Shown here piece by piece: positions 1-64,000 of a stretch of 64,000 bases of DNA. Each line of letters begins with the position of its first letter. Within the stretch, counting starts at the first letter, position 1. Source of the DNA: Ramlibacter sp. (GTDB taxonomy: Bacteria > Pseudomonadota > Gammaproteobacteria > Burkholderiales > Burkholderiaceae_C); NCBI RefSeq assembly GCF_028291745.1, contig NZ_JAQGNQ010000056.1, forward strand, positions 124,001-188,000, written 5' to 3'. Position numbers and translations under genes: made by a program. The notes under the pieces are model-generated. The model had not been told where the DNA came from, made no database searches, and worked only from the letters and a program-made list of their open reading frames with translations.

Positions 1-635
1 TGCGCCTGCAGGAGGACGAGCGAGGCCGCATCGCCCGCGAGTTGCACGACGAGCTGGCGCAGGAGTGCGTGGGCATCCGCGTGGAAGCCGCCGGCATCGA
101 GGACGAGGGCCGCGCGCGCGACCTGCCCGCGGTCGCCGCCAGCGCGCGCGCGATCCGAGAGGCGGTCGACCGGCTGCACGCGGTGGTCCGCGGCATGCTC
201 ACCCGGCTGCGGCCGCCGATGCTGGATGCCCTGGGCCTGGAGGCCAGCCTTCACGCCTTGGGCAGCGGCTGGTCGCAGCGCCATGGCATCGCCTGCAACG
301 TGCAAGTCGCCGCCTGCTGCGAGGGCCTGCTCGACGAAGCGCGCGTCGCGCTGTATCGCGTCGCGCAGGAGGCGCTGACCAATGTGGCGCGGCACGCGGG
401 TGCAGCGCACGTGCAACTGGCGCTGGCTACCGAAGGTGATGGCCACGGCCTCTTGCTGACGGTGGATGACGATGGCTGCGGCATGGCGCAGGGCCGGCGC
501 CATGCGGGCCTGGGCCTGGTCGGGATGGCCGAACGGGTCGCGGGCCTCGGCGGCACGCTGGCTCTCACGGCCTCGCCGCGCGGGGGCCTGCGCGTCGCGG
601 TGCGGGTGCCGGCCGTACCGGAGTTGGCCGCTTGA
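1..635 (+). CDS. sensor histidine kinase, NarX/UhpB type (HisKA_3 + HATPase), 5' end outside window
   Basis: Open frame from window edge: RIARELHDELAQ phospho-acceptor motif, ALTNVARHA N-box, DDGCGM and GLGLVGMAERV G-boxes. Confidence 0.9.
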   Translation, partial: RLQEDERGRIARELHDELAQECVGIRVEAAGIEDEGRARDLPAVAASARAIREAVDRLHAVVRGMLTRLRPPMLDALGLEASLHALGSGWSQRHGIACNVQVAACCEGLLDEARVALYRVAQEALTNVARHAGAAHVQLALATEGDGHGLLLTVDDDGCGMAQGRRHAGLGLVGMAERVAGLGGTLALTASPRGGLRVAVRVPAVPELAA

Positions 636-1273
636 TCCGCATCCTGCTGGTCGACGACCATGCCGTCGTGCGCGAGGGCTATCGCCGCTTCCTGGAGCGC
701 AGCGACGATCTTCGGGTGGTGGGCGACGCCGAGGATGCCGACGCGGGCTTCTACCTCTGGACGCAGTGCCTGCCCGACGTGACCGTGGTGGATCTCTCCA
801 TGCGCGGCGCCGGCGGGATGAAGCTGTTGACGCGCATCCTGGCCCGCTTGCCCGAGGCGCGCTGCCTCGTCTTCAGCATGTACGAAGGCGCACTGGTGGC
901 GCAACGCGCGCTCGAAGCGGGCGCCCGCGGCTATGTCACCAAGGGCAGCCAACCCGAAGTGCTGGTGCAGGCCGTGCGCGCCGCGCATGCCGGCCGCATC
1001 TACCTGAGTGCGGACATCGTCCAGAGTCGCACGGCCCTGGCGGAAGATGCGCGGCGCCTGGCGGCGCTCACCGGCAAGGAGCACGAGATCTTCCGCCTGC
1101 TGGCACAGGGCCGCGCGGTCGCCGACATCGCGCAGCTGCTGCACCTGAGCGCCAAGACCGTCGCCAATCACCAGTCGCAGATCCGGGAGAAGCTGGGGCT
1201 CGCCACGCCGGCGGCACTGGTACACCTCGCGCTGCGGCACGGCCTGATCGACGCGACTGCGCCCGCCTTCTAG
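632..1273 (+). CDS. LuxR/NarL-family response regulator
   Basis: REC domain (LLVDDHAVVREG, VVDLSM) and LuxR HTH (LTGKEHEIFRLLAQG...SAKTVANHQSQIREKLG); overlaps upstream kinase stop. Confidence 0.93.
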   Translation: MIRILLVDDHAVVREGYRRFLERSDDLRVVGDAEDADAGFYLWTQCLPDVTVVDLSMRGAGGMKLLTRILARLPEARCLVFSMYEGALVAQRALEAGARGYVTKGSQPEVLVQAVRAAHAGRIYLSADIVQSRTALAEDARRLAALTGKEHEIFRLLAQGRAVADIAQLLHLSAKTVANHQSQIREKLGLATPAALVHLALRHGLIDATAPAF

Positions 1274-1341
1274 GGACACCCCGGGGCAGCGCCGGGAAAT
1301 CCTCCCTTGGTCCCTGCGCGCGAACCGGTACGCTGGCCGGC

Positions 1342-3555
1342 ATGACGCCGCACCGCCGCCGCCTCCTGCTGCTGCCGATGTTCCCTGTCCTTGCGGCTTC
1401 CGCTTGCGCGCAGGAGGTGCCGACGCTGCCCGAGGTCACCGTGATCCAGCAGGCGCCGCTGCCCGGCTTCGGCATTCCGCGCGCGCTCTATCCGGGCAAC
1501 GCGCAGCAGGCGGACGAAGCGGCGCGCCGCGAATCGGGCGCCTCCAACCTGGCGGAGTTCATGAACCGCCGCCTGCAGGGCGTGATCGCCAGCGACGTCC
1601 AGGGCAGCCCTTTCCAGGTGGACATCACCTATCGCGGCCAGCGCCTGTCGCCGCTGCTCGGAACGCCGCAGGGACTGTCGCTGTACCTCGATGGCGTGCG
1701 CATGAACCAGCCCTTCGGCGACATCGTCAGCTGGGACTTGCTGCCCGAAGCAGCGATCGCCGACCTGGTGCTGGTGCCCGGGTCGAATCCGCTCTATGGC
1801 CTGAACACGCTGGCCGGCGCGCTGGTGCTCACCACCCGATCGGGCCTCACGCATCCGGGTGGCGAGGCGGAGATCTCCTTCGGCAGCGGCCAGCGCAAGC
1901 GACTGGACTTCGCGCAGGGGCGGCGCAACGAGGACGGCTCGCATCTGTTCGTCGCCGCGACGCTGTTCGACGAGCAGGGCTGGCGCGACCGGTCAAGTGG
2001 AAAGCTCGCCAACGTGTTCCTGAAAGGCGGACGCAAGCAGGCCGACACGGACTGGAGCGTGAGCTTGCTGGTGGCGGGCAGCAATCTCGCGGGCAACGGC
2101 CTCCTCAACGAATCGCTGGCCGCGGCGGACTGGCGGGCCGTCTACACCGCGCCGGACCGCACCCGCAGCCAGGACACGCTGCTGACCTTCCAGGGCAGCC
2201 ACACGCTCGACGCGGACACCACGCTTGCCCTGCAATCGTGGCTGCGCAGCAGCAGCCGCGACGGCAGCACCGGCGACATCGCGCAGGTCGACGCCGGCAC
2301 CTCGGTGAGCCCCCCGCCTGCCACCTTCAACCGCAGCCGCTCGCGCCAGGACGAGGCCGGCCTTGCGTTGCAATGGACCCGCGCGCGCGGCAGCCACGAA
2401 CTCACGCTCGGCGGCGAAGTCGCCACGAACCGGCTGCGGCACGACCAGTTCACGCAGGACGCCGTGTTCGATGCGGACCGCAACGCAGTGCCCGTGGCGG
2501 GGACCGAGGAACAGCACGAGGTGGCGCTGCGCGGACGCACGCAGCGCCTGGCGCTGTTCGCCGCCGACATCGTGACGCTGTCGCCGCGCACCTTGCTCAC
2601 GCCTTCCTTGCGCTGGAACCTGGTGCGGGTCGAGAACGCCTTGGGGCATCCCGATGCCGCGCTCGACGAGTCCTTCCGCTACAGCAAGCTGAATCCGGCC
2701 CTGGGGGCGAGCTACGTCGTGCGCGACGGCCTCGTCCTCTTCGGCAATGCGGCGCAAGGCAACCGCGTGCCCACCGCCCTGGAGCTCGGTTGCGCCGATC
2801 CCGCGCAGCCCTGCGTGCTGCCCACGGGACTGCAGGCCGACCCCTTCCTGCGCCAGGTGGTCAGCCGCACCTTCGAAGCCGGCGTGCGCGGCACCGTGAG
2901 CCAGGGCGTGCAGTGGTCCGCCGCGGTGTTCCGCACCGACAACCGCGACGACATCGTGTTCGTGCGCTCCGGCGTGTCGCAGGCCGGCTTCTTCACCAAC
3001 ATCGACCGCACGCGCCGGCAGGGTCTCGAACTCGCGGTGCAAGGTCGGCAACGCACATGGGACTGGAGCGCGAGCTACAACCACGTCGATGCGACCTATC
3101 AGTCCAGCGGCGTGCTGCCCGGTCCCCTGAGCACCGACACCACGCCCAACACCTTCCAGCCCGGTACGCGCCTCGCGGGCATTCCTAAGCAGGTGCTCAA
3201 GCTGTCCCTCGGCTGGCGCGCGCTGCCGCAAGTGCGGCTGGGCGTGGACCTGCTGGCCGCGAGTGGCCAGGTGGTCTCCGGCAATGAAAGCGGCAATGTG
3301 CCGCAGCTGGGCCGGGTCGCTGGCTACGGCGTGTTGAACGCCCGTGCGAGCTGGCTGTTCGCGCGCGGCTGGGAGGCCTGGCTGCGCGTGAACAACGTGA
3401 CCGACAAGCGCTTCGCCACCACCGCGGTCGGCAACTTCGATTTCTTTCCGGGCGGGCGGACGCTGGCCCCCGGGGAGGATCCGCAGCCGGCCCGCTTCAT
3501 CGGGCCGGCCGCGCCGCGCACGGCGTTCGTCGGCGTGCGCTACGTCTGGGACTAG
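1342..3555 (+). CDS. TonB-dependent receptor
   Basis: Signal peptide, plug domain (LYLDGVRMNQPFGD, NPLYGLNTLAGALVLTTRSG), beta-barrel and C-terminal FVGVRYVWD; start chosen at MTPHRRRLLLL. Confidence 0.88.
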   Translation: MTPHRRRLLLLPMFPVLAASACAQEVPTLPEVTVIQQAPLPGFGIPRALYPGNAQQADEAARRESGASNLAEFMNRRLQGVIASDVQGSPFQVDITYRGQRLSPLLGTPQGLSLYLDGVRMNQPFGDIVSWDLLPEAAIADLVLVPGSNPLYGLNTLAGALVLTTRSGLTHPGGEAEISFGSGQRKRLDFAQGRRNEDGSHLFVAATLFDEQGWRDRSSGKLANVFLKGGRKQADTDWSVSLLVAGSNLAGNGLLNESLAAADWRAVYTAPDRTRSQDTLLTFQGSHTLDADTTLALQSWLRSSSRDGSTGDIAQVDAGTSVSPPPATFNRSRSRQDEAGLALQWTRARGSHELTLGGEVATNRLRHDQFTQDAVFDADRNAVPVAGTEEQHEVALRGRTQRLALFAADIVTLSPRTLLTPSLRWNLVRVENALGHPDAALDESFRYSKLNPALGASYVVRDGLVLFGNAAQGNRVPTALELGCADPAQPCVLPTGLQADPFLRQVVSRTFEAGVRGTVSQGVQWSAAVFRTDNRDDIVFVRSGVSQAGFFTNIDRTRRQGLELAVQGRQRTWDWSASYNHVDATYQSSGVLPGPLSTDTTPNTFQPGTRLAGIPKQVLKLSLGWRALPQVRLGVDLLAASGQVVSGNESGNVPQLGRVAGYGVLNARASWLFARGWEAWLRVNNVTDKRFATTAVGNFDFFPGGRTLAPGEDPQPARFIGPAAPRTAFVGVRYVWD

Positions 3556-3562
3556 CGCCTGA

Positions 3563-4876
3563 TCACGCTGGTTCCAGCGACTCGGACCGCAGCGCCTGGC
3601 CCATGGTCTCCGGCAGCAGCGAAGCGGCAATGATGATCAGGCCGTAGGCACCCACCGCAAAGAAGCCGATCGCCTGCCCGAGCGAGATCGTGCCGCTCAG
3701 GGCGCCGACGAGCGCCGGGAACACCGCACCCACGGCGCGTCCGAAGTTGAAGCAGAAGCCGACGCCCGAGCCGCGGATCTCCGTGGGATAGAGCTCGTTG
3801 AAGAACGCGCCGATCGGGCTGTAGATCCCGGAGGCGAAGAAGCCGAGCGGAAACCCGAGGAACAGCATCGCGGTGTTGCCGATGTCCAGGAAGGTGTAGG
3901 CCAGCACCGTGAGCGCCGAGCAGATCGAGAACAGGTAGAAGCACTTGCGCCGGCCGATGACGTCCGTGAGGTACGCGCTGATCACGTAGCCGAGAAACGA
4001 AGCGGAAATCACCACCATCAGGTAGCCCCCGGTGTTGAGCACCGAGAGCGAGCGCGTGGTCTTCAGGTACGTGGGCAGCCACACCATGATGGCGTAGAAG
4101 CCGCCTTGCGCTCCCACGGCCAGCAGCGAGGCGAACAGCGTGATGCGCAGGTACGGTCCCTGGAAGATGCGCAGGCTGCTGGCCCGCGCGGCGCCTTGCT
4201 GGTACTTGCGCTGCACCGCGACGAAGCTGCTCGGCTCCTCGATGAAGCGGCGGATGAAGAACACGAAGGCGGCCGGCAGCAGACCCGCCGCGAACAGCAC
4301 TCGCCAGGCATGCTGCGGCGGCAATACCGAGAACAGGAAGGTGTAGAGCAGCGCCGCCGCGGCCCAGCCCACGGCCCACCCGCTGTGCACCACGCCATTG
4401 CCCTTGCCGCGATGCTGCGGGCGGATGATCTCGCCGATCAGCAAGGCGCCGGCCGCCCATTCGCCACCGAAGCCGAGTCCCTGCAGGATGCGCACCACCA
4501 GCAGCTCGGAGTACGAGTTGGTGAAGGCGCTCAGCGCCGTGAACACCGCGAACCACACGACCGTGAGCTGCAGCGTGCGCACGCGGCCGATGCGGTCGCA
4601 GATGATGCCGGCCATCCAGCCGCCGATGGACGACGACAGCAACGCCCCCGTCGCCAGCATGCCGGCGTCGCCGCGCGACATGCCCCAGGCCGCGATCAGC
4701 GTCGGGATCACGAAGCTGTACAGGTTGGCGTCCATCGCGTCGAGCGACCAGCCTCCGAAGCAGGCCCAGAAGGTCCTGCGCTCCTTGCTTCCCAGTTCCT
4801 TGTACCAGGCGAACGCGCCGCCTGCGCCGGCGGGTACGCCCGCCAGCTCCTGCTGGCCCAACGAAGTGCTCTCCAT
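3563..4876 (-). CDS. MFS transporter
   Basis: 12-TM-like sequence with GGWMAGIICDRIGRVRTL motif; start at MESTSLGQQ. Confidence 0.9.
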   Translation of the reverse strand: MESTSLGQQELAGVPAGAGGAFAWYKELGSKERRTFWACFGGWSLDAMDANLYSFVIPTLIAAWGMSRGDAGMLATGALLSSSIGGWMAGIICDRIGRVRTLQLTVVWFAVFTALSAFTNSYSELLVVRILQGLGFGGEWAAGALLIGEIIRPQHRGKGNGVVHSGWAVGWAAAALLYTFLFSVLPPQHAWRVLFAAGLLPAAFVFFIRRFIEEPSSFVAVQRKYQQGAARASSLRIFQGPYLRITLFASLLAVGAQGGFYAIMVWLPTYLKTTRSLSVLNTGGYLMVVISASFLGYVISAYLTDVIGRRKCFYLFSICSALTVLAYTFLDIGNTAMLFLGFPLGFFASGIYSPIGAFFNELYPTEIRGSGVGFCFNFGRAVGAVFPALVGALSGTISLGQAIGFFAVGAYGLIIIAASLLPETMGQALRSESLEPA

Positions 4877-4927
4877 GCTTGTCTCCAGGTGATTATGTTT
4901 TTGGAACGTCGTCAAGGGCGCACGGGC

Positions 4928-5389
4928 TCAACCCACCACGTGGCCCCATTTCTTCTGCCAGTCCTGGCCCACCAGGTCCACGATGCCGCCATCCTTTTCG
5001 AAGAACTTGTTGGGCACCTGGAAGATGGCCAGCATCAGGCCGCCCTCGGGCGTGTACGCGGAGTGGCGGCTGCCGGCGGGCCGGTAGACGAATTCGCCGG
5101 GGCCGACCTCCAGGCCCTTCTCCGGACCTTCGGTGTCCACCAGGCGGCCTTCGATCATGTAGGTCTGCTCCATCAGCGCATGCTCGTGGTCCGGCAGCAG
5201 CGCACCCGGCTCCATCTTCAGCAGCACGGTCAGCAGCCCGCTCTTCGGATCGACCATGAGCGTCTTGACCTGGCAGCCGGGGTACTTGATCGGCTCCCAT
5301 TCCATGTCGTTGGCGTGCACGACACGGGAGGCAAGCGCGCCGAGTCCGGCGTGGTTCCTGGCGTTGGGGGTGAATGCGGTGACCGTCAT
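4928..5389 (-). CDS. cupin domain-containing protein
   Basis: LPDHEHALMEQTYMIEGRLVDTEG...GPGEFVYRPAGSRHSAYTPEGG cupin motifs. Confidence 0.87.
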   Translation of the reverse strand: MTVTAFTPNARNHAGLGALASRVVHANDMEWEPIKYPGCQVKTLMVDPKSGLLTVLLKMEPGALLPDHEHALMEQTYMIEGRLVDTEGPEKGLEVGPGEFVYRPAGSRHSAYTPEGGLMLAIFQVPNKFFEKDGGIVDLVGQDWQKKWGHVVG

Positions 5390-5448
5390 GGGAACTCCTG
5401 GGTTGTTCGGGCGTATGGTCGGCAAGCCGGCGGCGATGCGCAATACCA

Positions 5449-5473
5449 ATTGGTGTCGCCACGGTGTACCAAT
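5449..5473. promoter_or_regulatory. imperfect inverted repeat ATTGGT-N13-ACCAAT, candidate GntR operator
   Basis: ATTGGTGTCGCCACGGTGTACCAAT in the divergent cupin/gntR intergenic region. Confidence 0.5.
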
Positions 5474-5546
5474 GCGCGGGGATTTCCCCTAAAGCTTCGG
5501 TTTTCGAGGGAAAGCACTGCCGCGCCAGCCCGCCGCGGCGGGGATC

Positions 5547-5570
5547 ATTGGTACACCCAAGTGCACCAAT
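5547..5570. promoter_or_regulatory. inverted repeat ATTGGTACAC-CCAA-GTGCACCAAT, candidate GntR operator
   Basis: 9/10 symmetric half-sites, 8 bp upstream of the gntR start. Confidence 0.55.
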
Positions 5571-5577
5571 CCGCCCC

Positions 5578-6249
5578 ATGACGCCTGCCGCCACCCTGCG
5601 CGACGCGATCCGGGCCCGGCTGAAGTCGGGCCAATGGCCACCGGGCCACCGCATCCCGACCGAGCGCGAGCTCGGCGAGCAGTTCGGCGTGAGCCGCACC
5701 ACGGTGCGCCGCGTGCTGGCGGACTTCAAGGACCAGAAGCTGATCACGCCGACCGTGGGCAGCGGCACCTACGTGTCCGACGACATCGGCACGCTGCTCG
5801 CGCACAACGCGGCCGGCCTGCATCTGGACGGCATCAGTCCTTCGGAGCTGATGGAGGCGCGCCTGGTCCTCGAACCCGCGGTCGTCGAGATGGTCGTTGC
5901 GAACGCAACCGTCGGCGACTTCGCCCGCATGCTGACCTGCTGCGAGCGCGCCGAGTCGGCGCCCTCGCTGGAGGAGTTCGAATATTGGGACGGCATGCTG
6001 CACGAGGTGATTGCCGAAGCGGCGCACAACGGCTTCATGCTCAACGTGTTCCGCCTGATGAACCAGGTCCGCTCCCGCGCCGAGTGGGGCCTGTTGAAGA
6101 AGCGCAGCGTGACGCCCGAACGCCGCGCCGAGTACGAGAAGGAGCATCGCAACATCGTGCAGGCGCTGCGCGAGCGCGATGCGCAGACCGCCAAGGAAGC
6201 AACCCGGGTCCATCTCGCCCACGTGCGCAGGAACATGGTGGGGTATTAG
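5578..6249 (+). CDS. GntR-family transcriptional regulator with FCD domain
   Basis: wHTH (LKSGQWPPGHRIPTERELGEQFGVSRTTVRRVLADF) and FCD C-terminal helices. Confidence 0.9.
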   Translation: MTPAATLRDAIRARLKSGQWPPGHRIPTERELGEQFGVSRTTVRRVLADFKDQKLITPTVGSGTYVSDDIGTLLAHNAAGLHLDGISPSELMEARLVLEPAVVEMVVANATVGDFARMLTCCERAESAPSLEEFEYWDGMLHEVIAEAAHNGFMLNVFRLMNQVRSRAEWGLLKKRSVTPERRAEYEKEHRNIVQALRERDAQTAKEATRVHLAHVRRNMVGY

Positions 6250-6281
6250 GATCCCGCCATGCGGAGGTCCCCTTGACTGCG

Positions 6282-6902
6282 ATGCTCGCCGCGCGCGGCG
6301 TCGCCCGGCGCATGGGCGAGCGCATGGTGTTCCGGCGCCTCGACTTCGCCTGGGATGCGCCGCGCATGCTGTGCGTGCGTGCCCCCAACGGCGCGGGCAA
6401 GACGACCTTGCTGGCGCTGCTGGCCGGCGCGCTGGCGCCCGATGCCGGGGAGATCCTGGTGCAGGGCCACAGCCTCGCCGCGCAGCCGCAGGCGGCACGC
6501 CGCCTGCTCGCCTACGTGCCGGACGACTGCCCCGTCTACCCCTTTCTCACCGGGCGCGAATGGCTCGCCTTCGTGCAGGGCCTGCGCGGCTGCGACGACA
6601 GCATCGCGCAAGAGCTGCTGGTCGCCTTGCAGCTGCAGTCGCAGCTGGATGTGCGCTTCGGCGCGATGTCGCTCGGCACCGCCCGCAAGTTCCTGCTGGT
6701 CTCGGCGCTGATGTGCGCCACGCCCGTGCTCCTGCTCGACGAACCCACCAACGGCCTGGATGCGGCCTCCTTCGAAGTCCTGCGGGAGCAGCTGGCGCAG
6801 CGCGCGCAACGGGGACTGGTGGTCCTCACCTGCCATGACATCGGCCAGCAACAGCGGCTGGGCGCGCAGCCGATAGAACTCGCCTCGCTGCAAGCGGCAT
6901 GA
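6282..6902 (+). CDS. ABC transporter ATP-binding protein (CcmA/BcrA-like)
   Basis: Walker A APNGAGKTTLL, Walker B VLLLDEPTNGLD, degenerate signature MSLGTARKF. Confidence 0.85.
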   Translation: MLAARGVARRMGERMVFRRLDFAWDAPRMLCVRAPNGAGKTTLLALLAGALAPDAGEILVQGHSLAAQPQAARRLLAYVPDDCPVYPFLTGREWLAFVQGLRGCDDSIAQELLVALQLQSQLDVRFGAMSLGTARKFLLVSALMCATPVLLLDEPTNGLDAASFEVLREQLAQRAQRGLVVLTCHDIGQQQRLGAQPIELASLQAA

Positions 6903-8092
6903 GTCTCTATCCCCAGCTGTGCGGCTGGCGGCTGCGGCATCTCGCGGCCGCCACCTTTGCCCTGCTGGTGCGGCGCTGGCACGCGATGGTGTTCCTGTTG
7001 TTGCTCCTGTCGCCGGCGGACATGCCGCTCGCGGAGCAGTTGCACCTGCTGGCCACGCCCGTGCTGCAGACGGTGCAGACGGACCATCCGGCGCGCTCCA
7101 TCGCAGTGTGGGCCACGATGCTGCTGCTGGCCTGGTCGTGGACGGCCTTGCAAGGACAGGCGGTGGCCGGTGGCAAGGCCTGGGACCACCTCACCGCGAT
7201 GCCGCTCGCGCCCCGCGTGGCGGCAGCCGTCGACCTCACCGTGCTGGCGATCGCCGACCTGCCCCTGTGGCTGCCCTTCGTCGCGGCCGTGGCTTCGCTC
7301 GCGCTCCAGCGCACGACCACCAGCGGCGCGATGGCAGCGGTGCTCGCGCTGGCCGGCCAGGTTCCGGTGGTGCAGTGCCTCGCGCTGCGCCGGCCGCGCG
7401 GCGTCGCGTATTGCGTGCTCGGCTCCTGCGCGGGCTTCGCGGCGATCGGTGCGAGCGGGCAGCCGTGGCTGTTGTGCGCAGGCACGTTGGCGGGCATGGC
7501 CGCCGGCCTGGCCCACAAGCCGCGTGCGAGGGCGCGCGCCCCCCGCCTGCGTCAACCCTGGCTCGCCTTGCGGGCGCACTGGTCCCCCGGCGTGCAGCTG
7601 GCCGCGATCACCGTGCGCTTTCTGTTCGGCACTGGCGCGCTCGGCCGGCATTTCGGACTGCTGCTCACGGCCGCGATGCCGGCGCCGCTGTTCGCCTTTC
7701 TCCAGCGCGGCGGCGTGCAAGCCCCGGTGATTGCCGTCGCCCTGCTCTTGCTGCTGCCGCCGCTGCTGTTCCGGGTGGCGGCCCTGGCTCTCGACGTGAA
7801 GCGCCTGCACCGGCCGATGGAGCGAATGCACGCAGCGCTCGGCATCGCGGCCGGCACGCTGTTTCGCATCACGCTGCTCGTGCTCTCGGCGGGATTCGCA
7901 GTGCTCTCGCTGCCGCTGGCGTTCACCCTCTGGCACGCAAGCGGTTCGCCGATGGCGCTTGCCCTGGTGCCGATCGGCATGGCGGCGATGGTCGCCATGG
8001 CCTGGCTGGATCGCAGCGGCGAGCGTGGCCGCTTCGTGTCGCGCGTGCTGGTGGCGGCGCTCGCCTGCGGCACGCTGTACGCGCTGCTGTGA
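6899..8092 (+). CDS. polytopic membrane protein, putative permease partner of upstream ABC ATPase
   Basis: Overlaps the upstream stop (ATGA); many hydrophobic segments; family not recognised. Confidence 0.7.
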   Translation: MSLYPQLCGWRLRHLAAATFALLVRRWHAMVFLLLLLSPADMPLAEQLHLLATPVLQTVQTDHPARSIAVWATMLLLAWSWTALQGQAVAGGKAWDHLTAMPLAPRVAAAVDLTVLAIADLPLWLPFVAAVASLALQRTTTSGAMAAVLALAGQVPVVQCLALRRPRGVAYCVLGSCAGFAAIGASGQPWLLCAGTLAGMAAGLAHKPRARARAPRLRQPWLALRAHWSPGVQLAAITVRFLFGTGALGRHFGLLLTAAMPAPLFAFLQRGGVQAPVIAVALLLLLPPLLFRVAALALDVKRLHRPMERMHAALGIAAGTLFRITLLVLSAGFAVLSLPLAFTLWHASGSPMALALVPIGMAAMVAMAWLDRSGERGRFVSRVLVAALACGTLYALL

Positions 8093-8100
8093 CCCGGCGA

Positions 8101-8499
8101 TCAGTGCCGCAGCTCGACCTCGGGCAGCACGCGCGCCGGCTGCGCCGTGCGATTGGCATGCACGCCCTTCATGACCGCGGCCAGGTAAGCCGGCGGGAGA
8201 TCGGCCACGGGTAGCGACTGGATCCGGATCGGCGCGCGCGGCACCGGGATCGGCGCCACCGGCGTCGCGACGTCCGGCAGGCGATCGGCGGCCCAGGCCG
8301 CTGCGCCATCGCCTTCGCGCGACACGGCGTATGCGAACCCGCCGCCCACGCTGGCCGCCACCCCCGCGGTCGCGAGAATGGCGGCCAGCACCGGATCGTG
8401 CAGCCACACCACGCTGGCGACGACGGCCGCGACCACCAGCAGCAATGCGGCAGCCAGCAGCAGGAAAGCGATGCGCGTTCGAGGGGTGGCAAGCGGCAC
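8101..8499 (-). CDS. hypothetical membrane protein with Pro-rich tail
   Basis: Two TM-like N-terminal segments (FLLLAAALLLVVAAVVASVVWL); sits between supported genes. Confidence 0.55.
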   Translation of the reverse strand: MPLATPRTRIAFLLLAAALLLVVAAVVASVVWLHDPVLAAILATAGVAASVGGGFAYAVSREGDGAAAWAADRLPDVATPVAPIPVPRAPIRIQSLPVADLPPAYLAAVMKGVHANRTAQPARVLPEVELRH

Positions 8500-8634
8500 G
8501 GTGTGGCTCCCGGATCGATCGGCGAGAGGGTCATGCTAGCCGGATCGCGGCGCGCCACGGTGCCGCCTTGCGGCCCCCTCCTCCAATTGGGGTGGCGTCC
8601 TACGAACGTGCCGCGGCCGGCCAGTCCAACAGGG

Positions 8635-8769
8635 ATGATCAACATCGCCAACGCCTTCATCCTGCTCCTTGCCGTCGGTGCCGCGTGGCTGGGGGCCGCC
8701 GCGCTCGTCCGGAAGCGCACCGTCCGGCGCCGCAAGGAGGAGCAACGCAGCAGCAACGCAGCGTCTTGA
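8635..8769 (+). CDS. small single-TM protein (44 aa)
   Basis: MINIANAFILLLAVGAAWLGAAALVRKRTVRRRKEEQRSSNAAS; hydrophobic helix plus basic tail in an otherwise empty gap. Confidence 0.4.
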   Translation: MINIANAFILLLAVGAAWLGAAALVRKRTVRRRKEEQRSSNAAS

Positions 8770-8874
8770 GGTGCGCGTCGAATGCCGGGCTGGCGCAGGA
8801 AAAGCGCTGGCGTCCTACATGGCTGTGTGTGCGCCTGTCACACAGTGAAGCCGGGCTAACAGAGGCATAACGTG

Positions 8875-10200
8875 ATGAAAGAGAACATGAGCATTCTCGA
8901 AGCCGTGGGCGGGCTTGGCCCCGACTCGGCGGTCGAACGGGTGGTGCTGGCGCGCGAGCTTCCCAAGCGAACGATCGCGCTGGTGCTGGCCGGCGGCCGC
9001 GGCTCGCGGCTGATGGATCTCACCGACCGGCGCGCCAAGCCGGCCGTGTACTTCGGCGGCAAGTTCCGCATCATCGACTTCACGCTGTCCAACTGCATCA
9101 ACTCGGGCATCCGCCGAATCGGCGTGCTCACGCAGTACAAGTCGCACTCGCTGCTGCGGCACCTGCAGCGCGGCTGGAGCTTCCTGCGCGGCGAGCAGAA
9201 CGAGTTCATCGACCTGCTGCCCGCCCAGCAGCGGGTGAACGAGGCCTTCTGGTACCGCGGCACCGCCGATGCCATCACGCAGAACATCGACATCCTGCGC
9301 GCCTACGAGCCCGAATACATCCTGGTGCTCGCCGGCGACCACATCTACAAGCAGGACTACTCGCTGATGCTGCTGGACCATGTGGAGAGCAAGGCGAAGG
9401 TCACGGTCGGCTGCATCGAGGTGCCGCGCATGGAAGCGACCGCGCTGGGCGTGATGCACGTCGACGAACGCCGCCGCATCACCGACTTCCTCGAAAAGCC
9501 CAAGGACCCGCCGGCGATTCCCGGCAAACCGGACCGCGCGCTGGGCAGCATGGGCATCTACGTGTTCGATGCCGAGTACCTGTACCAGCTGCTGGAGCAG
9601 GACGGCGCCGACGACAGTTCCGAGCACGACTTCGGCAAGAACCTGATTCCCAAGATCGTGCGCGACGGCGGCGCGCTGGCGCACCCGCTGAACCTCTCGA
9701 GCATCCCGGCGTCCACGCGCCACCGGCCTTACTGGCGCGACGTCGGCACGGTCGACGCGTTCTGGGCCGCCAACCTGGACCTCGCCTCCGACCTGCCGGA
9801 GCTCAATCTGTACGACCGCAACTGGCCGGTGTGGACCTACCAGGAGCAGTTGCCGCCCGCCAAGTTCGTCCCCGACGAGCGCGGCCTCAACGGCGAGACT
9901 TCCAATGTGCTGGTCTCCGGCGGCTGCATCGTGGTGGGATCGAACATCAGGCGCGCGGTGCTGTTCTCCAACGTGAAGGTCGATGCCTGCTGCACGATCC
10001 ACGAGGCGGTGATCATGCCCGACACCACCATCTCCCGCGGCTGCCGCTTGTCCAAGGTCGTGATCGACCGCGGCTGCAAGCTGCCCGAGGGCGCGGTCAT
10101 CGGCGAAAACGCGGACGAAGACAGCCGCCGGTTCTACCGCACCGAAAGCGGCGTGGTGCTGGTCACCAAGGAAATGCTGGACAAGCTACAGGCGACGTAG
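8875..10200 (+). CDS. glgC: glucose-1-phosphate adenylyltransferase
   Basis: [45 protein letters not shown]; full-length GlgC. Confidence 0.95.
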
Positions 10201-10272
10201 GCTGGGCTTCGCGCAGCGAACCCCAGCACCGGCCGCGGCAAACGCTGGGGTGCCTGCGGCAGCCCAGCCTAC
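10197..10272. repeat. REP-like palindromic pair (GTAGGCTGGGCTTCGC...GCGGCAGCCCAGCCTACC)
   Basis: Two inverted modules; related copies at 17419-17446, 27036-27108 and a partial at 13621-13651. Confidence 0.75.
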
Positions 10273-10335
10273 CGGCCCACGAGAGCCCCGATCCGCGAGG
10301 TCTGGTACAAGCGGACCTTTGCCCTGCTCTGCGCA

Positions 10336-11565
10336 ATGAATCCCGACGCCCACCAAATCTGGACCGCCCCGCGCTGGGCGCTCGCCATGCTGCTGGCGCT
10401 GCTCGGGATGCTCGGTCCGTTCTCGATCGACACCTACATCCCCGCGTTCTCGGGCATCGCGCAGGCGCTGAACGCGACGCCGGTGGAGATGCAGCAGACG
10501 CTGTCGGCGTACCTGTTCGGGTTTGCCTTCATGAACCTGTTCCACGGTGCGCTCGCCGACAGCTTCGGCCGGCGCCCGGTGGTGCTGTGCGGCATCGCGG
10601 TGTTCACGCTGGCCTCGATCGGTTGCGCCCTCTCGCAGCACGTGGGCCAGCTGGTGCTGTTCCGCGCCTTGCAGGGACTGTCGACCGGCGCCGGCTGGGT
10701 CGTGTCGCGCGCGGTGATCCGCGACATGTTCCCCCCGGACCAGGCGCAGAAGGTCATGAGCCAGGTGACGATCTACTTCGGCGTCGCGCCGGCGATCGCG
10801 CCCGTGGTCGGCGGCTGGCTGCTGGTGCACGCGGGCTGGCACAGCATCTTCTGGTTCCTCACGGGCGTGGGCATCGCGCTGTGGATCGCCAACTACCAGT
10901 TGCTGCCGGAGACGCTGCACGCCACCCACAAGCAGTCGTTCAACGTCCGCAACCTGCTGCGCGGCTACTGGCAGCTCGGATCGGATCCGCTGTTCCTGCT
11001 GCTGGCGCTGGCGAGTGGCGTGCCTTTCAACGGCATGTTCCTCTACGTGCTGTCGGCGCCCGCGTTCCTGGGCGAGCACCTGCATCTGGCACCGACGCAG
11101 TTCTTCTGGTTTTTCCTGCTCACCATCGGCGGCATCATGGCCGGCTCCTTCGCCAGCGGGCGGCTGGCCGGACGCATCCAGCCCAAGCACCAGATCCGCT
11201 GGGGCTTCGTGGTGATGTTCACGGTGTCGCTGGTCAACGTGGCGGCGAACTGGCTGTTCACGCCGCGCGTGGAATGGGCGCTGTTTCCGATCGCGCTGTT
11301 CGCCTTCGGCTGGGCGCTGATGGTGCCGGTGGTGACGCTGCTGGTGCTGGACCTCTACCCCGAGCGGCGCGGCATGGCCTCCTCGCTGCAGGCCTTCATC
11401 GGCTCCACGGCCAACGGCATCGTGGCCGGCGTGATCGCGCCCCTGGTGATGGGATCGACGCGCCACCTTGCGCTCGCTTCGCTGCTGATGATGAGCGTGG
11501 GGCTGGTGGCGTGGCTCTGGCTCAGGCGCCAGTGGCCGGAGACGGGGCGCGCGGCGATCGCATAG
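10336..11565 (+). CDS. Bcr/CflA-family MFS multidrug efflux transporter
   Basis: FSIDTYIPAFSGIAQALNATPVEMQQTLSAYLFGFAF...GALADSFGRRPVVL. Confidence 0.9.
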   Translation: MNPDAHQIWTAPRWALAMLLALLGMLGPFSIDTYIPAFSGIAQALNATPVEMQQTLSAYLFGFAFMNLFHGALADSFGRRPVVLCGIAVFTLASIGCALSQHVGQLVLFRALQGLSTGAGWVVSRAVIRDMFPPDQAQKVMSQVTIYFGVAPAIAPVVGGWLLVHAGWHSIFWFLTGVGIALWIANYQLLPETLHATHKQSFNVRNLLRGYWQLGSDPLFLLLALASGVPFNGMFLYVLSAPAFLGEHLHLAPTQFFWFFLLTIGGIMAGSFASGRLAGRIQPKHQIRWGFVVMFTVSLVNVAANWLFTPRVEWALFPIALFAFGWALMVPVVTLLVLDLYPERRGMASSLQAFIGSTANGIVAGVIAPLVMGSTRHLALASLLMMSVGLVAWLWLRRQWPETGRAAIA

Positions 11566-11600
11566 GGGTCTGGCTGGATGGCTCGCGCCTGGATCGGCGA

Positions 11601-11721
11601 ATCTTGAACGCAGAAGTCGCAGAAGGAAAACCAAACACGCAGAAGGATCCGGAAGTTGAAATCCTTCTCGGATATTCTTCTGCGTGTTCTGAATTCGTTC
11701 TGCGACTTCTGCGTTCAAGAT
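11601..11721. repeat. 121-bp inverted repeat of CGCAGAAG family
   Basis: 24-bp perfect arms ATCTTGAACGCAGAAGTCGCAGAA / TTCTGCGACTTCTGCGTTCAAGAT, plus inner AACACGCAGAAGGAT / ATTCTTCTGCGTGTT. Confidence 0.85.
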
Positions 11722-11733
11722 TGCTTGATGCAC

Positions 11734-11762
11734 TAAAGAAAAAGGGCGGCCAACGGCCGCCC
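11734..11762 (-). terminator. Rho-independent terminator of the DEAD-box helicase gene
   Basis: On minus strand GGGCGGCC-GTT-GGCCGCCC followed by TTTTTCTTT. Confidence 0.8.
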
Positions 11763-11785
11763 TGTTCAATCCCCATCACCGCGCG

Positions 11786-13363
11786 TTAGCGCGTCGGACG
11801 CCCACGACCGGCGTCGCGGTCGCGGCCGCCGAAGCCGCCATCGCGGCTGCCCTGGCCGTCACGCGGGCCGAAGCTCTTGGCGCCGGAGCCGGGTGCCTTG
11901 CCGAAACCACCAGCCGGGCGACGATCGCCCGGACGCGCGGGGCGGCTACCGAAGCCGGCGCGGGCCGGCGGCGGCGCGGAGAAGCGCTGCTTCGGCTCCA
12001 AGCCCGGAATCACTTCCGCCTGGATGCGCTGCTTGCTGTAATGCTCGATGTCACCGATCTTGCGACGGTCGCGGAATTCGGCGAACGTGACGGCCAGGCC
12101 GTCGCGTCCGGCACGGCCCGTGCGACCGATGCGGTGGGTGTAGTCCTCGCTCTTCATCGGCAGGCCGAAGTTGAACACGTGCGTGATCGTCGGCACGTCG
12201 ATGCCGCGCGCGGCCACATCGGTCGCCACCAGGATCTGCACCTGGCCACGACGCAGCGCCATCAGGCGGCGGTTGCGCAGGCCCTGCGACAGGGCACCGT
12301 GCAGCGCGACGGCGTCGAAGCCCTCCTGCTGCAGGTCTTCGGCGAGCGCATCGCACTCGATCTGGGTGCTGGCGAAGACGATGGCCTGGTCGATGCTCTT
12401 GTCACGCAGCCAGTGATCCAGCAGCTGGCGCTTGTGCTGGGGGGTATCCGCCCAGAACAGCTTCTGCTGGATGTTGGCGTGGGCCGCCTGGGGCGAGTCC
12501 ACCTGGATGCGCTGCGGCTCGCGCATCACGCGCGTGGCCAGCTGCTGGATGCGCGGCGCGAAGGTGGCGCTGAACATCATCGTCTGGTGACGGTTCGCGG
12601 TCATCTGGTGCACCGCTTCCAGGTCCTCGGCAAAGCCCAGGTCCAGCATGCGGTCGCCTTCATCGACGACCAGGAACTGCACCTTGTCGAGCTTGATCTG
12701 CGAGGAGCGCTGCAGGTCCAGCAGGCGGCCCGGCGTGGCGACCACGAGGTCGGCGTTCTGCAGGCGCGCGATCTGCATCTGGTAAGGCATGCCGCCCACC
12801 ACGCTGGCGATGCGCAGGCCGCGGGCGTGCTTCACCAGGTCGATGGCGTCGTTGGCCACCTGCTGCGCGAGTTCGCGCGTCGGGCACAGGATCAGCGCGC
12901 CGGGCACGGCGGCCTTGAAGGTGCGCGGGTTCAGCGGGTTCTTGCGAGCGCGCTTGGCCCCCGCATCGCCACGGGCGACGGCTTCGTCGTAGGCCTTCTG
13001 TTCGGCCTCCGCTTCGGCCGCCTTCTGGCGGATCAGCGTGTCGAGCACGGGCAGCAGGAAGGCCGCGGTCTTGCCGCTGCCGGTCTGGCTGGAGACCATC
13101 AGGTCGTTCACCGAGCGGCCTTGCGCGTCCTGCGCCAGGGCACGGCCGATCACCTGCTGCTGCACGGAGGTCGGTTGGGTGAAGCCCAGGTCGGCGACGG
13201 CCGCGATCAGTTCGGGCGCCAGGTTCAGCAGCGCGAAGCCATTCGGCGCGGCAGGCGTGTTGTCCACGGCTTGCGCGGCCACCGGCGTGTCGTCGAAGGC
13301 CACGGGCGTGTTGTCGAAGGCGACAGTGTCGCCGGCGACGGAGTTGGATTCGAAATCGGTCAT
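11786..13363 (-). CDS. DEAD/DEAH-box ATP-dependent RNA helicase (RhlE-like)
   Basis: [48 protein letters not shown] motifs; RG-rich tail. Confidence 0.93.
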   Translation of the reverse strand: MTDFESNSVAGDTVAFDNTPVAFDDTPVAAQAVDNTPAAPNGFALLNLAPELIAAVADLGFTQPTSVQQQVIGRALAQDAQGRSVNDLMVSSQTGSGKTAAFLLPVLDTLIRQKAAEAEAEQKAYDEAVARGDAGAKRARKNPLNPRTFKAAVPGALILCPTRELAQQVANDAIDLVKHARGLRIASVVGGMPYQMQIARLQNADLVVATPGRLLDLQRSSQIKLDKVQFLVVDEGDRMLDLGFAEDLEAVHQMTANRHQTMMFSATFAPRIQQLATRVMREPQRIQVDSPQAAHANIQQKLFWADTPQHKRQLLDHWLRDKSIDQAIVFASTQIECDALAEDLQQEGFDAVALHGALSQGLRNRRLMALRRGQVQILVATDVAARGIDVPTITHVFNFGLPMKSEDYTHRIGRTGRAGRDGLAVTFAEFRDRRKIGDIEHYSKQRIQAEVIPGLEPKQRFSAPPPARAGFGSRPARPGDRRPAGGFGKAPGSGAKSFGPRDGQGSRDGGFGGRDRDAGRGRPTR

Positions 13364-13643
13364 GAAGAGTCCCACGCAGCGCTACCCAGGGCGGGTGCGC
13401 CGTCATCAGAATGGTTAGAGAACATCTTCCATTCCAACGACTACGCAGGTTTTGCAACCTGTGTGGCTCTATGCGCCTTGAGTGGCGAGCCGGTGCGAGA
13501 AGGCAGATGCGCGATTGAAGGTTGCGTTGTCTGCAACCAAGTCGTTGATTATAGGACGTTTTCGAAGATGCTGCAGCGCGCCATCCACGGCGTCGCTTGA
13601 GGGCACAGTGGATGGGTTGCGGCAGGCACCCCAGCGTGCCCGT

Positions 13644-14225
13644 TCACCCGAGCTTCAAAAAATGCTCACGGTAATGCGCCAGCTCATCGATCGACTCCTG
13701 CACATCGGCCAGCGCCGTGTGCAGCTGCCGCTTCTTGAACGATGCATAGACCTCGGGCCGCCAGCGCTTGGACAGCTCCTTGAGCGTGCTCACGTCGAGA
13801 TTGCGATAGTGGAACCAGGCTTCCAGCTTCGGCATGTACTTGACCAGGAAGCGGCGGTCCTGGCCGATGCTGTTGCCGCACATCGGGCTGCCCTGGCGCG
13901 GCACGTAGCGGCTGACGAAGTCCAGCACCTGCTGCTCGGCCTGGGCTTCGTCCAGCGTCGAGGCCCGCACCTTGTCGACCAGGCCGCTCTTGCCGTGGGT
14001 GCCCTTGTTCCAGGCGTCCATCAGGTCCAGTTGCTCGTCGCTCTGGTGGATCGCGAGCGCCGGCCCTTCGATGCGCGGCTCGAGCTCGGGGCCGGTGATT
14101 ACCACCGCAATCTCGATCAGGCGATCGCGGTCCGGGTCGAGCCCGGTCATTTCACAGTCGAGCCAGACGAGGTTCTGGTCGCTCTTCGCGAGCGTCTGGG
14201 CGCTTGCTGCCGTCGGGTCTGCCAT
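13644..14225 (-). CDS. orn: oligoribonuclease
   Basis: [31 protein letters not shown] exonuclease, full length. Confidence 0.95.
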
Positions 14226-14354
14226 ATCCGTCAATTGTCGCCGATGGGCGCCACCAGCGGCCCGGCAAAGCCGGTTCCGCAGCGGCACGCGAATGGCCGT
14301 GCAGTTTCCGTGGCTGCGGCGTGGCAGGAGCCTGGGGAACTAAGATGCCTACCT

Positions 14355-15623
14355 ATGCAAGCTTCCGCCCTACTCACCTTTGCCTTTGCCACCTTTCTCG
14401 TGGCGGGCCTGGCGGTGAAGTTCTGGCTGGCGACCCGGCAGGTGCGCCACGTGGTCCGCCACCGCGACGCCGTGCCGCCGCTGTTTGCCGGCACCGTGTC
14501 GCTGGCGGCGCATCGCAAGGCCGCCGACTACACCGTGGCCAAGTCGCGCGTCGGCCTGCTGGAGACGGCGTTCGGCGCGGCGGTGCTGCTGGCCTGGACG
14601 CTGCTGGGCGGCCTCGACGCGCTCAATCGCGCGCTGGTGGACTGGCTGGGTACCGGCATGATCCAGCAGCTGGCACTGCTGGCCGCGTTTGCCGTGATCA
14701 GCGGCCTGGTGGACCTGCCCTTCGGGCTGTACCAGACCTTCGTGGTGGAAGAGCGCTTCGGCTTCAACAAGATCACCTGGAAGCTCTGGCTCGGCGACCT
14801 GGTGAAGTCCACGTTGCTCGGTGCGCTGATCGGCGCGCCCATCGCCGCGCTCATCCTCTGGCTCATGGGGGCGGCGGGCAGCTGGTGGTGGCTGTGGGCC
14901 TGGGGCGTGTGGATCGCTTTCAACCTGCTGCTGCTGGTGGTGTATCCCACCTTCATCGCCCCGCTGTTCAACAAGTTCCAGCCGCTCGAAGACGAGACGC
15001 TGAAGGCGCGCGTCACTGCGCTGATGCAGCGCTGCGGCTTCGCGGCCAAGGGCCTGTTCGTGATGGACGGCAGCCGGCGCAGCGCCCATGCCAATGCGTA
15101 TTTCACCGGCTTCGGCGCGGCCAAGCGCGTGGTCTTCTACGACACGCTGCTGACCAAGCTGTCGCCGGGTGAAGTCGACGCGGTGCTCGCGCACGAGCTC
15201 GGCCACTTCAAGCACCGGCACATCGTCAAGCGCATCGTGGCGCTGTTCGCGATGAGCCTGCTGGGCTTCGCGCTGCTCGGGTGGCTGGCCACCCGCCTGT
15301 GGTTCTACACCGGGCTGGGCGTGCAGCCCAATGTCCAGGGGCCCAACGACGCCCTGGCACTGCTGCTGTTCATGCTGGCCGTGCCGGTGTTCACCTATTT
15401 CATTTCGCCGGTGATGGCGCAGTTCTCGCGCAAGCACGAGTTCGAGGCCGACGCCTTCGCCGTCACGCAGACCAGCGGCAAGGACCTGGGCAGCGCGCTG
15501 CTGAAACTCTACGAGGACAACGCCTCCACCCTCACGCCCGACCCGGTGTTCGTCAAGTTCTACTACTCGCATCCGCCCGCCTCCGAACGCCTGGCGCGGC
15601 TCGGCGCCGGGGCCAGTGCATGA
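14355..15623 (+). CDS. M48-family metallopeptidase (Ste24-like)
   Basis: HELGHFKHRH zinc motif, EFEADAFAV, multiple TMs. Confidence 0.92.
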   Translation: MQASALLTFAFATFLVAGLAVKFWLATRQVRHVVRHRDAVPPLFAGTVSLAAHRKAADYTVAKSRVGLLETAFGAAVLLAWTLLGGLDALNRALVDWLGTGMIQQLALLAAFAVISGLVDLPFGLYQTFVVEERFGFNKITWKLWLGDLVKSTLLGALIGAPIAALILWLMGAAGSWWWLWAWGVWIAFNLLLLVVYPTFIAPLFNKFQPLEDETLKARVTALMQRCGFAAKGLFVMDGSRRSAHANAYFTGFGAAKRVVFYDTLLTKLSPGEVDAVLAHELGHFKHRHIVKRIVALFAMSLLGFALLGWLATRLWFYTGLGVQPNVQGPNDALALLLFMLAVPVFTYFISPVMAQFSRKHEFEADAFAVTQTSGKDLGSALLKLYEDNASTLTPDPVFVKFYYSHPPASERLARLGAGASA

Positions 15624-15958
15624 CGGAATCGGTGCTCAAGGTCCGGGACTGGTCTCGCATACAGCGCCGCGCCCTCACCCCCACGGAGATCGTCAAGCGG
15701 CTGGCGGACCTTCCCGGCTGGAAGCTCAGTGGCAACGGGCCGGAGCTGTCGATCGAGAAGAGCTTCAGTTTCTTCGACTACTACGAGACGATCTCCTTCG
15801 TGAATGCGCTGGCCTTCGTCGCGAACTCGCTGGATCACCACCCCGACCTGACGGTGCAGTACGACCGCTGCATCGTGCGCTTCCGCACGCATTCGCTCGC
15901 CGCCATCTCGGAGGCCGACTTCGAGTGCGCCGCGCGCACCGACGCCCTGCTCGCATGA
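15620..15958 (+). CDS. phhB: 4a-hydroxytetrahydrobiopterin dehydratase
   Basis: SFSFFDYYETISFVNALAFVANSLDHHPDLTVQYDR. Confidence 0.9.
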   Translation: MTESVLKVRDWSRIQRRALTPTEIVKRLADLPGWKLSGNGPELSIEKSFSFFDYYETISFVNALAFVANSLDHHPDLTVQYDRCIVRFRTHSLAAISEADFECAARTDALLA

Positions 15959-16887
15959 CGCCCGATCACGAACCAACGCACCCCGGCCTGGTGGTGGCCA
16001 GTCACGGCCGCCACTGCGTGGTGGAGTCCCCGGACGGCAGCCGCCGGCTGTGCCACGCCAAGGGCAAGAAGAACGAGACGGTGGTGGGCGACCGCGTGCA
16101 GTGGCGCCCCACCGGCGACGAAGGCGTGATCGCCAGGGTGGAGGAGCGCCGCAGCCTGTTCTACCGGCAGGACGAAGTCCGCACCAAGTCGTTTGCCGCC
16201 AACCTCGACCAGGTGCTGGTGCTGATCGCCGCGGAGCCCGAGTTCTCGGAGATGCAACTCGCGCGCGCCCTGATCGCCGCCGAGGCGCAGCGCATCGCCC
16301 CGGTGATCGCGCTGAACAAGTCGGACCTGGTCGAGCCCTTCGAGCGCGCGTGGCGCCGGCTGGTGCCGTATCACCACATGGGCTACGGCGTGCTGCCGCT
16401 GTCGCTGCGGCTGTCGAAGGACACCGACCGCGAGCACCTGCTGCAACACATGCTGGGCAAGACGACGCTGGTGCTCGGCCCCTCGGGCGCCGGCAAGAGC
16501 ACGCTGATCAACCTGCTGGTGCCGCAGGCGCAGGCCCAGACCGGCGAAATCTCGCAGGCGCTCAATTCCGGCAAGCACACGACGACCGCCACCACCTGGT
16601 ATTGGGTGGACCCGCAGCGCAGCACGGCGATCATCGACTCGCCGGGCTTCCAGGAATTCGGCCTGCACCACATCGCGCCGACGCAACTGGCCGGACTGAT
16701 GCCGGACCTGGCGCCGCACGTGGCGCAATGCAAGTTCTACAACTGCACCCACCTGCACGAACCGGGCTGCGGCGTGATGGCGGCAGTGAGCGACCTGCCC
16801 GATGCGCCGCAAGGCCGCATCGAGCCCAGCCGTTATCGCATCTACCGCCTGCTGTTCGAGGAGCTGTCGCAGCAGCCGAAGTACTAG
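15955..16887 (+). CDS. rsgA: ribosome small subunit-dependent GTPase A
   Basis: Circularly permuted GTPase: LNKSD, GPSGAGKSTLIN, DSPGFQEFG; C-terminal Zn motif C-x4-C-x-H-x5-C (CKFYNCTHLHEPGC). Confidence 0.95.
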   Translation: MTPDHEPTHPGLVVASHGRHCVVESPDGSRRLCHAKGKKNETVVGDRVQWRPTGDEGVIARVEERRSLFYRQDEVRTKSFAANLDQVLVLIAAEPEFSEMQLARALIAAEAQRIAPVIALNKSDLVEPFERAWRRLVPYHHMGYGVLPLSLRLSKDTDREHLLQHMLGKTTLVLGPSGAGKSTLINLLVPQAQAQTGEISQALNSGKHTTTATTWYWVDPQRSTAIIDSPGFQEFGLHHIAPTQLAGLMPDLAPHVAQCKFYNCTHLHEPGCGVMAAVSDLPDAPQGRIEPSRYRIYRLLFEELSQQPKY

Positions 16888-16953
16888 GCATTTCAGGCTC
16901 TTGTGTCCCGGCGGGCCGCCCGCATCTTCCAGCAAGGAGGAGCGCACCCGCCC

Positions 16954-17406
16954 ATGAGCCAGCTGCATGTCGTCTGTCCGCATTGCCACACCACCAACCG
17001 GGTCCAGAGCGCGGATCTGGCCAAGGGACCCGATTGCGGCAACTGTCACCGCGCCCTCTTCACGGGCGAGCCGGTCAACCTCAGTGCCACCGAGTTCGAG
17101 CGTCACATCACGCGCAGCCAGGTGCCGGTGCTGGTGGACTTCTGGGCGCCCTGGTGCGGGCCCTGTCGCATGATGGCCCCCGCTTACGAGCAGGCCGCCG
17201 CGCAGCTCGAACCGCGCGTGCAGCTGGTGAAGGTCAACACCGAGGAAGCGCAGGGCCTGGGCGCGCGGCTGAACATCCGCAGCATTCCGACGCTGGCCCT
17301 GTTCGCGGGCGGCCGCGAGGTGGCGCGCCAGGCCGGCGCGATGGGCACCGCCGACATCGTGCGCTGGACGCAGTCGCAGCTGGCGCGCGTGTTCACGCCG
17401 GCGTGA
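16954..17406 (+). CDS. trxC: thioredoxin TrxC (thioredoxin 2) with N-terminal zinc finger
   Basis: CPHC...CGNC zinc motif and WAPWCGPC active site. Confidence 0.93.
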   Translation: MSQLHVVCPHCHTTNRVQSADLAKGPDCGNCHRALFTGEPVNLSATEFERHITRSQVPVLVDFWAPWCGPCRMMAPAYEQAAAQLEPRVQLVKVNTEEAQGLGARLNIRSIPTLALFAGGREVARQAGAMGTADIVRWTQSQLARVFTPA

Positions 17407-17418
17407 TTCGCATTGGTT

Positions 17419-17446
17419 GGCTGGGCTGCGCGTAGCGCACCCCAGC
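17419..17446. repeat. REP-like palindrome GGCTGGGCTGCGCGTAGCGCACCCCAGC
   Basis: Same family as 10197-10272 and 27036-27108. Confidence 0.7.
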
Positions 17447-17454
17447 GCGCCCGC

Positions 17455-18456
17455 TCACCCCAACAACCGGGCCAGGGTGAGCAAGGCCAGCAACACCATC
17501 CACAACACCACCGAGCGCCACACCAGCCCCACGATGCTGCGCAGGTGCCCCACCTCGGCTTCGCGGCCCGGCGTGCTGGTCGTGTCGGTCGGCGGCTCGG
17601 AGGCGGCGAGGCCCGCGGCCTGGAAGGTCTGCGAGCTGCCTGGCGAGAACACCGGCCGCAGTGCTTCGCCGCCCAGGCGCACGTTCACCGCCCCCGAAGT
17701 CGCCGCCAGGATCACGCCGTCGTTGTCGTTGGGAAAGCGCTGCGCATGGTTGCGCCAGCAATCAATGGCTTCCTCGAAGCTGCCGACCACCGCAAAGGCG
17801 ATCGCCGTGATGCGCGCGGGCAGCCAGTCGACCGCCGTCCATGCGCGTGCCGCCGCGGACTGCAGGGCCTCGCTGGCCGGCTGCAGCTGCATGCGATTGC
17901 GATGGCGCCAGTAGCGCGCGACGAATTCGGCCATGCGATACAGCACGGCCCCCGCGGGACCGAGGCCGAAGGCCGCCAGGATGGAGAACCACGCCAGCAC
18001 ACCGAATACATGGCGATGCGCGGCCAGCACCGAGTATTCGATGACGTGCCGCACGATCTCGCTGCGGGGCAGTTCGCTCGCGTCGCCGCGCTGCCACAGC
18101 GCCAGCAACTGGCGGGCGCGGACCTCGTCGCCGGACTCGAGAGCGTCGCGGATCTGCGTGAAGTGGTGGCTGAATTGCCGAAAGCCCAGCGTGGCGTACA
18201 GCACCAGCACGCTCCACACCATGGCCGCGGGCCAGCCGATGAAGACCAGCAGCAGCCAGTGGATGGCCAGGGCGAGCACGGCCGGGGCCACCACCGCCAG
18301 GACCCATGACACCCAGCCATGCTGCGGCTTGCCGGCGTCGAAATTGCTGCTGACCCAACGCGCCCAGACCCGCAGCCCGGAATGAATCGGGTTGTGCGGC
18401 GCCAGTGGCCGCACCTGCTCGATCAGCAGCGCGAACAGGATCGCGAAGAAGGACAT
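17455..18456 (-). CDS. CobD/CbiB-family membrane protein
   Basis: LLIEQVRPL..., WLPARITAIAFAVVGSFEEAIDCWR; start MSFFAILFALL. Confidence 0.8.
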   Translation of the reverse strand: MSFFAILFALLIEQVRPLAPHNPIHSGLRVWARWVSSNFDAGKPQHGWVSWVLAVVAPAVLALAIHWLLLVFIGWPAAMVWSVLVLYATLGFRQFSHHFTQIRDALESGDEVRARQLLALWQRGDASELPRSEIVRHVIEYSVLAAHRHVFGVLAWFSILAAFGLGPAGAVLYRMAEFVARYWRHRNRMQLQPASEALQSAAARAWTAVDWLPARITAIAFAVVGSFEEAIDCWRNHAQRFPNDNDGVILAATSGAVNVRLGGEALRPVFSPGSSQTFQAAGLAASEPPTDTTSTPGREAEVGHLRSIVGLVWRSVVLWMVLLALLTLARLLG

Positions 18457-18490
18457 GCGGGGATCATAACGAGGGGCCGGAGGATGTCCC

Positions 18491-18578
18491 AGGATGTCAT
18501 TGCGGGCTTGACCCGCAATCCACGACTGCCCTTGCATCGGCGCAGCGTGGATCCCGGGTCAAGCCCGGGACGACATCC
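18491..18578. repeat. dispersed palindromic element, copy 1
   Basis: AGGATGTCATTGCGGGCTTGACCCGCAATCC...GGATCCCGGGTCAAGCCCGGGACGACATCC. Confidence 0.85.
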
Positions 18579-18588
18579 ATGCAAAAAC

Positions 18589-19314
18589 TCAGGCCGCGAG
18601 GAACCGGTACAGGTTGCGCAGCATCGCCGCCGTCGCGCCCCAGATGAACCGGTCCTTGCCGTTGTCGGCATACGGCATCGAGAACCACTGCCGGCGCACG
18701 CCGCTCAACTCGATCGCATGCAGCCGGTGGTTGGCCGGATCCATCAGGAAATCCAGCGGCACCTCGAAGGCATCGTCCACCTCGTACGCGTTCAGCGCCA
18801 GCTGGTAATCCGGCTGCACCAGCGCGATCACCGGCGTGATGATGAACATCGTGCCCGTGGTGTACGTGGGCAGCGTGCCGATCACTTCCGCCAGCGGGCG
18901 CTCGAGACCGATCTCCTCGTGCGCCTCGCGCAGCGCGGTGTCGGCGGCATCGACGTCGGTGTCGTCGCGCTTGCCCCCCGGAAACGCGACCTGGCCCTGG
19001 TGGGTGGTGAGGTGCACGGTGCGCTGCGTGAGCAGCACCGTCGGCCGTTCACGCAGCACGATCGGCACCAGCACCGCGGCTGCCGCGGGCTCGCGCTGGC
19101 TGAAGCGCTTTTCGGAGCGCAGCTCCGGCTCCCACGCGGGCGGTTGCGCGAAGCGGCGGCGCAGTGCGTCGGGCGTGAGGCGGGCCGCAGCCACCGCCGG
19201 CAACTGCGTGTCGACGGCGACGACGGGCGCCTCGCGCGGGTCGAAGTTGGGGATCTTGGACAGCGGCGTGTCGGGCGGGATGGCGGCGGACGGGTCGATC
19301 GGCATGGGGTGCAT
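18589..19314 (-). CDS. NUDIX hydrolase / CoA pyrophosphatase
   Basis: Nudix box GQVAFPGGKRDDTDVDAADTALREAHEEIGL. Confidence 0.9.
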   Translation of the reverse strand: MHPMPIDPSAAIPPDTPLSKIPNFDPREAPVVAVDTQLPAVAAARLTPDALRRRFAQPPAWEPELRSEKRFSQREPAAAAVLVPIVLRERPTVLLTQRTVHLTTHQGQVAFPGGKRDDTDVDAADTALREAHEEIGLERPLAEVIGTLPTYTTGTMFIITPVIALVQPDYQLALNAYEVDDAFEVPLDFLMDPANHRLHAIELSGVRRQWFSMPYADNGKDRFIWGATAAMLRNLYRFLAA

Positions 19315-19352
19315 CAAAGAAAAACCGCCGCGAGCACTGGGCAGGCGGCGGC
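19315..19352 (-). terminator. Rho-independent terminator after rplS
   Basis: On minus strand CCGCCGC...GCGGCGG followed by TTTTTCTTT, just downstream of rplS. Confidence 0.75.
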
Positions 19353-19378
19353 TGTTTCGGGAGGCTGGCTCCGTCCGA

Positions 19379-19759
19379 TTACTCGGCGGCGGGCGCCCGG
19401 TCGCGGTAGGCCAGCTTTTCCTTGATGCGGGCCGACTTGCCGGAACGCTCGCGCAGGTAGTACAGCTTGGCGCGGCGCACATCGCCGCGGCGCTTGACTT
19501 CGATGTTGGCGATCAGCGGGCTGTAGGTCTGGAAAGTCCGCTCGACGCCTTCGCCGCTGGAGATCTTGCGCACCGTGAAGGCGCTGTTCAGGCCGCGGTT
19601 GCGCTTGGCGATCACCACACCTTCATAGGCCTGCGCACGCTTGCGGCTGCCTTCGACGACGTTGACGCTGACGATCACCGTGTCGCCGGGGGCGAACTCG
19701 GGGATCTTCTTGCCCAGGCGGGCGATTTCCTCTTGCTCGAGGGTCTGGATCAGGTTCAT
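19379..19759 (-). CDS. rplS: 50S ribosomal protein L19
   Basis: [41 protein letters not shown]... Confidence 0.97.
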
Positions 19760-19870
19760 GGTTTCCTTGGGCGATCGTGTCCGCGCTGCGCTAAGGGTGT
19801 TGCTCGCACCGGGGTCACCCAGGGGGCGACGGCGGCAACACGGCCGAACAGAGGATCGGGAAGCCGGTGA

Positions 19871-20614
19871 TTATAGCCCGGCGAGAAAATCCTCGTCGAG
19901 CCGGGTCAGGCGCCCGGCCTGGCGGGCGGCGGCGATCAAGTCGGGCCGGTGCCGCGCAGTGATGGCCAGCCGCTGCCGGCGGCGCCAGGCACCGATCTGG
20001 GCGTGGTGGCCGGACAGCAGTTCGGCCGGCACCTTCTGCCCCTGCCATTCCTCGGGCCGGGTGTAGTGCGGGCAATCGAGCAGGCCGTCGAGCGCGGGGT
20101 TGAAGCTGTCTTCCTGGTGGCTGCCGGCGTCGTTCAGCACGCCGGGCTGCAGGCGCGCCACCGCATCGAGCAGTGCCATGGCCGCCAGTTCGCCGCCCGA
20201 GAGCACGAAATCGCCCAGGCTCAGTTGCACGTCGACGTGCGTGTCGATGAAGCGCTGGTCGATCCCCTCGTAGCGGCCGCACAGCAGGATGGCACCGGCA
20301 CTCGCCGACCAGCGCTCGACGCCGGCGTGATCCAGCCTCTCGCCGATCGGCGAGAAGAGAACCACGGGAGCGGCATCCGATCGCTCGGCCTTGAGCGCCG
20401 CGAGGCAGCGGGCCAGCGGCTCGGCCATCATCACCATGCCGGGGCCGCCGCCGAAAGGACGGTCGTCGACGCGCCGGTAATTGCCCTGCGCGAAATCGCG
20501 CAGGTTCCACAGGCGCACGTCGACCAGCCGGCCCTCGTACGCGCGGCGCGTCACGCCCGCCGCGAGGAAAGGCGCGAACAGTTCCGGAAACAGGGTGACG
20601 ACGTCGAAGCGCAT
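19871..20614 (-). CDS. trmD: tRNA (guanosine(37)-N1)-methyltransferase
   Basis: [13 protein letters not shown]..., [34 protein letters not shown]. Confidence 0.97.
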
Positions 20615-20626
20615 GTCGGTTCGCGT

Positions 20627-21658
20627 TCAGCGCGCCCGGACCGCAAGCCCGCCGCCTCGCCGGCGGGTCACCCATGCTTCGACCGTGTACCAGGAAGCAG
20701 CGGCTAATGCGAGGCTGAGGGGGCCGCCGACCAGGAGCACGTCGTCCCAGCGATAGCGGCAGTCCTCGCGCAGGTAGTAGAAGACGGGATAGTGCCACAG
20801 GTACAGGCCGTACGAGAGCTTGCCCAACCAGACCAGCAAGGGCCGCGAGAGCATCTGCGCCAGTTGCGAGGAACGGTCCCGCACCGCGAACAGCGCGGCA
20901 GCGGTGGCGACTTCCACCAGGCTCATGCCCCACGTCATCACCGAGAAGTCCTGCCACTGGAAGCGCAGGCACAGCATCGCCGCCGCCGGCAGCCAAAGCG
21001 TCCAGGGCTGCAGGCTGCGCAGCCCCAGTCGCCAGCGCGCATCGCGCAGCGCCGCTGCGAGCCACGCCCCCAGCATCAGGCCCGACAGGCGCGTGTCGGT
21101 CGGGTAGTAGACCTCCTGCCAACCATGTCCCAGCACCAGCCAGAACCACCGCAGCACGGTGGCGAGCAGCCAGCCGACGGCCAGCACCGCCGGCAGGGAA
21201 GCCCCCTTCCAGCGCCGGAATGCGCCCCAGAGCAGCAAGGGCCACAGCAGGTAGAAATGCATTTCCACCGCCAGCGACCACGTGTGGCTGACGAAGCGCG
21301 GCATCCCCCACCAGGCGACGCCGTAGTCGGATAGATAGACAGCCGCGAGAGCCGCCTGGCTGCCGTGGTCCCGCACCTCGGGCCAGAGCCGGGGCGCCAC
21401 CAGCACGTAGACAGCGAGCATCGTCAGCAAGGGCGGCGTCAGCCGCAGCAGGCGCCGCCGCCAGAACGCCGCCAGCTCGATGCGTCCGAAGACCGCCAGT
21501 TCCGCGAGCAGCAGCGATGTGATCAGGTAGCCGCTCAGGACGAAGAAGACGTCGACGCCGAGAAATCCGCCCGAGGCCAGCGGGGCTCGCGCGTGGAACA
21601 GCATCACGGCCAGGATGGCCACGGCGCGCAGGCCGTCCAGCGCTGGGTTGTACTTCAT
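20627..21658 (-). CDS. acyltransferase family 3 (OafA/YrhL-like) membrane protein
   Basis: KYNPALDGLRAVAILAVMLFHARAPLASGGFLGVDVFFVLSGYLIT; ~10 TM pattern. Confidence 0.93.
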   Translation of the reverse strand: MKYNPALDGLRAVAILAVMLFHARAPLASGGFLGVDVFFVLSGYLITSLLLAELAVFGRIELAAFWRRRLLRLTPPLLTMLAVYVLVAPRLWPEVRDHGSQAALAAVYLSDYGVAWWGMPRFVSHTWSLAVEMHFYLLWPLLLWGAFRRWKGASLPAVLAVGWLLATVLRWFWLVLGHGWQEVYYPTDTRLSGLMLGAWLAAALRDARWRLGLRSLQPWTLWLPAAAMLCLRFQWQDFSVMTWGMSLVEVATAAALFAVRDRSSQLAQMLSRPLLVWLGKLSYGLYLWHYPVFYYLREDCRYRWDDVLLVGGPLSLALAAASWYTVEAWVTRRRGGGLAVRAR

Positions 21659-21714
21659 TGCGCGCGATGCTGCCGAAGAAGGCAGACCCTGTCGAGTCTG
21701 CTGTTGCACGGCTG

Positions 21715-22308
21715 CTAATAGTCCGCTTGCCAGTCGACGTTGATGCGGCGCCCGGGCAGGTCCACGCCATCGACATAGGCAGCCACGAAGGGCAGCATGC
21801 GTTCGAGCGTCTTGCCGCCCTCTTCGTATTCGAGCACCAGCACGGAATGCGGCCCGGTGGCCATCAGTTCCTTCACGCGCCCCAGGTGCACGCCTTCGCG
21901 ATTGAAGACGTCGAGTCCCAGCAGGTCAACCCAGTAGAACTCGTCCTCCTGCGCCGTCGGGAAGGAGGAACGCGGAATGAACACGCGGGCGCCGCGCAAT
22001 GCCTCGGCCCCACTGCGGTCTTCCACGCCATCGGCGCGGGCGACCACGGTGTCGGAATGCTCCTTGATCTCGCGCACCCGCAGCAGCACCGTGCCGGTGA
22101 AGGCTTGCGGGCCTCGCTCGGAAGCTTGCAGGTACCAGCGGGTCGAAGAGAACAGCGCCTGCGGGTCGGCGCTGTGGGGGAGGACCTTGAACCAGCCCTT
22201 GATCCCCCAGGCATCGGCGATGCGCCCGACTTCGATGGCGTCCGCGGGCAGTTCCGCGGGCTCGATCTGCGCCGGCAGCGTGGCTGCCGGGCGGCCGGGT
22301 GCGGCCAT
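21715..22308 (-). CDS. rimM: ribosome maturation factor RimM
   Basis: EVGRIADAWGIKGWFKVLP, EFYWVDLLGLDVFN, LPFVAAYVDGVD. Confidence 0.95.
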   Translation of the reverse strand: MAAPGRPAATLPAQIEPAELPADAIEVGRIADAWGIKGWFKVLPHSADPQALFSSTRWYLQASERGPQAFTGTVLLRVREIKEHSDTVVARADGVEDRSGAEALRGARVFIPRSSFPTAQEDEFYWVDLLGLDVFNREGVHLGRVKELMATGPHSVLVLEYEEGGKTLERMLPFVAAYVDGVDLPGRRINVDWQADY

Positions 22309-22314
22309 GGCGCC

Positions 22315-22599
22315 TTAAGCCTGTGCCGGGGCGGCTTCAGCGGCCGCCGGAGCAGCCTGGCCGGCCGCATCCTTGAGCAGGCGTTCGACCGTGGGCGAAG
22401 CCTGCGCGCCGACGCCGCGCCAGTAGGTCAGGCGGTCCTGCGCCACGCGCATCTTTTCCTCGCCATCCTTGGCCAGGGGGTTGTAGAAACCCAGGCGCTC
22501 GATGAAGCGGCCGTCACGGCGCACGCGCTTGTCGGCGACGACGATGTTGTAGAACGGGCGGGACTTGGCGCCGCCGCGGGAGAGTCGAATGACGACCAT
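22315..22599 (-). CDS. rpsP: 30S ribosomal protein S16
   Basis: [41 protein letters not shown]. Confidence 0.97.
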
Positions 22600-22733
22600 G
22601 ATTTATCCTTCGGGTGGATGCAAGGGTTTCGCTACGAAACCAGCAATTGATTCCTGCGACGTTGAGACACGCGACTAGGCCACCCGGCCAGCGACACGCC
22701 GCAAAGCCGACGATTATAACTTCCTTCCACCCA

Positions 22734-23261
22734 ATGCTCATTCTGCGGCCCAGTACCGACGGGGATCTCCCCGCCATCACTGCCATTTACGCCCATCATG
22801 TGTCCCACGGCACGGGCACTTTCGAGACCGTGTCACCGAGCGAGGCCGACATGGCGGCACGCCGCGCCGACGTGCTCGCCAAGGACCTGCCCTACCTCGT
22901 GGCCGATCTCGACGGCCGCGTGCTGGGCTTCGCCTACTGCCAGTGGTTCAAGCCGCGCCCGGCCTACCGCTACTCGGCCGAGGACTCGATCTACCTCGAC
23001 CCCGACGCAGCGGGGCAGCGCATCGGCAACAAGCTGCTGTCCGAACTCGTGCGGCACGCCCATGCCGCGGGCGTGCGCAAGCTGATCGCCGTGATCGGCG
23101 ACTCGGGCAACGTGCGTTCGATCGGCGTGCACCGGGCCGTGGGCTTTCGCCACGTGGGCACCATCGAGGCCTGCGGCTGGAAGTTCGGCCGCTGGCTCGA
23201 CATCGTGCTGATGGAAAAATCGATCGGCGAAGGCAGCCGCACCCCGCCGGAGGCCGCATGA
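22734..23261 (+). CDS. GNAT N-acetyltransferase (phosphinothricin acetyltransferase-like)
   Basis: LRPSTDGDLPAITAIYAHHVSHGTGTFE, EDSIYLDPDAAGQRIGNKLLSELV. Confidence 0.9.
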   Translation: MLILRPSTDGDLPAITAIYAHHVSHGTGTFETVSPSEADMAARRADVLAKDLPYLVADLDGRVLGFAYCQWFKPRPAYRYSAEDSIYLDPDAAGQRIGNKLLSELVRHAHAAGVRKLIAVIGDSGNVRSIGVHRAVGFRHVGTIEACGWKFGRWLDIVLMEKSIGEGSRTPPEAA

Positions 23262-23704
23262 AGAACAAGACCCTGGCCGCCTGGCTGGCCTTCCTCGGCG
23301 GCCCCATCGGCCTGCACCGTTTCTACCTGCACGGCGTGCGCGACCTCCTGGGCTGGCTGCTGCCGCTCCCCACGGTGATGGGCGTCTACGGCGTGCTGCG
23401 CATGCGCGACCTGGGGCAGGACGATGTCTTGAGCTGGCTGCTGGTGCCGCTGCTCGGGTTCACCTTCGCCGCCTGCTGCCTCACGGCGATCGTCTATGGC
23501 CTGAAGAAGCCGGAGGACTGGAACGCCCGCTTCAATCCGAAGGCCGACCCCGAAGCCGCGGCCGGCCAGACCCGCTGGGCGACCGTCTGGGCGATCGCGC
23601 TGGCCCTGATGGTCGGCGCCACCGTCCTCATGACCAGCATCGCGATCAGCTTCCAGGCGTACTTCGAGAACCAGGTGGAGGAAGGGCGGGCGATTTCGCA
23701 GTAA
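23258..23704 (+). CDS. TM2-like domain membrane protein
   Basis: KNKTLAAWLAFLGGPIGLHRFYLHGVRD; overlaps upstream gene (ATGA). Confidence 0.75.
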   Translation: MKNKTLAAWLAFLGGPIGLHRFYLHGVRDLLGWLLPLPTVMGVYGVLRMRDLGQDDVLSWLLVPLLGFTFAACCLTAIVYGLKKPEDWNARFNPKADPEAAAGQTRWATVWAIALALMVGATVLMTSIAISFQAYFENQVEEGRAISQ

Positions 23705-23723
23705 GGGCCGTCGAATGCGGACA

Positions 23724-23835
23724 ACCGGACGCAGAAGGCGCAGAAACTTCGCAGAAGTCGCAGAAGAGAAAGATCAAGATTTTCTTGAATTCCTTTTGCG
23801 ACTTCTGCGTAACTTCCGCGCCTTCTGCGTCCGGT
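23724..23835. repeat. 112-bp inverted repeat of CGCAGAAG family, copy 2
   Basis: 18-bp perfect arms ACCGGACGCAGAAGGCGC / GCGCCTTCTGCGTCCGGT with further inner CGCAGAAGTCGCAGAAG / CTTTTGCGACTTCTGCG pairing. Confidence 0.85.
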
Positions 23836-23845
23836 GGCTGGAAGT

Positions 23846-24856
23846 TCAGAACAGCTTCAAGCTCACCCAATAGGCAATCGCCGCCACGAACGCGCTCGCC
23901 GGGATCGTGAAGATCCACGCCCAGACGATGTTGCCGGCCACGCCCCAGCGCACGGCGCTCATGCGCTGCGTGGAGCCCACGCCGACGATCGCGCCAGTGA
24001 TCGTGTGGGTGGTCGACACCGGGATGCCCAGCGCGGTCGCGAGGAACAGCGTCAGCGCGCCGCCGGTCTCGGCGCAGAAGCCACCCACCGGCTTGAGCTT
24101 GGTGATCTTCTGGCCCATGGTCTTGACGATGCGCCAGCCGCCGAACATGGTGCCCAGGCCCATGGCGGTGTAGCAGCAGATGATCACCCAGGCCGGCGGC
24201 ATCGCCGCGCTCTGCGCCACGTGGCCCGTGCCGATCAGCAGCATCCAGATGATGCCGATGGTCTTCTGCGAATCGTTGCCGCCGTGGCCCAGGCTGTAGG
24301 CGCCGGCGGAAATCAGCTGCAGCCGGCGGAACCACTTGTCGACCTTGCTGGGGCGCGTGGACCGGCAGATGTTGGCGACGATCACCATCATCAGCGAACC
24401 GAGCACGAAGCCGAGCACCGGCGAGACGAAGATGAAGATCACCGTCTTCCAGATGCCTTCGGCCACCAGCGCGCTGGCGCCGGCCTTGGCGATCACGGCG
24501 CCGCAGATGCCGCCGATCAGCGCGTGCGAGGAACTGCTCGGGATGCCGTACCACCAGGTGATGAAGTTCCAGGCGATGGCTCCCATCAGGGCACCGAACA
24601 CCACGTGCACGTTGACCACCCCGGGCTCGACCACCCCCTTGCCGATCGTGGCGGCCACGCTCAGGTGGAAGACGAACAGCGCGACGACGTTGAAGAAGGC
24701 GGCAAACACCACGGCCTGCGCTGGCTTGAGCACGCCGGTGGAAACGACGGTGGCGATCGAGTTGGCGGCATCGTGGAAGCCGTTCATGAAGTCGAACACC
24801 AGGGCGATCGCCACCAGCAGGACGACGACCCACAGGGCCGCTTGCGTTGAGCTCAT
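23846..24856 (-). CDS. inorganic phosphate transporter, PiT family
   Basis: FDFMNGFHDAANSIATVVSTGVLKPAQAV; GGNDSQKTIGII. Confidence 0.95.
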   Translation of the reverse strand: MSSTQAALWVVVLLVAIALVFDFMNGFHDAANSIATVVSTGVLKPAQAVVFAAFFNVVALFVFHLSVAATIGKGVVEPGVVNVHVVFGALMGAIAWNFITWWYGIPSSSSHALIGGICGAVIAKAGASALVAEGIWKTVIFIFVSPVLGFVLGSLMMVIVANICRSTRPSKVDKWFRRLQLISAGAYSLGHGGNDSQKTIGIIWMLLIGTGHVAQSAAMPPAWVIICCYTAMGLGTMFGGWRIVKTMGQKITKLKPVGGFCAETGGALTLFLATALGIPVSTTHTITGAIVGVGSTQRMSAVRWGVAGNIVWAWIFTIPASAFVAAIAYWVSLKLF

Positions 24857-24863
24857 GCCGACC

Positions 24864-25511
24864 TCAGGAGTTCTCGAGGACGATGCCCTCGACGACGTTG
24901 GCCACGTCCTCGCACTTGTCGGTGATGGTCTCCAGCAGCTCGTAGATCGCCTTGAGCTTGAGCACTTCGCGCACGTCCGGCTCTTCGCGGAACAGCTTGC
25001 TAAGCGCCGAGCGCATCACGCGGTCGGCGTCGGACTCGAGCTTGTCGATTTCCTCGCAGGTCTTCAGGGCCGCGGTGGCGCAGTTAGGATCCGACAGGCG
25101 CGACAGCAGGCTCACCGCCTCCTTCACCCGCTCGCAGCAGCGCACGCTCAGGTCGGTCAGGCGCGTGATCTCCTCGGTCATGTGCCGCACGTCGTACAGC
25201 GCCATGGTCTCGGCCGAATCCTGGATCAGGTCGGCCACGTCGTCCATGGTGTTGATCAGCGTGTGGATCTGCTCGCGGTCGATCGGGGTGATGAAGGTCG
25301 AGTGGATCAACCGGTTCACCTCGTGCGTCACCTTGTCCGCCGCGCGCTCGGCGTGGTCGACCTCGCGGTTGTACTGCTCGCGCAGATTGATGTCGTTGTA
25401 GTTCGCGACCAGGTTGGAGAAGGCGTGGGCGCCTTCCACCATGCGCTCGGCATGCTGGTTGAACATTTCGAAGAAGTTGCCTTCTTTTGGGAGCAGTTTC
25501 TTGAAGAGCAT
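24864..25511 (-). CDS. DUF47-family (PhoU-like) phosphate transport regulator
   Basis: Adjacent to pit; VDHAERAADKVTHEVNRLIHSTFITPIDREQIHTLINTMDDVADLIQDSAE. Confidence 0.92.
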   Translation of the reverse strand: MLFKKLLPKEGNFFEMFNQHAERMVEGAHAFSNLVANYNDINLREQYNREVDHAERAADKVTHEVNRLIHSTFITPIDREQIHTLINTMDDVADLIQDSAETMALYDVRHMTEEITRLTDLSVRCCERVKEAVSLLSRLSDPNCATAALKTCEEIDKLESDADRVMRSALSKLFREEPDVREVLKLKAIYELLETITDKCEDVANVVEGIVLENS

Positions 25512-25591
25512 GGGGGAGGAGCGCGCCGGAGGATGTCGTTATGCAAACCGCAGGCAGTTTACCTGCGGGGTCGCCTTGCCCATTGCGGAAT

Positions 25592-26239
25592 ATGAAATAC
25601 AGCACGCCCTACCGATTCTCCGAAGGCCTGGTCTTCGTCGACGAACACCTGCTGGTGATGGACAAGCCCTCGGGCCTGCTGGCCGTGCCTGGCCGCGGCG
25701 AGGACAAGCAGGACTGTCTTTCCGCGCGTGCCCAGCGCCTGTGGCCCGACGCGCTGATCGTGCACCGGCTGGACATGGCCACCTCGGGCCTGGTCCTCAT
25801 GGGCCGCGGCCTGCACATGCAGCGCGTGCTGAGCCGCGCCTTTGCCGACCGCGCCGTGGCCAAGCGCTACGAGGCAGTCGTCGCCGGCACGATCCCCGGG
25901 GATGAAGGCATGATCGACCTCCCCGTTGGCCGTGACTGGCCGAATCGCCCGCAGCAGAAGGTCGACCCCGAGCAGGGCCGGCCCAGCGTGACCCACTGGC
26001 GCGTGCTGGAGCGCGGCGACGACAGCACGCGGCTGGCGCTGGAGCCGGTGACCGGCCGCACCCACCAGTTGCGCGTGCACCTGCAGGCGATCGGCCATCC
26101 GATCCTGGGGGATGCGCTCTATGCGCCGACCACGGTGCGCGAGCGCTCAGACCGGTTGGCGCTGCACGCGACGGGCCTGGCATTGGCGCATCCGGCAAGC
26201 GGCGAGCCACTGGTTTTCGCCAGCGCCGCGCCGTTCTAG
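25592..26239 (+). CDS. RluA-family pseudouridine synthase
   Basis: VHRLDMATSGLVLMGR catalytic motif; GRTHQLRVHLQAIGHPILGDALY. Confidence 0.92.
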   Translation: MKYSTPYRFSEGLVFVDEHLLVMDKPSGLLAVPGRGEDKQDCLSARAQRLWPDALIVHRLDMATSGLVLMGRGLHMQRVLSRAFADRAVAKRYEAVVAGTIPGDEGMIDLPVGRDWPNRPQQKVDPEQGRPSVTHWRVLERGDDSTRLALEPVTGRTHQLRVHLQAIGHPILGDALYAPTTVRERSDRLALHATGLALAHPASGEPLVFASAAPF

Positions 26240-26260
26240 CAACTTGCGTACGATGCGCGC

Positions 26261-27019
26261 ATGACCCAGCGACACCTCACCATCCTCACCGGCGCCTCGC
26301 GCGGCATGGGCCTCGCCATGGCGCGGCAGCTGCTGGCCAGTGGCCACGACCTCCTGTGCCTCTCGCGCAAGACCAGCGACGAACTCGCGGCCCAGGCCAC
26401 GCAGGCCGGCCGCAGCTGCGAGCAGTGGCCGCAGGACCTGGCCCGCGCCGACACGGCCGCAGCGCGGCTCGAAGCCTGGCTGAAGCCGCAGGACAGCGGT
26501 GAGCTGGCGTCGGTCACCCTGATCAACAACGCCGGCATGATTCCGCGCATCGCGCCGGTCGAAGCCATTGCGGCCGCCGACCTGGCCGAGGCCATGCGGG
26601 TGGACCTGGAAGCGCCGATGCTGCTGACGGCGGCCTTCCTGCGCGCGACGGCCGCCTGGGCGATGCCGCGGCGCATCCTCAACATCTCCTCGGGCCTGGG
26701 CCGGCGCGCCATGGCATCGCAGGCGGTCTATTGCGCAGCGAAAGCCGGCATGGACCACTTCACCCGCTGCGTGGCACTGGAGCAGGAGCAACTGCCGCAC
26801 GGCGCGCGCATCTGCTCGCTGGCCCCGGGCGTGATCGATACCGACATGCAGGTGCAGCTGCGCGGGGCGGATGCCTCGCAGTTCCCCGACCGCGGCAACT
26901 TCGTGGGCCTGAAGGAGAAGGGCATGCTGGCGTCGCCGCAGGAGGCCGCGGCGCGCATCATCGCCTTCCTGCAGCGGGAAGACTTCGGGCGCAATCCGGT
27001 GGCCGACGTGCGCGATTGA
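26261..27019 (+). CDS. SDR-family oxidoreductase
   Basis: TGASRGMGLAMA, NNAGMIP, NISSGLG, YCAAKAGMDH. Confidence 0.93.
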   Translation: MTQRHLTILTGASRGMGLAMARQLLASGHDLLCLSRKTSDELAAQATQAGRSCEQWPQDLARADTAAARLEAWLKPQDSGELASVTLINNAGMIPRIAPVEAIAAADLAEAMRVDLEAPMLLTAAFLRATAAWAMPRRILNISSGLGRRAMASQAVYCAAKAGMDHFTRCVALEQEQLPHGARICSLAPGVIDTDMQVQLRGADASQFPDRGNFVGLKEKGMLASPQEAAARIIAFLQREDFGRNPVADVRD

Positions 27020-27035
27020 AGCGCGGCTTCTCGCA

Positions 27036-27108
27036 GGCTGGGCTGCCGACAGGCACCCCAGCGCTGCGCCGGGAAAGCTGGGGTTCGCTGACGCGAAGCC
27101 CAGCCTAC
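27036..27108. repeat. REP-like palindromic pair
   Basis: GGCTGGGCTGCCGACAGGCACCCCAGC...GCTGGGGTTCGCTGACGCGAAGCCCAGCCTAC. Confidence 0.75.
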
Positions 27109-27112
27109 GACA

Positions 27113-27841
27113 TCAATCGCCCTGGAATCCTTCGGCCCGCGCCGTCAGTACCAGCGTATCCCGATACCCCGCCTGCGCCACCGGCTGGATCGGGGTGGAT
27201 TCGTGGATCACGCGGGCGTCGTCCAGCAGCAGCAGGCTCCAGGGCTCGGTCAGCGTGAAGCGCTGGCCGGCCGGGCCGTCGGACTGGAAGACGCGGGTCT
27301 CACCGCCCTTGATGCCCTCGCGCGCGATCAGGAACACCGCCACCAGGTCGACGCCATCGCGATGCGCGCCCTCGGGCGTCGGCCGACCGATGCCGCCTTC
27401 GGTGTCGATGCGGAACTGGTGCGCCTCCAGGAACCACGGCTGCGGCCCGCGCACATCGCTGGCCACCTGCGCCATCGCTGCAAGAAGCCGGGTCCATGCC
27501 GGTTGCGCGACGAGGCCCGCTTCCATGGGCTCGAACCAGCGCTGCATGCCGCCATGCAGCGCGTTGTATTCCACGGGCTGCCAGTGGGCGCGATGCGGTG
27601 CCAGCGCCACGCCGCTGTCTCGCGCGACGAAGCAGGAGTGGCGCCGCCGCCGATAGCGGCCGCCGTCCTTGAGGTACTGGTCCGGGGGCAGCGCGCCCCA
27701 CGTGGTGCGCAGCGCCATCAGCTCTTCGAGGCTGCAGCCGCTCCATTGCGCCACGCCTTGCGGACTGAGCACCGCATAGCCCTGCTGGCGCAGCAGGGCG
27801 GTGAGTTGATCGGGATAGGTATAGGCAGGCCGCAGGAGCAT
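27113..27841 (-). CDS. 2OG-Fe(II) dioxygenase-family protein
   Basis: HRDG (HxD)...VIHESTPI...GYRDTLVLT facial-triad pattern. Confidence 0.82.
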   Translation of the reverse strand: MLLRPAYTYPDQLTALLRQQGYAVLSPQGVAQWSGCSLEELMALRTTWGALPPDQYLKDGGRYRRRRHSCFVARDSGVALAPHRAHWQPVEYNALHGGMQRWFEPMEAGLVAQPAWTRLLAAMAQVASDVRGPQPWFLEAHQFRIDTEGGIGRPTPEGAHRDGVDLVAVFLIAREGIKGGETRVFQSDGPAGQRFTLTEPWSLLLLDDARVIHESTPIQPVAQAGYRDTLVLTARAEGFQGD

Positions 27842-27870
27842 GCCGCGAGCTTAACGAATCGCGCTGCCCC

Positions 27871-28152
27871 TCATTGCGTCACCGTCACGCCCTTCCAGAA
27901 CGCCACCCGGTCCTTCACCATCTCGGCCTCCGGCTTGGGATCGGGGTAGTACCAGACTGCTTCCGGGTTCAACTCGCCGTTCACCATCAGCGAGTAGTAG
28001 CTGGCCTGCCCTTTCCACGGACAGCTCGTGCGGTGGTTGCTGAAGGTGACGTACTCGCGCTTGAGCGCGCTGGCGGGGAAGTAGTGGTTGCCTTCCACGA
28101 CCACCGTGTCGTCGCTCTCCGCCACGGTCACGCCCTTCCATATGGCTTTCAT
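27871..28152 (-). CDS. DUF427 domain-containing protein
   Basis: MKAIWKGVTVAESDDTVVVEGNHYFP...TSCPWKGQASYY. Confidence 0.88.
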   Translation of the reverse strand: MKAIWKGVTVAESDDTVVVEGNHYFPASALKREYVTFSNHRTSCPWKGQASYYSLMVNGELNPEAVWYYPDPKPEAEMVKDRVAFWKGVTVTQ

Positions 28153-28164
28153 GCGGATCTCCTT

Positions 28165-29085
28165 TCAGGGCGCGTGCAGCCAGTGCACGCTGAACAGGCG
28201 CGCGGGATCGGTCCACACCGGCCCCGGACGGAAGCCGGCGCGCCGCGCCAGCGCGCGCAGGCCCTCGATGGTGAACTTGTACGAGTTCTCGGTCTGCAGG
28301 CTCTCGCCTTCGTCGAGCGAAAAGCGCTGGCCGGCAAACGCGACCTCCTGCCGCACCCGGCTCAGCAGGTGCATCTCGATGCGTTGCCGCGGCGCGTTAT
28401 AGCAAGCGTAGTGGGCGAACTGCGGCAGCACGAAGTTGGCGCCCAGCTCGCGGTTGGCGCGCGCCAGCAAGTTCAGGTTGAAGGCCGCGGTCACGCCTTG
28501 CGCGTCGTTGTACGCGGCGTGCAGCACCTGCGGATCCTTGACCAGGTCGGCGCCCAGCAGCAGCGCGCCGCCGCGCAGCATTTCGGCCGCGCGCTGCAGA
28601 AAGACCAGCGCTTCTTCGGGCGTGAAGTTCCCGATGGTGGAGCCGGGAAAGAAGCCGATGCGCTGGCCCGTGCCGCGCGCCGGCGGCAGCTGCAGCGCCT
28701 GCGTGTAGTCGGCCACGACGGGTTGCACGTCGAGCCCCGCGAATTCGCCGCGCAGGATGCCGGCGGCGTCGCGCAGATGCTCGCCCGAGATGTCGATCGG
28801 CAGGTAGCGCGCCGGCGCCTTGAAGGCCTGCAGCAGCAGCCGCACCTTGCGCAGCGAGCCGGCGCCGAATTCGACGATCTCCGCCCCGCGCCCGGCCAGC
28901 GCCGCGATCTCTCCCGCGCGGTCCTGCAGGATCTGCAGTTCGCTGCGCGTGGGGTAGTACTCGGGCAGCTCGCAGATGCGGTCGAACAGCCGCGAGCCCT
29001 CGATGTCGTAGAAGTACTTGGGTGAGATGCTGTGCGGGCGGGTCGCCAGACCAGCGATGAGGTCGCGGGCGAATTCGCTCAGCAT
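28165..29085 (-). CDS. egtD: L-histidine N(alpha)-methyltransferase EgtD
   Basis: PKYFYDIEGSRLFDRICELPEYYPTRSE, EFGAGSLRKVRLLLQA, PGSTIGNF. Confidence 0.92.
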   Translation of the reverse strand: MLSEFARDLIAGLATRPHSISPKYFYDIEGSRLFDRICELPEYYPTRSELQILQDRAGEIAALAGRGAEIVEFGAGSLRKVRLLLQAFKAPARYLPIDISGEHLRDAAGILRGEFAGLDVQPVVADYTQALQLPPARGTGQRIGFFPGSTIGNFTPEEALVFLQRAAEMLRGGALLLGADLVKDPQVLHAAYNDAQGVTAAFNLNLLARANRELGANFVLPQFAHYACYNAPRQRIEMHLLSRVRQEVAFAGQRFSLDEGESLQTENSYKFTIEGLRALARRAGFRPGPVWTDPARLFSVHWLHAP

Positions 29086-30341
29086 GCACCGTCCTTGGCA
29101 AGCCGCAGCCCGCTGAATTGCCAGCGCGCCGCCGGCGCAAAGAAGTTGCGGTAGCTCGCGCGCGCATGGCCGGGCGCGGTGGCGAGGCTGCTGCCGCGCA
29201 GCACGACCTGGCCCACCATGAACTTGCCGTTGTATTCCGCGACGGCGCCGCTCCACGGCCGATAGCCAGGGTAGGGGTCGTACGAGGAGCGCGTCCACTG
29301 CCAGGCGTGGCCATTCATCTGGCGGATGCCGGGCAGCTCGCAGGCCGCCTCCCATTCCGCCTCGGTCGGCAGCCGCGCGCCGGCCCATTCCGCATACGCC
29401 GCTGCCTCGTAAAAACTCAGGTGCAGCACCGGCGCGTGAACATCCAGCGGCCGCACGCCGTCGAGGCCGAAGACCTGCCACTGCGACGAGGGGGCGCGCG
29501 GGTCGTCCGGCGCCAGCCAGTAGGACGGCGCCTGCCACTGCTGCGCCTGCGCCAGGGCCCAGCCATCGGACAGCCACAGCGCCGGCCTGCGATAGCCGCC
29601 ATCGGCGATGAAGTCGGCGTACTCGCCGCAGGTCACCAGCCGGTCGGCGATGCGATACGGCTGCAGCCAGGCGGTGTGCCGCGGCCCTTCGTTGTCGAAG
29701 GCAAAACCCTCGCCCGCATGGCCGATGCGCACCGGCCCGGCCGGCCCGGCCAACCACTCGAGCGCGGGCGTGGCGGTGGCCAGCCGCAGCGCGGGCGCAT
29801 CCACCGGCTCGTACGCGGGCAGCAACGGATTGCACGACAGCGCATGGAGGATGTCGGTGAGGATCAGCTCCTGGTGCTGCTGCTCATGCTGCACGCCCAG
29901 CTCGATGAGGGGCTGCGCGGCGCGCCACGTGTCGCCGTCGGCCTGCGTCATCAGCTGCTCCATGCCGGCCTCCACGTGCGCGCGGTAGCGATGCACGGAG
30001 GCCAGCAGCGGACGCGTCAAGAGGCCGCGCTGCGGCCGCGGATGGCGCGTCCCGAGCGACTCGTAGTAGGAGTTGAACAGGTGGTGCCAGCGCGGCTCGA
30101 ACACCTGGTAGTCGGGCGCATGCGCCGCCAGCACGACGGCCTCGAAGAACCAGCTCGTGTGCGCGAGGTGCCACTTGGTGGGACTGGCCTCGGGCATCGA
30201 CTGCACGCACTGGTCTTCGGGCGACAGCGGCGCGGCGAGGGCGACGGTGCGCGCGCGCACGGCCGCGAAGCGCTCGGCCAGAGCCTGCCGGCTGGCGCCC
30301 GCCGGCATGACGGGCCCCGCGGCAATGGGATTCGAGGACAT
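29079..30341 (-). CDS. egtB: ergothioneine biosynthesis protein EgtB (DinB_2 + FGE-sulfatase domain)
   Basis: HEQQHQELILTDILHA iron motif; C-terminal FGE-like WQWTRSSYDPYPGY...GGSSLAT-type segment; ends overlapping egtD start. Confidence 0.92.
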   Translation of the reverse strand: MSSNPIAAGPVMPAGASRQALAERFAAVRARTVALAAPLSPEDQCVQSMPEASPTKWHLAHTSWFFEAVVLAAHAPDYQVFEPRWHHLFNSYYESLGTRHPRPQRGLLTRPLLASVHRYRAHVEAGMEQLMTQADGDTWRAAQPLIELGVQHEQQHQELILTDILHALSCNPLLPAYEPVDAPALRLATATPALEWLAGPAGPVRIGHAGEGFAFDNEGPRHTAWLQPYRIADRLVTCGEYADFIADGGYRRPALWLSDGWALAQAQQWQAPSYWLAPDDPRAPSSQWQVFGLDGVRPLDVHAPVLHLSFYEAAAYAEWAGARLPTEAEWEAACELPGIRQMNGHAWQWTRSSYDPYPGYRPWSGAVAEYNGKFMVGQVVLRGSSLATAPGHARASYRNFFAPAARWQFSGLRLAKDGAC

Positions 30342-30460
30342 GGATCCGGCCTCCTGGTGTGCAGCGCGTCTGCTGCCGCAGCGCCGCCGGTTGAGTGGAT
30401 TCCCTGCCGGATCATTACAGCACGGCGGGGAAATTCGCGGGCCCGTGGGGCCGCGGGGCT

Positions 30461-30874
30461 TCAGTCGTGCTGGTGCAGGGCCACTTGCTCGCGCAACAGC
30501 CGCCAATGCCCCCAGCGACTGGGGCTGTCGTCGACGCGCACGAACAGCACGGGCTCTTCGCACGCCGACCACTTGGCGCAGTTCTGGCTCCACTTGCGCA
30601 CCTGCCCCGGCGGAACGTACAGGTAGACGGCTTGCGCATGAACAGGCGCGCTGCCATCGGCGACCAGGGGATGGGGAAAGATCACCGGCGGCGCGACCTT
30701 GCCCTTGATCACGATGCGTCCATAGACGCCGGGGCGCAGCGGGCCGCCGGTCGTGGCATTGCGCCAGTCCTCCGGCTCCCGCGCGGCCACGGCCGTGGCA
30801 GCCAAGCCGCCAAGCAGCAGGGCTGCGGCGGCGAACACGGACCTGGACGGGAATGACTTTGCGCTCGTTGTCAT
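30461..30874 (-). CDS. hypothetical exported protein
   Basis: Signal-peptide-like N-terminus AAAALLLGGLAATAVA; no family recognised. Confidence 0.6.
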   Translation of the reverse strand: MTTSAKSFPSRSVFAAAALLLGGLAATAVAAREPEDWRNATTGGPLRPGVYGRIVIKGKVAPPVIFPHPLVADGSAPVHAQAVYLYVPPGQVRKWSQNCAKWSACEEPVLFVRVDDSPSRWGHWRLLREQVALHQHD

Positions 30875-31025
30875 GACAGCTCCCTTGGAACTGCCGTGTT
30901 CTACCCAAGCGCTGCAGTAGCCCCGTGTAGGCGGCCGTGCGCGGCTGCACAAGGCGGCGTCCGACGTCGAGTCGAAGAAGTCCTACAGAACAATTTGCAA
31001 GGCCAGTACTAACTTGCCCGCACGC

Positions 31026-32048
31026 TCAGGCCCCGTATCGTTCGCGCGCCAAGGCCGCGCCCTTGCCGAGTGCCTCGAGCTTGCGCAGCGCAATGCCACG
31101 GTCCATGGGTGCCAGGCCGCAGTTGGTGCAAGGAAAGAGGCGGTCGCGGGCCACGAACTGCAGGGCACGGCCTATGGTTTCGGCCACCTGTTCCGGCGTT
31201 TCCACCTCGGGGCTGGCAACGTCGATCACGCCGACCATCACGTCCTTGCCCGCCAGCAAGGCCATCAGGTGGGGCGGCACGTGCGAGTGATAGCACTCGA
31301 GGCTCACCTGGTCGATGCGGCTGGCCGCAAGCGCGGGAAACACCTGCTCGTACTGGCGCCATTCCTCGCCCAACGTCTTCTTCCAGTTGTTGTTGGCGTC
31401 GATGCCGTAGCCGTAGCAGATGTGGACGGCCGTGGTGCAGGTCAGCCCCTCGGCCGCGCGTTCGAGCGCGCGCACGCCCCAATCGGCTGCGTCGCTCATG
31501 TAGACGTTGAAGGCCGGCTCGTCGAACTGGATGACGTCGACGCCGTCCGCCTGCAGCGCCCGCGCCTCCTGGTTCAGCAGTTCGGCAAAGGCAAAAGCCA
31601 TCTTCACGCGGTCGCCGTAGTAGCGATCGGCCACCGTATCGACGATGGTCATCGGCCCCGGCAGCGTGAACTTCAGCTTCTTCTTCGTGTGCGCGCGGGC
31701 CAGCCGCGCCTCGAAGGCATGCACCCGCCCTTTCAGCCGCAGCGGCGCCACGACCTGCGGCACCATCGCCTTGTAGCGGTCGTTGCGGATGCCGATCTCC
31801 ACCTGGTGCGCGAAGTCGATGCCATCGACCTGCTCGAGGAAGCCGTGCACGAAGTGCTGGCGCGACTGCTCGCCATCGGTGATCACGTCGAGACCGGCGT
31901 CTTCCTGGACCTTGATCCAGAGCAGCGTGGCGTCGGCCTTGGCCTGCTGCAGCGCCTGGCCCTGGGCCCGCCACTGCGGCCAGAGCTTGTTGGTTTCGGC
32001 CAGCCACTCCGGCTTGGGCAGGCTGCCGGCGATCGTCGTTGGGAACAT
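31026..32048 (-). CDS. methionine synthase II (cobalamin-independent), core C-terminal domain only
   Basis: MFPTTIAGSLPKPEWL; HIC, ECYHS, CTNCGL zinc-ligand motifs; about 340 aa. Confidence 0.9.
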   Translation of the reverse strand: MFPTTIAGSLPKPEWLAETNKLWPQWRAQGQALQQAKADATLLWIKVQEDAGLDVITDGEQSRQHFVHGFLEQVDGIDFAHQVEIGIRNDRYKAMVPQVVAPLRLKGRVHAFEARLARAHTKKKLKFTLPGPMTIVDTVADRYYGDRVKMAFAFAELLNQEARALQADGVDVIQFDEPAFNVYMSDAADWGVRALERAAEGLTCTTAVHICYGYGIDANNNWKKTLGEEWRQYEQVFPALAASRIDQVSLECYHSHVPPHLMALLAGKDVMVGVIDVASPEVETPEQVAETIGRALQFVARDRLFPCTNCGLAPMDRGIALRKLEALGKGAALARERYGA

Positions 32049-32130
32049 GCAGTGGTCTCCTGGGCCGTTGATTACTTCGGTGCACCTATGATCGTGGCAC
32101 CTTACCGCAAAAGCCCAGCCCCACGCACCC

Positions 32131-32535
32131 ATGCGCACCCTGCCCGATCCGGAGAAAGCCAAGCCCTGTGTCCTCGTGATCGACGACGACGAAGCGGTCG
32201 CCTGGGCCATTGCCGGCCGCCTGGGCCCCGACTTCCACGTGGTCGGTTTGAGCGACCCCGCCCAGGCCGTGGAGACGGCTCGCACGGAATTGCCCGGCGT
32301 GATCCTGTGCGACATCAACATGCCGGGCCTGCAGGGCGACGAGGTCGCATTTGCGCTGTCGCAGGACGCGCGCACGGCCGGCGTGCCCCTGCTCTACCTG
32401 ACGGCGCTGGTCGGCCCCGAGGAAGCGCCCGACCTGGAAGGCGTGTTCGGCGAGTACCCCACCTTGTCCAAGAGCGCCAGCACCGAGGAATTGCGGGCAG
32501 CGGTGACGATCGCGCTGGGCTTGGCGCGGGACTAA
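32131..32535 (+). CDS. single-domain response regulator (REC)
   Basis: CVLVIDDDEAVAWAI, VILCDINMPGLQGDEVA. Confidence 0.9.
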   Translation: MRTLPDPEKAKPCVLVIDDDEAVAWAIAGRLGPDFHVVGLSDPAQAVETARTELPGVILCDINMPGLQGDEVAFALSQDARTAGVPLLYLTALVGPEEAPDLEGVFGEYPTLSKSASTEELRAAVTIALGLARD

Positions 32536-32592
32536 GGTTGTAGTTGTCGCAGGCCGGATGTCCGCCTTGGACTTGCGTCCCCAACGCGAGTC

Positions 32593-33603
32593 TTACCTGG
32601 CTTCGCGCATTGCCTGCGCCAGCAATTCATACGACCGGCGCTGCGCCAGCGGATCCCAGGTCCAGGTGATGACGACGACCTCGTCGATCTGCAGTTCTTC
32701 GGCGAGCGCGCGCAGCCGCGCAAGCACCTGAGGGCCCGTGCCCACGATCGCCTTGCGCCGCAGCGTCTGCCGGTAGGCCTCCTCGCCCGCCGTGTACTCG
32801 CGTGCGGCCTCCTGCGGCGGCAGCAGCGGGCCGAAGCGGCCGATCTGACGGTCGACGCGGGCGCGCTCGCGGCTGGCGAACAGGTGCCACGCTTGCTCCT
32901 CGGTGTCCGCGGCGAGGGCCCAGACGCAGATGTTGGCCTGCGGCTTGTCGATCACGCCCGGCTTGAACATGTGCCGGTACAGTTCCAGCCCCTCGGCAGC
33001 ACCCTCGCCTTCGGTGATGAAGTACGCGAAGGAATACGGCAGGCCGAAGTGCCCGGCCAACTGCGCCCCATAGCCCGAGCTGCCCAGCATCCACAGCTGC
33101 GGCTCGGTGCTGCCGCGCGGATAGGCCGACACGCCGCGGCCGGGATGGCCCCCGGGCAGATCCTGGCCGCTCACCCAGGCGTGCAGATCGCGCACCTGCT
33201 GCGGGAAGTCGTCGGCCGCGCGGGCATTCGAATTGAGCAGCATCGCCGTGCGCTGGTCGCTGCCCGGCGCTCGGCCCACGCCCAGGTCGATGCGGCCCGG
33301 CGCCAGCGCATCCAGCACGCGAAACTGCTCGGCGACCTTGAAGGCCGAGTAGTGCGGGAGCATCACGCCGGCGCTGCCGATACGGATGCGCGAGGTGCGC
33401 ACCGCCACGGCCGCCATCAGCACTTCCGGTGCGGTGCCGACGATGGTGGGCAGCGCATGGTGTTCGCTCAGCCAGAAGCGCTCGTAGCCGAGGCGCTCGC
33501 AGTGCTCCGCCAGCGCGACGGTGTTGCTGATGGATTCGTCCTGCGGGCGACCCGCGCAGGCAACGGACTGGTCGAGGACGGAAAGGCGCAGGGCAGCGGT
33601 CAT
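32593..33603 (-). CDS. LLM-class flavin-dependent oxidoreductase
   Basis: LGYERFWLSEHHALPTIVGTAPEVLMAAVA...DLGVGRAPGSDQRTA. Confidence 0.93.
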   Translation of the reverse strand: MTAALRLSVLDQSVACAGRPQDESISNTVALAEHCERLGYERFWLSEHHALPTIVGTAPEVLMAAVAVRTSRIRIGSAGVMLPHYSAFKVAEQFRVLDALAPGRIDLGVGRAPGSDQRTAMLLNSNARAADDFPQQVRDLHAWVSGQDLPGGHPGRGVSAYPRGSTEPQLWMLGSSGYGAQLAGHFGLPYSFAYFITEGEGAAEGLELYRHMFKPGVIDKPQANICVWALAADTEEQAWHLFASRERARVDRQIGRFGPLLPPQEAAREYTAGEEAYRQTLRRKAIVGTGPQVLARLRALAEELQIDEVVVITWTWDPLAQRRSYELLAQAMREAR

Positions 33604-33619
33604 GCCGCCATTGTCTGCG

Positions 33620-33886
33620 TCAGGCGAGGTGCTCGTTCCACTCGTGGAAAGTGCAGCGGCCCACCACGCCATTGAGCATGAAGGGGTCGTCGCGGGCGAA
33701 CTCCTCGGCAGCGGCGCGGGATGTGAAGACGCCCAGCGCGCCCACCGGCGGCACGCCGTAGGGGCCGGCCATCAGCATCACGCCGCGGCCATGGAACTCG
33801 CGCACGCGGGCCAGGTGATTGGCCATGTGGACGGGCACCCGCTTCAGGCCGTCCTCGGCCAGTTCGTAGAACATCAGGACTTTCAT
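33620..33886 (-). CDS. YciI-family protein
   Basis: MKVLMFYELAEDGLKRVPVHMANHLARVREFHGRGVMLMAGPYG...DPFMLNGVV. Confidence 0.85.
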   Translation of the reverse strand: MKVLMFYELAEDGLKRVPVHMANHLARVREFHGRGVMLMAGPYGVPPVGALGVFTSRAAAEEFARDDPFMLNGVVGRCTFHEWNEHLA

Positions 33887-33926
33887 CGGCTGGCTCTCCT
33901 TGGCTTGGCGACAGGGTAACGCGGCC

Positions 33927-34892
33927 TCACGCCTGGGCGGTGCGCAACTCGCGTACGCCCTTGCCCAGGCGCCGGCGCAGCAGCGTCCCCAGCGTGAGGC
34001 CGTCGGCATAGCCGACCTGCTCGGCAATGCGATCGAGGTTTTGCGGGCTCGTCTTCAGCAGGTGCACGGCGCGCTCCACGCGCAGGTCCTGGAAGTACGA
34101 CAGCGGCGACTTGCCCAGCACCACGTTCATGCGCCGCGCCAGCGTGCGCTTGCTGGTGGCCAGCGCGCTGGCCGCGTCGTTCAGCGAAAACCCCTGGTCC
34201 AGGCGGCCACGCGCCCACGCCTCGAAGCGTTCCACCAGCGGATCGGTATGCGCGAGGTGATCGGGAATCGCGTACGCCGACTGCGAAGGGCGCGGGTCGA
34301 CCACGAGGTAGCGCGCGGTCAGCGCCGCCAGCTCGGGGCTGGCCTGTCGCACGAGCGCCAGCGCCAGGTCGATGTGGCTGAGCGCAGCGCCCGAGGTGAG
34401 GAAGCCCCCCGAGTGCACCAGCATGCGCGAGTCCTCCAGCCGCACCTCGGGATAGCGCTGGCGGAACAGGGGCGCGAGCCACCAGGTGGTGGTGGCGTGC
34501 TGGCCAGCGAGCAGCCCCGACTCGGCGACCACGAAGGTGCCGATGCAGGCGGCCGCGATGCGCGCGCCGCCGGCATGCCACTGGCGCAGCGCGGCGGTGG
34601 CGTCACGGACGTCGGGCCGGTCCAGGGCGGCCACCAGCGGACCGGGCATCTTGGTGCCGATGGCAGGCACGACGATCCAGTCCGGCGACTTCAGTTGCCC
34701 GGCGGGCACCACCGGCACCGTCAGGCCGAGCGCGGTCTTCACCCGCCGGCGCAAGCCGACCAGGCGCGCGTCGAAATGCAGCGAGGCGAGGCCCTGCATC
34801 TCGGCCAGTTCGTTGGCGGTGGCGAAGGCATCCATCACCGCCGCCAGCCCGGTATCGAAGGCACCGTCGAGCGCCAGAACGGAGATTTGCAT
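33927..34892 (-). CDS. GlxA-family (DJ-1/PfpI + AraC HTH) transcriptional regulator
   Basis: AACIGTFVVAESGLL; AraC C-terminus SLNDAASALATSKRTLARRMNVVLGKSPLSYFQDLRVERA. Confidence 0.92.
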   Translation of the reverse strand: MQISVLALDGAFDTGLAAVMDAFATANELAEMQGLASLHFDARLVGLRRRVKTALGLTVPVVPAGQLKSPDWIVVPAIGTKMPGPLVAALDRPDVRDATAALRQWHAGGARIAAACIGTFVVAESGLLAGQHATTTWWLAPLFRQRYPEVRLEDSRMLVHSGGFLTSGAALSHIDLALALVRQASPELAALTARYLVVDPRPSQSAYAIPDHLAHTDPLVERFEAWARGRLDQGFSLNDAASALATSKRTLARRMNVVLGKSPLSYFQDLRVERAVHLLKTSPQNLDRIAEQVGYADGLTLGTLLRRRLGKGVRELRTAQA

Positions 34893-35006
34893 ATTGGCAG
34901 GATCGCTATGGAACCAGTCCATTCTGACCATTCCAGGCGCGTCTTGCCAGGCCTACAGTGCGCATCGGTCTGCCGCTTTGGCGGGTCCACCCAGGAGAGC
35001 CTCATC

Positions 35007-35315
35007 ATGATCACGCACGCCCTGTTCGCCCGTCTCGAAGCCAAGCCCGGCAAGGAGGAAGCGGTCGCCGGCTTCCTGCAGGCCGGCCTGCAGATGGCGC
35101 GCGACGAACGCACCACCCCGATCTGGTTCGCGCTGCGCTTGTCGCCCAGCACCTTCGGCATCTTCGACGCCTTCGAGAACCAGCAAGGGGTGGACGCGCA
35201 CCTGAACGGACCGATCGCGCAGGCGCTGATGGCCAAGGCCGACGAGCTGTTCTCCAAGCCGCCGTCCATCGAGCGCATCGACGTGCTCGGGCTGAAGAAC
35301 GTCGGCTCGTCCTGA
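35007..35315 (+). CDS. antibiotic biosynthesis monooxygenase-family protein
   Basis: LFARLEAKPGKEEAVAGFLQAGLQMARDERTTPIWFALRLSPSTFGIFDAFEN. Confidence 0.85.
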   Translation: MITHALFARLEAKPGKEEAVAGFLQAGLQMARDERTTPIWFALRLSPSTFGIFDAFENQQGVDAHLNGPIAQALMAKADELFSKPPSIERIDVLGLKNVGSS

Positions 35316-35334
35316 GGCCGGCAAGCTCGCCGGC

Positions 35335-35721
35335 ATGGCCATCCGCATCGTCCGCCTCGGCACCCCGCGCGCACCCGGCGAGGGCCTGCGGCTGGGCACG
35401 GTGCGGCGGCCGCCGCGCGGGGTGCCCAAAGAGGAATTCGCGGCGCGCGACTTCTACGACGTGTGGCTGCCCAACCTCGCACCCAGTGCGGAGCTGATGA
35501 CGCACGGGCGCGCCGCCGCCGACGACCAGCAGTGGGCCGCCTTCCGCCGCAAGTTCCAGGCGGAGATGAAGCGGCCCGAGGCGAGCCATGTGCTCGATAC
35601 GCTGGCGGCGCTGTCGCACCAGACGGCGTTCTCGCTCGGATGTTATTGCGAGGAGGAGCAGCACTGCCACCGGTCGGTGTTGCGGCAGTTGCTGGTGGAG
35701 CGCGGCGCGGAGATTTCGTGA
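35335..35721 (+). CDS. DUF488-family protein
   Basis: IRIVRLGTPR...EEFAARDFYDVWLPNLAPS...CYCEEEQHCHRSVL. Confidence 0.85.
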   Translation: MAIRIVRLGTPRAPGEGLRLGTVRRPPRGVPKEEFAARDFYDVWLPNLAPSAELMTHGRAAADDQQWAAFRRKFQAEMKRPEASHVLDTLAALSHQTAFSLGCYCEEEQHCHRSVLRQLLVERGAEIS

Positions 35722-35723
35722 AG

Positions 35724-35915
35724 GTCATTGCGGCCGCGAGGGATGTCATTGCGGAGCGCGGAGGATGTCATTGCGGAGCGCGGAGGATGCCATTGCGGGG
35801 CGCGGAGGATGTCATTGCGGGCTTGACCCGCAATCCACGCGGCAATCGATCACAGGCCGTCGTGGATCCCGGGTCAAGCCCGGGATGACATCCAACGGGC
35901 GCGGGATGACATCCG
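35724..35915. repeat. dispersed palindromic element, copy 2 (core 35807-35893) with 21-22-bp tandem duplications at both ends
   Basis: GTCATTGCGG at 35724, 35745, 35767, 35789 (GCC variant), 35811; GGGATGACATCC at 35882 and 35903. Confidence 0.85.
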
Positions 35916-35924
35916 AGGGTCCCG

Positions 35925-36824
35925 CTACAAGCGATTGTGAATCGCCGTCGCCGCGATCGCCGCGTGCCCTGCCGCCACGCTGATCTGGTTCAGGTCGACC
36001 GCCACGTCGCCCGCGACATACAGGCCGGGCACCGTCGTCTCCTGGTGCGCGTCCACCTCCAGCTGGCCGTTCTCGCGGGCGCGGGCACCCAGCGCCGTCG
36101 CCAGCTCACACACATGCCGCAGGCCCAGCGCGGGATACAGCGTGTCGAACTCCAGCACCTGGCCGTTCTGCAGCTCCACGCGCACGCCGCAGTTCTCCAA
36201 TCCGCAGTCGATGCGACGCGGCGGGCTTTCGGCCAGGCGCACGCCGGCAGCGCGCAACTGCGCGAGCTGCGCCGGGTCGACCTCCTCGTGCGTCGCCATG
36301 GCGAGCCAGGTGACCTGGTTGTCGAAACCGGAGATGAAGAGCGACTCGCGCAGCCCGTGGCCGGATCGCCCAAGCACCGCGACCCGCTGGCCCTGCGTCT
36401 CGAAGCCGTCGCAGATCGGGCAGTAGCGCACCTGCCCGGCCAGCATGGCGTCGCGGATGCCATCGATCTCCGGTTCGACGTCGCACGCACCGGTGGCCAG
36501 GATCGCGAAGCGGGCCCGCCAGGCGCGCCCCTGCGCTTCGGCACGGAAGCTGCCGTCCTCCAGGCGCTGCAGGCTTTCCACCGTGGCCTGCTCGGTGGGT
36601 GTGCCGTACTTGCGCGCGTGCTCGCGCATGCGCGCCAGCAGTTCCGCGCCTTCGATGCCGTCCGGAAAGCCCGGCACGTTGCGCGTGCGCGGAATGCGTT
36701 GGAGGCGACTATGCCCGGCATCGACGATCAGGGCGCGCCGCTGGTAGCGCCCCAGGTACACGGCGGCCGTGAGGCCGGCGGCGCCGCCGCCGATGATCAG
36801 GCAATCGAGGAGTTCTTCGGGCAT
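35925..36824 (-). CDS. NAD(P)/FAD-dependent oxidoreductase (thioredoxin reductase-like)
   Basis: [63 protein letters not shown]. Confidence 0.92.
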
Positions 36825-36831
36825 GCGGGAA

Positions 36832-37308
36832 TCAGGGAGACCATGGGAGCTTCTTCGTGACCATCAGCCAGAAGATCAGCAGGAAGACGGCAAAGGCGGC
36901 GAGGCCCAGGCCGGTCCACCAGTGAAACATGCGGTCGTAGCCAACGGGCACGGGTGCGCCTCGCAGTTCCGCGTCAGCGGCGACCTTGTGCATCCGGATC
37001 TGCAGCACCACGACGGGCAGCCAGCAGGCGATCGCCACGGCGTACAGCGAGAGCGACCACGCCACCCAGGGAGTGCCCAGGGGCAGGCTGAGTTTGTTGA
37101 CCAGGGCGATGCCGCTCACCGGCTGCAGGATGGCCGTCGGCGTGGTGAGCAGCCAGTCGGCCAGCACCACGTTGCGCGTGCTGCTGGCCACCCCCGCGAT
37201 GTGCCGCCGCAGCGTCGCCGCGAACAGGTGGAAGGCCGAGCCGATGCCGGCGCCGAACAGAATCGTGGACGAGAGGATGTGCACCCACTTCAGCACCAGG
37301 TAGTCCAT
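36832..37308 (-). CDS. DUF2269-family integral membrane protein
   Basis: [28 protein letters not shown]; 4-TM pattern. Confidence 0.82.
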
Positions 37309-38597
37309 CAGCGTCGCCTCGGGGCTCGCGGCTCCAATGCCCAGAGCAAGCCGATCAGGGCCAGCAAGGGGATGTTCTTGGAGATCGGGCCATAAGGATG
37401 CAGCCAGTACTGGCGCAGGAACACCGTGATCAGCACCGTGTAGCCGGCGATCAGTGCCACTTGCGCGAGCCAGAGCCAGCGGCGCCAGCGGGCCGGCGCC
37501 GCCAGGGTCAGCACGCCGAACAGCAGGTCGAGCGCCGCCGCGCCATAGAGCGCGAAGGTCGCGATGCGCCCGTGCAGCCCCACGCCCGCCAGCAGCTCGT
37601 AGCTGCCCTGCACGGGGTACAGGCCGAAGGACACGATGGCCGTCCAGATCCAGAGGAACGCCAGGGCCGCGCGGAGCACCGGCGTCCAGAGATCCAGCAC
37701 CGCCATGCGCCGCGTTGCTTCGCGCGTCTCCGGAGCGATGAAATTCTCCGGCGGCCGCGGCGCCCGCCCCAGCAGAGAGGGCAGCGCGTTGTGCTGCGTG
37801 GCGTTGCCCGCCAGCAGCATGTCCGCGGTCTCGCGATCGAGCATGCTCCCCGGCAGGTGCGCGGCGAGACTGGCACCGAGGCGGAACAGACTGGCCGGAA
37901 GCGGCAGCATGCGCAGGCGCCCTGCTTCACCCAGGCCGTGTCGCAACTGCGAGAGATAGGCAGCAAGCGCGATCGGCTGGGGGCCCGCGAAGACCAGCGT
38001 CTCGATCGCCGGCGGCGGTTGCTCCACGACGCGCACGATGCCGGCGACCAGGTCGGCGATGTGCACCGGCTGCACCTGCATGCGGCCGCCCTCGGGAAAG
38101 GGCAACAGCGGTGCCACCGCCAACTTGTTGAACAGGGCCGCGCTGGTGCCGCCGGGGCCGTACACCAGCGAGGGCTGGACCACCGCGCCCCGCAGCGGCA
38201 GGGTGCGCAGCACGTCGTCCGCCGCCCTCTTGCTCAGGTGATAGGCGGAGCGCGCGTCGCCATCGGCTCCGAGCGCCGAGACCTGCACCACGGTGCCGAC
38301 CCCGGCTGCCGCGCAGGCGTGGAACAGCTCGCCGGGCGCATCGCTGTGCAGGCCGCGGAAGTTCTGCCCGCGCTGCTCGCGCAGGATGCCCACCGCATTG
38401 ACGACGACGTCGATGTCCTTCAGCCGCGGCAGCCACCATTCGCGGCGCGGCACCATCGCGAAGTCCACCAGCAGCGTGTCGGTCGCGCCGGGCGGCGGAT
38501 GGCGCAGCCCGCGCACGACGCGATGTCCCCGCTGCCGCAAGGCATGCGCGACAGCGTGGCCGATGAAGCCGGAAGCACCGGTGACAAGAACGCGCAT
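37308..38597 (-). CDS. SDR/NDUFA9-like NAD(P)-binding protein fused to DoxX-like membrane domain
   Basis: MRVLVTGASGFIGHAVAHALRQRGH N-terminus and multi-TM C-terminus. Confidence 0.88.
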   Translation of the reverse strand: MRVLVTGASGFIGHAVAHALRQRGHRVVRGLRHPPPGATDTLLVDFAMVPRREWWLPRLKDIDVVVNAVGILREQRGQNFRGLHSDAPGELFHACAAAGVGTVVQVSALGADGDARSAYHLSKRAADDVLRTLPLRGAVVQPSLVYGPGGTSAALFNKLAVAPLLPFPEGGRMQVQPVHIADLVAGIVRVVEQPPPAIETLVFAGPQPIALAAYLSQLRHGLGEAGRLRMLPLPASLFRLGASLAAHLPGSMLDRETADMLLAGNATQHNALPSLLGRAPRPPENFIAPETREATRRMAVLDLWTPVLRAALAFLWIWTAIVSFGLYPVQGSYELLAGVGLHGRIATFALYGAAALDLLFGVLTLAAPARWRRWLWLAQVALIAGYTVLITVFLRQYWLHPYGPISKNIPLLALIGLLWALEPRAPRRR

Positions 38598-38718
38598 GGC
38601 GGTGGCGGGCAAGGAGCCGCCAGTCTAGGGCCTGTTCGCGGCGGCGCGGGTCACTGGGCCGGTTACCCTTTGAGAAGCCGAGCCCCCGGCGCGCCGCGCC
38701 TTGCCTAGACTCGGCGCA

Positions 38719-39186
38719 ATGAGCACCTGGAAACAAGCAATGCGCGAGGGCCTGGTCTCCGGCAGCCTCGCGAGCGTCTTCTCCGCCCTGTACCTGGCCT
38801 GGGCCGGGGCGCGCCGCGGCGTGCCGGCCGCCCCGGTCAACGCGGTGAGCCACTGGTTTTTCGGCGACCGTTCGCTGCGGCAGGACGCGCCCAGTCTCAC
38901 CTACACGCTCACGGGCTATCTGACGCACCACGGCGCCTCGCTGTTCTGGGGAGTGCTGCATGCCAAGGCCTGGGGCACGCGGGCGATCGCGAAGCAGCCG
39001 CTGCCGGCCGCGGCCGGTGCGGTGGCCGCCGCCAGCGTCGCCTGCTTCGTCGATTACCAGCTCACGCCCAAGCGCCTGACGCCCGGCTTCGAGCATCGGC
39101 TGGCGCGGCCCGACATGACGGGGGTCTACGCGTGCTTTGCGCTGGGCTTGCTGGTGGGCAGCCTGGCCATGCGCAGCAGGCGCTAG
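38719..39186 (+). CDS. hypothetical membrane protein
   Basis: MSTWKQAMREGLVSGSLASVFSALYLAWAG; several hydrophobic segments. Confidence 0.7.
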   Translation: MSTWKQAMREGLVSGSLASVFSALYLAWAGARRGVPAAPVNAVSHWFFGDRSLRQDAPSLTYTLTGYLTHHGASLFWGVLHAKAWGTRAIAKQPLPAAAGAVAAASVACFVDYQLTPKRLTPGFEHRLARPDMTGVYACFALGLLVGSLAMRSRR

Positions 39187-39215
39187 GAGCCTGGGCGGCC
39201 GCCCAGGCTCCTAGC
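39182..39215. terminator. 34-bp perfect palindrome between convergent genes, candidate bidirectional terminator
   Basis: GCTAGGAGCCTGGGCGGCCGCCCAGGCTCCTAGC; contains stop codon TAG of the upstream gene. Confidence 0.65.
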
Positions 39216-39220
39216 CTCGC

Positions 39221-40915
39221 TCACGCCACCGCGCGGTCCTTCGCCTCTTCCAGCACGCCGCTCACCGCATCGCCCAACTGGGCGATGTCGAAGGGCTTGC
39301 GCAGGATGCGCGGCTTGCCGGCCAGGCGCTCCACGGCCGCCATGTCGGCGTAGCCGGTGGCCAGGATCACGGGCAGGTTGCCCACCAGCTTGCGGGCCTC
39401 GGAGATCACCTCCGCGCCGGTCATGTCGGGCATCGCGTAGTCGACCACCAGCAGGTCGGGCTTCACCGCCGCAAGCTGCGCCAGCGCTTCGCTGCCGTTG
39501 GCGGCCTCGGTCACCTTGTAGCCGATCAAGCTGAGGCATTCGACGATCACCCGGCGCACATCGGGATCGTCCTCCACGACCAGGATGTGGCAGGCACCGG
39601 CCAGTGCGGGAACTTCCGGCTGCTGGCGCACGGCAGTCGCTTCCTCGCCCTCGGCATCGGCCTGCGGGAACAGCATCTCCACCGTCGTGCCCTGCCCCTC
39701 GGCGCTGCGGATGCGGGTGATGCCGGATGACTGCCGCGTGAAGCCGTACACCTGGCTCAGGCCCAGGCCGGTTCCCGTGCCCACCGGCTTCGTGGTGAAG
39801 AAGGGATCGAACACTTTCGGCAGGATGTTCGACGGGATGCCGGAGCCGCTGTCGGTGGCGCAGATCAGCACGTAGTCGCCCGGCTCGATGTCGGGGTCCT
39901 CATCGAGGTAGCGGGTGCCGGTGGCGATCTTCAGCTTGCCGCCCTCGGGCATCGCGTCGCGCGAGTTCACCGCGAGGTTGAGGATCGCCATCTCGAGCTG
40001 GCTCGGATCGAGCACCACGGCCGCGTCTTCCTCGCACAGGTCGAGTTCGACCTCGACGCCGGAACCCACCGAGATCTCCAGCAGGTCCTTCATGCCCAGG
40101 ATCAACTGGTTGACGCGCGTCAGCTTGGGCAACAGCGACTGGCTGCGGGCAAACGACAGCAACTGGTTGGTCAGCCGCGCGCCCCGGCGCGCCGCGCTCT
40201 TGGCGCGCTCGACCACGGGCTTGACCTTCTCCTCCTTGGCATAGAGGGAGACCAGCTCGAGGTTCATGTTGACCACGTGCAGCAGGTTGTTGAAGTCGTG
40301 GGCAATGCCGCCGGTGAGCCGGCCGATCGCCTCCATCTTCTGCACCTGGGTCAGCGCCTGCTGCGCCCGCTCGCGCTCGTTGATCTCCTTCATCAGGCGG
40401 TCGTTGGCGCTGGCCAGCTCGCGCGTGCGCATCAGGATACGGTCTTCGAGTTCGCCGTTGAGGCCTTCGAGTTCGCTGCGCGTGCGCTTGAGTTCTTCCA
40501 GGTGCTCGCGGGCGGCGTACTGGCGCCGGCGCGCGCGCACGGCCGATTCGGCGGCGCTGGCCAGCGTCTCCGGATTGAGGGGCCGCTCCAGCAGCACCAG
40601 GTTGCCCAGGCTGTGCAGCGAGTGGAAATCGTTGTCAGCTCGCCGCCCCTCGCGCTTGGTCGCCAGCACCACGAAGGGAAAGTCGGACCAGGGCGGCTGC
40701 TGCTTGAGCCACGCGAGCAGGCGGTCATCCGACAGCAGTTGCGGCAGTGCCTCCTCGGTGAGGATCACGGCGGCCGCGCCTTGTTGCAACGCGGCGATCA
40801 GCTCGTCCTCGCCGGCGCACACCAGCGAGGGAATGCCTTGTCCGGACAGCACCGTCTGCACGACGTTGCCGTCACGCCCGCGGGGGGCATGGATCAGGAC
40901 GCGCAGGTCCATCAT
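39221..40915 (-). CDS. hybrid sensor histidine kinase/response regulator with N-terminal degenerate receiver
   Basis: GRLTGGIAHDFNNLL H-box, GTGTGLGLSQVYGF, C-terminal REC (ILVVEDDPDVRR, LLVVDYAMPD); N-terminal REC-like segment lacks the phospho-Asp. Confidence 0.92.
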   Translation of the reverse strand: MMDLRVLIHAPRGRDGNVVQTVLSGQGIPSLVCAGEDELIAALQQGAAAVILTEEALPQLLSDDRLLAWLKQQPPWSDFPFVVLATKREGRRADNDFHSLHSLGNLVLLERPLNPETLASAAESAVRARRRQYAAREHLEELKRTRSELEGLNGELEDRILMRTRELASANDRLMKEINERERAQQALTQVQKMEAIGRLTGGIAHDFNNLLHVVNMNLELVSLYAKEEKVKPVVERAKSAARRGARLTNQLLSFARSQSLLPKLTRVNQLILGMKDLLEISVGSGVEVELDLCEEDAAVVLDPSQLEMAILNLAVNSRDAMPEGGKLKIATGTRYLDEDPDIEPGDYVLICATDSGSGIPSNILPKVFDPFFTTKPVGTGTGLGLSQVYGFTRQSSGITRIRSAEGQGTTVEMLFPQADAEGEEATAVRQQPEVPALAGACHILVVEDDPDVRRVIVECLSLIGYKVTEAANGSEALAQLAAVKPDLLVVDYAMPDMTGAEVISEARKLVGNLPVILATGYADMAAVERLAGKPRILRKPFDIAQLGDAVSGVLEEAKDRAVA

Positions 40916-42426
40916 CGCGCTCCAGCGGCGGAATCGCCCAGCAGGGGAAGCTTGCCGTGATAGGCCGTGACGCCGGCCAGCACGCCCTGGAAGTCGGTCA
41001 GTTCCGGCCCGACCTCTATCCCCTGCGGGCCCATGCGGAATTCGCGGATCGTCTGCTCGTGCCGGTTGGTGCGGCTCTTGACCATGGAAATCGCCTTGAG
41101 CAGCTTGCCGCGGGATTCGAAGAAGCGAAACAGCAGGATGGCATCGGCCAGGTAGCTCATGTCGATGTCCGACTCGATTTCCCCGAGCATGCCGTGCTGG
41201 CCCAGGATGAGGATGGTCACGATATTGCGGTGGTTCAGGTAGGTGAGCAACTCGTGCATCTGCAGCATCAGGTACTTGCCGCCCGGCATGGCGTGCAGGT
41301 AGGCATTGAGGCTGTCGATCACCACGATCATCGCCTGGTCGTCTTCGACCGCGTGGCGCACCATGTGGGCGAACTCGCCGGCCGATACTTCGGCCGGGTC
41401 GAGCGCAATCACGCGCAGCTGCCCGCTCTCGAGAAAGGGCGACATGTCGAGCCCCAGCGCCTTGCCGCGCACCACCAGCGTGGAGAGGCCTTCGTCGAAC
41501 AGGTAATAGGCCGCGCGCTCGCCGCGCCGCAACGCGCTGATCACGCAGGTCAGCGCGGTGGTCGTCTTGCCGACGCCGGACGGCCCGCTGAACAGCGTAT
41601 TGCTGCCACACGGCAGGCCACCCCCCATCAGGGCATCGAGTTCGGGCACGCCGGTGCTGACGATCTTGAACTCGGTGCGCAGGCGATGTTCGGCCGCCAC
41701 CAGCCGGGGGAAGACCGAGAGGCCGCCGGTGTCGAGCGCGAAGTCATGATCGCCGCCGCGAAACTTGATGCCGCGCATCTTGTACACGCGCAGGCGGCGC
41801 CGCTCGGGGCCGTATTGGTCGGCCGACTGCTCCAGGCTCACCACGCCGTGGGCGATGCTGTGCAACTGCAAGTCGCTGTCGCGGCTGCTGCGGTCGTCCA
41901 GCAGCAGCACGGTGCAACCCTGGTCGCCGAAGAATTTCTTCAGTGCCAGCACCTGCCGGCGATAGCGCAGGGGATCCTGCGCCAGCAGGCGCATCTCCGA
42001 GAGGCTGTCGAACACCACCCGGTCCGGTTGCCCGCGCTCGACGGCCGCAATCACGCCGCGTACGGTTTCGCCCAGTTCGATCTGCGAGGGATGCAGGATG
42101 GATTGTTCCAGGTCCGGGCTGAGGCCTTCGCTGCTCACCAGCTCGAACAGCTCGATGCCCTCCAGGGACCAGCCGTGCGAAGCCGCGACGGTCCGCAGCT
42201 CGCTCGCGGTTTCCGAGAGCGTGACGTACAGGCCCTTCTCGCCCTGGCGCACGCCCTGCAGGAGGAACTGCAGGCCCAGCGTCGTCTTGCCGGCACCGGG
42301 ATCGCCCTCGACGAGATACACGTGATTGGTGGGAAGGCCGCCGCCCAGGATGTCATCGAGCCCGGCGATGCCGGTCGATGCGCGTTCCTGTACGGGAAGA
42401 TCGGGGGTCGAAGCGTTGCGTCTCAT
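40912..42426 (-). CDS. KaiC-like double-domain ATPase (RecA superfamily)
   Basis: Two Walker A motifs (EGDPGAGKTTLGLQFL, SGPSGVGKTTTALT), YVTLSETASEL, VFDSLSEM and VIDSLNAYLHAM. Confidence 0.93.
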   Translation of the reverse strand: MRRNASTPDLPVQERASTGIAGLDDILGGGLPTNHVYLVEGDPGAGKTTLGLQFLLQGVRQGEKGLYVTLSETASELRTVAASHGWSLEGIELFELVSSEGLSPDLEQSILHPSQIELGETVRGVIAAVERGQPDRVVFDSLSEMRLLAQDPLRYRRQVLALKKFFGDQGCTVLLLDDRSSRDSDLQLHSIAHGVVSLEQSADQYGPERRRLRVYKMRGIKFRGGDHDFALDTGGLSVFPRLVAAEHRLRTEFKIVSTGVPELDALMGGGLPCGSNTLFSGPSGVGKTTTALTCVISALRRGERAAYYLFDEGLSTLVVRGKALGLDMSPFLESGQLRVIALDPAEVSAGEFAHMVRHAVEDDQAMIVVIDSLNAYLHAMPGGKYLMLQMHELLTYLNHRNIVTILILGQHGMLGEIESDIDMSYLADAILLFRFFESRGKLLKAISMVKSRTNRHEQTIREFRMGPQGIEVGPELTDFQGVLAGVTAYHGKLPLLGDSAAGAR

Positions 42427-42532
42427 CCAGTGCGAGCAGCCGCGAGGACATGCGGCTGCGCTGCAATCCTATCTGCTGGGTGGCTGAGGGGGTGTAGGCG
42501 GGTTCCGACAAGTTCGAGCTCGCGCGCCCGAC

Positions 42533-44227
42533 TCACGCCGGGGCTTCGGCTTCCTGCAAGGTCCGCCACATCACCTTGCCGCTGCCGCTCTTGGGAAGAG
42601 CGTCGGCAAACTGCACGATGCGCGGCACCTTGTAGACGGCCATGTTCTCGCGGCACCAGTCGACGATCTCCTGCTCGCCGACCTGGCCCTTGAAGGCCGC
42701 GCGCAGCACCACCACCGCCTTGACGGTCTCGCCGCGATAGGGATCGCGGGCCGAGATGACGCACGCCTCCTGGATCGCGGGGTGGCGGAACATCAGCGCC
42801 TCCACTTCGGCCGGCCAGACCTTGAAGCCGGACGCGTTGATCATCCGCTTGAGGCGATCGGTGAGAAAGAAATAGCCGTCCTGGTCCATGCGCCCGAGAT
42901 CCCCGGTGCGGAAGAAGCGCTTGCCCGCGAAGGTGATGAAGGCCGCCTCGGTCGCTTCGGGCCGCTTCCAGTAGCCGTTGAAGACCATGGGTCCGTGGAC
43001 GATGATCTCGCCCTGCTCGCCGGCGGGCAGTTCCTGCAAGGTCTCCGGGTCGACCACCCGCGCATCGCAGCTCACGAAGGGCACGCCGAGGCACTGCTGC
43101 TTGGGCGCATCGGGCGGGTTGCTGTGCGAGGGCGCCGCGGTCTCCGTGAGGCCGTAGCCCTCGGCGTACCTGAGGCCGAACTGCTCCAGCAGCCGCTGCG
43201 CCACGGCCTGCGGCATGGCCGCACCGCCGCCGCCGATGTAGGCCAGGCTGGAGAGGTCGTACTGCGCGAAGTTGGGGCTGCCCAGGAGGTCGATCACCAT
43301 CGTCGGGATGTTGGTCCAGGTGGTGACCTTCCAGTTGGAGATCAGCCAGCCTGCGACGTCGCGGTCCCAGCGCGGCATCATCACCAGCGTGGCGCCGGTG
43401 TAGATGTTGGAGTGCATCAGGCTCACCATGCCCGTGATGTGGAACATCGGCACCACCAGCAGCGTGACCGCTTCCGGCGAGGCATTGCCCCACAGGCTGC
43501 TGGCCAGCGCGTTGTGCAGGATGCTGCGGTGCGGATGCATGCAGCCCTTGGGGTGGCCGGTCGTGCCGCTGGTATAGGGCAGGATCGCGAGGTCTTCCGG
43601 ACCCACCGTCAGCGGCGGCAGCGGCAGCTCGTTGGCGAGCGCATCGGTCCACGCCAGCACGTCGCCGTGCGGCAGCTCGGGCAAGGGGTGGCGCGTCAGC
43701 AGCCAGTCCTTCCACGCCCCTGGCATTGGTCCCGCGTGCGGCGCCTGCGGATCGAAGGCATCGGTGAACTGCGTGACCACCAGATGGGCGAGCTGCTGCT
43801 CGCGCGGCAACTGCGCGTTCGCCTTGGCGATCTCGGGGGCGAGGTCGCCGGTGGTGATCGCGACCTTCGCATCGGGGTCGACGATGTAGTGCTTCAGCTC
43901 CTCGGCCCGGTTCATCGGATTGACCGGCACCACCACCGCATTGGCGCGCAGGATGGCGAAGTGCGCGATCAGCAGCTGCGGACAGTTCTGCATGTCCAGC
44001 AGCACGCGGTCGCCCTTCTTCACCCCGAGGGCATGCAGTCGCGCGGCCAGCCGCTCGGCTTGCCGCTGCACCTCCGCATACGGGAAGATGCGGCCGAAGA
44101 ACACGATGGCGGGCTTGGCCGGATACCGGCGGGCGCTGATCGCCAGGTTGTCCCATAGCGTGGTGGCGGGAATGGTCAGCGCATGCGGCAGGCGCTTGGG
44201 CCAGAACTTGTGGTGCGGACGATCCAT
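42533..44227 (-). CDS. AMP-binding long-chain-fatty-acid--CoA ligase
   Basis: LPYTSGTTGHPKGCMHPHRS; YGLTETAAPSHSN; FRTGDLGRMDQDGYFFLTDRLKRMINASGFKVWPAEVE. Confidence 0.95.
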   Translation of the reverse strand: MDRPHHKFWPKRLPHALTIPATTLWDNLAISARRYPAKPAIVFFGRIFPYAEVQRQAERLAARLHALGVKKGDRVLLDMQNCPQLLIAHFAILRANAVVVPVNPMNRAEELKHYIVDPDAKVAITTGDLAPEIAKANAQLPREQQLAHLVVTQFTDAFDPQAPHAGPMPGAWKDWLLTRHPLPELPHGDVLAWTDALANELPLPPLTVGPEDLAILPYTSGTTGHPKGCMHPHRSILHNALASSLWGNASPEAVTLLVVPMFHITGMVSLMHSNIYTGATLVMMPRWDRDVAGWLISNWKVTTWTNIPTMVIDLLGSPNFAQYDLSSLAYIGGGGAAMPQAVAQRLLEQFGLRYAEGYGLTETAAPSHSNPPDAPKQQCLGVPFVSCDARVVDPETLQELPAGEQGEIIVHGPMVFNGYWKRPEATEAAFITFAGKRFFRTGDLGRMDQDGYFFLTDRLKRMINASGFKVWPAEVEALMFRHPAIQEACVISARDPYRGETVKAVVVLRAAFKGQVGEQEIVDWCRENMAVYKVPRIVQFADALPKSGSGKVMWRTLQEAEAPA

Positions 44228-44316
44228 GAAGGGCGAGACTCCTGAAGCCGCGACGATAGCCAAACCCGGCAGCACGGGCATGCGGGGAAGCCCCACGCGC
44301 GGTCGCGCAGGCGACG

Positions 44317-44661
44317 TCAGCGCAGGGTATCCAGGTCGAGGGGCCACTCGTTACCGAGCCAGTAGGCCGACTCGGTGTGATCGCGCACGGCGTCGTCGCT
44401 CAAGCCGTGCACCAGGATGTCCAGCCCGTTGCGATGCGCCTCCAGCCAGGGCACGAGGCGATCGAATTCGGCTGCCGAAAATGCGAGCTGGCAACTCCAG
44501 CGCGGATGCGGCCCCACGTTGCGTTCGTGCACGCGGCCGACCGCCACCTTGAACTGGCGCCCGGCCTCCTCGCACAGCGCGCGGGCCTGGTCCACCGTGG
44601 CCGCGTCGAAGTAGACGTGGGCGTGGTACGCCGGATGGAGGTTCAGGGGGCGGCGCGGCAT
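44317..44661 (-). CDS. DOPA 4,5-dioxygenase-family protein
   Basis: YHAHVYFDAATVDQARALCEEAGRQF...VGPHPRWSCQLAF. Confidence 0.88.
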   Translation of the reverse strand: MPRRPLNLHPAYHAHVYFDAATVDQARALCEEAGRQFKVAVGRVHERNVGPHPRWSCQLAFSAAEFDRLVPWLEAHRNGLDILVHGLSDDAVRDHTESAYWLGNEWPLDLDTLR

Positions 44662-44775
44662 GGCGCATTGTGAGCGCGGGCGCGGTAAGGCTTCGCGCAG
44701 CACTCCGCCGCCGGGCGCGGTGTGCCAGGCAGCGGGAGCCGGGAGGCCGCTGCGTCCGCGCGCAGCGCCCTGCGT

Positions 44776-45066
44776 TCAGCGCAGGATCTTCGAGATGATG
44801 TAGCCGGCGGCGAAGGCAACGCCGAGGGCAGCCAGCGGATTGCTGCGGACCTGGTCGCGCGCCATGTTGCCGTATTCCTCCTGCAGGCCCATCACGCGCT
44901 CGCTGCCGGAGCCGAGCTTTTCCTCGAGCGAATCGACCGCCTCGTGCAGGGTCTGGGCCATGCGGCGCACGCGGTTCGCGTCGCCATTGAGGCCGTTGGT
45001 TCCGCTGCTGCCGGCATTCTCGGCGCTGGTGGGGAAGGGGTTCTGGGACGACGTCTCTGCGTTCAT
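44776..45066 (-). CDS. DUF883/ElaB-like protein
   Basis: NMARDQVRSNPLAALGVAFAAGYIISKILR C-terminal anchor. Confidence 0.8.
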   Translation of the reverse strand: MNAETSSQNPFPTSAENAGSSGTNGLNGDANRVRRMAQTLHEAVDSLEEKLGSGSERVMGLQEEYGNMARDQVRSNPLAALGVAFAAGYIISKILR

Positions 45067-45241
45067 GGGGTTCCTCTCTCGGCCGTTGTTGCGGGAAGAT
45101 TGCCGGCGCATGCCGGCAGAAGCGTCATTGTGCGAAGCCCAGCGATTGGACCCTGTCGGAGAAGCCTTGGGACGCGGGTAGGACGTGTCCTGCCCCAGAC
45201 GGGCCCACGGATGAGTGCACAAGACGTGATGACGGTAGCGC

Positions 45242-46930
45242 TCAGTTCCAGTACGCCTCCGACACATAGCGCCGCAGCATCCGGTGGCTGTTGAAGTAGG
45301 AGCCGTTGCGGGCGATGGTCGACTTCATCACGAACGACCACTCGGCGCGCCGCTCGTAGAAGGTCGGCAGGATGATGTGCTCGAGCTTGTCGTAAAGCGA
45401 AGCGGCATGCTGGTTGGCATCGCCGCCGTCGTCGCCGATCGCCCAGCCGGTCGCGCCCTCGTCGCAGCCCTCCAGCCACCAGCCGTCGAGGATGCTGAGG
45501 CTGGGCACCGCGTTCATCGCGGCTTTCATTCCGCTGGTGCCGGACGCTTCGAGCGGCGGCTGCGGCGTGTTCAACCAGAGATCCACGCCCGAGACGACGC
45601 ACCTGGCCACTTCCATGCGGTAGTTCGGAACGAACACGACCGGGACCACGCTGCCCAGCTCCTGCGCCCAGCCGTGCAGGCTCGCAATGTGGCGCTTTCC
45701 CGCCTCGTCGTGCGGATGGGCCTTGCCCGACACGATCACCTGGAACGGGAACCGCTGCGCGATCGCGCGCAGCCGCTGCAGGTCCGAGAACAGCAGTCCG
45801 GGGCGCTTGTAGTCGGTCATGCGCCGGGCGAAGCCGATGGTGAAGCGCGCCGGATCGAGCTGGGCCGCGCCGGGCGCGTTCGCCAGTGCCTGCAGCAACT
45901 GCTGCTTGGCCTCCATGTGCGCCGCGACGATCTCGGCATCGGCAATGCGCAAGGCGCGCACGAGCAGCTCGGGCTCGTGGCCCCACTGCGGGATGTGACG
46001 GTCGAACAGCGCCTGCATCGGCGGGGCGGTCCAGCGCATCGCATGCACGCCGTTGGTGATCGCATGCACCTCGTAGCCGGGAAACAGCGCGCGCGACACC
46101 TCGGCATGGCGCTGCGCCACCCCGTTCACCCAGCCGCACAGGGACAGCGCCAGCCGGGTGAGGTTGAGCCGGTCGGGCCCGCCCAAGGTATGCAGCACGC
46201 TGGGATGCACCAGCCCGGCGATCCACTGCTCGGCCAGGCCGTAGTTGTATTGATCGTGCCCCGCCTCCACCGGCGTATGGGTCGTGAAGACGCAGCGCCG
46301 GCGCACCGCGGTCACCGCGTCCTGCAGCGCGGTGCCGCGCGCCTCGGCCGCGCCGCGCTGGCGCAGCAGCTCGAGCGTGAGCAATGCCGAGTGGCCTTCG
46401 TTCAGGTGGAACTTGGTGATGTTGAGGCCCAGCGCCTGCAGCATGCGCACGCCGCCGACGCCCAGCACGATCTCCTGCCGCAGGCGATAGGTCGAATCGC
46501 CACCGTAGAGGAAGTGCGTCAGCTCGCGGTCTTCGGGGCGGTTCTCCGGCAGGTCGGTGTCGAGCAGGATCACCGGTACGGGCGAGAACGGGCCGGACTG
46601 GTTGGCAACGTCGTATTGCCACGCGCCTATCCACACGTCGTGGTCGCCCACGCGCACCGAGACCTTGCAGTCCAGGCGCTGCGCGCGTGCCGGCGGGTCC
46701 CAGTGCTCCGGTCGCTCGACCTGTTTGCCCGCCACGATCTCCTGGCGGAAATAGCCCTCGCTGCTGACCAGCGTGACGGCGACGATGGGCACGCCGAGAT
46801 CGGCCGCGCTGTTCATCATGTCGCCCGCCAGCACGCCCAGGCCGCCGCTGTACGTGGGGATGCCGTCCTCCAGCGCGATCTCCATCGAGAAGTAGGCGAT
46901 GCGGGGACGGTTGGGATTGGGAACAGCCAT
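45242..46930 (-). CDS. glgP: alpha-glucan family phosphorylase
   Basis: PRIAYFSMEIALEDGIPTYSGGLGVLAGD; FHLNEGHSALL; EASGTSGMKAAMN. Confidence 0.92.
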   Translation of the reverse strand: MAVPNPNRPRIAYFSMEIALEDGIPTYSGGLGVLAGDMMNSAADLGVPIVAVTLVSSEGYFRQEIVAGKQVERPEHWDPPARAQRLDCKVSVRVGDHDVWIGAWQYDVANQSGPFSPVPVILLDTDLPENRPEDRELTHFLYGGDSTYRLRQEIVLGVGGVRMLQALGLNITKFHLNEGHSALLTLELLRQRGAAEARGTALQDAVTAVRRRCVFTTHTPVEAGHDQYNYGLAEQWIAGLVHPSVLHTLGGPDRLNLTRLALSLCGWVNGVAQRHAEVSRALFPGYEVHAITNGVHAMRWTAPPMQALFDRHIPQWGHEPELLVRALRIADAEIVAAHMEAKQQLLQALANAPGAAQLDPARFTIGFARRMTDYKRPGLLFSDLQRLRAIAQRFPFQVIVSGKAHPHDEAGKRHIASLHGWAQELGSVVPVVFVPNYRMEVARCVVSGVDLWLNTPQPPLEASGTSGMKAAMNAVPSLSILDGWWLEGCDEGATGWAIGDDGGDANQHAASLYDKLEHIILPTFYERRAEWSFVMKSTIARNGSYFNSHRMLRRYVSEAYWN

Positions 46931-47034
46931 GCGCAGCTCCGCGTTGTCTGCCGCGATGATGCACCAGACGCCGCGGCTTGGGCAGGGAGCAACGCGCTGC
47001 ATGGCTGACATGTGCCGACCGATAATGCCCCCCC

Positions 47035-48012
47035 ATGAGCTCTTCCATCACCGATGTGGCCGGCATCGCGGTCGGTCACTTCACCGATCCGCGCCGGCCT
47101 ACCGGTTGCACCGTGGTGCTTGCGCGCGCTGGCGCGGTGGGTGGCGTCGACGTGCGCGGTGCGGCGCCGGGCACGCGCGAGACCGACCTGCTGGCGCCCG
47201 GCAACGTGGTCGAACAGGTGCATGCCGTGCTGCTGTCCGGTGGCAGCGCCTTCGGCCTGGATGCGGCCAGCGGCGTGATGCAGTGGCTCGATCAACGCGG
47301 CATCGGACTGCAGGTGGGGCCCGTGCGTGTGCCCATCGTGCCGGCCGCCGTGCTGTTCGACCTGCCGCTGGGCGATCCGCGCATCCGTCCCGACGCCGCG
47401 GCGGGCCATGCGGCCTGCGTGGCGGCGAGCACCGCGGCGCCCGCGGAGGGCAACGTCGGTGCCGGCGCCGGCGCGGTGGTCGGCAAGGTGTTCGGGTTCC
47501 GCCGGGCGATGAAGGCCGGCATCGGCTCCGCTTCGATCACGGTCGACGGCATCACGGTGGGTGCGATCGTCGCCTGCAATGCGGTCGGCGACGTGATCGA
47601 TCCCGCGACCGGACAGGTGATCGCGGGCGCCCGCACCGAGGACGGCAACGCGCTGCTCGATACCCGGCGCGCGCTGCTGCGCGGTGACGTGCCGCGGCCC
47701 ATGCTGGCTGGCAGCAACACCACCATCGGCGTGATCGCCACCGACGCCATCCTCACCAAGGCGCAGGCCGGGCGACTGGCCACCGTCGGCCACGATGGCC
47801 TGGCGCGCGCCATCAATCCGGTGCACACGCTGTCCGACGGCGATGCGCTGTTTGCGCTCGCCACCGGCGCGAGCGGGCGCACGCTCGGCATGATGACGCT
47901 GTGCACCATGGCGGCCGAGGCCTGCGCGCAGGCGGTGGTCCGCGCCGTGCACGCAGCCCGCGGCGTCTCGGTCGGCGACCTGCACCTGCCCGCCTGTGGC
48001 GAGCTGGCATGA
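47035..48012 (+). CDS. P1-family (DmpA-like) peptidase
   Basis: VHAVLLSGGSAFGLDAASGVMQWL; GNVGAGAGAVVGKVFG; SNTTIGVIATDA. Confidence 0.92.
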   Translation: MSSSITDVAGIAVGHFTDPRRPTGCTVVLARAGAVGGVDVRGAAPGTRETDLLAPGNVVEQVHAVLLSGGSAFGLDAASGVMQWLDQRGIGLQVGPVRVPIVPAAVLFDLPLGDPRIRPDAAAGHAACVAASTAAPAEGNVGAGAGAVVGKVFGFRRAMKAGIGSASITVDGITVGAIVACNAVGDVIDPATGQVIAGARTEDGNALLDTRRALLRGDVPRPMLAGSNTTIGVIATDAILTKAQAGRLATVGHDGLARAINPVHTLSDGDALFALATGASGRTLGMMTLCTMAAEACAQAVVRAVHAARGVSVGDLHLPACGELA

Positions 48013-49337
48013 CGCCGGCGAAGGCCTTGCGCTACACGCTCGTGTCGCTGCGCGACCTGCTGATTTCCGCGGGACCGGTGGCGCTGCTCGCCATCGGCCT
48101 GCTGGTGCTGGCTTACTGGTGGCTCGATCCGAACCCGCCCAAGCGGGTGACGCTCGCCACGGGCCCGGCGCAGAGTGCCTACGATGAATTCGGCAAGCGC
48201 TACCAGAAGGCACTGAAGCCCTATGGCATCGACGTGGTGCTGCTGCCCAGCGAAGGCTCGTCGGCCAACCTGCAGCTGCTGCGACAAGGGCGCGCCGATC
48301 TCGGCTTCGTGCAGGGCGGCAGCGACGATCGCAATGCCAACGAAGAGAGCGGCATCGAGTCGCTCGGGAGCCTGTTCGTCGAGCCGCTCTGGCTGTTCTA
48401 CCGCGAGGATGCGACGAAGAATCTGCCCGGCGGCGTGGTGAGTGCGCTGCCGCAGATGCAGTTCTTCCGGCTGAACGTGGGCACCGTCGGCAGCGGCGTG
48501 CCCTTCCTGATGAACAAGCTGCTCGAGGCCAACAAGATCGATCCCGCGGGACTGAAGCTCTCGCACCTGGACCAGACACCGGCGACCGTCGCCTTCCTCG
48601 CGGGCGAGATCGATGCCCTCGTGTTTGCTTCGGCACCCGAATCGCTGATGGTGCAGATGCTGCTGCAGACGCCCGGGGTGAAGCTGATGGACTTCAGCCA
48701 GAGCGAAGCGTATTCGCGCCGCTTCCCCTTCCTGACGCCGGTGCTGCTGCCGCGCGGCGTGGTGGACCTGGCACGCGACCAACCGCCGCAGGACGTGCGC
48801 CTGGTCGCCACCACCACGGCGCTGCTCGCGCGCCAGGGCACGCATCCCGCGCTGCTGCAACTGTTCGCACAGACGGCCCGGGATCTGCACGGGCCGGCGG
48901 GATGGTTCAACCGCGCCGGCAGCTTCCCGAACCTCGAGCACAGCGAATATCCGATCTCGCGCGAGGCCGAACGCACCATCGCCGGCGGCCAGCCGTTCCT
49001 GCAACGGTGGCTGCCGTTCGGGCTGGCCAACCTGGTGGAACGCATGTGGCTCGCACTGGGCATCATCGTCGCGGTGCTGCTGCCGCTCTCGCGCATCGTG
49101 CCGCCGGTGTACCAGTTCCGCATCCGCTCGCGCGTGTTCCGCTGGTACGGGCAGTTGCGCGACATCGAGAACCGGCTCGCCGCGCAGCCGCAAGGCGCGG
49201 CCGAAGTCGTGCGCGAACTCGACGCGCTCGATGAACGCGTGGGGCGCATCACGGTGCCGCTGGCGTATGCGGAGGAGCTCTACGCGCTGCGCAACAACAT
49301 CGACGTGGTGCGCAGGAAGGCCGTGGGCGCGGGCTGA
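48009..49337 (+). CDS. TAXI-family TRAP solute-binding protein with N- and C-terminal membrane segments
   Basis: RVTLATGPAQSAYDEFGKRYQKAL...LPSEGSSANLQLLRQGRADLGFVQGG; C-terminal LWLALGIIVAVLLPLSRIVPPVYQFRIR. Confidence 0.88.
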   Translation: MTPAKALRYTLVSLRDLLISAGPVALLAIGLLVLAYWWLDPNPPKRVTLATGPAQSAYDEFGKRYQKALKPYGIDVVLLPSEGSSANLQLLRQGRADLGFVQGGSDDRNANEESGIESLGSLFVEPLWLFYREDATKNLPGGVVSALPQMQFFRLNVGTVGSGVPFLMNKLLEANKIDPAGLKLSHLDQTPATVAFLAGEIDALVFASAPESLMVQMLLQTPGVKLMDFSQSEAYSRRFPFLTPVLLPRGVVDLARDQPPQDVRLVATTTALLARQGTHPALLQLFAQTARDLHGPAGWFNRAGSFPNLEHSEYPISREAERTIAGGQPFLQRWLPFGLANLVERMWLALGIIVAVLLPLSRIVPPVYQFRIRSRVFRWYGQLRDIENRLAAQPQGAAEVVRELDALDERVGRITVPLAYAEELYALRNNIDVVRRKAVGAG

Positions 49338-49395
49338 AACAGAAACGCCGGCGGGCTGCGCAGCCGGCCGGCGTCGTCGACGGGAGCGGGCGCGC

Positions 49396-50241
49396 TCAGC
49401 CGCCGTTGCTCTGGTACGAGGCGGTCATCATGCCCGGCTGGCTCATGCGGCCCTTCAGCTCCTCCAGCTGTTGTTCGAGTTCGCCGGCTTCGCGGGCACC
49501 GATGCGCGCATTGGCGATGTGGCGGCGGGTCTCGATCGGCAAGGTGGCCGTGTTGAGGCCGTTCCACACGCTGCGGCCCTTGCTGGAGAGGTTGTAGTAG
49601 ATCGAGACGCCTTCGCGCAGCTTCACCGCGCGCTGTTCCGGCGTCAGCTTGAGGTTGGCGATGCGCTTGGCGCTCCACACGGCCGCATCGCGCAGGTGCA
49701 AAGCAGCGGCGTGCACGGCCTGCACCGGGTCGCTGGGGTCGGTCAGGCCGACGGCCTTGGCCGTGGCGGGCTCGAACTGCGCGAGGCCCAGGTTGGGCGT
49801 GCCGTCCTTGCTGGCGCCCAGGCGCGGGATCCACGAGGTCTCGGCACGGATGATGCCGTACACGTCACGGTAGCTCAGCCCCACCTGCTCGAGGCCGGCG
49901 CGCTTGGCGGCGGACTGCGCCAGCAGCAGGCGCGACTCGGAATCCGGCGTCTTGAGGAGGTTGCCGGCATAGCGGATCGGCAGCCAGTTGAGCTTGGCGC
50001 GCAGCTGGTCGTAGTAGCTGTTGGGGCTGAACTTCAGGGGGAAGCGCGCGGCCTGCGCGTTCGTGGCCAGCGCCACCTGCGCGGGCGCACCCACCTTGCC
50101 GAACTGCACGCGCTGAACCAGGGTGTCCGAAATCGGAGCGGGACTCGTGCCGACCGAGCCGGTCAGGCCGATGCCGAGCAGGGCTGCCAGCATCACCACG
50201 TTGTGCGTGGCGGTCAGGTGCGAAGCGATACGCTCTTTCAT
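49396..50241 (-). CDS. lytic-transglycosylase-like exported protein
   Basis: DVYGIIRAETSWIPRLGASKDGTPNLGLAQFEPATAKAVGL resembles an SLT E-S...GLMQ motif. Confidence 0.7.
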   Translation of the reverse strand: MKERIASHLTATHNVVMLAALLGIGLTGSVGTSPAPISDTLVQRVQFGKVGAPAQVALATNAQAARFPLKFSPNSYYDQLRAKLNWLPIRYAGNLLKTPDSESRLLLAQSAAKRAGLEQVGLSYRDVYGIIRAETSWIPRLGASKDGTPNLGLAQFEPATAKAVGLTDPSDPVQAVHAAALHLRDAAVWSAKRIANLKLTPEQRAVKLREGVSIYYNLSSKGRSVWNGLNTATLPIETRRHIANARIGAREAGELEQQLEELKGRMSQPGMMTASYQSNGG

Positions 50242-50328
50242 CCTCGAGTCCCTTGTCTTGGAAAATTTGCGAACAAGACCTACTGAGAGACGGTGTCAGC
50301 GAAAGTTCGGGCTGTTACAGCGTCTTGT

Positions 50329-50345
50329 CCTACAGGGCCTGTAGG
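50329..50345. promoter_or_regulatory. inverted repeat CCTACAG-GGC-CTGTAGG
   Basis: 7-bp perfect arms in the divergent intergenic region. Confidence 0.4.
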
Positions 50346-50378
50346 TGTGAAAAACTCATGCACTCCAGCGGGGCATGA

Positions 50379-50392
50379 TCACGAATTCGTGA
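50379..50392. promoter_or_regulatory. 14-bp perfect palindrome TCACGAATTCGTGA
   Basis: Perfect symmetry in the same intergenic region. Confidence 0.4.
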
Positions 50393-50473
50393 ATATTCCC
50401 AGGCAGCAAAACCATCGATCGGGCGCTGCCTCTGCCCTGTTGTTGTGGCGCCATAGGTGCCTTGTGGCTCAAC

Positions 50474-50489
50474 TTGTATACACGTATAA
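50474..50489. promoter_or_regulatory. candidate GntR/FCD operator TTGTATACACGTATAA
   Basis: Quasi-palindromic AT-rich site 9 bp before the gntR start. Confidence 0.45.
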
Positions 50490-50498
50490 ATCGAGCCC

Positions 50499-51149
50499 AT
50501 GCCTGCCTCGTCCATTGCCCAGACCACCTCCTCCGCCGTCACGCAGCTGCTGAGGCAGTCGCTCGATCGCGGCCGCTGGGCCGGTGGCGAAGCGCTGAGG
50601 CAGGAAGAGATCGCGATCGAATACGGCGTCAGCCGCGTGCCGGTGCGCGAGGCCTTGTTCCAGCTGCAGGCCGAAGGCCTGCTGCACATGGTTCCCAACA
50701 AGGGCATGTTCGTGCGCACCACCAGTCCAGCGGAACTGCGCGAACTGTTCCGCCTGCGCTGGCTCATCGAGAGCGACATGCTGATGGAGGCCGTGCCGCT
50801 GCACACCGCCGCCACGCTCAATCGCGTGGAGACGGTGCAGGCCGCCCTCGACAAGGCACACGGTGTGGCGGACTGGATCGCTGGCGACCGCGAATTCCAC
50901 GAGGCGCTGTACGCCCCCGCGCAGCGGGCCGAATCGATGGCGACGGTGCGGCGGCTGCGCTTCCGGGTCGACCGCTTCTATTTCGCCCGCCTGAAGCCCG
51001 GCAGCCGCGCGCAAGGCTGGCACGAGGAACACCACGCGCTGATCCGCGCGGTGAAGCGGCGCGACGCGGCCGCGGCCACCCGGGTGCTGCAGGCGCACCT
51101 GCAAGAGACCGAGCGCAGCGCCCTCGCCAGCCTGGCGAAAGCTGCCTGA
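50499..51149 (+). CDS. GntR-family regulator with FCD domain
   Basis: LRQEEIAIEYGVSRVPVREALFQLQAEGLLHMVPNKGMFV. Confidence 0.92.
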   Translation: MPASSIAQTTSSAVTQLLRQSLDRGRWAGGEALRQEEIAIEYGVSRVPVREALFQLQAEGLLHMVPNKGMFVRTTSPAELRELFRLRWLIESDMLMEAVPLHTAATLNRVETVQAALDKAHGVADWIAGDREFHEALYAPAQRAESMATVRRLRFRVDRFYFARLKPGSRAQGWHEEHHALIRAVKRRDAAAATRVLQAHLQETERSALASLAKAA

Positions 51150-51162
51150 GAAGGAGCCCACC

Positions 51163-51636
51163 ATGAGCAGCCATACCTGTACGGTCGAATGGACGCGCGG
51201 CACCGCCGATTTCGTCGATGGCCGCTATCCCCGCGCGCACGCCTGGCGCTTCGACGGCGGCGCGGTGGTGCCCGGCTCGAGCTCGCCGCATTCGGTGCGC
51301 GTGCCACTGTCGGATCCGGCAGCGGTGGATCCCGAGGAGGCGCTGGTCGCCGCGGTCTCCAGCTGCCACATGCTGTGGTTCCTGTCGCTGGCCGCGGCGC
51401 AGGGCTTCGTGGTCGACAGCTACCAGGACGCCGCCGCAGGGCGACTGGCCGCCTTTCCCGACGGCGCCATGGGCATCGTCGAAGTCGTGCTGCACCCGCA
51501 GGTGGTGCTATCGGGCAGCAAGCCCGCCGACGACGCAGCGCTCGCCGCCCTGCACCACGCGGCGCATGCCCGCTGCAACATCGGCCAGTCGCTGCGCGGG
51601 GAGGTACGCGTGCAAGGCGGGTGGCGGCAGGTCTGA
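51163..51636 (+). CDS. OsmC-family protein
   Basis: DPEEALVAAVSSCHMLWFLSLAAAQGFVVDSYQD. Confidence 0.9.
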   Translation: MSSHTCTVEWTRGTADFVDGRYPRAHAWRFDGGAVVPGSSSPHSVRVPLSDPAAVDPEEALVAAVSSCHMLWFLSLAAAQGFVVDSYQDAAAGRLAAFPDGAMGIVEVVLHPQVVLSGSKPADDAALAALHHAAHARCNIGQSLRGEVRVQGGWRQV

Positions 51637-51638
51637 GC

Positions 51639-51971
51639 ATGCCCCGCAAGCCGCGCGCCACCTACCACGTCTATGTGGTCGAACTCGAGGACCGCGTCTG
51701 GAACAACGCGCGCTTTCGCCGCTGCAATCCCGACTACCGCCTGGGCATGCCCTTCGTCTATGTCGGCATGACGGGACTCGACCCCGACCTGCGCTTCGAC
51801 CGCCACAAGGCCGGCATCCAGGCCAACGGCTTCGTGGAGGACTTCGGCGTGCGGCTGCGGCCCGACCTGTATGCGGTCTACAACCCCATGCCGTATCACG
51901 CTGCGGTGGAGATGGAGGTGGAGTTGGGGATCGCGTTGCGGGAGAAGGGGTATGGGGTGTGGCAGGCCTGA
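51639..51971 (+). CDS. small protein with GIY-YIG-like N-terminus
   Basis: YHVYVVELEDR...FVYVGMTGLDPDLRFDRHKAG. Confidence 0.65.
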   Translation: MPRKPRATYHVYVVELEDRVWNNARFRRCNPDYRLGMPFVYVGMTGLDPDLRFDRHKAGIQANGFVEDFGVRLRPDLYAVYNPMPYHAAVEMEVELGIALREKGYGVWQA

Positions 51972-51982
51972 TGCACGGTCTT

Positions 51983-52021
51983 GCGCCCTCTCCCTCGGGG
52001 AGAGGGTGGGGGTGAGGGCGC
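51983..52021. repeat. palindromic GCGCCCTCTCCCTCGGGGAGAGGGTGGGGGTGAGGGCGC element
   Basis: Long interrupted inverted repeat between convergent genes. Confidence 0.65.
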
Positions 52022-52046
52022 GCGGCGCCGGATGAAGCGCCGCCCT

Positions 52047-52076
52047 GGATGCCGGGTCAAGCCCGGCATGACATCC
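52047..52076. repeat. half copy of the GGGTCAAGCCCGG...GACATCC dispersed element
   Basis: GGATGCCGGGTCAAGCCCGGCATGACATCC matches the right arm of copies at 18491, 35807 and 61013. Confidence 0.75.
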
Positions 52077-52101
52077 CTCCGTCGAACGCGACGTCGCGCC
52101 T

Positions 52102-54177
52102 CTACAGGCTATTGCGCCAGGCTGCCCTTGCCACCGCATCCAGCGCCCCATCCACCACCGGGTGCGCCGACACCAGTCGCAGGGTCCCCTGCCCCAGCAT
52201 GGCTTGCAGCTTGCGCTGCGTCATCGAGCGGGTTGCGCCGCTGGCATGCGTGAACATGAACAGCAGCCCGTGCGGGCTCGCCCACGTGAGTTGCCAGCGC
52301 TCCCAGCCATCGGACATCAGGTCGACGAAGGCGCCGACCGCGAGTTCCGGCGACGGCAGCGTGTCCGGCTCGGACACCGTGGAGCCCAGCGGGATCCTGG
52401 AGTCCGGCACGAAGCCCGACTCGTGCATCTCGATCGGCGCCAGCCAGGTATCGACCCTCTCCGGCGCCGTCTCGGGTTCGGTGACCCGCAGCAAGCTGCC
52501 GCTGGCCGCTGACAACGCCAGGTCGCGCAGGGCCGACAGCAGGTTCTGCCAGCGGTCCGTATCGGCGGGCAGATAGTCGATGCTGGCCAGGCCCTGGTCG
52601 ATGCGCTTGACCAGCGCGCGATGCTGGCTGGCCACGCGTGAAGCCAGCGCCGGCTGCACGCTCCACAGCACCATCTGCACCACCCAGCCATAGCCGCCGG
52701 GGTCCTCGTCGCCGGTGCCGTCGCCCAGGCGCGCATGCGCCATCACCTGCGCCCACGGGCCGGTGAGGAAGGCCAGCGCCTCGCGCGGCGCGGCAGCGAC
52801 ATCGGGCCGTTCCAGCATCTGACGCGCAATGCGTTCGGCCAGCAGGTTGCGCTGCTCCGCCCAGACGAGGGCGCGCACCGCGCGCTCGCGGTTGCGGCGG
52901 CCGCGCGGCTGCGCCTCTTCCCAGGCCTCCACCAGGGCGCCCAGCGCGATCTCGAAAGTCTCGGGGCCGGTGGAACGGGCATCGAGCAACGCCTCGGTGG
53001 CCTGCTGCAGTCCGTCCATGAAGCCGGCGAAGCCCGGCTCCTCCGGCGACGTCCAGGCCAGGCTGCGCTGCGTCAGCTGCTGCAGCAACTGGCGCGCGGG
53101 ATGGTCGCGGTCGCTGAAGAAGCGCGGGTCCACCAGGGCCAGCCGCAGCAGTGGCGGCTCGAGGTCGCGCACGACCTCGCGCACCGAGGGCAGCAGGCGG
53201 GTGTCGCCGGCGAGGTTCTCCACCATCAGGTGCACCACCTCGAGGCCGAGCGCCTGCGCCGGGCGGCGGGCCTCCTGCCGCATCGCCTCGCGAAAGGCCG
53301 CCAGGCTGTCGCCGCCGCGCCCCGGCATGGCGACCTGGCGCTGGCGCAGCTGCAGCATCAGCTGGTCCACCTTGCGCATGTCCTGCACCATCTCCAGCGC
53401 CGACGGCACCGTGTGCGAGAACTCGGTTTCGGCAAAGACGATGACGGCCTCGTCGGCGCCGTCGCCCGGCTCGCCGGCCAGCAGCTTGCGCAGCTCGCGG
53501 ATGGTGAGCTGGGTCGCGCGGTCCAGGGCGTCCTGCGACACGGGCGCGTAACCCGAGTCGAGGCTGCCCTCCGGACGCAGCCGCCGGGCGATCTGCGCAT
53601 ACGACTGCGCGAGCTCGGAGGCCATCAGCGGCGGCAGCCAGCGCAGCCAGCGCCGGCGCACCACCGGCGACACCGGGCTCTGGCGGGCGACGCGATAGAT
53701 GCTGCGCGCATAGATCTCCGGCCGCAGCGGGTGCCGCTGCATGCCGCCGGCCGGCGTGAGGTGCATCGTCGAGAGCGCGGACTCCAGCCGGGCCAGCTGC
53801 GGCGCGACGGCCTGTTCCAGCTCGCGCGCGGCCCTGACCAGGTCGGCGTTCTCCAGCACCTGGTCGTCGCCCATGAGGGAGAGCGATTCGAAGCTGAGAG
53901 CGGAGGCGCGGTCGCCGGAAATCGCCTGGGCGAATTCGGCGAGCAGCGCCTGGGGGAAGGCATCGGTCAGCGGCTGCTGGTGATCGCGCAGCACGTCCAC
54001 CGCCTCGAGCAGCATGCTGCGCTCGATCAGGTCGTCGATCGCGGCTGCCCGTTCCGGCAACTCCTGCAGGGCGCGCGCCAAGGTCGCCTGCATCAGGTGC
54101 GCGCCGGCGACGGCCGCGTCCTTGATGCAGGCGCGGTAAAGCGCCTGGTAGTGCGGTTGCTGCGTTTCGCCGCCCAT
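52102..54177 (-). CDS. DUF1631-family protein, paralogue A
   Basis: C-terminal WQLTWASPHGLLFMFTHASGATRSMTQRKLQAML...HPVVDGALDAVARAAWRNSL aligns by eye with the 56031-58280 product. Confidence 0.82.
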   Translation of the reverse strand: MGGETQQPHYQALYRACIKDAAVAGAHLMQATLARALQELPERAAAIDDLIERSMLLEAVDVLRDHQQPLTDAFPQALLAEFAQAISGDRASALSFESLSLMGDDQVLENADLVRAARELEQAVAPQLARLESALSTMHLTPAGGMQRHPLRPEIYARSIYRVARQSPVSPVVRRRWLRWLPPLMASELAQSYAQIARRLRPEGSLDSGYAPVSQDALDRATQLTIRELRKLLAGEPGDGADEAVIVFAETEFSHTVPSALEMVQDMRKVDQLMLQLRQRQVAMPGRGGDSLAAFREAMRQEARRPAQALGLEVVHLMVENLAGDTRLLPSVREVVRDLEPPLLRLALVDPRFFSDRDHPARQLLQQLTQRSLAWTSPEEPGFAGFMDGLQQATEALLDARSTGPETFEIALGALVEAWEEAQPRGRRNRERAVRALVWAEQRNLLAERIARQMLERPDVAAAPREALAFLTGPWAQVMAHARLGDGTGDEDPGGYGWVVQMVLWSVQPALASRVASQHRALVKRIDQGLASIDYLPADTDRWQNLLSALRDLALSAASGSLLRVTEPETAPERVDTWLAPIEMHESGFVPDSRIPLGSTVSEPDTLPSPELAVGAFVDLMSDGWERWQLTWASPHGLLFMFTHASGATRSMTQRKLQAMLGQGTLRLVSAHPVVDGALDAVARAAWRNSL

Positions 54178-54208
54178 GCGGCCGCCCCTTCCTTCGGTCG
54201 TGGCATGG

Positions 54209-54272
54209 GTCCCCGCCTGCGCGGGGACGGTTGGCTTTGGTCTTGGCAATGGGTCCCGGTCTGCGCGGGGAC
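54209..54272. repeat. two tandem hairpins of GTCCCCGCCTGCGCGGGGAC type
   Basis: GTCCCCGC-CTGC-GCGGGGAC at 54209-54228 and degenerate GTCCCGGTCTGCGCGGGGAC at 54253-54272. Confidence 0.75.
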
Positions 54273-54281
54273 GCTTCGCTA

Positions 54282-55949
<1,668 letters not shown>

Positions 55950-56030
55950 GGTGCTTTTGCTGCGGGAAACCGCGCATTATCCCTGCAAGGGCCCAGCAAG
56001 CGGGTTCCAGGGTCTGGGAACCCCGATGCC

Positions 56031-58280
56031 TCAGCTACCCTTGCCGTCCAGGCTGTTCTTCAGCGCCGCCTGCGCCACCTGGTCCAGCGCCTCGTCCACC
56101 ACCGGGCGATCGGCGACGATGCGCAGGTGCTCGGAGGCGCGCAGGCGGTCCAGCGTGCGGCGCGACATCGAATGGGCCGTGCCGCCCACCGACGTGAACA
56201 TGAACAGCGTCGCGTGCGGGCTCGCCCAGGTCAGTTGCGCGCGCACCCATTCGCCCTTGATGTGGATCTCGACCCAGGCGCCCAGGCGCATCTCCTCGGG
56301 CCGCAGGACAGCGGGTTCCGGGTCGACGCCGGCCTCGACCGCCTGCTGCGCCTCCTGCTCCCGGGCGTGCGCTTCCTGCTGTGCCGCTTCGGCGGAGGCC
56401 ACATGCTCGATGCCGGTCTCGATGCCGGGGAAGTCGACGTAGCCCGACTCCTGCACCTCGACGTGGTCGAGCCACATCTCCACGTCTTCTTCGGAGAACT
56501 GCGACTCGGCGGTCCACGCCGCATCGGCCGCGGCCTGCGCTGCCGGATCGCGCCCCTCGTGCACCGCCGCCTTGTGCACCGTGATCAGGTGGTCGAAGAA
56601 ACGCTGGGTCAGCTCCGGCGGATAGGCGATGCGCTGCAGGCCCTCGCGCATGCGCTGCAGCAGGGTGGGGATCATCTGCACCAGCCGCCGCACGCGCCCC
56701 CGCTGGGCCGAGCTTTTCTGCACGCTCCACACCAGGTCGTCGACCAGCGCGCGGTAGCCATGCGGGTCGGATGAGCCGTCCTTGCAACTGAGCTGCGCAT
56801 CGGCCACCACCTGGGCCCAGGCGTTCTTCAGGAAGTCGCGCACGAACTCGGCGACATCCAGGCCTTCGAGCAGTTCGACGAAGTCGCCCGCCAGCTTCTG
56901 GGCCAGCAGGTTGCGCTGCTCCGCGTGCAGCAGCGCCTTGGCCGCCTCTTCCCGCTTCTGCTTCGCGCCTTCGTCGAGCACGTCCCATTGCGTGGCCAGG
57001 ATCTCCAGCAGCTCGCGGAAGGTGTCGGCATCGACCACCTTGCTTTCCAGCCAGCGGCTGGCCGAAGCGACCGAACCCAGGAAGCGGGGCCAGCCCGGAT
57101 CGTCCTCGGCGGTGAAGGCCAGGCTGCGTTGCGTGATGCGATCCAGCAGCACCCGCCCCGGGTGCGTGCGGTCGCTGAAGAAGCGCGAGTCGACCTTCGC
57201 CAGGCGATGCACCGCCGGCTCCATGGCCCGCAGCTCGCCCTTGAGAGAGGGCAGCAGGCGGCGGTCGTCACCCAGGTGGTCGAACATCAGGCGCACCACT
57301 TCCTGCCCGAGTTGCTCGCCGATGCGGGGCGGCGCGGCCGGGGGCTGGCCAACTTGCGCCAGCATGTCGACCGGCTGCGCCGGCGCACTGGTGGGCTTGG
57401 GCCGCTGCTCCAGGCGCTTGACCAGTTCTTCGGCCTTCTTCAGCTCCTGCAGCATGGACATCGAGGCCGGCATGGTGTGCAGGAATTCGCCCTTGCGCGG
57501 CGGGTCGAAGTCGCCGGCGATCAGCTTGCGCAGGCGATCCAGCGTCAGCAGCGTCTTGGCCACCGTATCGGTCACCGGCTTGCCGGCGGCGCCCGTGCTC
57601 TTGTCGATGCGGCCACCGAGCGGCACCGCCGGCTCGACGCCGGTGGAGCGCAGCCATTCGGCCAGCTCCCGATAGAGCTTGCGCAGGTGCACGCCCAGCA
57701 GGCCGGCGGCCGGCGTGATCAGCGTCTCGCGGACCTGCGAGTTGGTGACGTGCAGGGCCAGCGCATGTTGCAGGGCGCGGACGAACACGTCCGGGCGCAA
57801 GGGGTTCAGCCCGGGCTGGATGGTGCGCCATCCGAGCATCGTGCTGACCAGGGCATCGAGGGCCGGCAGCGTGTCGTCGACGGCCTGCGCGACCTCCTGC
57901 TGCGCGCGGGCCAGCTCGATGCTTTGATCGAGCTGGTCGTCCGCGAACAACTGCAGGTCTTCGTAGCGCAGCACCTCGGTCTGGGTCTGGTCCTTGCCGC
58001 CGCCCTCATAGACCAGGCGGGTCAGTTCGGTGACGAAGTCCGCCTTGAAAGGCACGGACTGCGTCTGCAGCGCGAGGATGGCATGACGCAGCGCCGGCTG
58101 CTGGAACGCGGGGATGCGGCCCGGGCCGCTGGCCGCCGTTCCGATTTCCACGGCCTTGAGCACGTCCGCCATCAGCGCGTCGGCGCGCTTGAGCACAGCC
58201 GCCAGGCAGTCGCTGAGCGACGGCTGGAGCTGGGTGGGATCGTCCGCGACGCCCAGGCGGAGCTTCATCATCTTGGCCAT
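56031..58280 (-). CDS. DUF1631-family protein, paralogue B
   Basis: AQLTWASPHATLFMFTSVGGTAHSMSRRTLDRL...RPVVDEALDQVAQAALKNSL; same architecture as paralogue A. Confidence 0.85.
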   Translation of the reverse strand: MAKMMKLRLGVADDPTQLQPSLSDCLAAVLKRADALMADVLKAVEIGTAASGPGRIPAFQQPALRHAILALQTQSVPFKADFVTELTRLVYEGGGKDQTQTEVLRYEDLQLFADDQLDQSIELARAQQEVAQAVDDTLPALDALVSTMLGWRTIQPGLNPLRPDVFVRALQHALALHVTNSQVRETLITPAAGLLGVHLRKLYRELAEWLRSTGVEPAVPLGGRIDKSTGAAGKPVTDTVAKTLLTLDRLRKLIAGDFDPPRKGEFLHTMPASMSMLQELKKAEELVKRLEQRPKPTSAPAQPVDMLAQVGQPPAAPPRIGEQLGQEVVRLMFDHLGDDRRLLPSLKGELRAMEPAVHRLAKVDSRFFSDRTHPGRVLLDRITQRSLAFTAEDDPGWPRFLGSVASASRWLESKVVDADTFRELLEILATQWDVLDEGAKQKREEAAKALLHAEQRNLLAQKLAGDFVELLEGLDVAEFVRDFLKNAWAQVVADAQLSCKDGSSDPHGYRALVDDLVWSVQKSSAQRGRVRRLVQMIPTLLQRMREGLQRIAYPPELTQRFFDHLITVHKAAVHEGRDPAAQAAADAAWTAESQFSEEDVEMWLDHVEVQESGYVDFPGIETGIEHVASAEAAQQEAHAREQEAQQAVEAGVDPEPAVLRPEEMRLGAWVEIHIKGEWVRAQLTWASPHATLFMFTSVGGTAHSMSRRTLDRLRASEHLRIVADRPVVDEALDQVAQAALKNSLDGKGS

Positions 58281-58598
58281 GTTATGCGTGCCCGTGGGCA
58301 AGGCGATTATGTCCGCGGCTCAACCGTATGGCACTTTCGGGCAGGACAGGTGACACTTTTGGCACGATGACCGGTGCGCGGGCACAACGCCCGCCGAGGC
58401 ACGCGCATTCCAAACATGCGACAATGCTTCTTCCCGCGGCCTCCAGTTGGTTGCGGGCTCAGCGTTTCGCTGGGGACGAAGCGGGCCCAAGCGCCTGCCG
58501 GCTCCCACCCCCTGGTACCCATCTGCCTTCACTGGATCCGGCCTGCCTGGCTCGGAACGGCCGATGTCCCCGCGCCCGGAACGGCGCTCTATTGCTCA

Positions 58599-60395
58599 AT
58601 GACTTTTGACGAACTGAATCTCGCACCGGCTCTCCTGAAGGCCGTCCGCGAGCAAGGCTACGAAACCCCCACCCCGATCCAGGCCCAGGCCATTCCGGCC
58701 GTCCTCGAAGGCCACGATCTCCTCGCCGGCGCGCAAACCGGCACCGGCAAGACCGCAGCGTTCACGCTGCCCGTGCTGCACAAGCTCACCATGGCCCGCA
58801 GCGCCCGCAACAAGTTCGGCGGGCTGGGCATCCGTGCCCTCGTGCTCACGCCGACGCGCGAGCTGGCCGCCCAGGTCGAGGAATCCGTGCGCACATACGG
58901 CAAGTACCTGCAACTGTCCTCCACCGTCATCTTCGGCGGCGTCGGCATGAACCCGCAGATCGACCGCATCAAGAAGGGCGTCGACATCCTGGTCGCCACC
59001 CCGGGCCGCCTGCTCGACCTGCAACAGCAGGGTCACCTCGATCTGTCGACGGTGCAGGTGCTGGTGCTGGACGAAGCCGACCGCATGCTGGACATGGGCT
59101 TCCTCCCCGACGTGAAGAAGGTGCTGGCGCTGGTGCCCAAGGACAAGCAGAGCCTGCTGTTCTCGGCCACCTTCAGCGACGAGATCCGCGAGCTGGCCAA
59201 CGGCCTGCTGCGCAATCCGCAGAGCATCCAGGTGACCCCGCGCAACACCACGGTGCAGCGCATCACCCAGACCGTGCACCCGGTGGGCCGCAACAAGAAG
59301 AAGGAACTGCTGGCCCACGTGATCCAGCAGCACGAATGGTCGCAGGTGCTGGTGTTCACCCGCACGAAGTTCGGCGCCAACAGCGTGGCCGACCACCTGA
59401 AAAAGCAGGGCATCGAAGCGATGGCCTTGCACGGCAACAAGAGCCAGACCGCGCGCACGCAGGCGCTGGCCGGCTTCAAGAGCGGCGAGATCCGCGCGCT
59501 CGTGGCCACCGACATCGCTGCCCGCGGCATCGACATCGACGACCTGCCGCACGTGGTGAACTACGAGATCCCCAACGTGCCGGAAGACTACGTCCACCGC
59601 ATCGGCCGCACCGGCCGCGCGGGCAAGGAAGGCCAGGCGGTGTCGCTGGTCTGCCTGGACGAAGAAGGCTTCATGCAGGAGATCGAACGCTTCACCAAGC
59701 AGGACGTCGCCGTCGACGTGGTCGCGGGCTTCGGCCCGGAGCCGGGCGAGCAGGCCGAGCCCATCGCCATGGGCCGTCAGGTGCTGTGGGGCGGCAAGGG
59801 CCGCCCGCCCAGCCGCGAAGTCATGAACGCGGCGGCCAAGGCGGCGCGCGGCGAGATGATGCAGCGGATCCGCGAGAACAAGGACAAGTCGGGCGGCTCC
59901 GGCCGTGCCGGCAGCGGTCGCAGCGGCACTGCGCGCAGCGGCAACGGCAACGGTGCCCAGCGCAGCGAAGGTCAGCAGGCTCGCGGCAACGGCAACGGCA
60001 ACGGCAACGGCAATGGCAACAGCCAGTCGCGCGCGCAACAGCCGCAACCGCAGCAGGCGCGTCCGCCCCGCGGCAACCGCAACGGGCAGAACGCGCAGAA
60101 CGCGCAGAACGGCCAAAACGGCCAAAACGTGCAAAACGTGCAACGGCCGCAGCGTGACGAGGAACGTCAGCCGCGCGAGGGCGCGCACAATAGCCGCAGC
60201 CCGTTCGTCGTCCGCGAGCCCGTGCAAAGGAGCACCGATGGACAGCCCGATCCGCTGCGCACCAGCGTCGACAGCATGGCCAAGAACGGCCGGCGAGGCG
60301 GCGGCGGTGGCGGCGGTGCGCGGCCGAACCGCACTGGTGGCGGGGGCTACGGGGCTCGTGGGCCGGGAAATCCTGCAAGGACTTTTGGCCGATGA
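58599..60395 (+). CDS. rhlE: DEAD/DEAH-box RNA helicase
   Basis: [66 protein letters not shown]; long Gly/Asn/Arg/Gln tail. Confidence 0.95.
60081..60143 (+). repeat. in-frame 9-bp tandem repeat ([21 protein letters not shown]) in rhlE tail
   Basis: Seven contiguous AACnnnCAR units. Confidence 0.8.
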
Positions 60396-60963
60396 GACCG
60401 TGGCGGCGGTCCACGTAGTGGCCCGCCGCTCCCTGGCATCCAGCCACGCGAAGCTGACGACGCACATCGTCGACTTCGCGGCACTGGGGGCCCTGCCCCC
60501 CGTCGACGAAGCCTACCTGGCTCTCGGGACCACCATCAAGGTGGCCGGGAGCCAGTCTGCTTTTCGGGCCGTCGATTTCGATGCCAACCTGGCCGTCGCC
60601 TGCGCCGCACAGGTAGCCGGCGCCAGCCACCTGGGCCTGGTCAGCGCGATGGGCGCCGATGCGCACTCCTCGATCTTCTACAACCGCGTCAAGGGCGAAC
60701 TCGAAGAGGCACTGTCCGGCCTGGGCTTCGCGGGCCTGGTGATCGCGCGGCCTTCGATGCTGGCCGGCGATCGCGCTGCCCTCGGGCAACCGGTGCGCAG
60801 CGGCGAGCAGCTCGCCGTGCGGCTAAGCCGCTGGCTGCGCCCGCTGATTCCCGCGGACTTCCGTTCGATCGCGGCGCGCGACGTCGCAGGCGCGCTGCTG
60901 CACGAAGTGCCGGTGGCGGTGGGCAAGAAGGTGCTGCTGTCGGGGGCGATGCAGCAGCGGTAG
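60238..60963 (+). CDS. NAD(P)-binding Rossmann oxidoreductase (atypical SDR)
   Basis: [35 protein letters not shown]; exact start uncertain; overlaps the rhlE 3' end in another frame. Confidence 0.82.
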
Positions 60964-61012
60964 GCAGCTCCGGCAACCCTGTGATCGGGGGCCAGGACTG
61001 CGCAATCCACAT

Positions 61013-61098
61013 GGATGTCATTGCGGGCTTGACCCGCAATCCAGACGGCGGTCGGCCAAGCGCCGCATGGATCCCGGGTCAAGCCCGGGATGACATCC
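61013..61098. repeat. dispersed palindromic element, copy 3
   Basis: GGATGTCATTGCGGGCTTGACCCGCAATCC...GGATCCCGGGTCAAGCCCGGGATGACATCC. Confidence 0.85.
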
Positions 61099-61105
61099 GG
61101 AGGGT

Positions 61106-61930
61106 TCAGGAAATCCGGCTGGAAGACGTGCGCGGCGGCCGCTCCGGTTCGTTGCGCAGGCTGCGGTACGCGCCGTCCACCAGCGGCGCGACCATGTTCC
61201 AGTACAGCGCGCGCAGGCGCGAGTGCCGGCGCGTGGGGCGCGAGCGCTGGTACTGCGCCGGGTCGTGGTACACGCCCAGCTGGCCCACCACCATCAGATC
61301 GCATTCGCTGGGCACGCCGCCCAGGAAGGCGTCCTCGTGGCCGTTCCACAGCATGTGCCCGTTGACGTGGATGCCGTAGCCCCACTCCCAGCCGCGGTCG
61401 CGCAGGCGCTGCCGGGCCGCAGCCATGCACGCCGGATCGAAGATGTAGGTGTCGGTGCGCAGCCAGCGCTCGTTCAGGCAGATCTCGACGATGGGGCGCG
61501 CTGCCTGCGTCATGCCGGCGGCGATGCCGCGCAGGATCTCGCCGCTGAGCATCACGTAGCGCATGCGCGCGGGCAGCCGGGCAATCCGCAGCATCGCCAC
61601 CAGCAGCGTCGCCTTCTCGGGCGCATCGCCGCTGCCGAAATCGAACACTTCGCGGGCCGTCTGCGGCCGGGCCTTGAAGCGGCGCGCGAGCGGCAGGCGC
61701 TTGACGAAGCCATAGATGGCAATCGCCTTTTCCCGGTCGTTCTTGCAAAGCTGGGTGAGCGAGTGCACCCGCAGGCGGAGCTTCGGATCTTCCAGATCGA
61801 TCAGGCGTGACGGCCCCAGCCAGAGCTGCGGATCGTCGACGCCCAAATCCGGTGCTGGCGGTGCGGACTGGGGCACGTGATGACCTCTGTTCCCAACGTT
61901 GATTGCCGGTGTATCCGGGACACCGGTCAT
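61106..61930 (-). CDS. transglutaminase-like domain protein
   Basis: REVFDFGSGDAPEKATLLVAMLRIARLPARMRYVMLSGEI...HVNGHMLWNGHEDAFLGG. Confidence 0.75.
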   Translation of the reverse strand: MTGVPDTPAINVGNRGHHVPQSAPPAPDLGVDDPQLWLGPSRLIDLEDPKLRLRVHSLTQLCKNDREKAIAIYGFVKRLPLARRFKARPQTAREVFDFGSGDAPEKATLLVAMLRIARLPARMRYVMLSGEILRGIAAGMTQAARPIVEICLNERWLRTDTYIFDPACMAAARQRLRDRGWEWGYGIHVNGHMLWNGHEDAFLGGVPSECDLMVVGQLGVYHDPAQYQRSRPTRRHSRLRALYWNMVAPLVDGAYRSLRNEPERPPRTSSSRIS

Positions 61931-62207
61931 GTCAGAAATTGTAGGCGCTGGCGACACGGCCACCGCTAGGTGTGTGGCTTACGCCAGGCGGGGAAAGCCG
62001 CAAAGTGGTTGCGCGCGCAACGAAGCGCGCAAGCAGGCGCGCAGCCCCGCGCCGCCGCGCCAGGCCGCGCCGGCAAAGCGCTTTCGCATGGGGGTCTTCC
62101 CCTAGCGGCCCCTGCGGCGCGGGGGCGCGGCGGGTGCAATGCTGATGACGCAGCATTTCTTTCATGCTACAAGTTCCGTTGCCTTTCCTCACACACAACG
62201 AGAGACG

Positions 62208-63287
<1,080 letters not shown>

Positions 63288-63350
63288 GCGCGCGCCTGCC
63301 AGGGCGTTCCGCTTGGTGCCTGTTTCCATCCAACCCTGAGGAGACTCTCG

Positions 63351-64000
63351 ATGACGAACCGACGCAAATTCCTGCAAGAGGCATCCGCCGGCGCCGCTGC
63401 CGTGTCGCTGCCTACGCTGTGGCCCGCCGCGGCCCACGCGCAGCAGTGGAACAACCAGCCGGAAAAGGGCGCCAAGCTGCGGGTGCTGCGCTGGAAGCGG
63501 TTCGTGCAGGGTGACGAGGACGCATACGCCGCCAACGTCAAGAAGTTCAGCGAGAAGTACGGCATCGAGGTGCGCCTGGACGCCGAAGGCTGGGAAGACG
63601 TGCGCCCGAAGGCCGCGGTGGCGGCCAACACCGGCGCCGGCCCGGACATCATCCTGTCCACCAACGACGACGCCAACCTCTACCCCGACAAGCTCCTCGA
63701 CATGACCGATGTCGCCGAGTACCTGGGCAAGAAATACGGCGGCTGGTATCCCGCGTGCGAGGCCTACATGCGCCCCGACGGCCGCAAGTGGATCGGCGTG
63801 CCGCTGGGCGGCACCGGCAGCATGATGGTGTACCGCGAGAGCCAGGTGAAGGCGGCGGGCTTCAATGCCTTCCCGCGCGACACCGACGGCTTCCTGAAGA
63901 TGTTCCAGGCGCTCAAGGCCAAGGGCACGCCGGGCGGCATGGCGCTCGGGCACGCCACCGGCGACTCCGGCTGGACGCAATGGCTGATCTGGGCGCACGG
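63351..64000 (+). CDS. ABC transporter extracellular substrate-binding protein with Tat signal, 3' end outside window
   Basis: MTNRRKFLQEASAGAAAVSLPTLWPAAAHAQQ; SBP_bac_1-like GPDIILSTNDDANLYPDKLLDMTDVAEYLG. Confidence 0.9.
   Translation, partial: MTNRRKFLQEASAGAAAVSLPTLWPAAAHAQQWNNQPEKGAKLRVLRWKRFVQGDEDAYAANVKKFSEKYGIEVRLDAEGWEDVRPKAAVAANTGAGPDIILSTNDDANLYPDKLLDMTDVAEYLGKKYGGWYPACEAYMRPDGRKWIGVPLGGTGSMMVYRESQVKAAGFNAFPRDTDGFLKMFQALKAKGTPGGMALGHATGDSGWTQWLIWAH

What the first reader, a model, noticed from the sequence alone, without database searches (positions are those of the whole stretch)
35724..35915. Copy 2 has stepwise 21-22-bp tandem duplication of both termini
Left of the 87-bp core, the terminal motif GGATGTCATTGCGGAGCGCGGA recurs with starts 21-22 bp apart (35724, 35745, 35767, 35789, 35811). 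On the right, GGGATGACATCC recurs at 35882 and 35903. The other full copies lack this. The array begins right after the DUF488 stop. A replication/excision process acting at element ends, or slippage nucleated by the hairpins, could explain it. I do not recognise a described equivalent.
Basis: partly seen in the sequence, partly recalled or inferred. Interest (0 to 1): 0.6.

Follow-up and report, generated by a model that had tools for sequence, protein, structure and literature searches.

The report
Half-repeat arrays at CGTC-REP ends
A common family of short hairpin repeats in bacterial genomes grows small tandem arrays of half-hairpins at one particular end, in steps of about 20-25 bases, in at least six phyla; I found no published description, and it may be a trace of the unknown process that spreads these repeats.

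Summary
The array is real: five left units (GTCATTGCGG at 35724, 35745, 35767, 35789, 35811) and two right units (35882, 35903), far beyond chance. The 87-bp core is a known kind of element, a head-to-head heterodimer of CGTC(TGTC)-tagged REPs. It is not a one-off. In the host genome 30 of 43 full copies carry such half-hairpin steps; the two other full copies in the window happen not to. Linkers are locus-specific, so the units are local tandem duplications. Sampling one complete Binatia chromosome gave extra units at 67 of 140 CGTC hairpin ends (control 3%), steps peaking at 21 bp; a pattern scan found the same layout in at least six phyla. GTAG REPs lack it (E. coli 1 of 63, a Pseudomonas-like genome 0 of 51). 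It is confined almost wholly to the tag side, and the step follows half the hairpin length plus about 10 nt. There is no replication-direction bias and no REP-linked transposase. I infer duplication by a tag-dependent DNA-processing step, broken at the hairpin apex and about 7 nt outside the tag, then ordinary slippage. Generic hairpin slippage is the main rival. The element is known; the end arrays look undescribed. Mechanism untested.

The parts
35724..35744 (+). left half-unit 1, outermost and degenerate (GTCATTGCGG + linker CCGCGAGGGAT)
35745..35766 (+). left half-unit 2 (GTCATTGCGGAGCGCGGAGGAT)
35767..35788 (+). left half-unit 3 (22 bp)
35789..35810 (+). left half-unit 4 (GCCATTGCGG variant)
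35807..35893 (+). core: 87-bp head-to-head heterodimer of two CGTC(TGTC)-tagged REPs; folds as one long hairpin, -39.8 kcal/mol as ssDNA, z = -9.8
35811..35837 (+). left REP: tag (T)GTC, 8-bp stem ATTGCGGG/CCCGCAAT, loop CTTGA, tail CCA
35863..35889 (-). right REP (reads tag-first on the minus strand): tail TGG, stem ATCCCGGG/CCCGGGAT, loop TCAAG, tag GAC
35899..35919 (+). right extra half-unit GCGCGGGATGACATCC + GAGGG, 21 bp after the core's own copy
35335..35721 (+). DUF488-N3a gene ending 2 bp before the array
35925..36824 (-). convergent FAD/NAD-disulfide oxidoreductase gene (Pyr_redox_2, thioredoxin-reductase-like)
18492..18578 (+). another full copy of the core, without end units
61013..61098 (+). 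another full copy of the core, without end units
52047..52076 (+). lone right-type REP with a compensated stem (ATGCCGGG/CCCGGCAT)

Best explanation
The core is a dispersed CGTC-tagged REP dimer. SHOWN: its tag-bearing ends carry tandem copies of a unit made of the tag-side half of the hairpin (from about the apex to the tag) plus some 4-11 bp of the neighbouring DNA of that locus. So the unit is a local tandem duplication, breaking near the hairpin apex and roughly 7 nt outside the tag. Arrays then lengthen and diverge like a minisatellite. SHOWN: the process acts on CGTC but not on the GTAG REPs tested, almost only on the tag side, without preference for replication direction, and its step grows with hairpin length at about half a base per base. 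INFERRED: the first duplication is made by a tag-dependent DNA-processing step, for example staggered strand breaks at the apex and just outside the tag followed by fill-in, or abortive one-ended transfer by whatever spreads CGTC REPs. Ordinary slippage or unequal recombination then amplifies it.
For: Half-unit steps at 30/43 own copies, chance 0.15-1.7%. Adjacent linkers within an array are 0.53/0.51 identical versus 0.25/0.28 between loci, 0 of 2000 permutations reaching this. Binatia: 67/140 hairpin ends with extras, control 3.3%, first step 19-23 bp in 63 of 67. Record titles from at least six phyla in the pattern scan, peak 21-24 bp. Tag side 67/139 versus tail side 12/139, most of the latter full-hairpin arrays or dimer partners; own genome tail side 0. 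GTAG controls: E. coli 1/63, Pseudomonas-like genome 0/51. Median step 20, 21, 23, 24.5 for hairpins of 20, 21, 22, 28 nt; Spearman 0.46, slope 0.66.
Against: No enzyme is identified: the genome's single Y1 transposase has no CGTC REP nearby, and published CGTC REPs lack a dedicated transposase (PMC3733652). Spread over many phyla suits a housekeeping process at least as well. Some units contain the whole loop and part of the 5' arm, so the apex breakpoint is not sharp. Tag-side bias could come from tags lying at the base of the large dimer hairpin, with lone hairpins as dimer remnants. The step-length trend rests on few 22- and 28-nt cases, and two 35-bp cases were left out. Only two GTAG genomes were sampled.
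Confidence: 0.42

Rival explanations
1. Generic replication slippage at the hairpin. A polymerase stalls in or at the base of the hairpin, the nascent end slips back some 20 nt and copies the half-hairpin and flank again; normal slippage then expands the array. No dedicated enzyme is involved.
For: Locus-specific linkers, sliding breakpoints with a fairly constant step, perfect minisatellite runs (Binatia 2148756-2149038), occurrence in at least six phyla, strong folding of the core.
Against: Equally hairpin-forming GTAG REPs do not step. The tail side of the same hairpins almost never steps. The step is not the full hairpin length: 28-nt hairpins give 24-25 bp. No bias with fork direction, about 30 versus 37 ends.
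Confidence: 0.36
2. Selected binding arrays. The half-units are protein or RNA sites kept about two helical turns apart because repeated sites are useful, for example in transcription termination or nucleoid binding.
For: Peak near 21 bp; many arrays lie just after genes, as here.
Against: The step varies with hairpin length; no clear class at 31-32 bp; units decay and number varies freely from 0 to 5; linkers are copies of flank rather than convergent.
Confidence: 0.12
3. Assembly or consensus artefact of draft contigs.
For: The host genome is a 148-contig draft.
Against: The array (about 110 bp) is short, units differ from one another by substitutions, and the same structure is abundant in a single 4.21-Mb chromosome record.
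Confidence: 0.02

Closest known systems
CGTC-tagged REPs, CGTC-1 to CGTC-4 (Di Nocera, De Gregorio and Rocco 2013, PMC3733652)
   Same: Unpaired CGTC/TGTC/CCTC tag, 8-bp stem opening with AT, 5-nt loop, CCA tail, head-to-head heterodimers, no dedicated transposase.
   Different: That survey scores whole palindromes, calls CGTC clusters rare, and its text has no occurrence of half, partial, truncated or slippage. The half-unit arrays at the tag end are not described there.
GTAG REPs / REPINs with RAYT (PMC3116915, PMC2817692)
   Same: Short tagged hairpins, head-to-head pairs, some tandem clusters including flanking sequence.
   Different: Clusters there are whole REPINs; half-hairpin steps at tag ends were 1/63 and 0/51 in the two genomes sampled.
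Neisserial dRS3 repeats (equated with CGTC-1 in PMC3733652)
   Same: Same superfamily; 20-nt hairpins of this type show half-unit steps, mostly of 17-22 bp.
   Different: Known as whole 20-bp repeats; I found no report of half-unit arrays.
BrickBuilt, a MITE with an internal 23-nt minisatellite in Porphyromonas gingivalis (PMC4596501)
   Same: Dispersed non-coding element carrying a short tandem array of similar period.
   Different: One unit family in one species, inside the element rather than at its ends, and not described as half of a hairpin.

Membership tests
CGTC-tagged REP | unpaired terminal CGTC (or TGTC/CCTC) motif on one side of the stem | tested here: met
   TGTC at both outer ends of the core; definition
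CGTC-tagged REP | 8-9 bp stem with AT in the first two positions | tested here: met
   ATTGCGGG/CCCGCAAT and ATCCCGGG/CCCGGGAT
CGTC-tagged REP | 4-5 nt loop and unpaired CCA tail | tested here: met
   loops CTTGA and TCAAG, tails CCA (left) and TGG, i.e. CCA on the other strand (right)
CGTC-tagged REP | high copy number, mostly intergenic, head-to-head dimers | tested here: met
   43 full dimers scored among 227 candidate places; the intergenic part was checked only at the finding's locus
CGTC-tagged REP | no associated transposase gene | tested here: met
   only one Y1_Tnp gene in the genome; no CGTC REP in the sequence read around it
GTAG REP / REPIN | GTAG-type tag | tested here: not met
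   tag is TGTC
GTAG REP / REPIN | RAYT flanked by copies of the element | tested here: not met
   the Y1_Tnp gene has unrelated inverted repeats beside it
Minisatellite / VNTR | tandem units of 10-100 bp | tested here: met
   period 22, 4.5 copies
Minisatellite / VNTR | copy number varies between strains | not testable with these tools
   one genome per species is held; relatives lack the element at this locus

The most novel reading that the evidence does not exclude
CGTC REPs, thought to have no dedicated transposase, are processed in many phyla by an unrecognised tag-specific DNA-cutting or strand-transfer activity. It breaks the hairpin near its apex and a few bases outside the tag, and its repeated or abortive action leaves 20-25 bp half-hairpin duplications as scars.
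Probability: 0.27. Interest if true: 0.8.

Novelty: new variant of a known kind. Interest (0 to 1): 0.55.

Why it matters
CGTC REPs are an old, very widespread repeat superfamily whose means of spread is unknown. A scar that marks one end, depends on the tag type and has a measurable step gives the first sequence-level handle I know of on what acts on them. It can be tested with plasmid-borne elements. It would also identify a large, predictable class of small tandem repeats, useful as strain-typing markers if they prove variable.

Tried and rejected
Replication-direction bias: in Binatia an initial set (CCCGGGATGAC type) gave 12 of 13 loci aligned with fork movement, but the wider sample, with the origin placed by GC skew at 2.44-2.48 Mb, gave about 30 fork-exit versus 37 fork-entry ends (counted from 421-kb bins), so the bias was dropped. 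Step equals full hairpin length: rejected by 28-nt hairpins giving 24-25 bp. Strictly constant 21 bp (helical phasing): weakened by the trend with hairpin length. RAYT mobilisation: no linked RAYT. Rfam: only sub-threshold miRNA matches, taken as chance hairpins. Synteny: no relative carries the element between DUF488 and the oxidoreductase gene; in L082 the two genes abut, but relatives are about 80% identical at best, so repeat-number change could not be tracked. Polypurine tract outside the tag as a target site: only the two bases next to the tag are strongly pyrimidine (0.96-0.98, read on the tag-first strand), with a weak bias further out; not conclusive. Literature searches by element sequence and by topic found no description of half-unit arrays; the library holds open-licence papers only.

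Full report
OBSERVATION. The stated coordinates are correct. Left units begin at 35724, 35745, 35767, 35789 and 35811; right units at 35882 and 35903. Tandem Repeats Finder and the repeat finder both report the array. In 5000 dinucleotide-preserving shuffles of each flank, even one such unit arises 6 times (left) and 4 times (right); 4 and 1 are observed. The outermost left unit is the most degenerate. The array starts 2 bases after a DUF488 stop and ends before a convergent oxidoreductase gene.

WHAT THE ELEMENT IS. The 87-bp core 35807-35893 consists of two inverted hairpins, GTC-ATTGCGGG-CTTGA-CCCGCAAT-CCA and TGG-ATCCCGGG-TCAAG-CCCGGGAT-GAC, with TGTC tags facing outward; as single-stranded DNA it folds into one long hairpin (-39.8 kcal/mol, z = -9.8). 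Tag, stem length, AT start, loop length, CCA tail and head-to-head arrangement match the CGTC-tagged REP superfamily of Di Nocera et al. 2013 (PMC3733652). [quoted passage not shown] The host genome has many copies (227 candidate places), of which 43 full ones were scored. The genome's only Y1 transposase gene (L068 1096-1800) shows no CGTC REP in the sequence read around it; similar inverted sequences lie on either side.

NOT A ONE-OFF. With flanks fetched for these copies, 30 of 43 have half-unit steps on at least one side and 8 on both. Starting points taken in far flanks give 0.15% (up to 3 mismatches) or 1.7% (up to 4). Right-side steps are mostly 20-21 bp and left-side steps 18-22 bp; a separate class of 30-35 bp consists largely of whole hairpins. 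The linkers between units are like each other within a locus (identity 0.53 right, 0.51 left) and unlike those of other loci (0.25, 0.28; 0 of 2000 permutations reach the observed value). The units are therefore duplications of element end plus local flank, not repeated arrivals of one sequence.

BREADTH. The step histogram peaks at 21-24 bp, with a second group at 34-40 bp. In a chromosome-wide sample of the Binatia record OX638375.1 (100 pieces of 20 kb), 67 of 140 full CGTC hairpins have an extra unit on the tag side (control 3.3%), the first step being 19-23 bp in 63 of 67.

CONTROLS. The same kind of test on GTAG REPs gave 1 of 63 ends in 300 kb of E. coli K-12 and 0 of 51 in about 384 kb of a Pseudomonas-like genome (the name is inferred from its REP sequence). 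In Binatia the tail side of the same hairpins scored 12 of 139; inspection shows mainly whole-hairpin arrays or dimer partners, leaving about two real half-units. In the host genome the tail side scored 0. Steps are commoner at hairpins with a head-to-head partner (46 of 71) than at those without (21 of 68).

STEP LENGTH. For hairpins of 20, 21, 22 and 28 nt the median step is 20, 21, 23 and 24.5: roughly half the hairpin, plus the 3-nt tag, plus about 7 nt. The inner breakpoint slides between the end of the 5' arm and the start of the 3' arm while the step stays mostly within 19-24. The 22- and 28-nt groups are small (7 and 6) and two unclassified 35-bp cases were left out.

REPLICATION DIRECTION. 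A first hint of alignment with the fork (12 of 13 loci) vanished in the wider sample: about 30 fork-exit versus 37 fork-entry ends, origin placed by GC skew.

SYNTENY. No relative has the element between the orthologous DUF488 and oxidoreductase genes; in one (L082) the genes abut. The relatives are too distant to show change in repeat number.

MECHANISM. Shown: local duplication, tag-side polarity, absence at the GTAG REPs sampled, dependence of the step on hairpin length, no fork-direction bias. Inferred: a tag-dependent processing step makes the first duplication and slippage then expands the array (confidence 0.42). Generic hairpin slippage (0.36) explains the breadth and the linkers but not the GTAG contrast or the polarity, unless tag-side position at the base of the dimer hairpin is what matters.

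NOVELTY. The element is known. In the papers I could search I found no description of half-hairpin arrays at CGTC-REP ends. The nearest description is of whole REPINs or REPs repeated in tandem with flanking DNA.

Noticed in passing
window 11600-11722 and 23724-23835: Two further inverted repeats with 43-49 nt arms, 88% complementary, built from repeated CGCAGAAG / CTTCTGCG motifs; a second dispersed hairpin repeat type, unrelated to the CGTC REPs.
   Followed up: no
L068 1050-1840 (G000 C86): The genome's single Y1 transposase gene has similar inverted sequences on both sides (AATTGGGGTCAGATTC... / ...GAATCTGACCCCAATATT), resembling the TIR-flanked tyrosine transposases mentioned in PMC3733652.
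   Followed up: partly
window 52047-52076: Lone right-type REP whose stem has changed on both sides (ATGCCGGG/CCCGGCAT), so pairing is kept.
   Followed up: no
L323 (G388 2116909-2117088) and G388 3157051-3157373: Arrays of whole CGTC hairpins with 34- and 39-bp periods, nearly perfect, beside the half-unit class.
   Followed up: partly
G388 2148756-2149038: A run of nearly perfect 21-bp half-units (CCGGGGTGACGGTGCGGGGGC), the longest half-unit array seen in the listed matches; a likely hypervariable locus.
   Followed up: no
G388, 1.4-3.05 Mb: In the truncated match list the CCCGGGTCAAGCCCGGGGTGAC type lies almost only on the plus strand over this stretch, across the origin; heterodimer orientation may be regionally biased.
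   Followed up: partly
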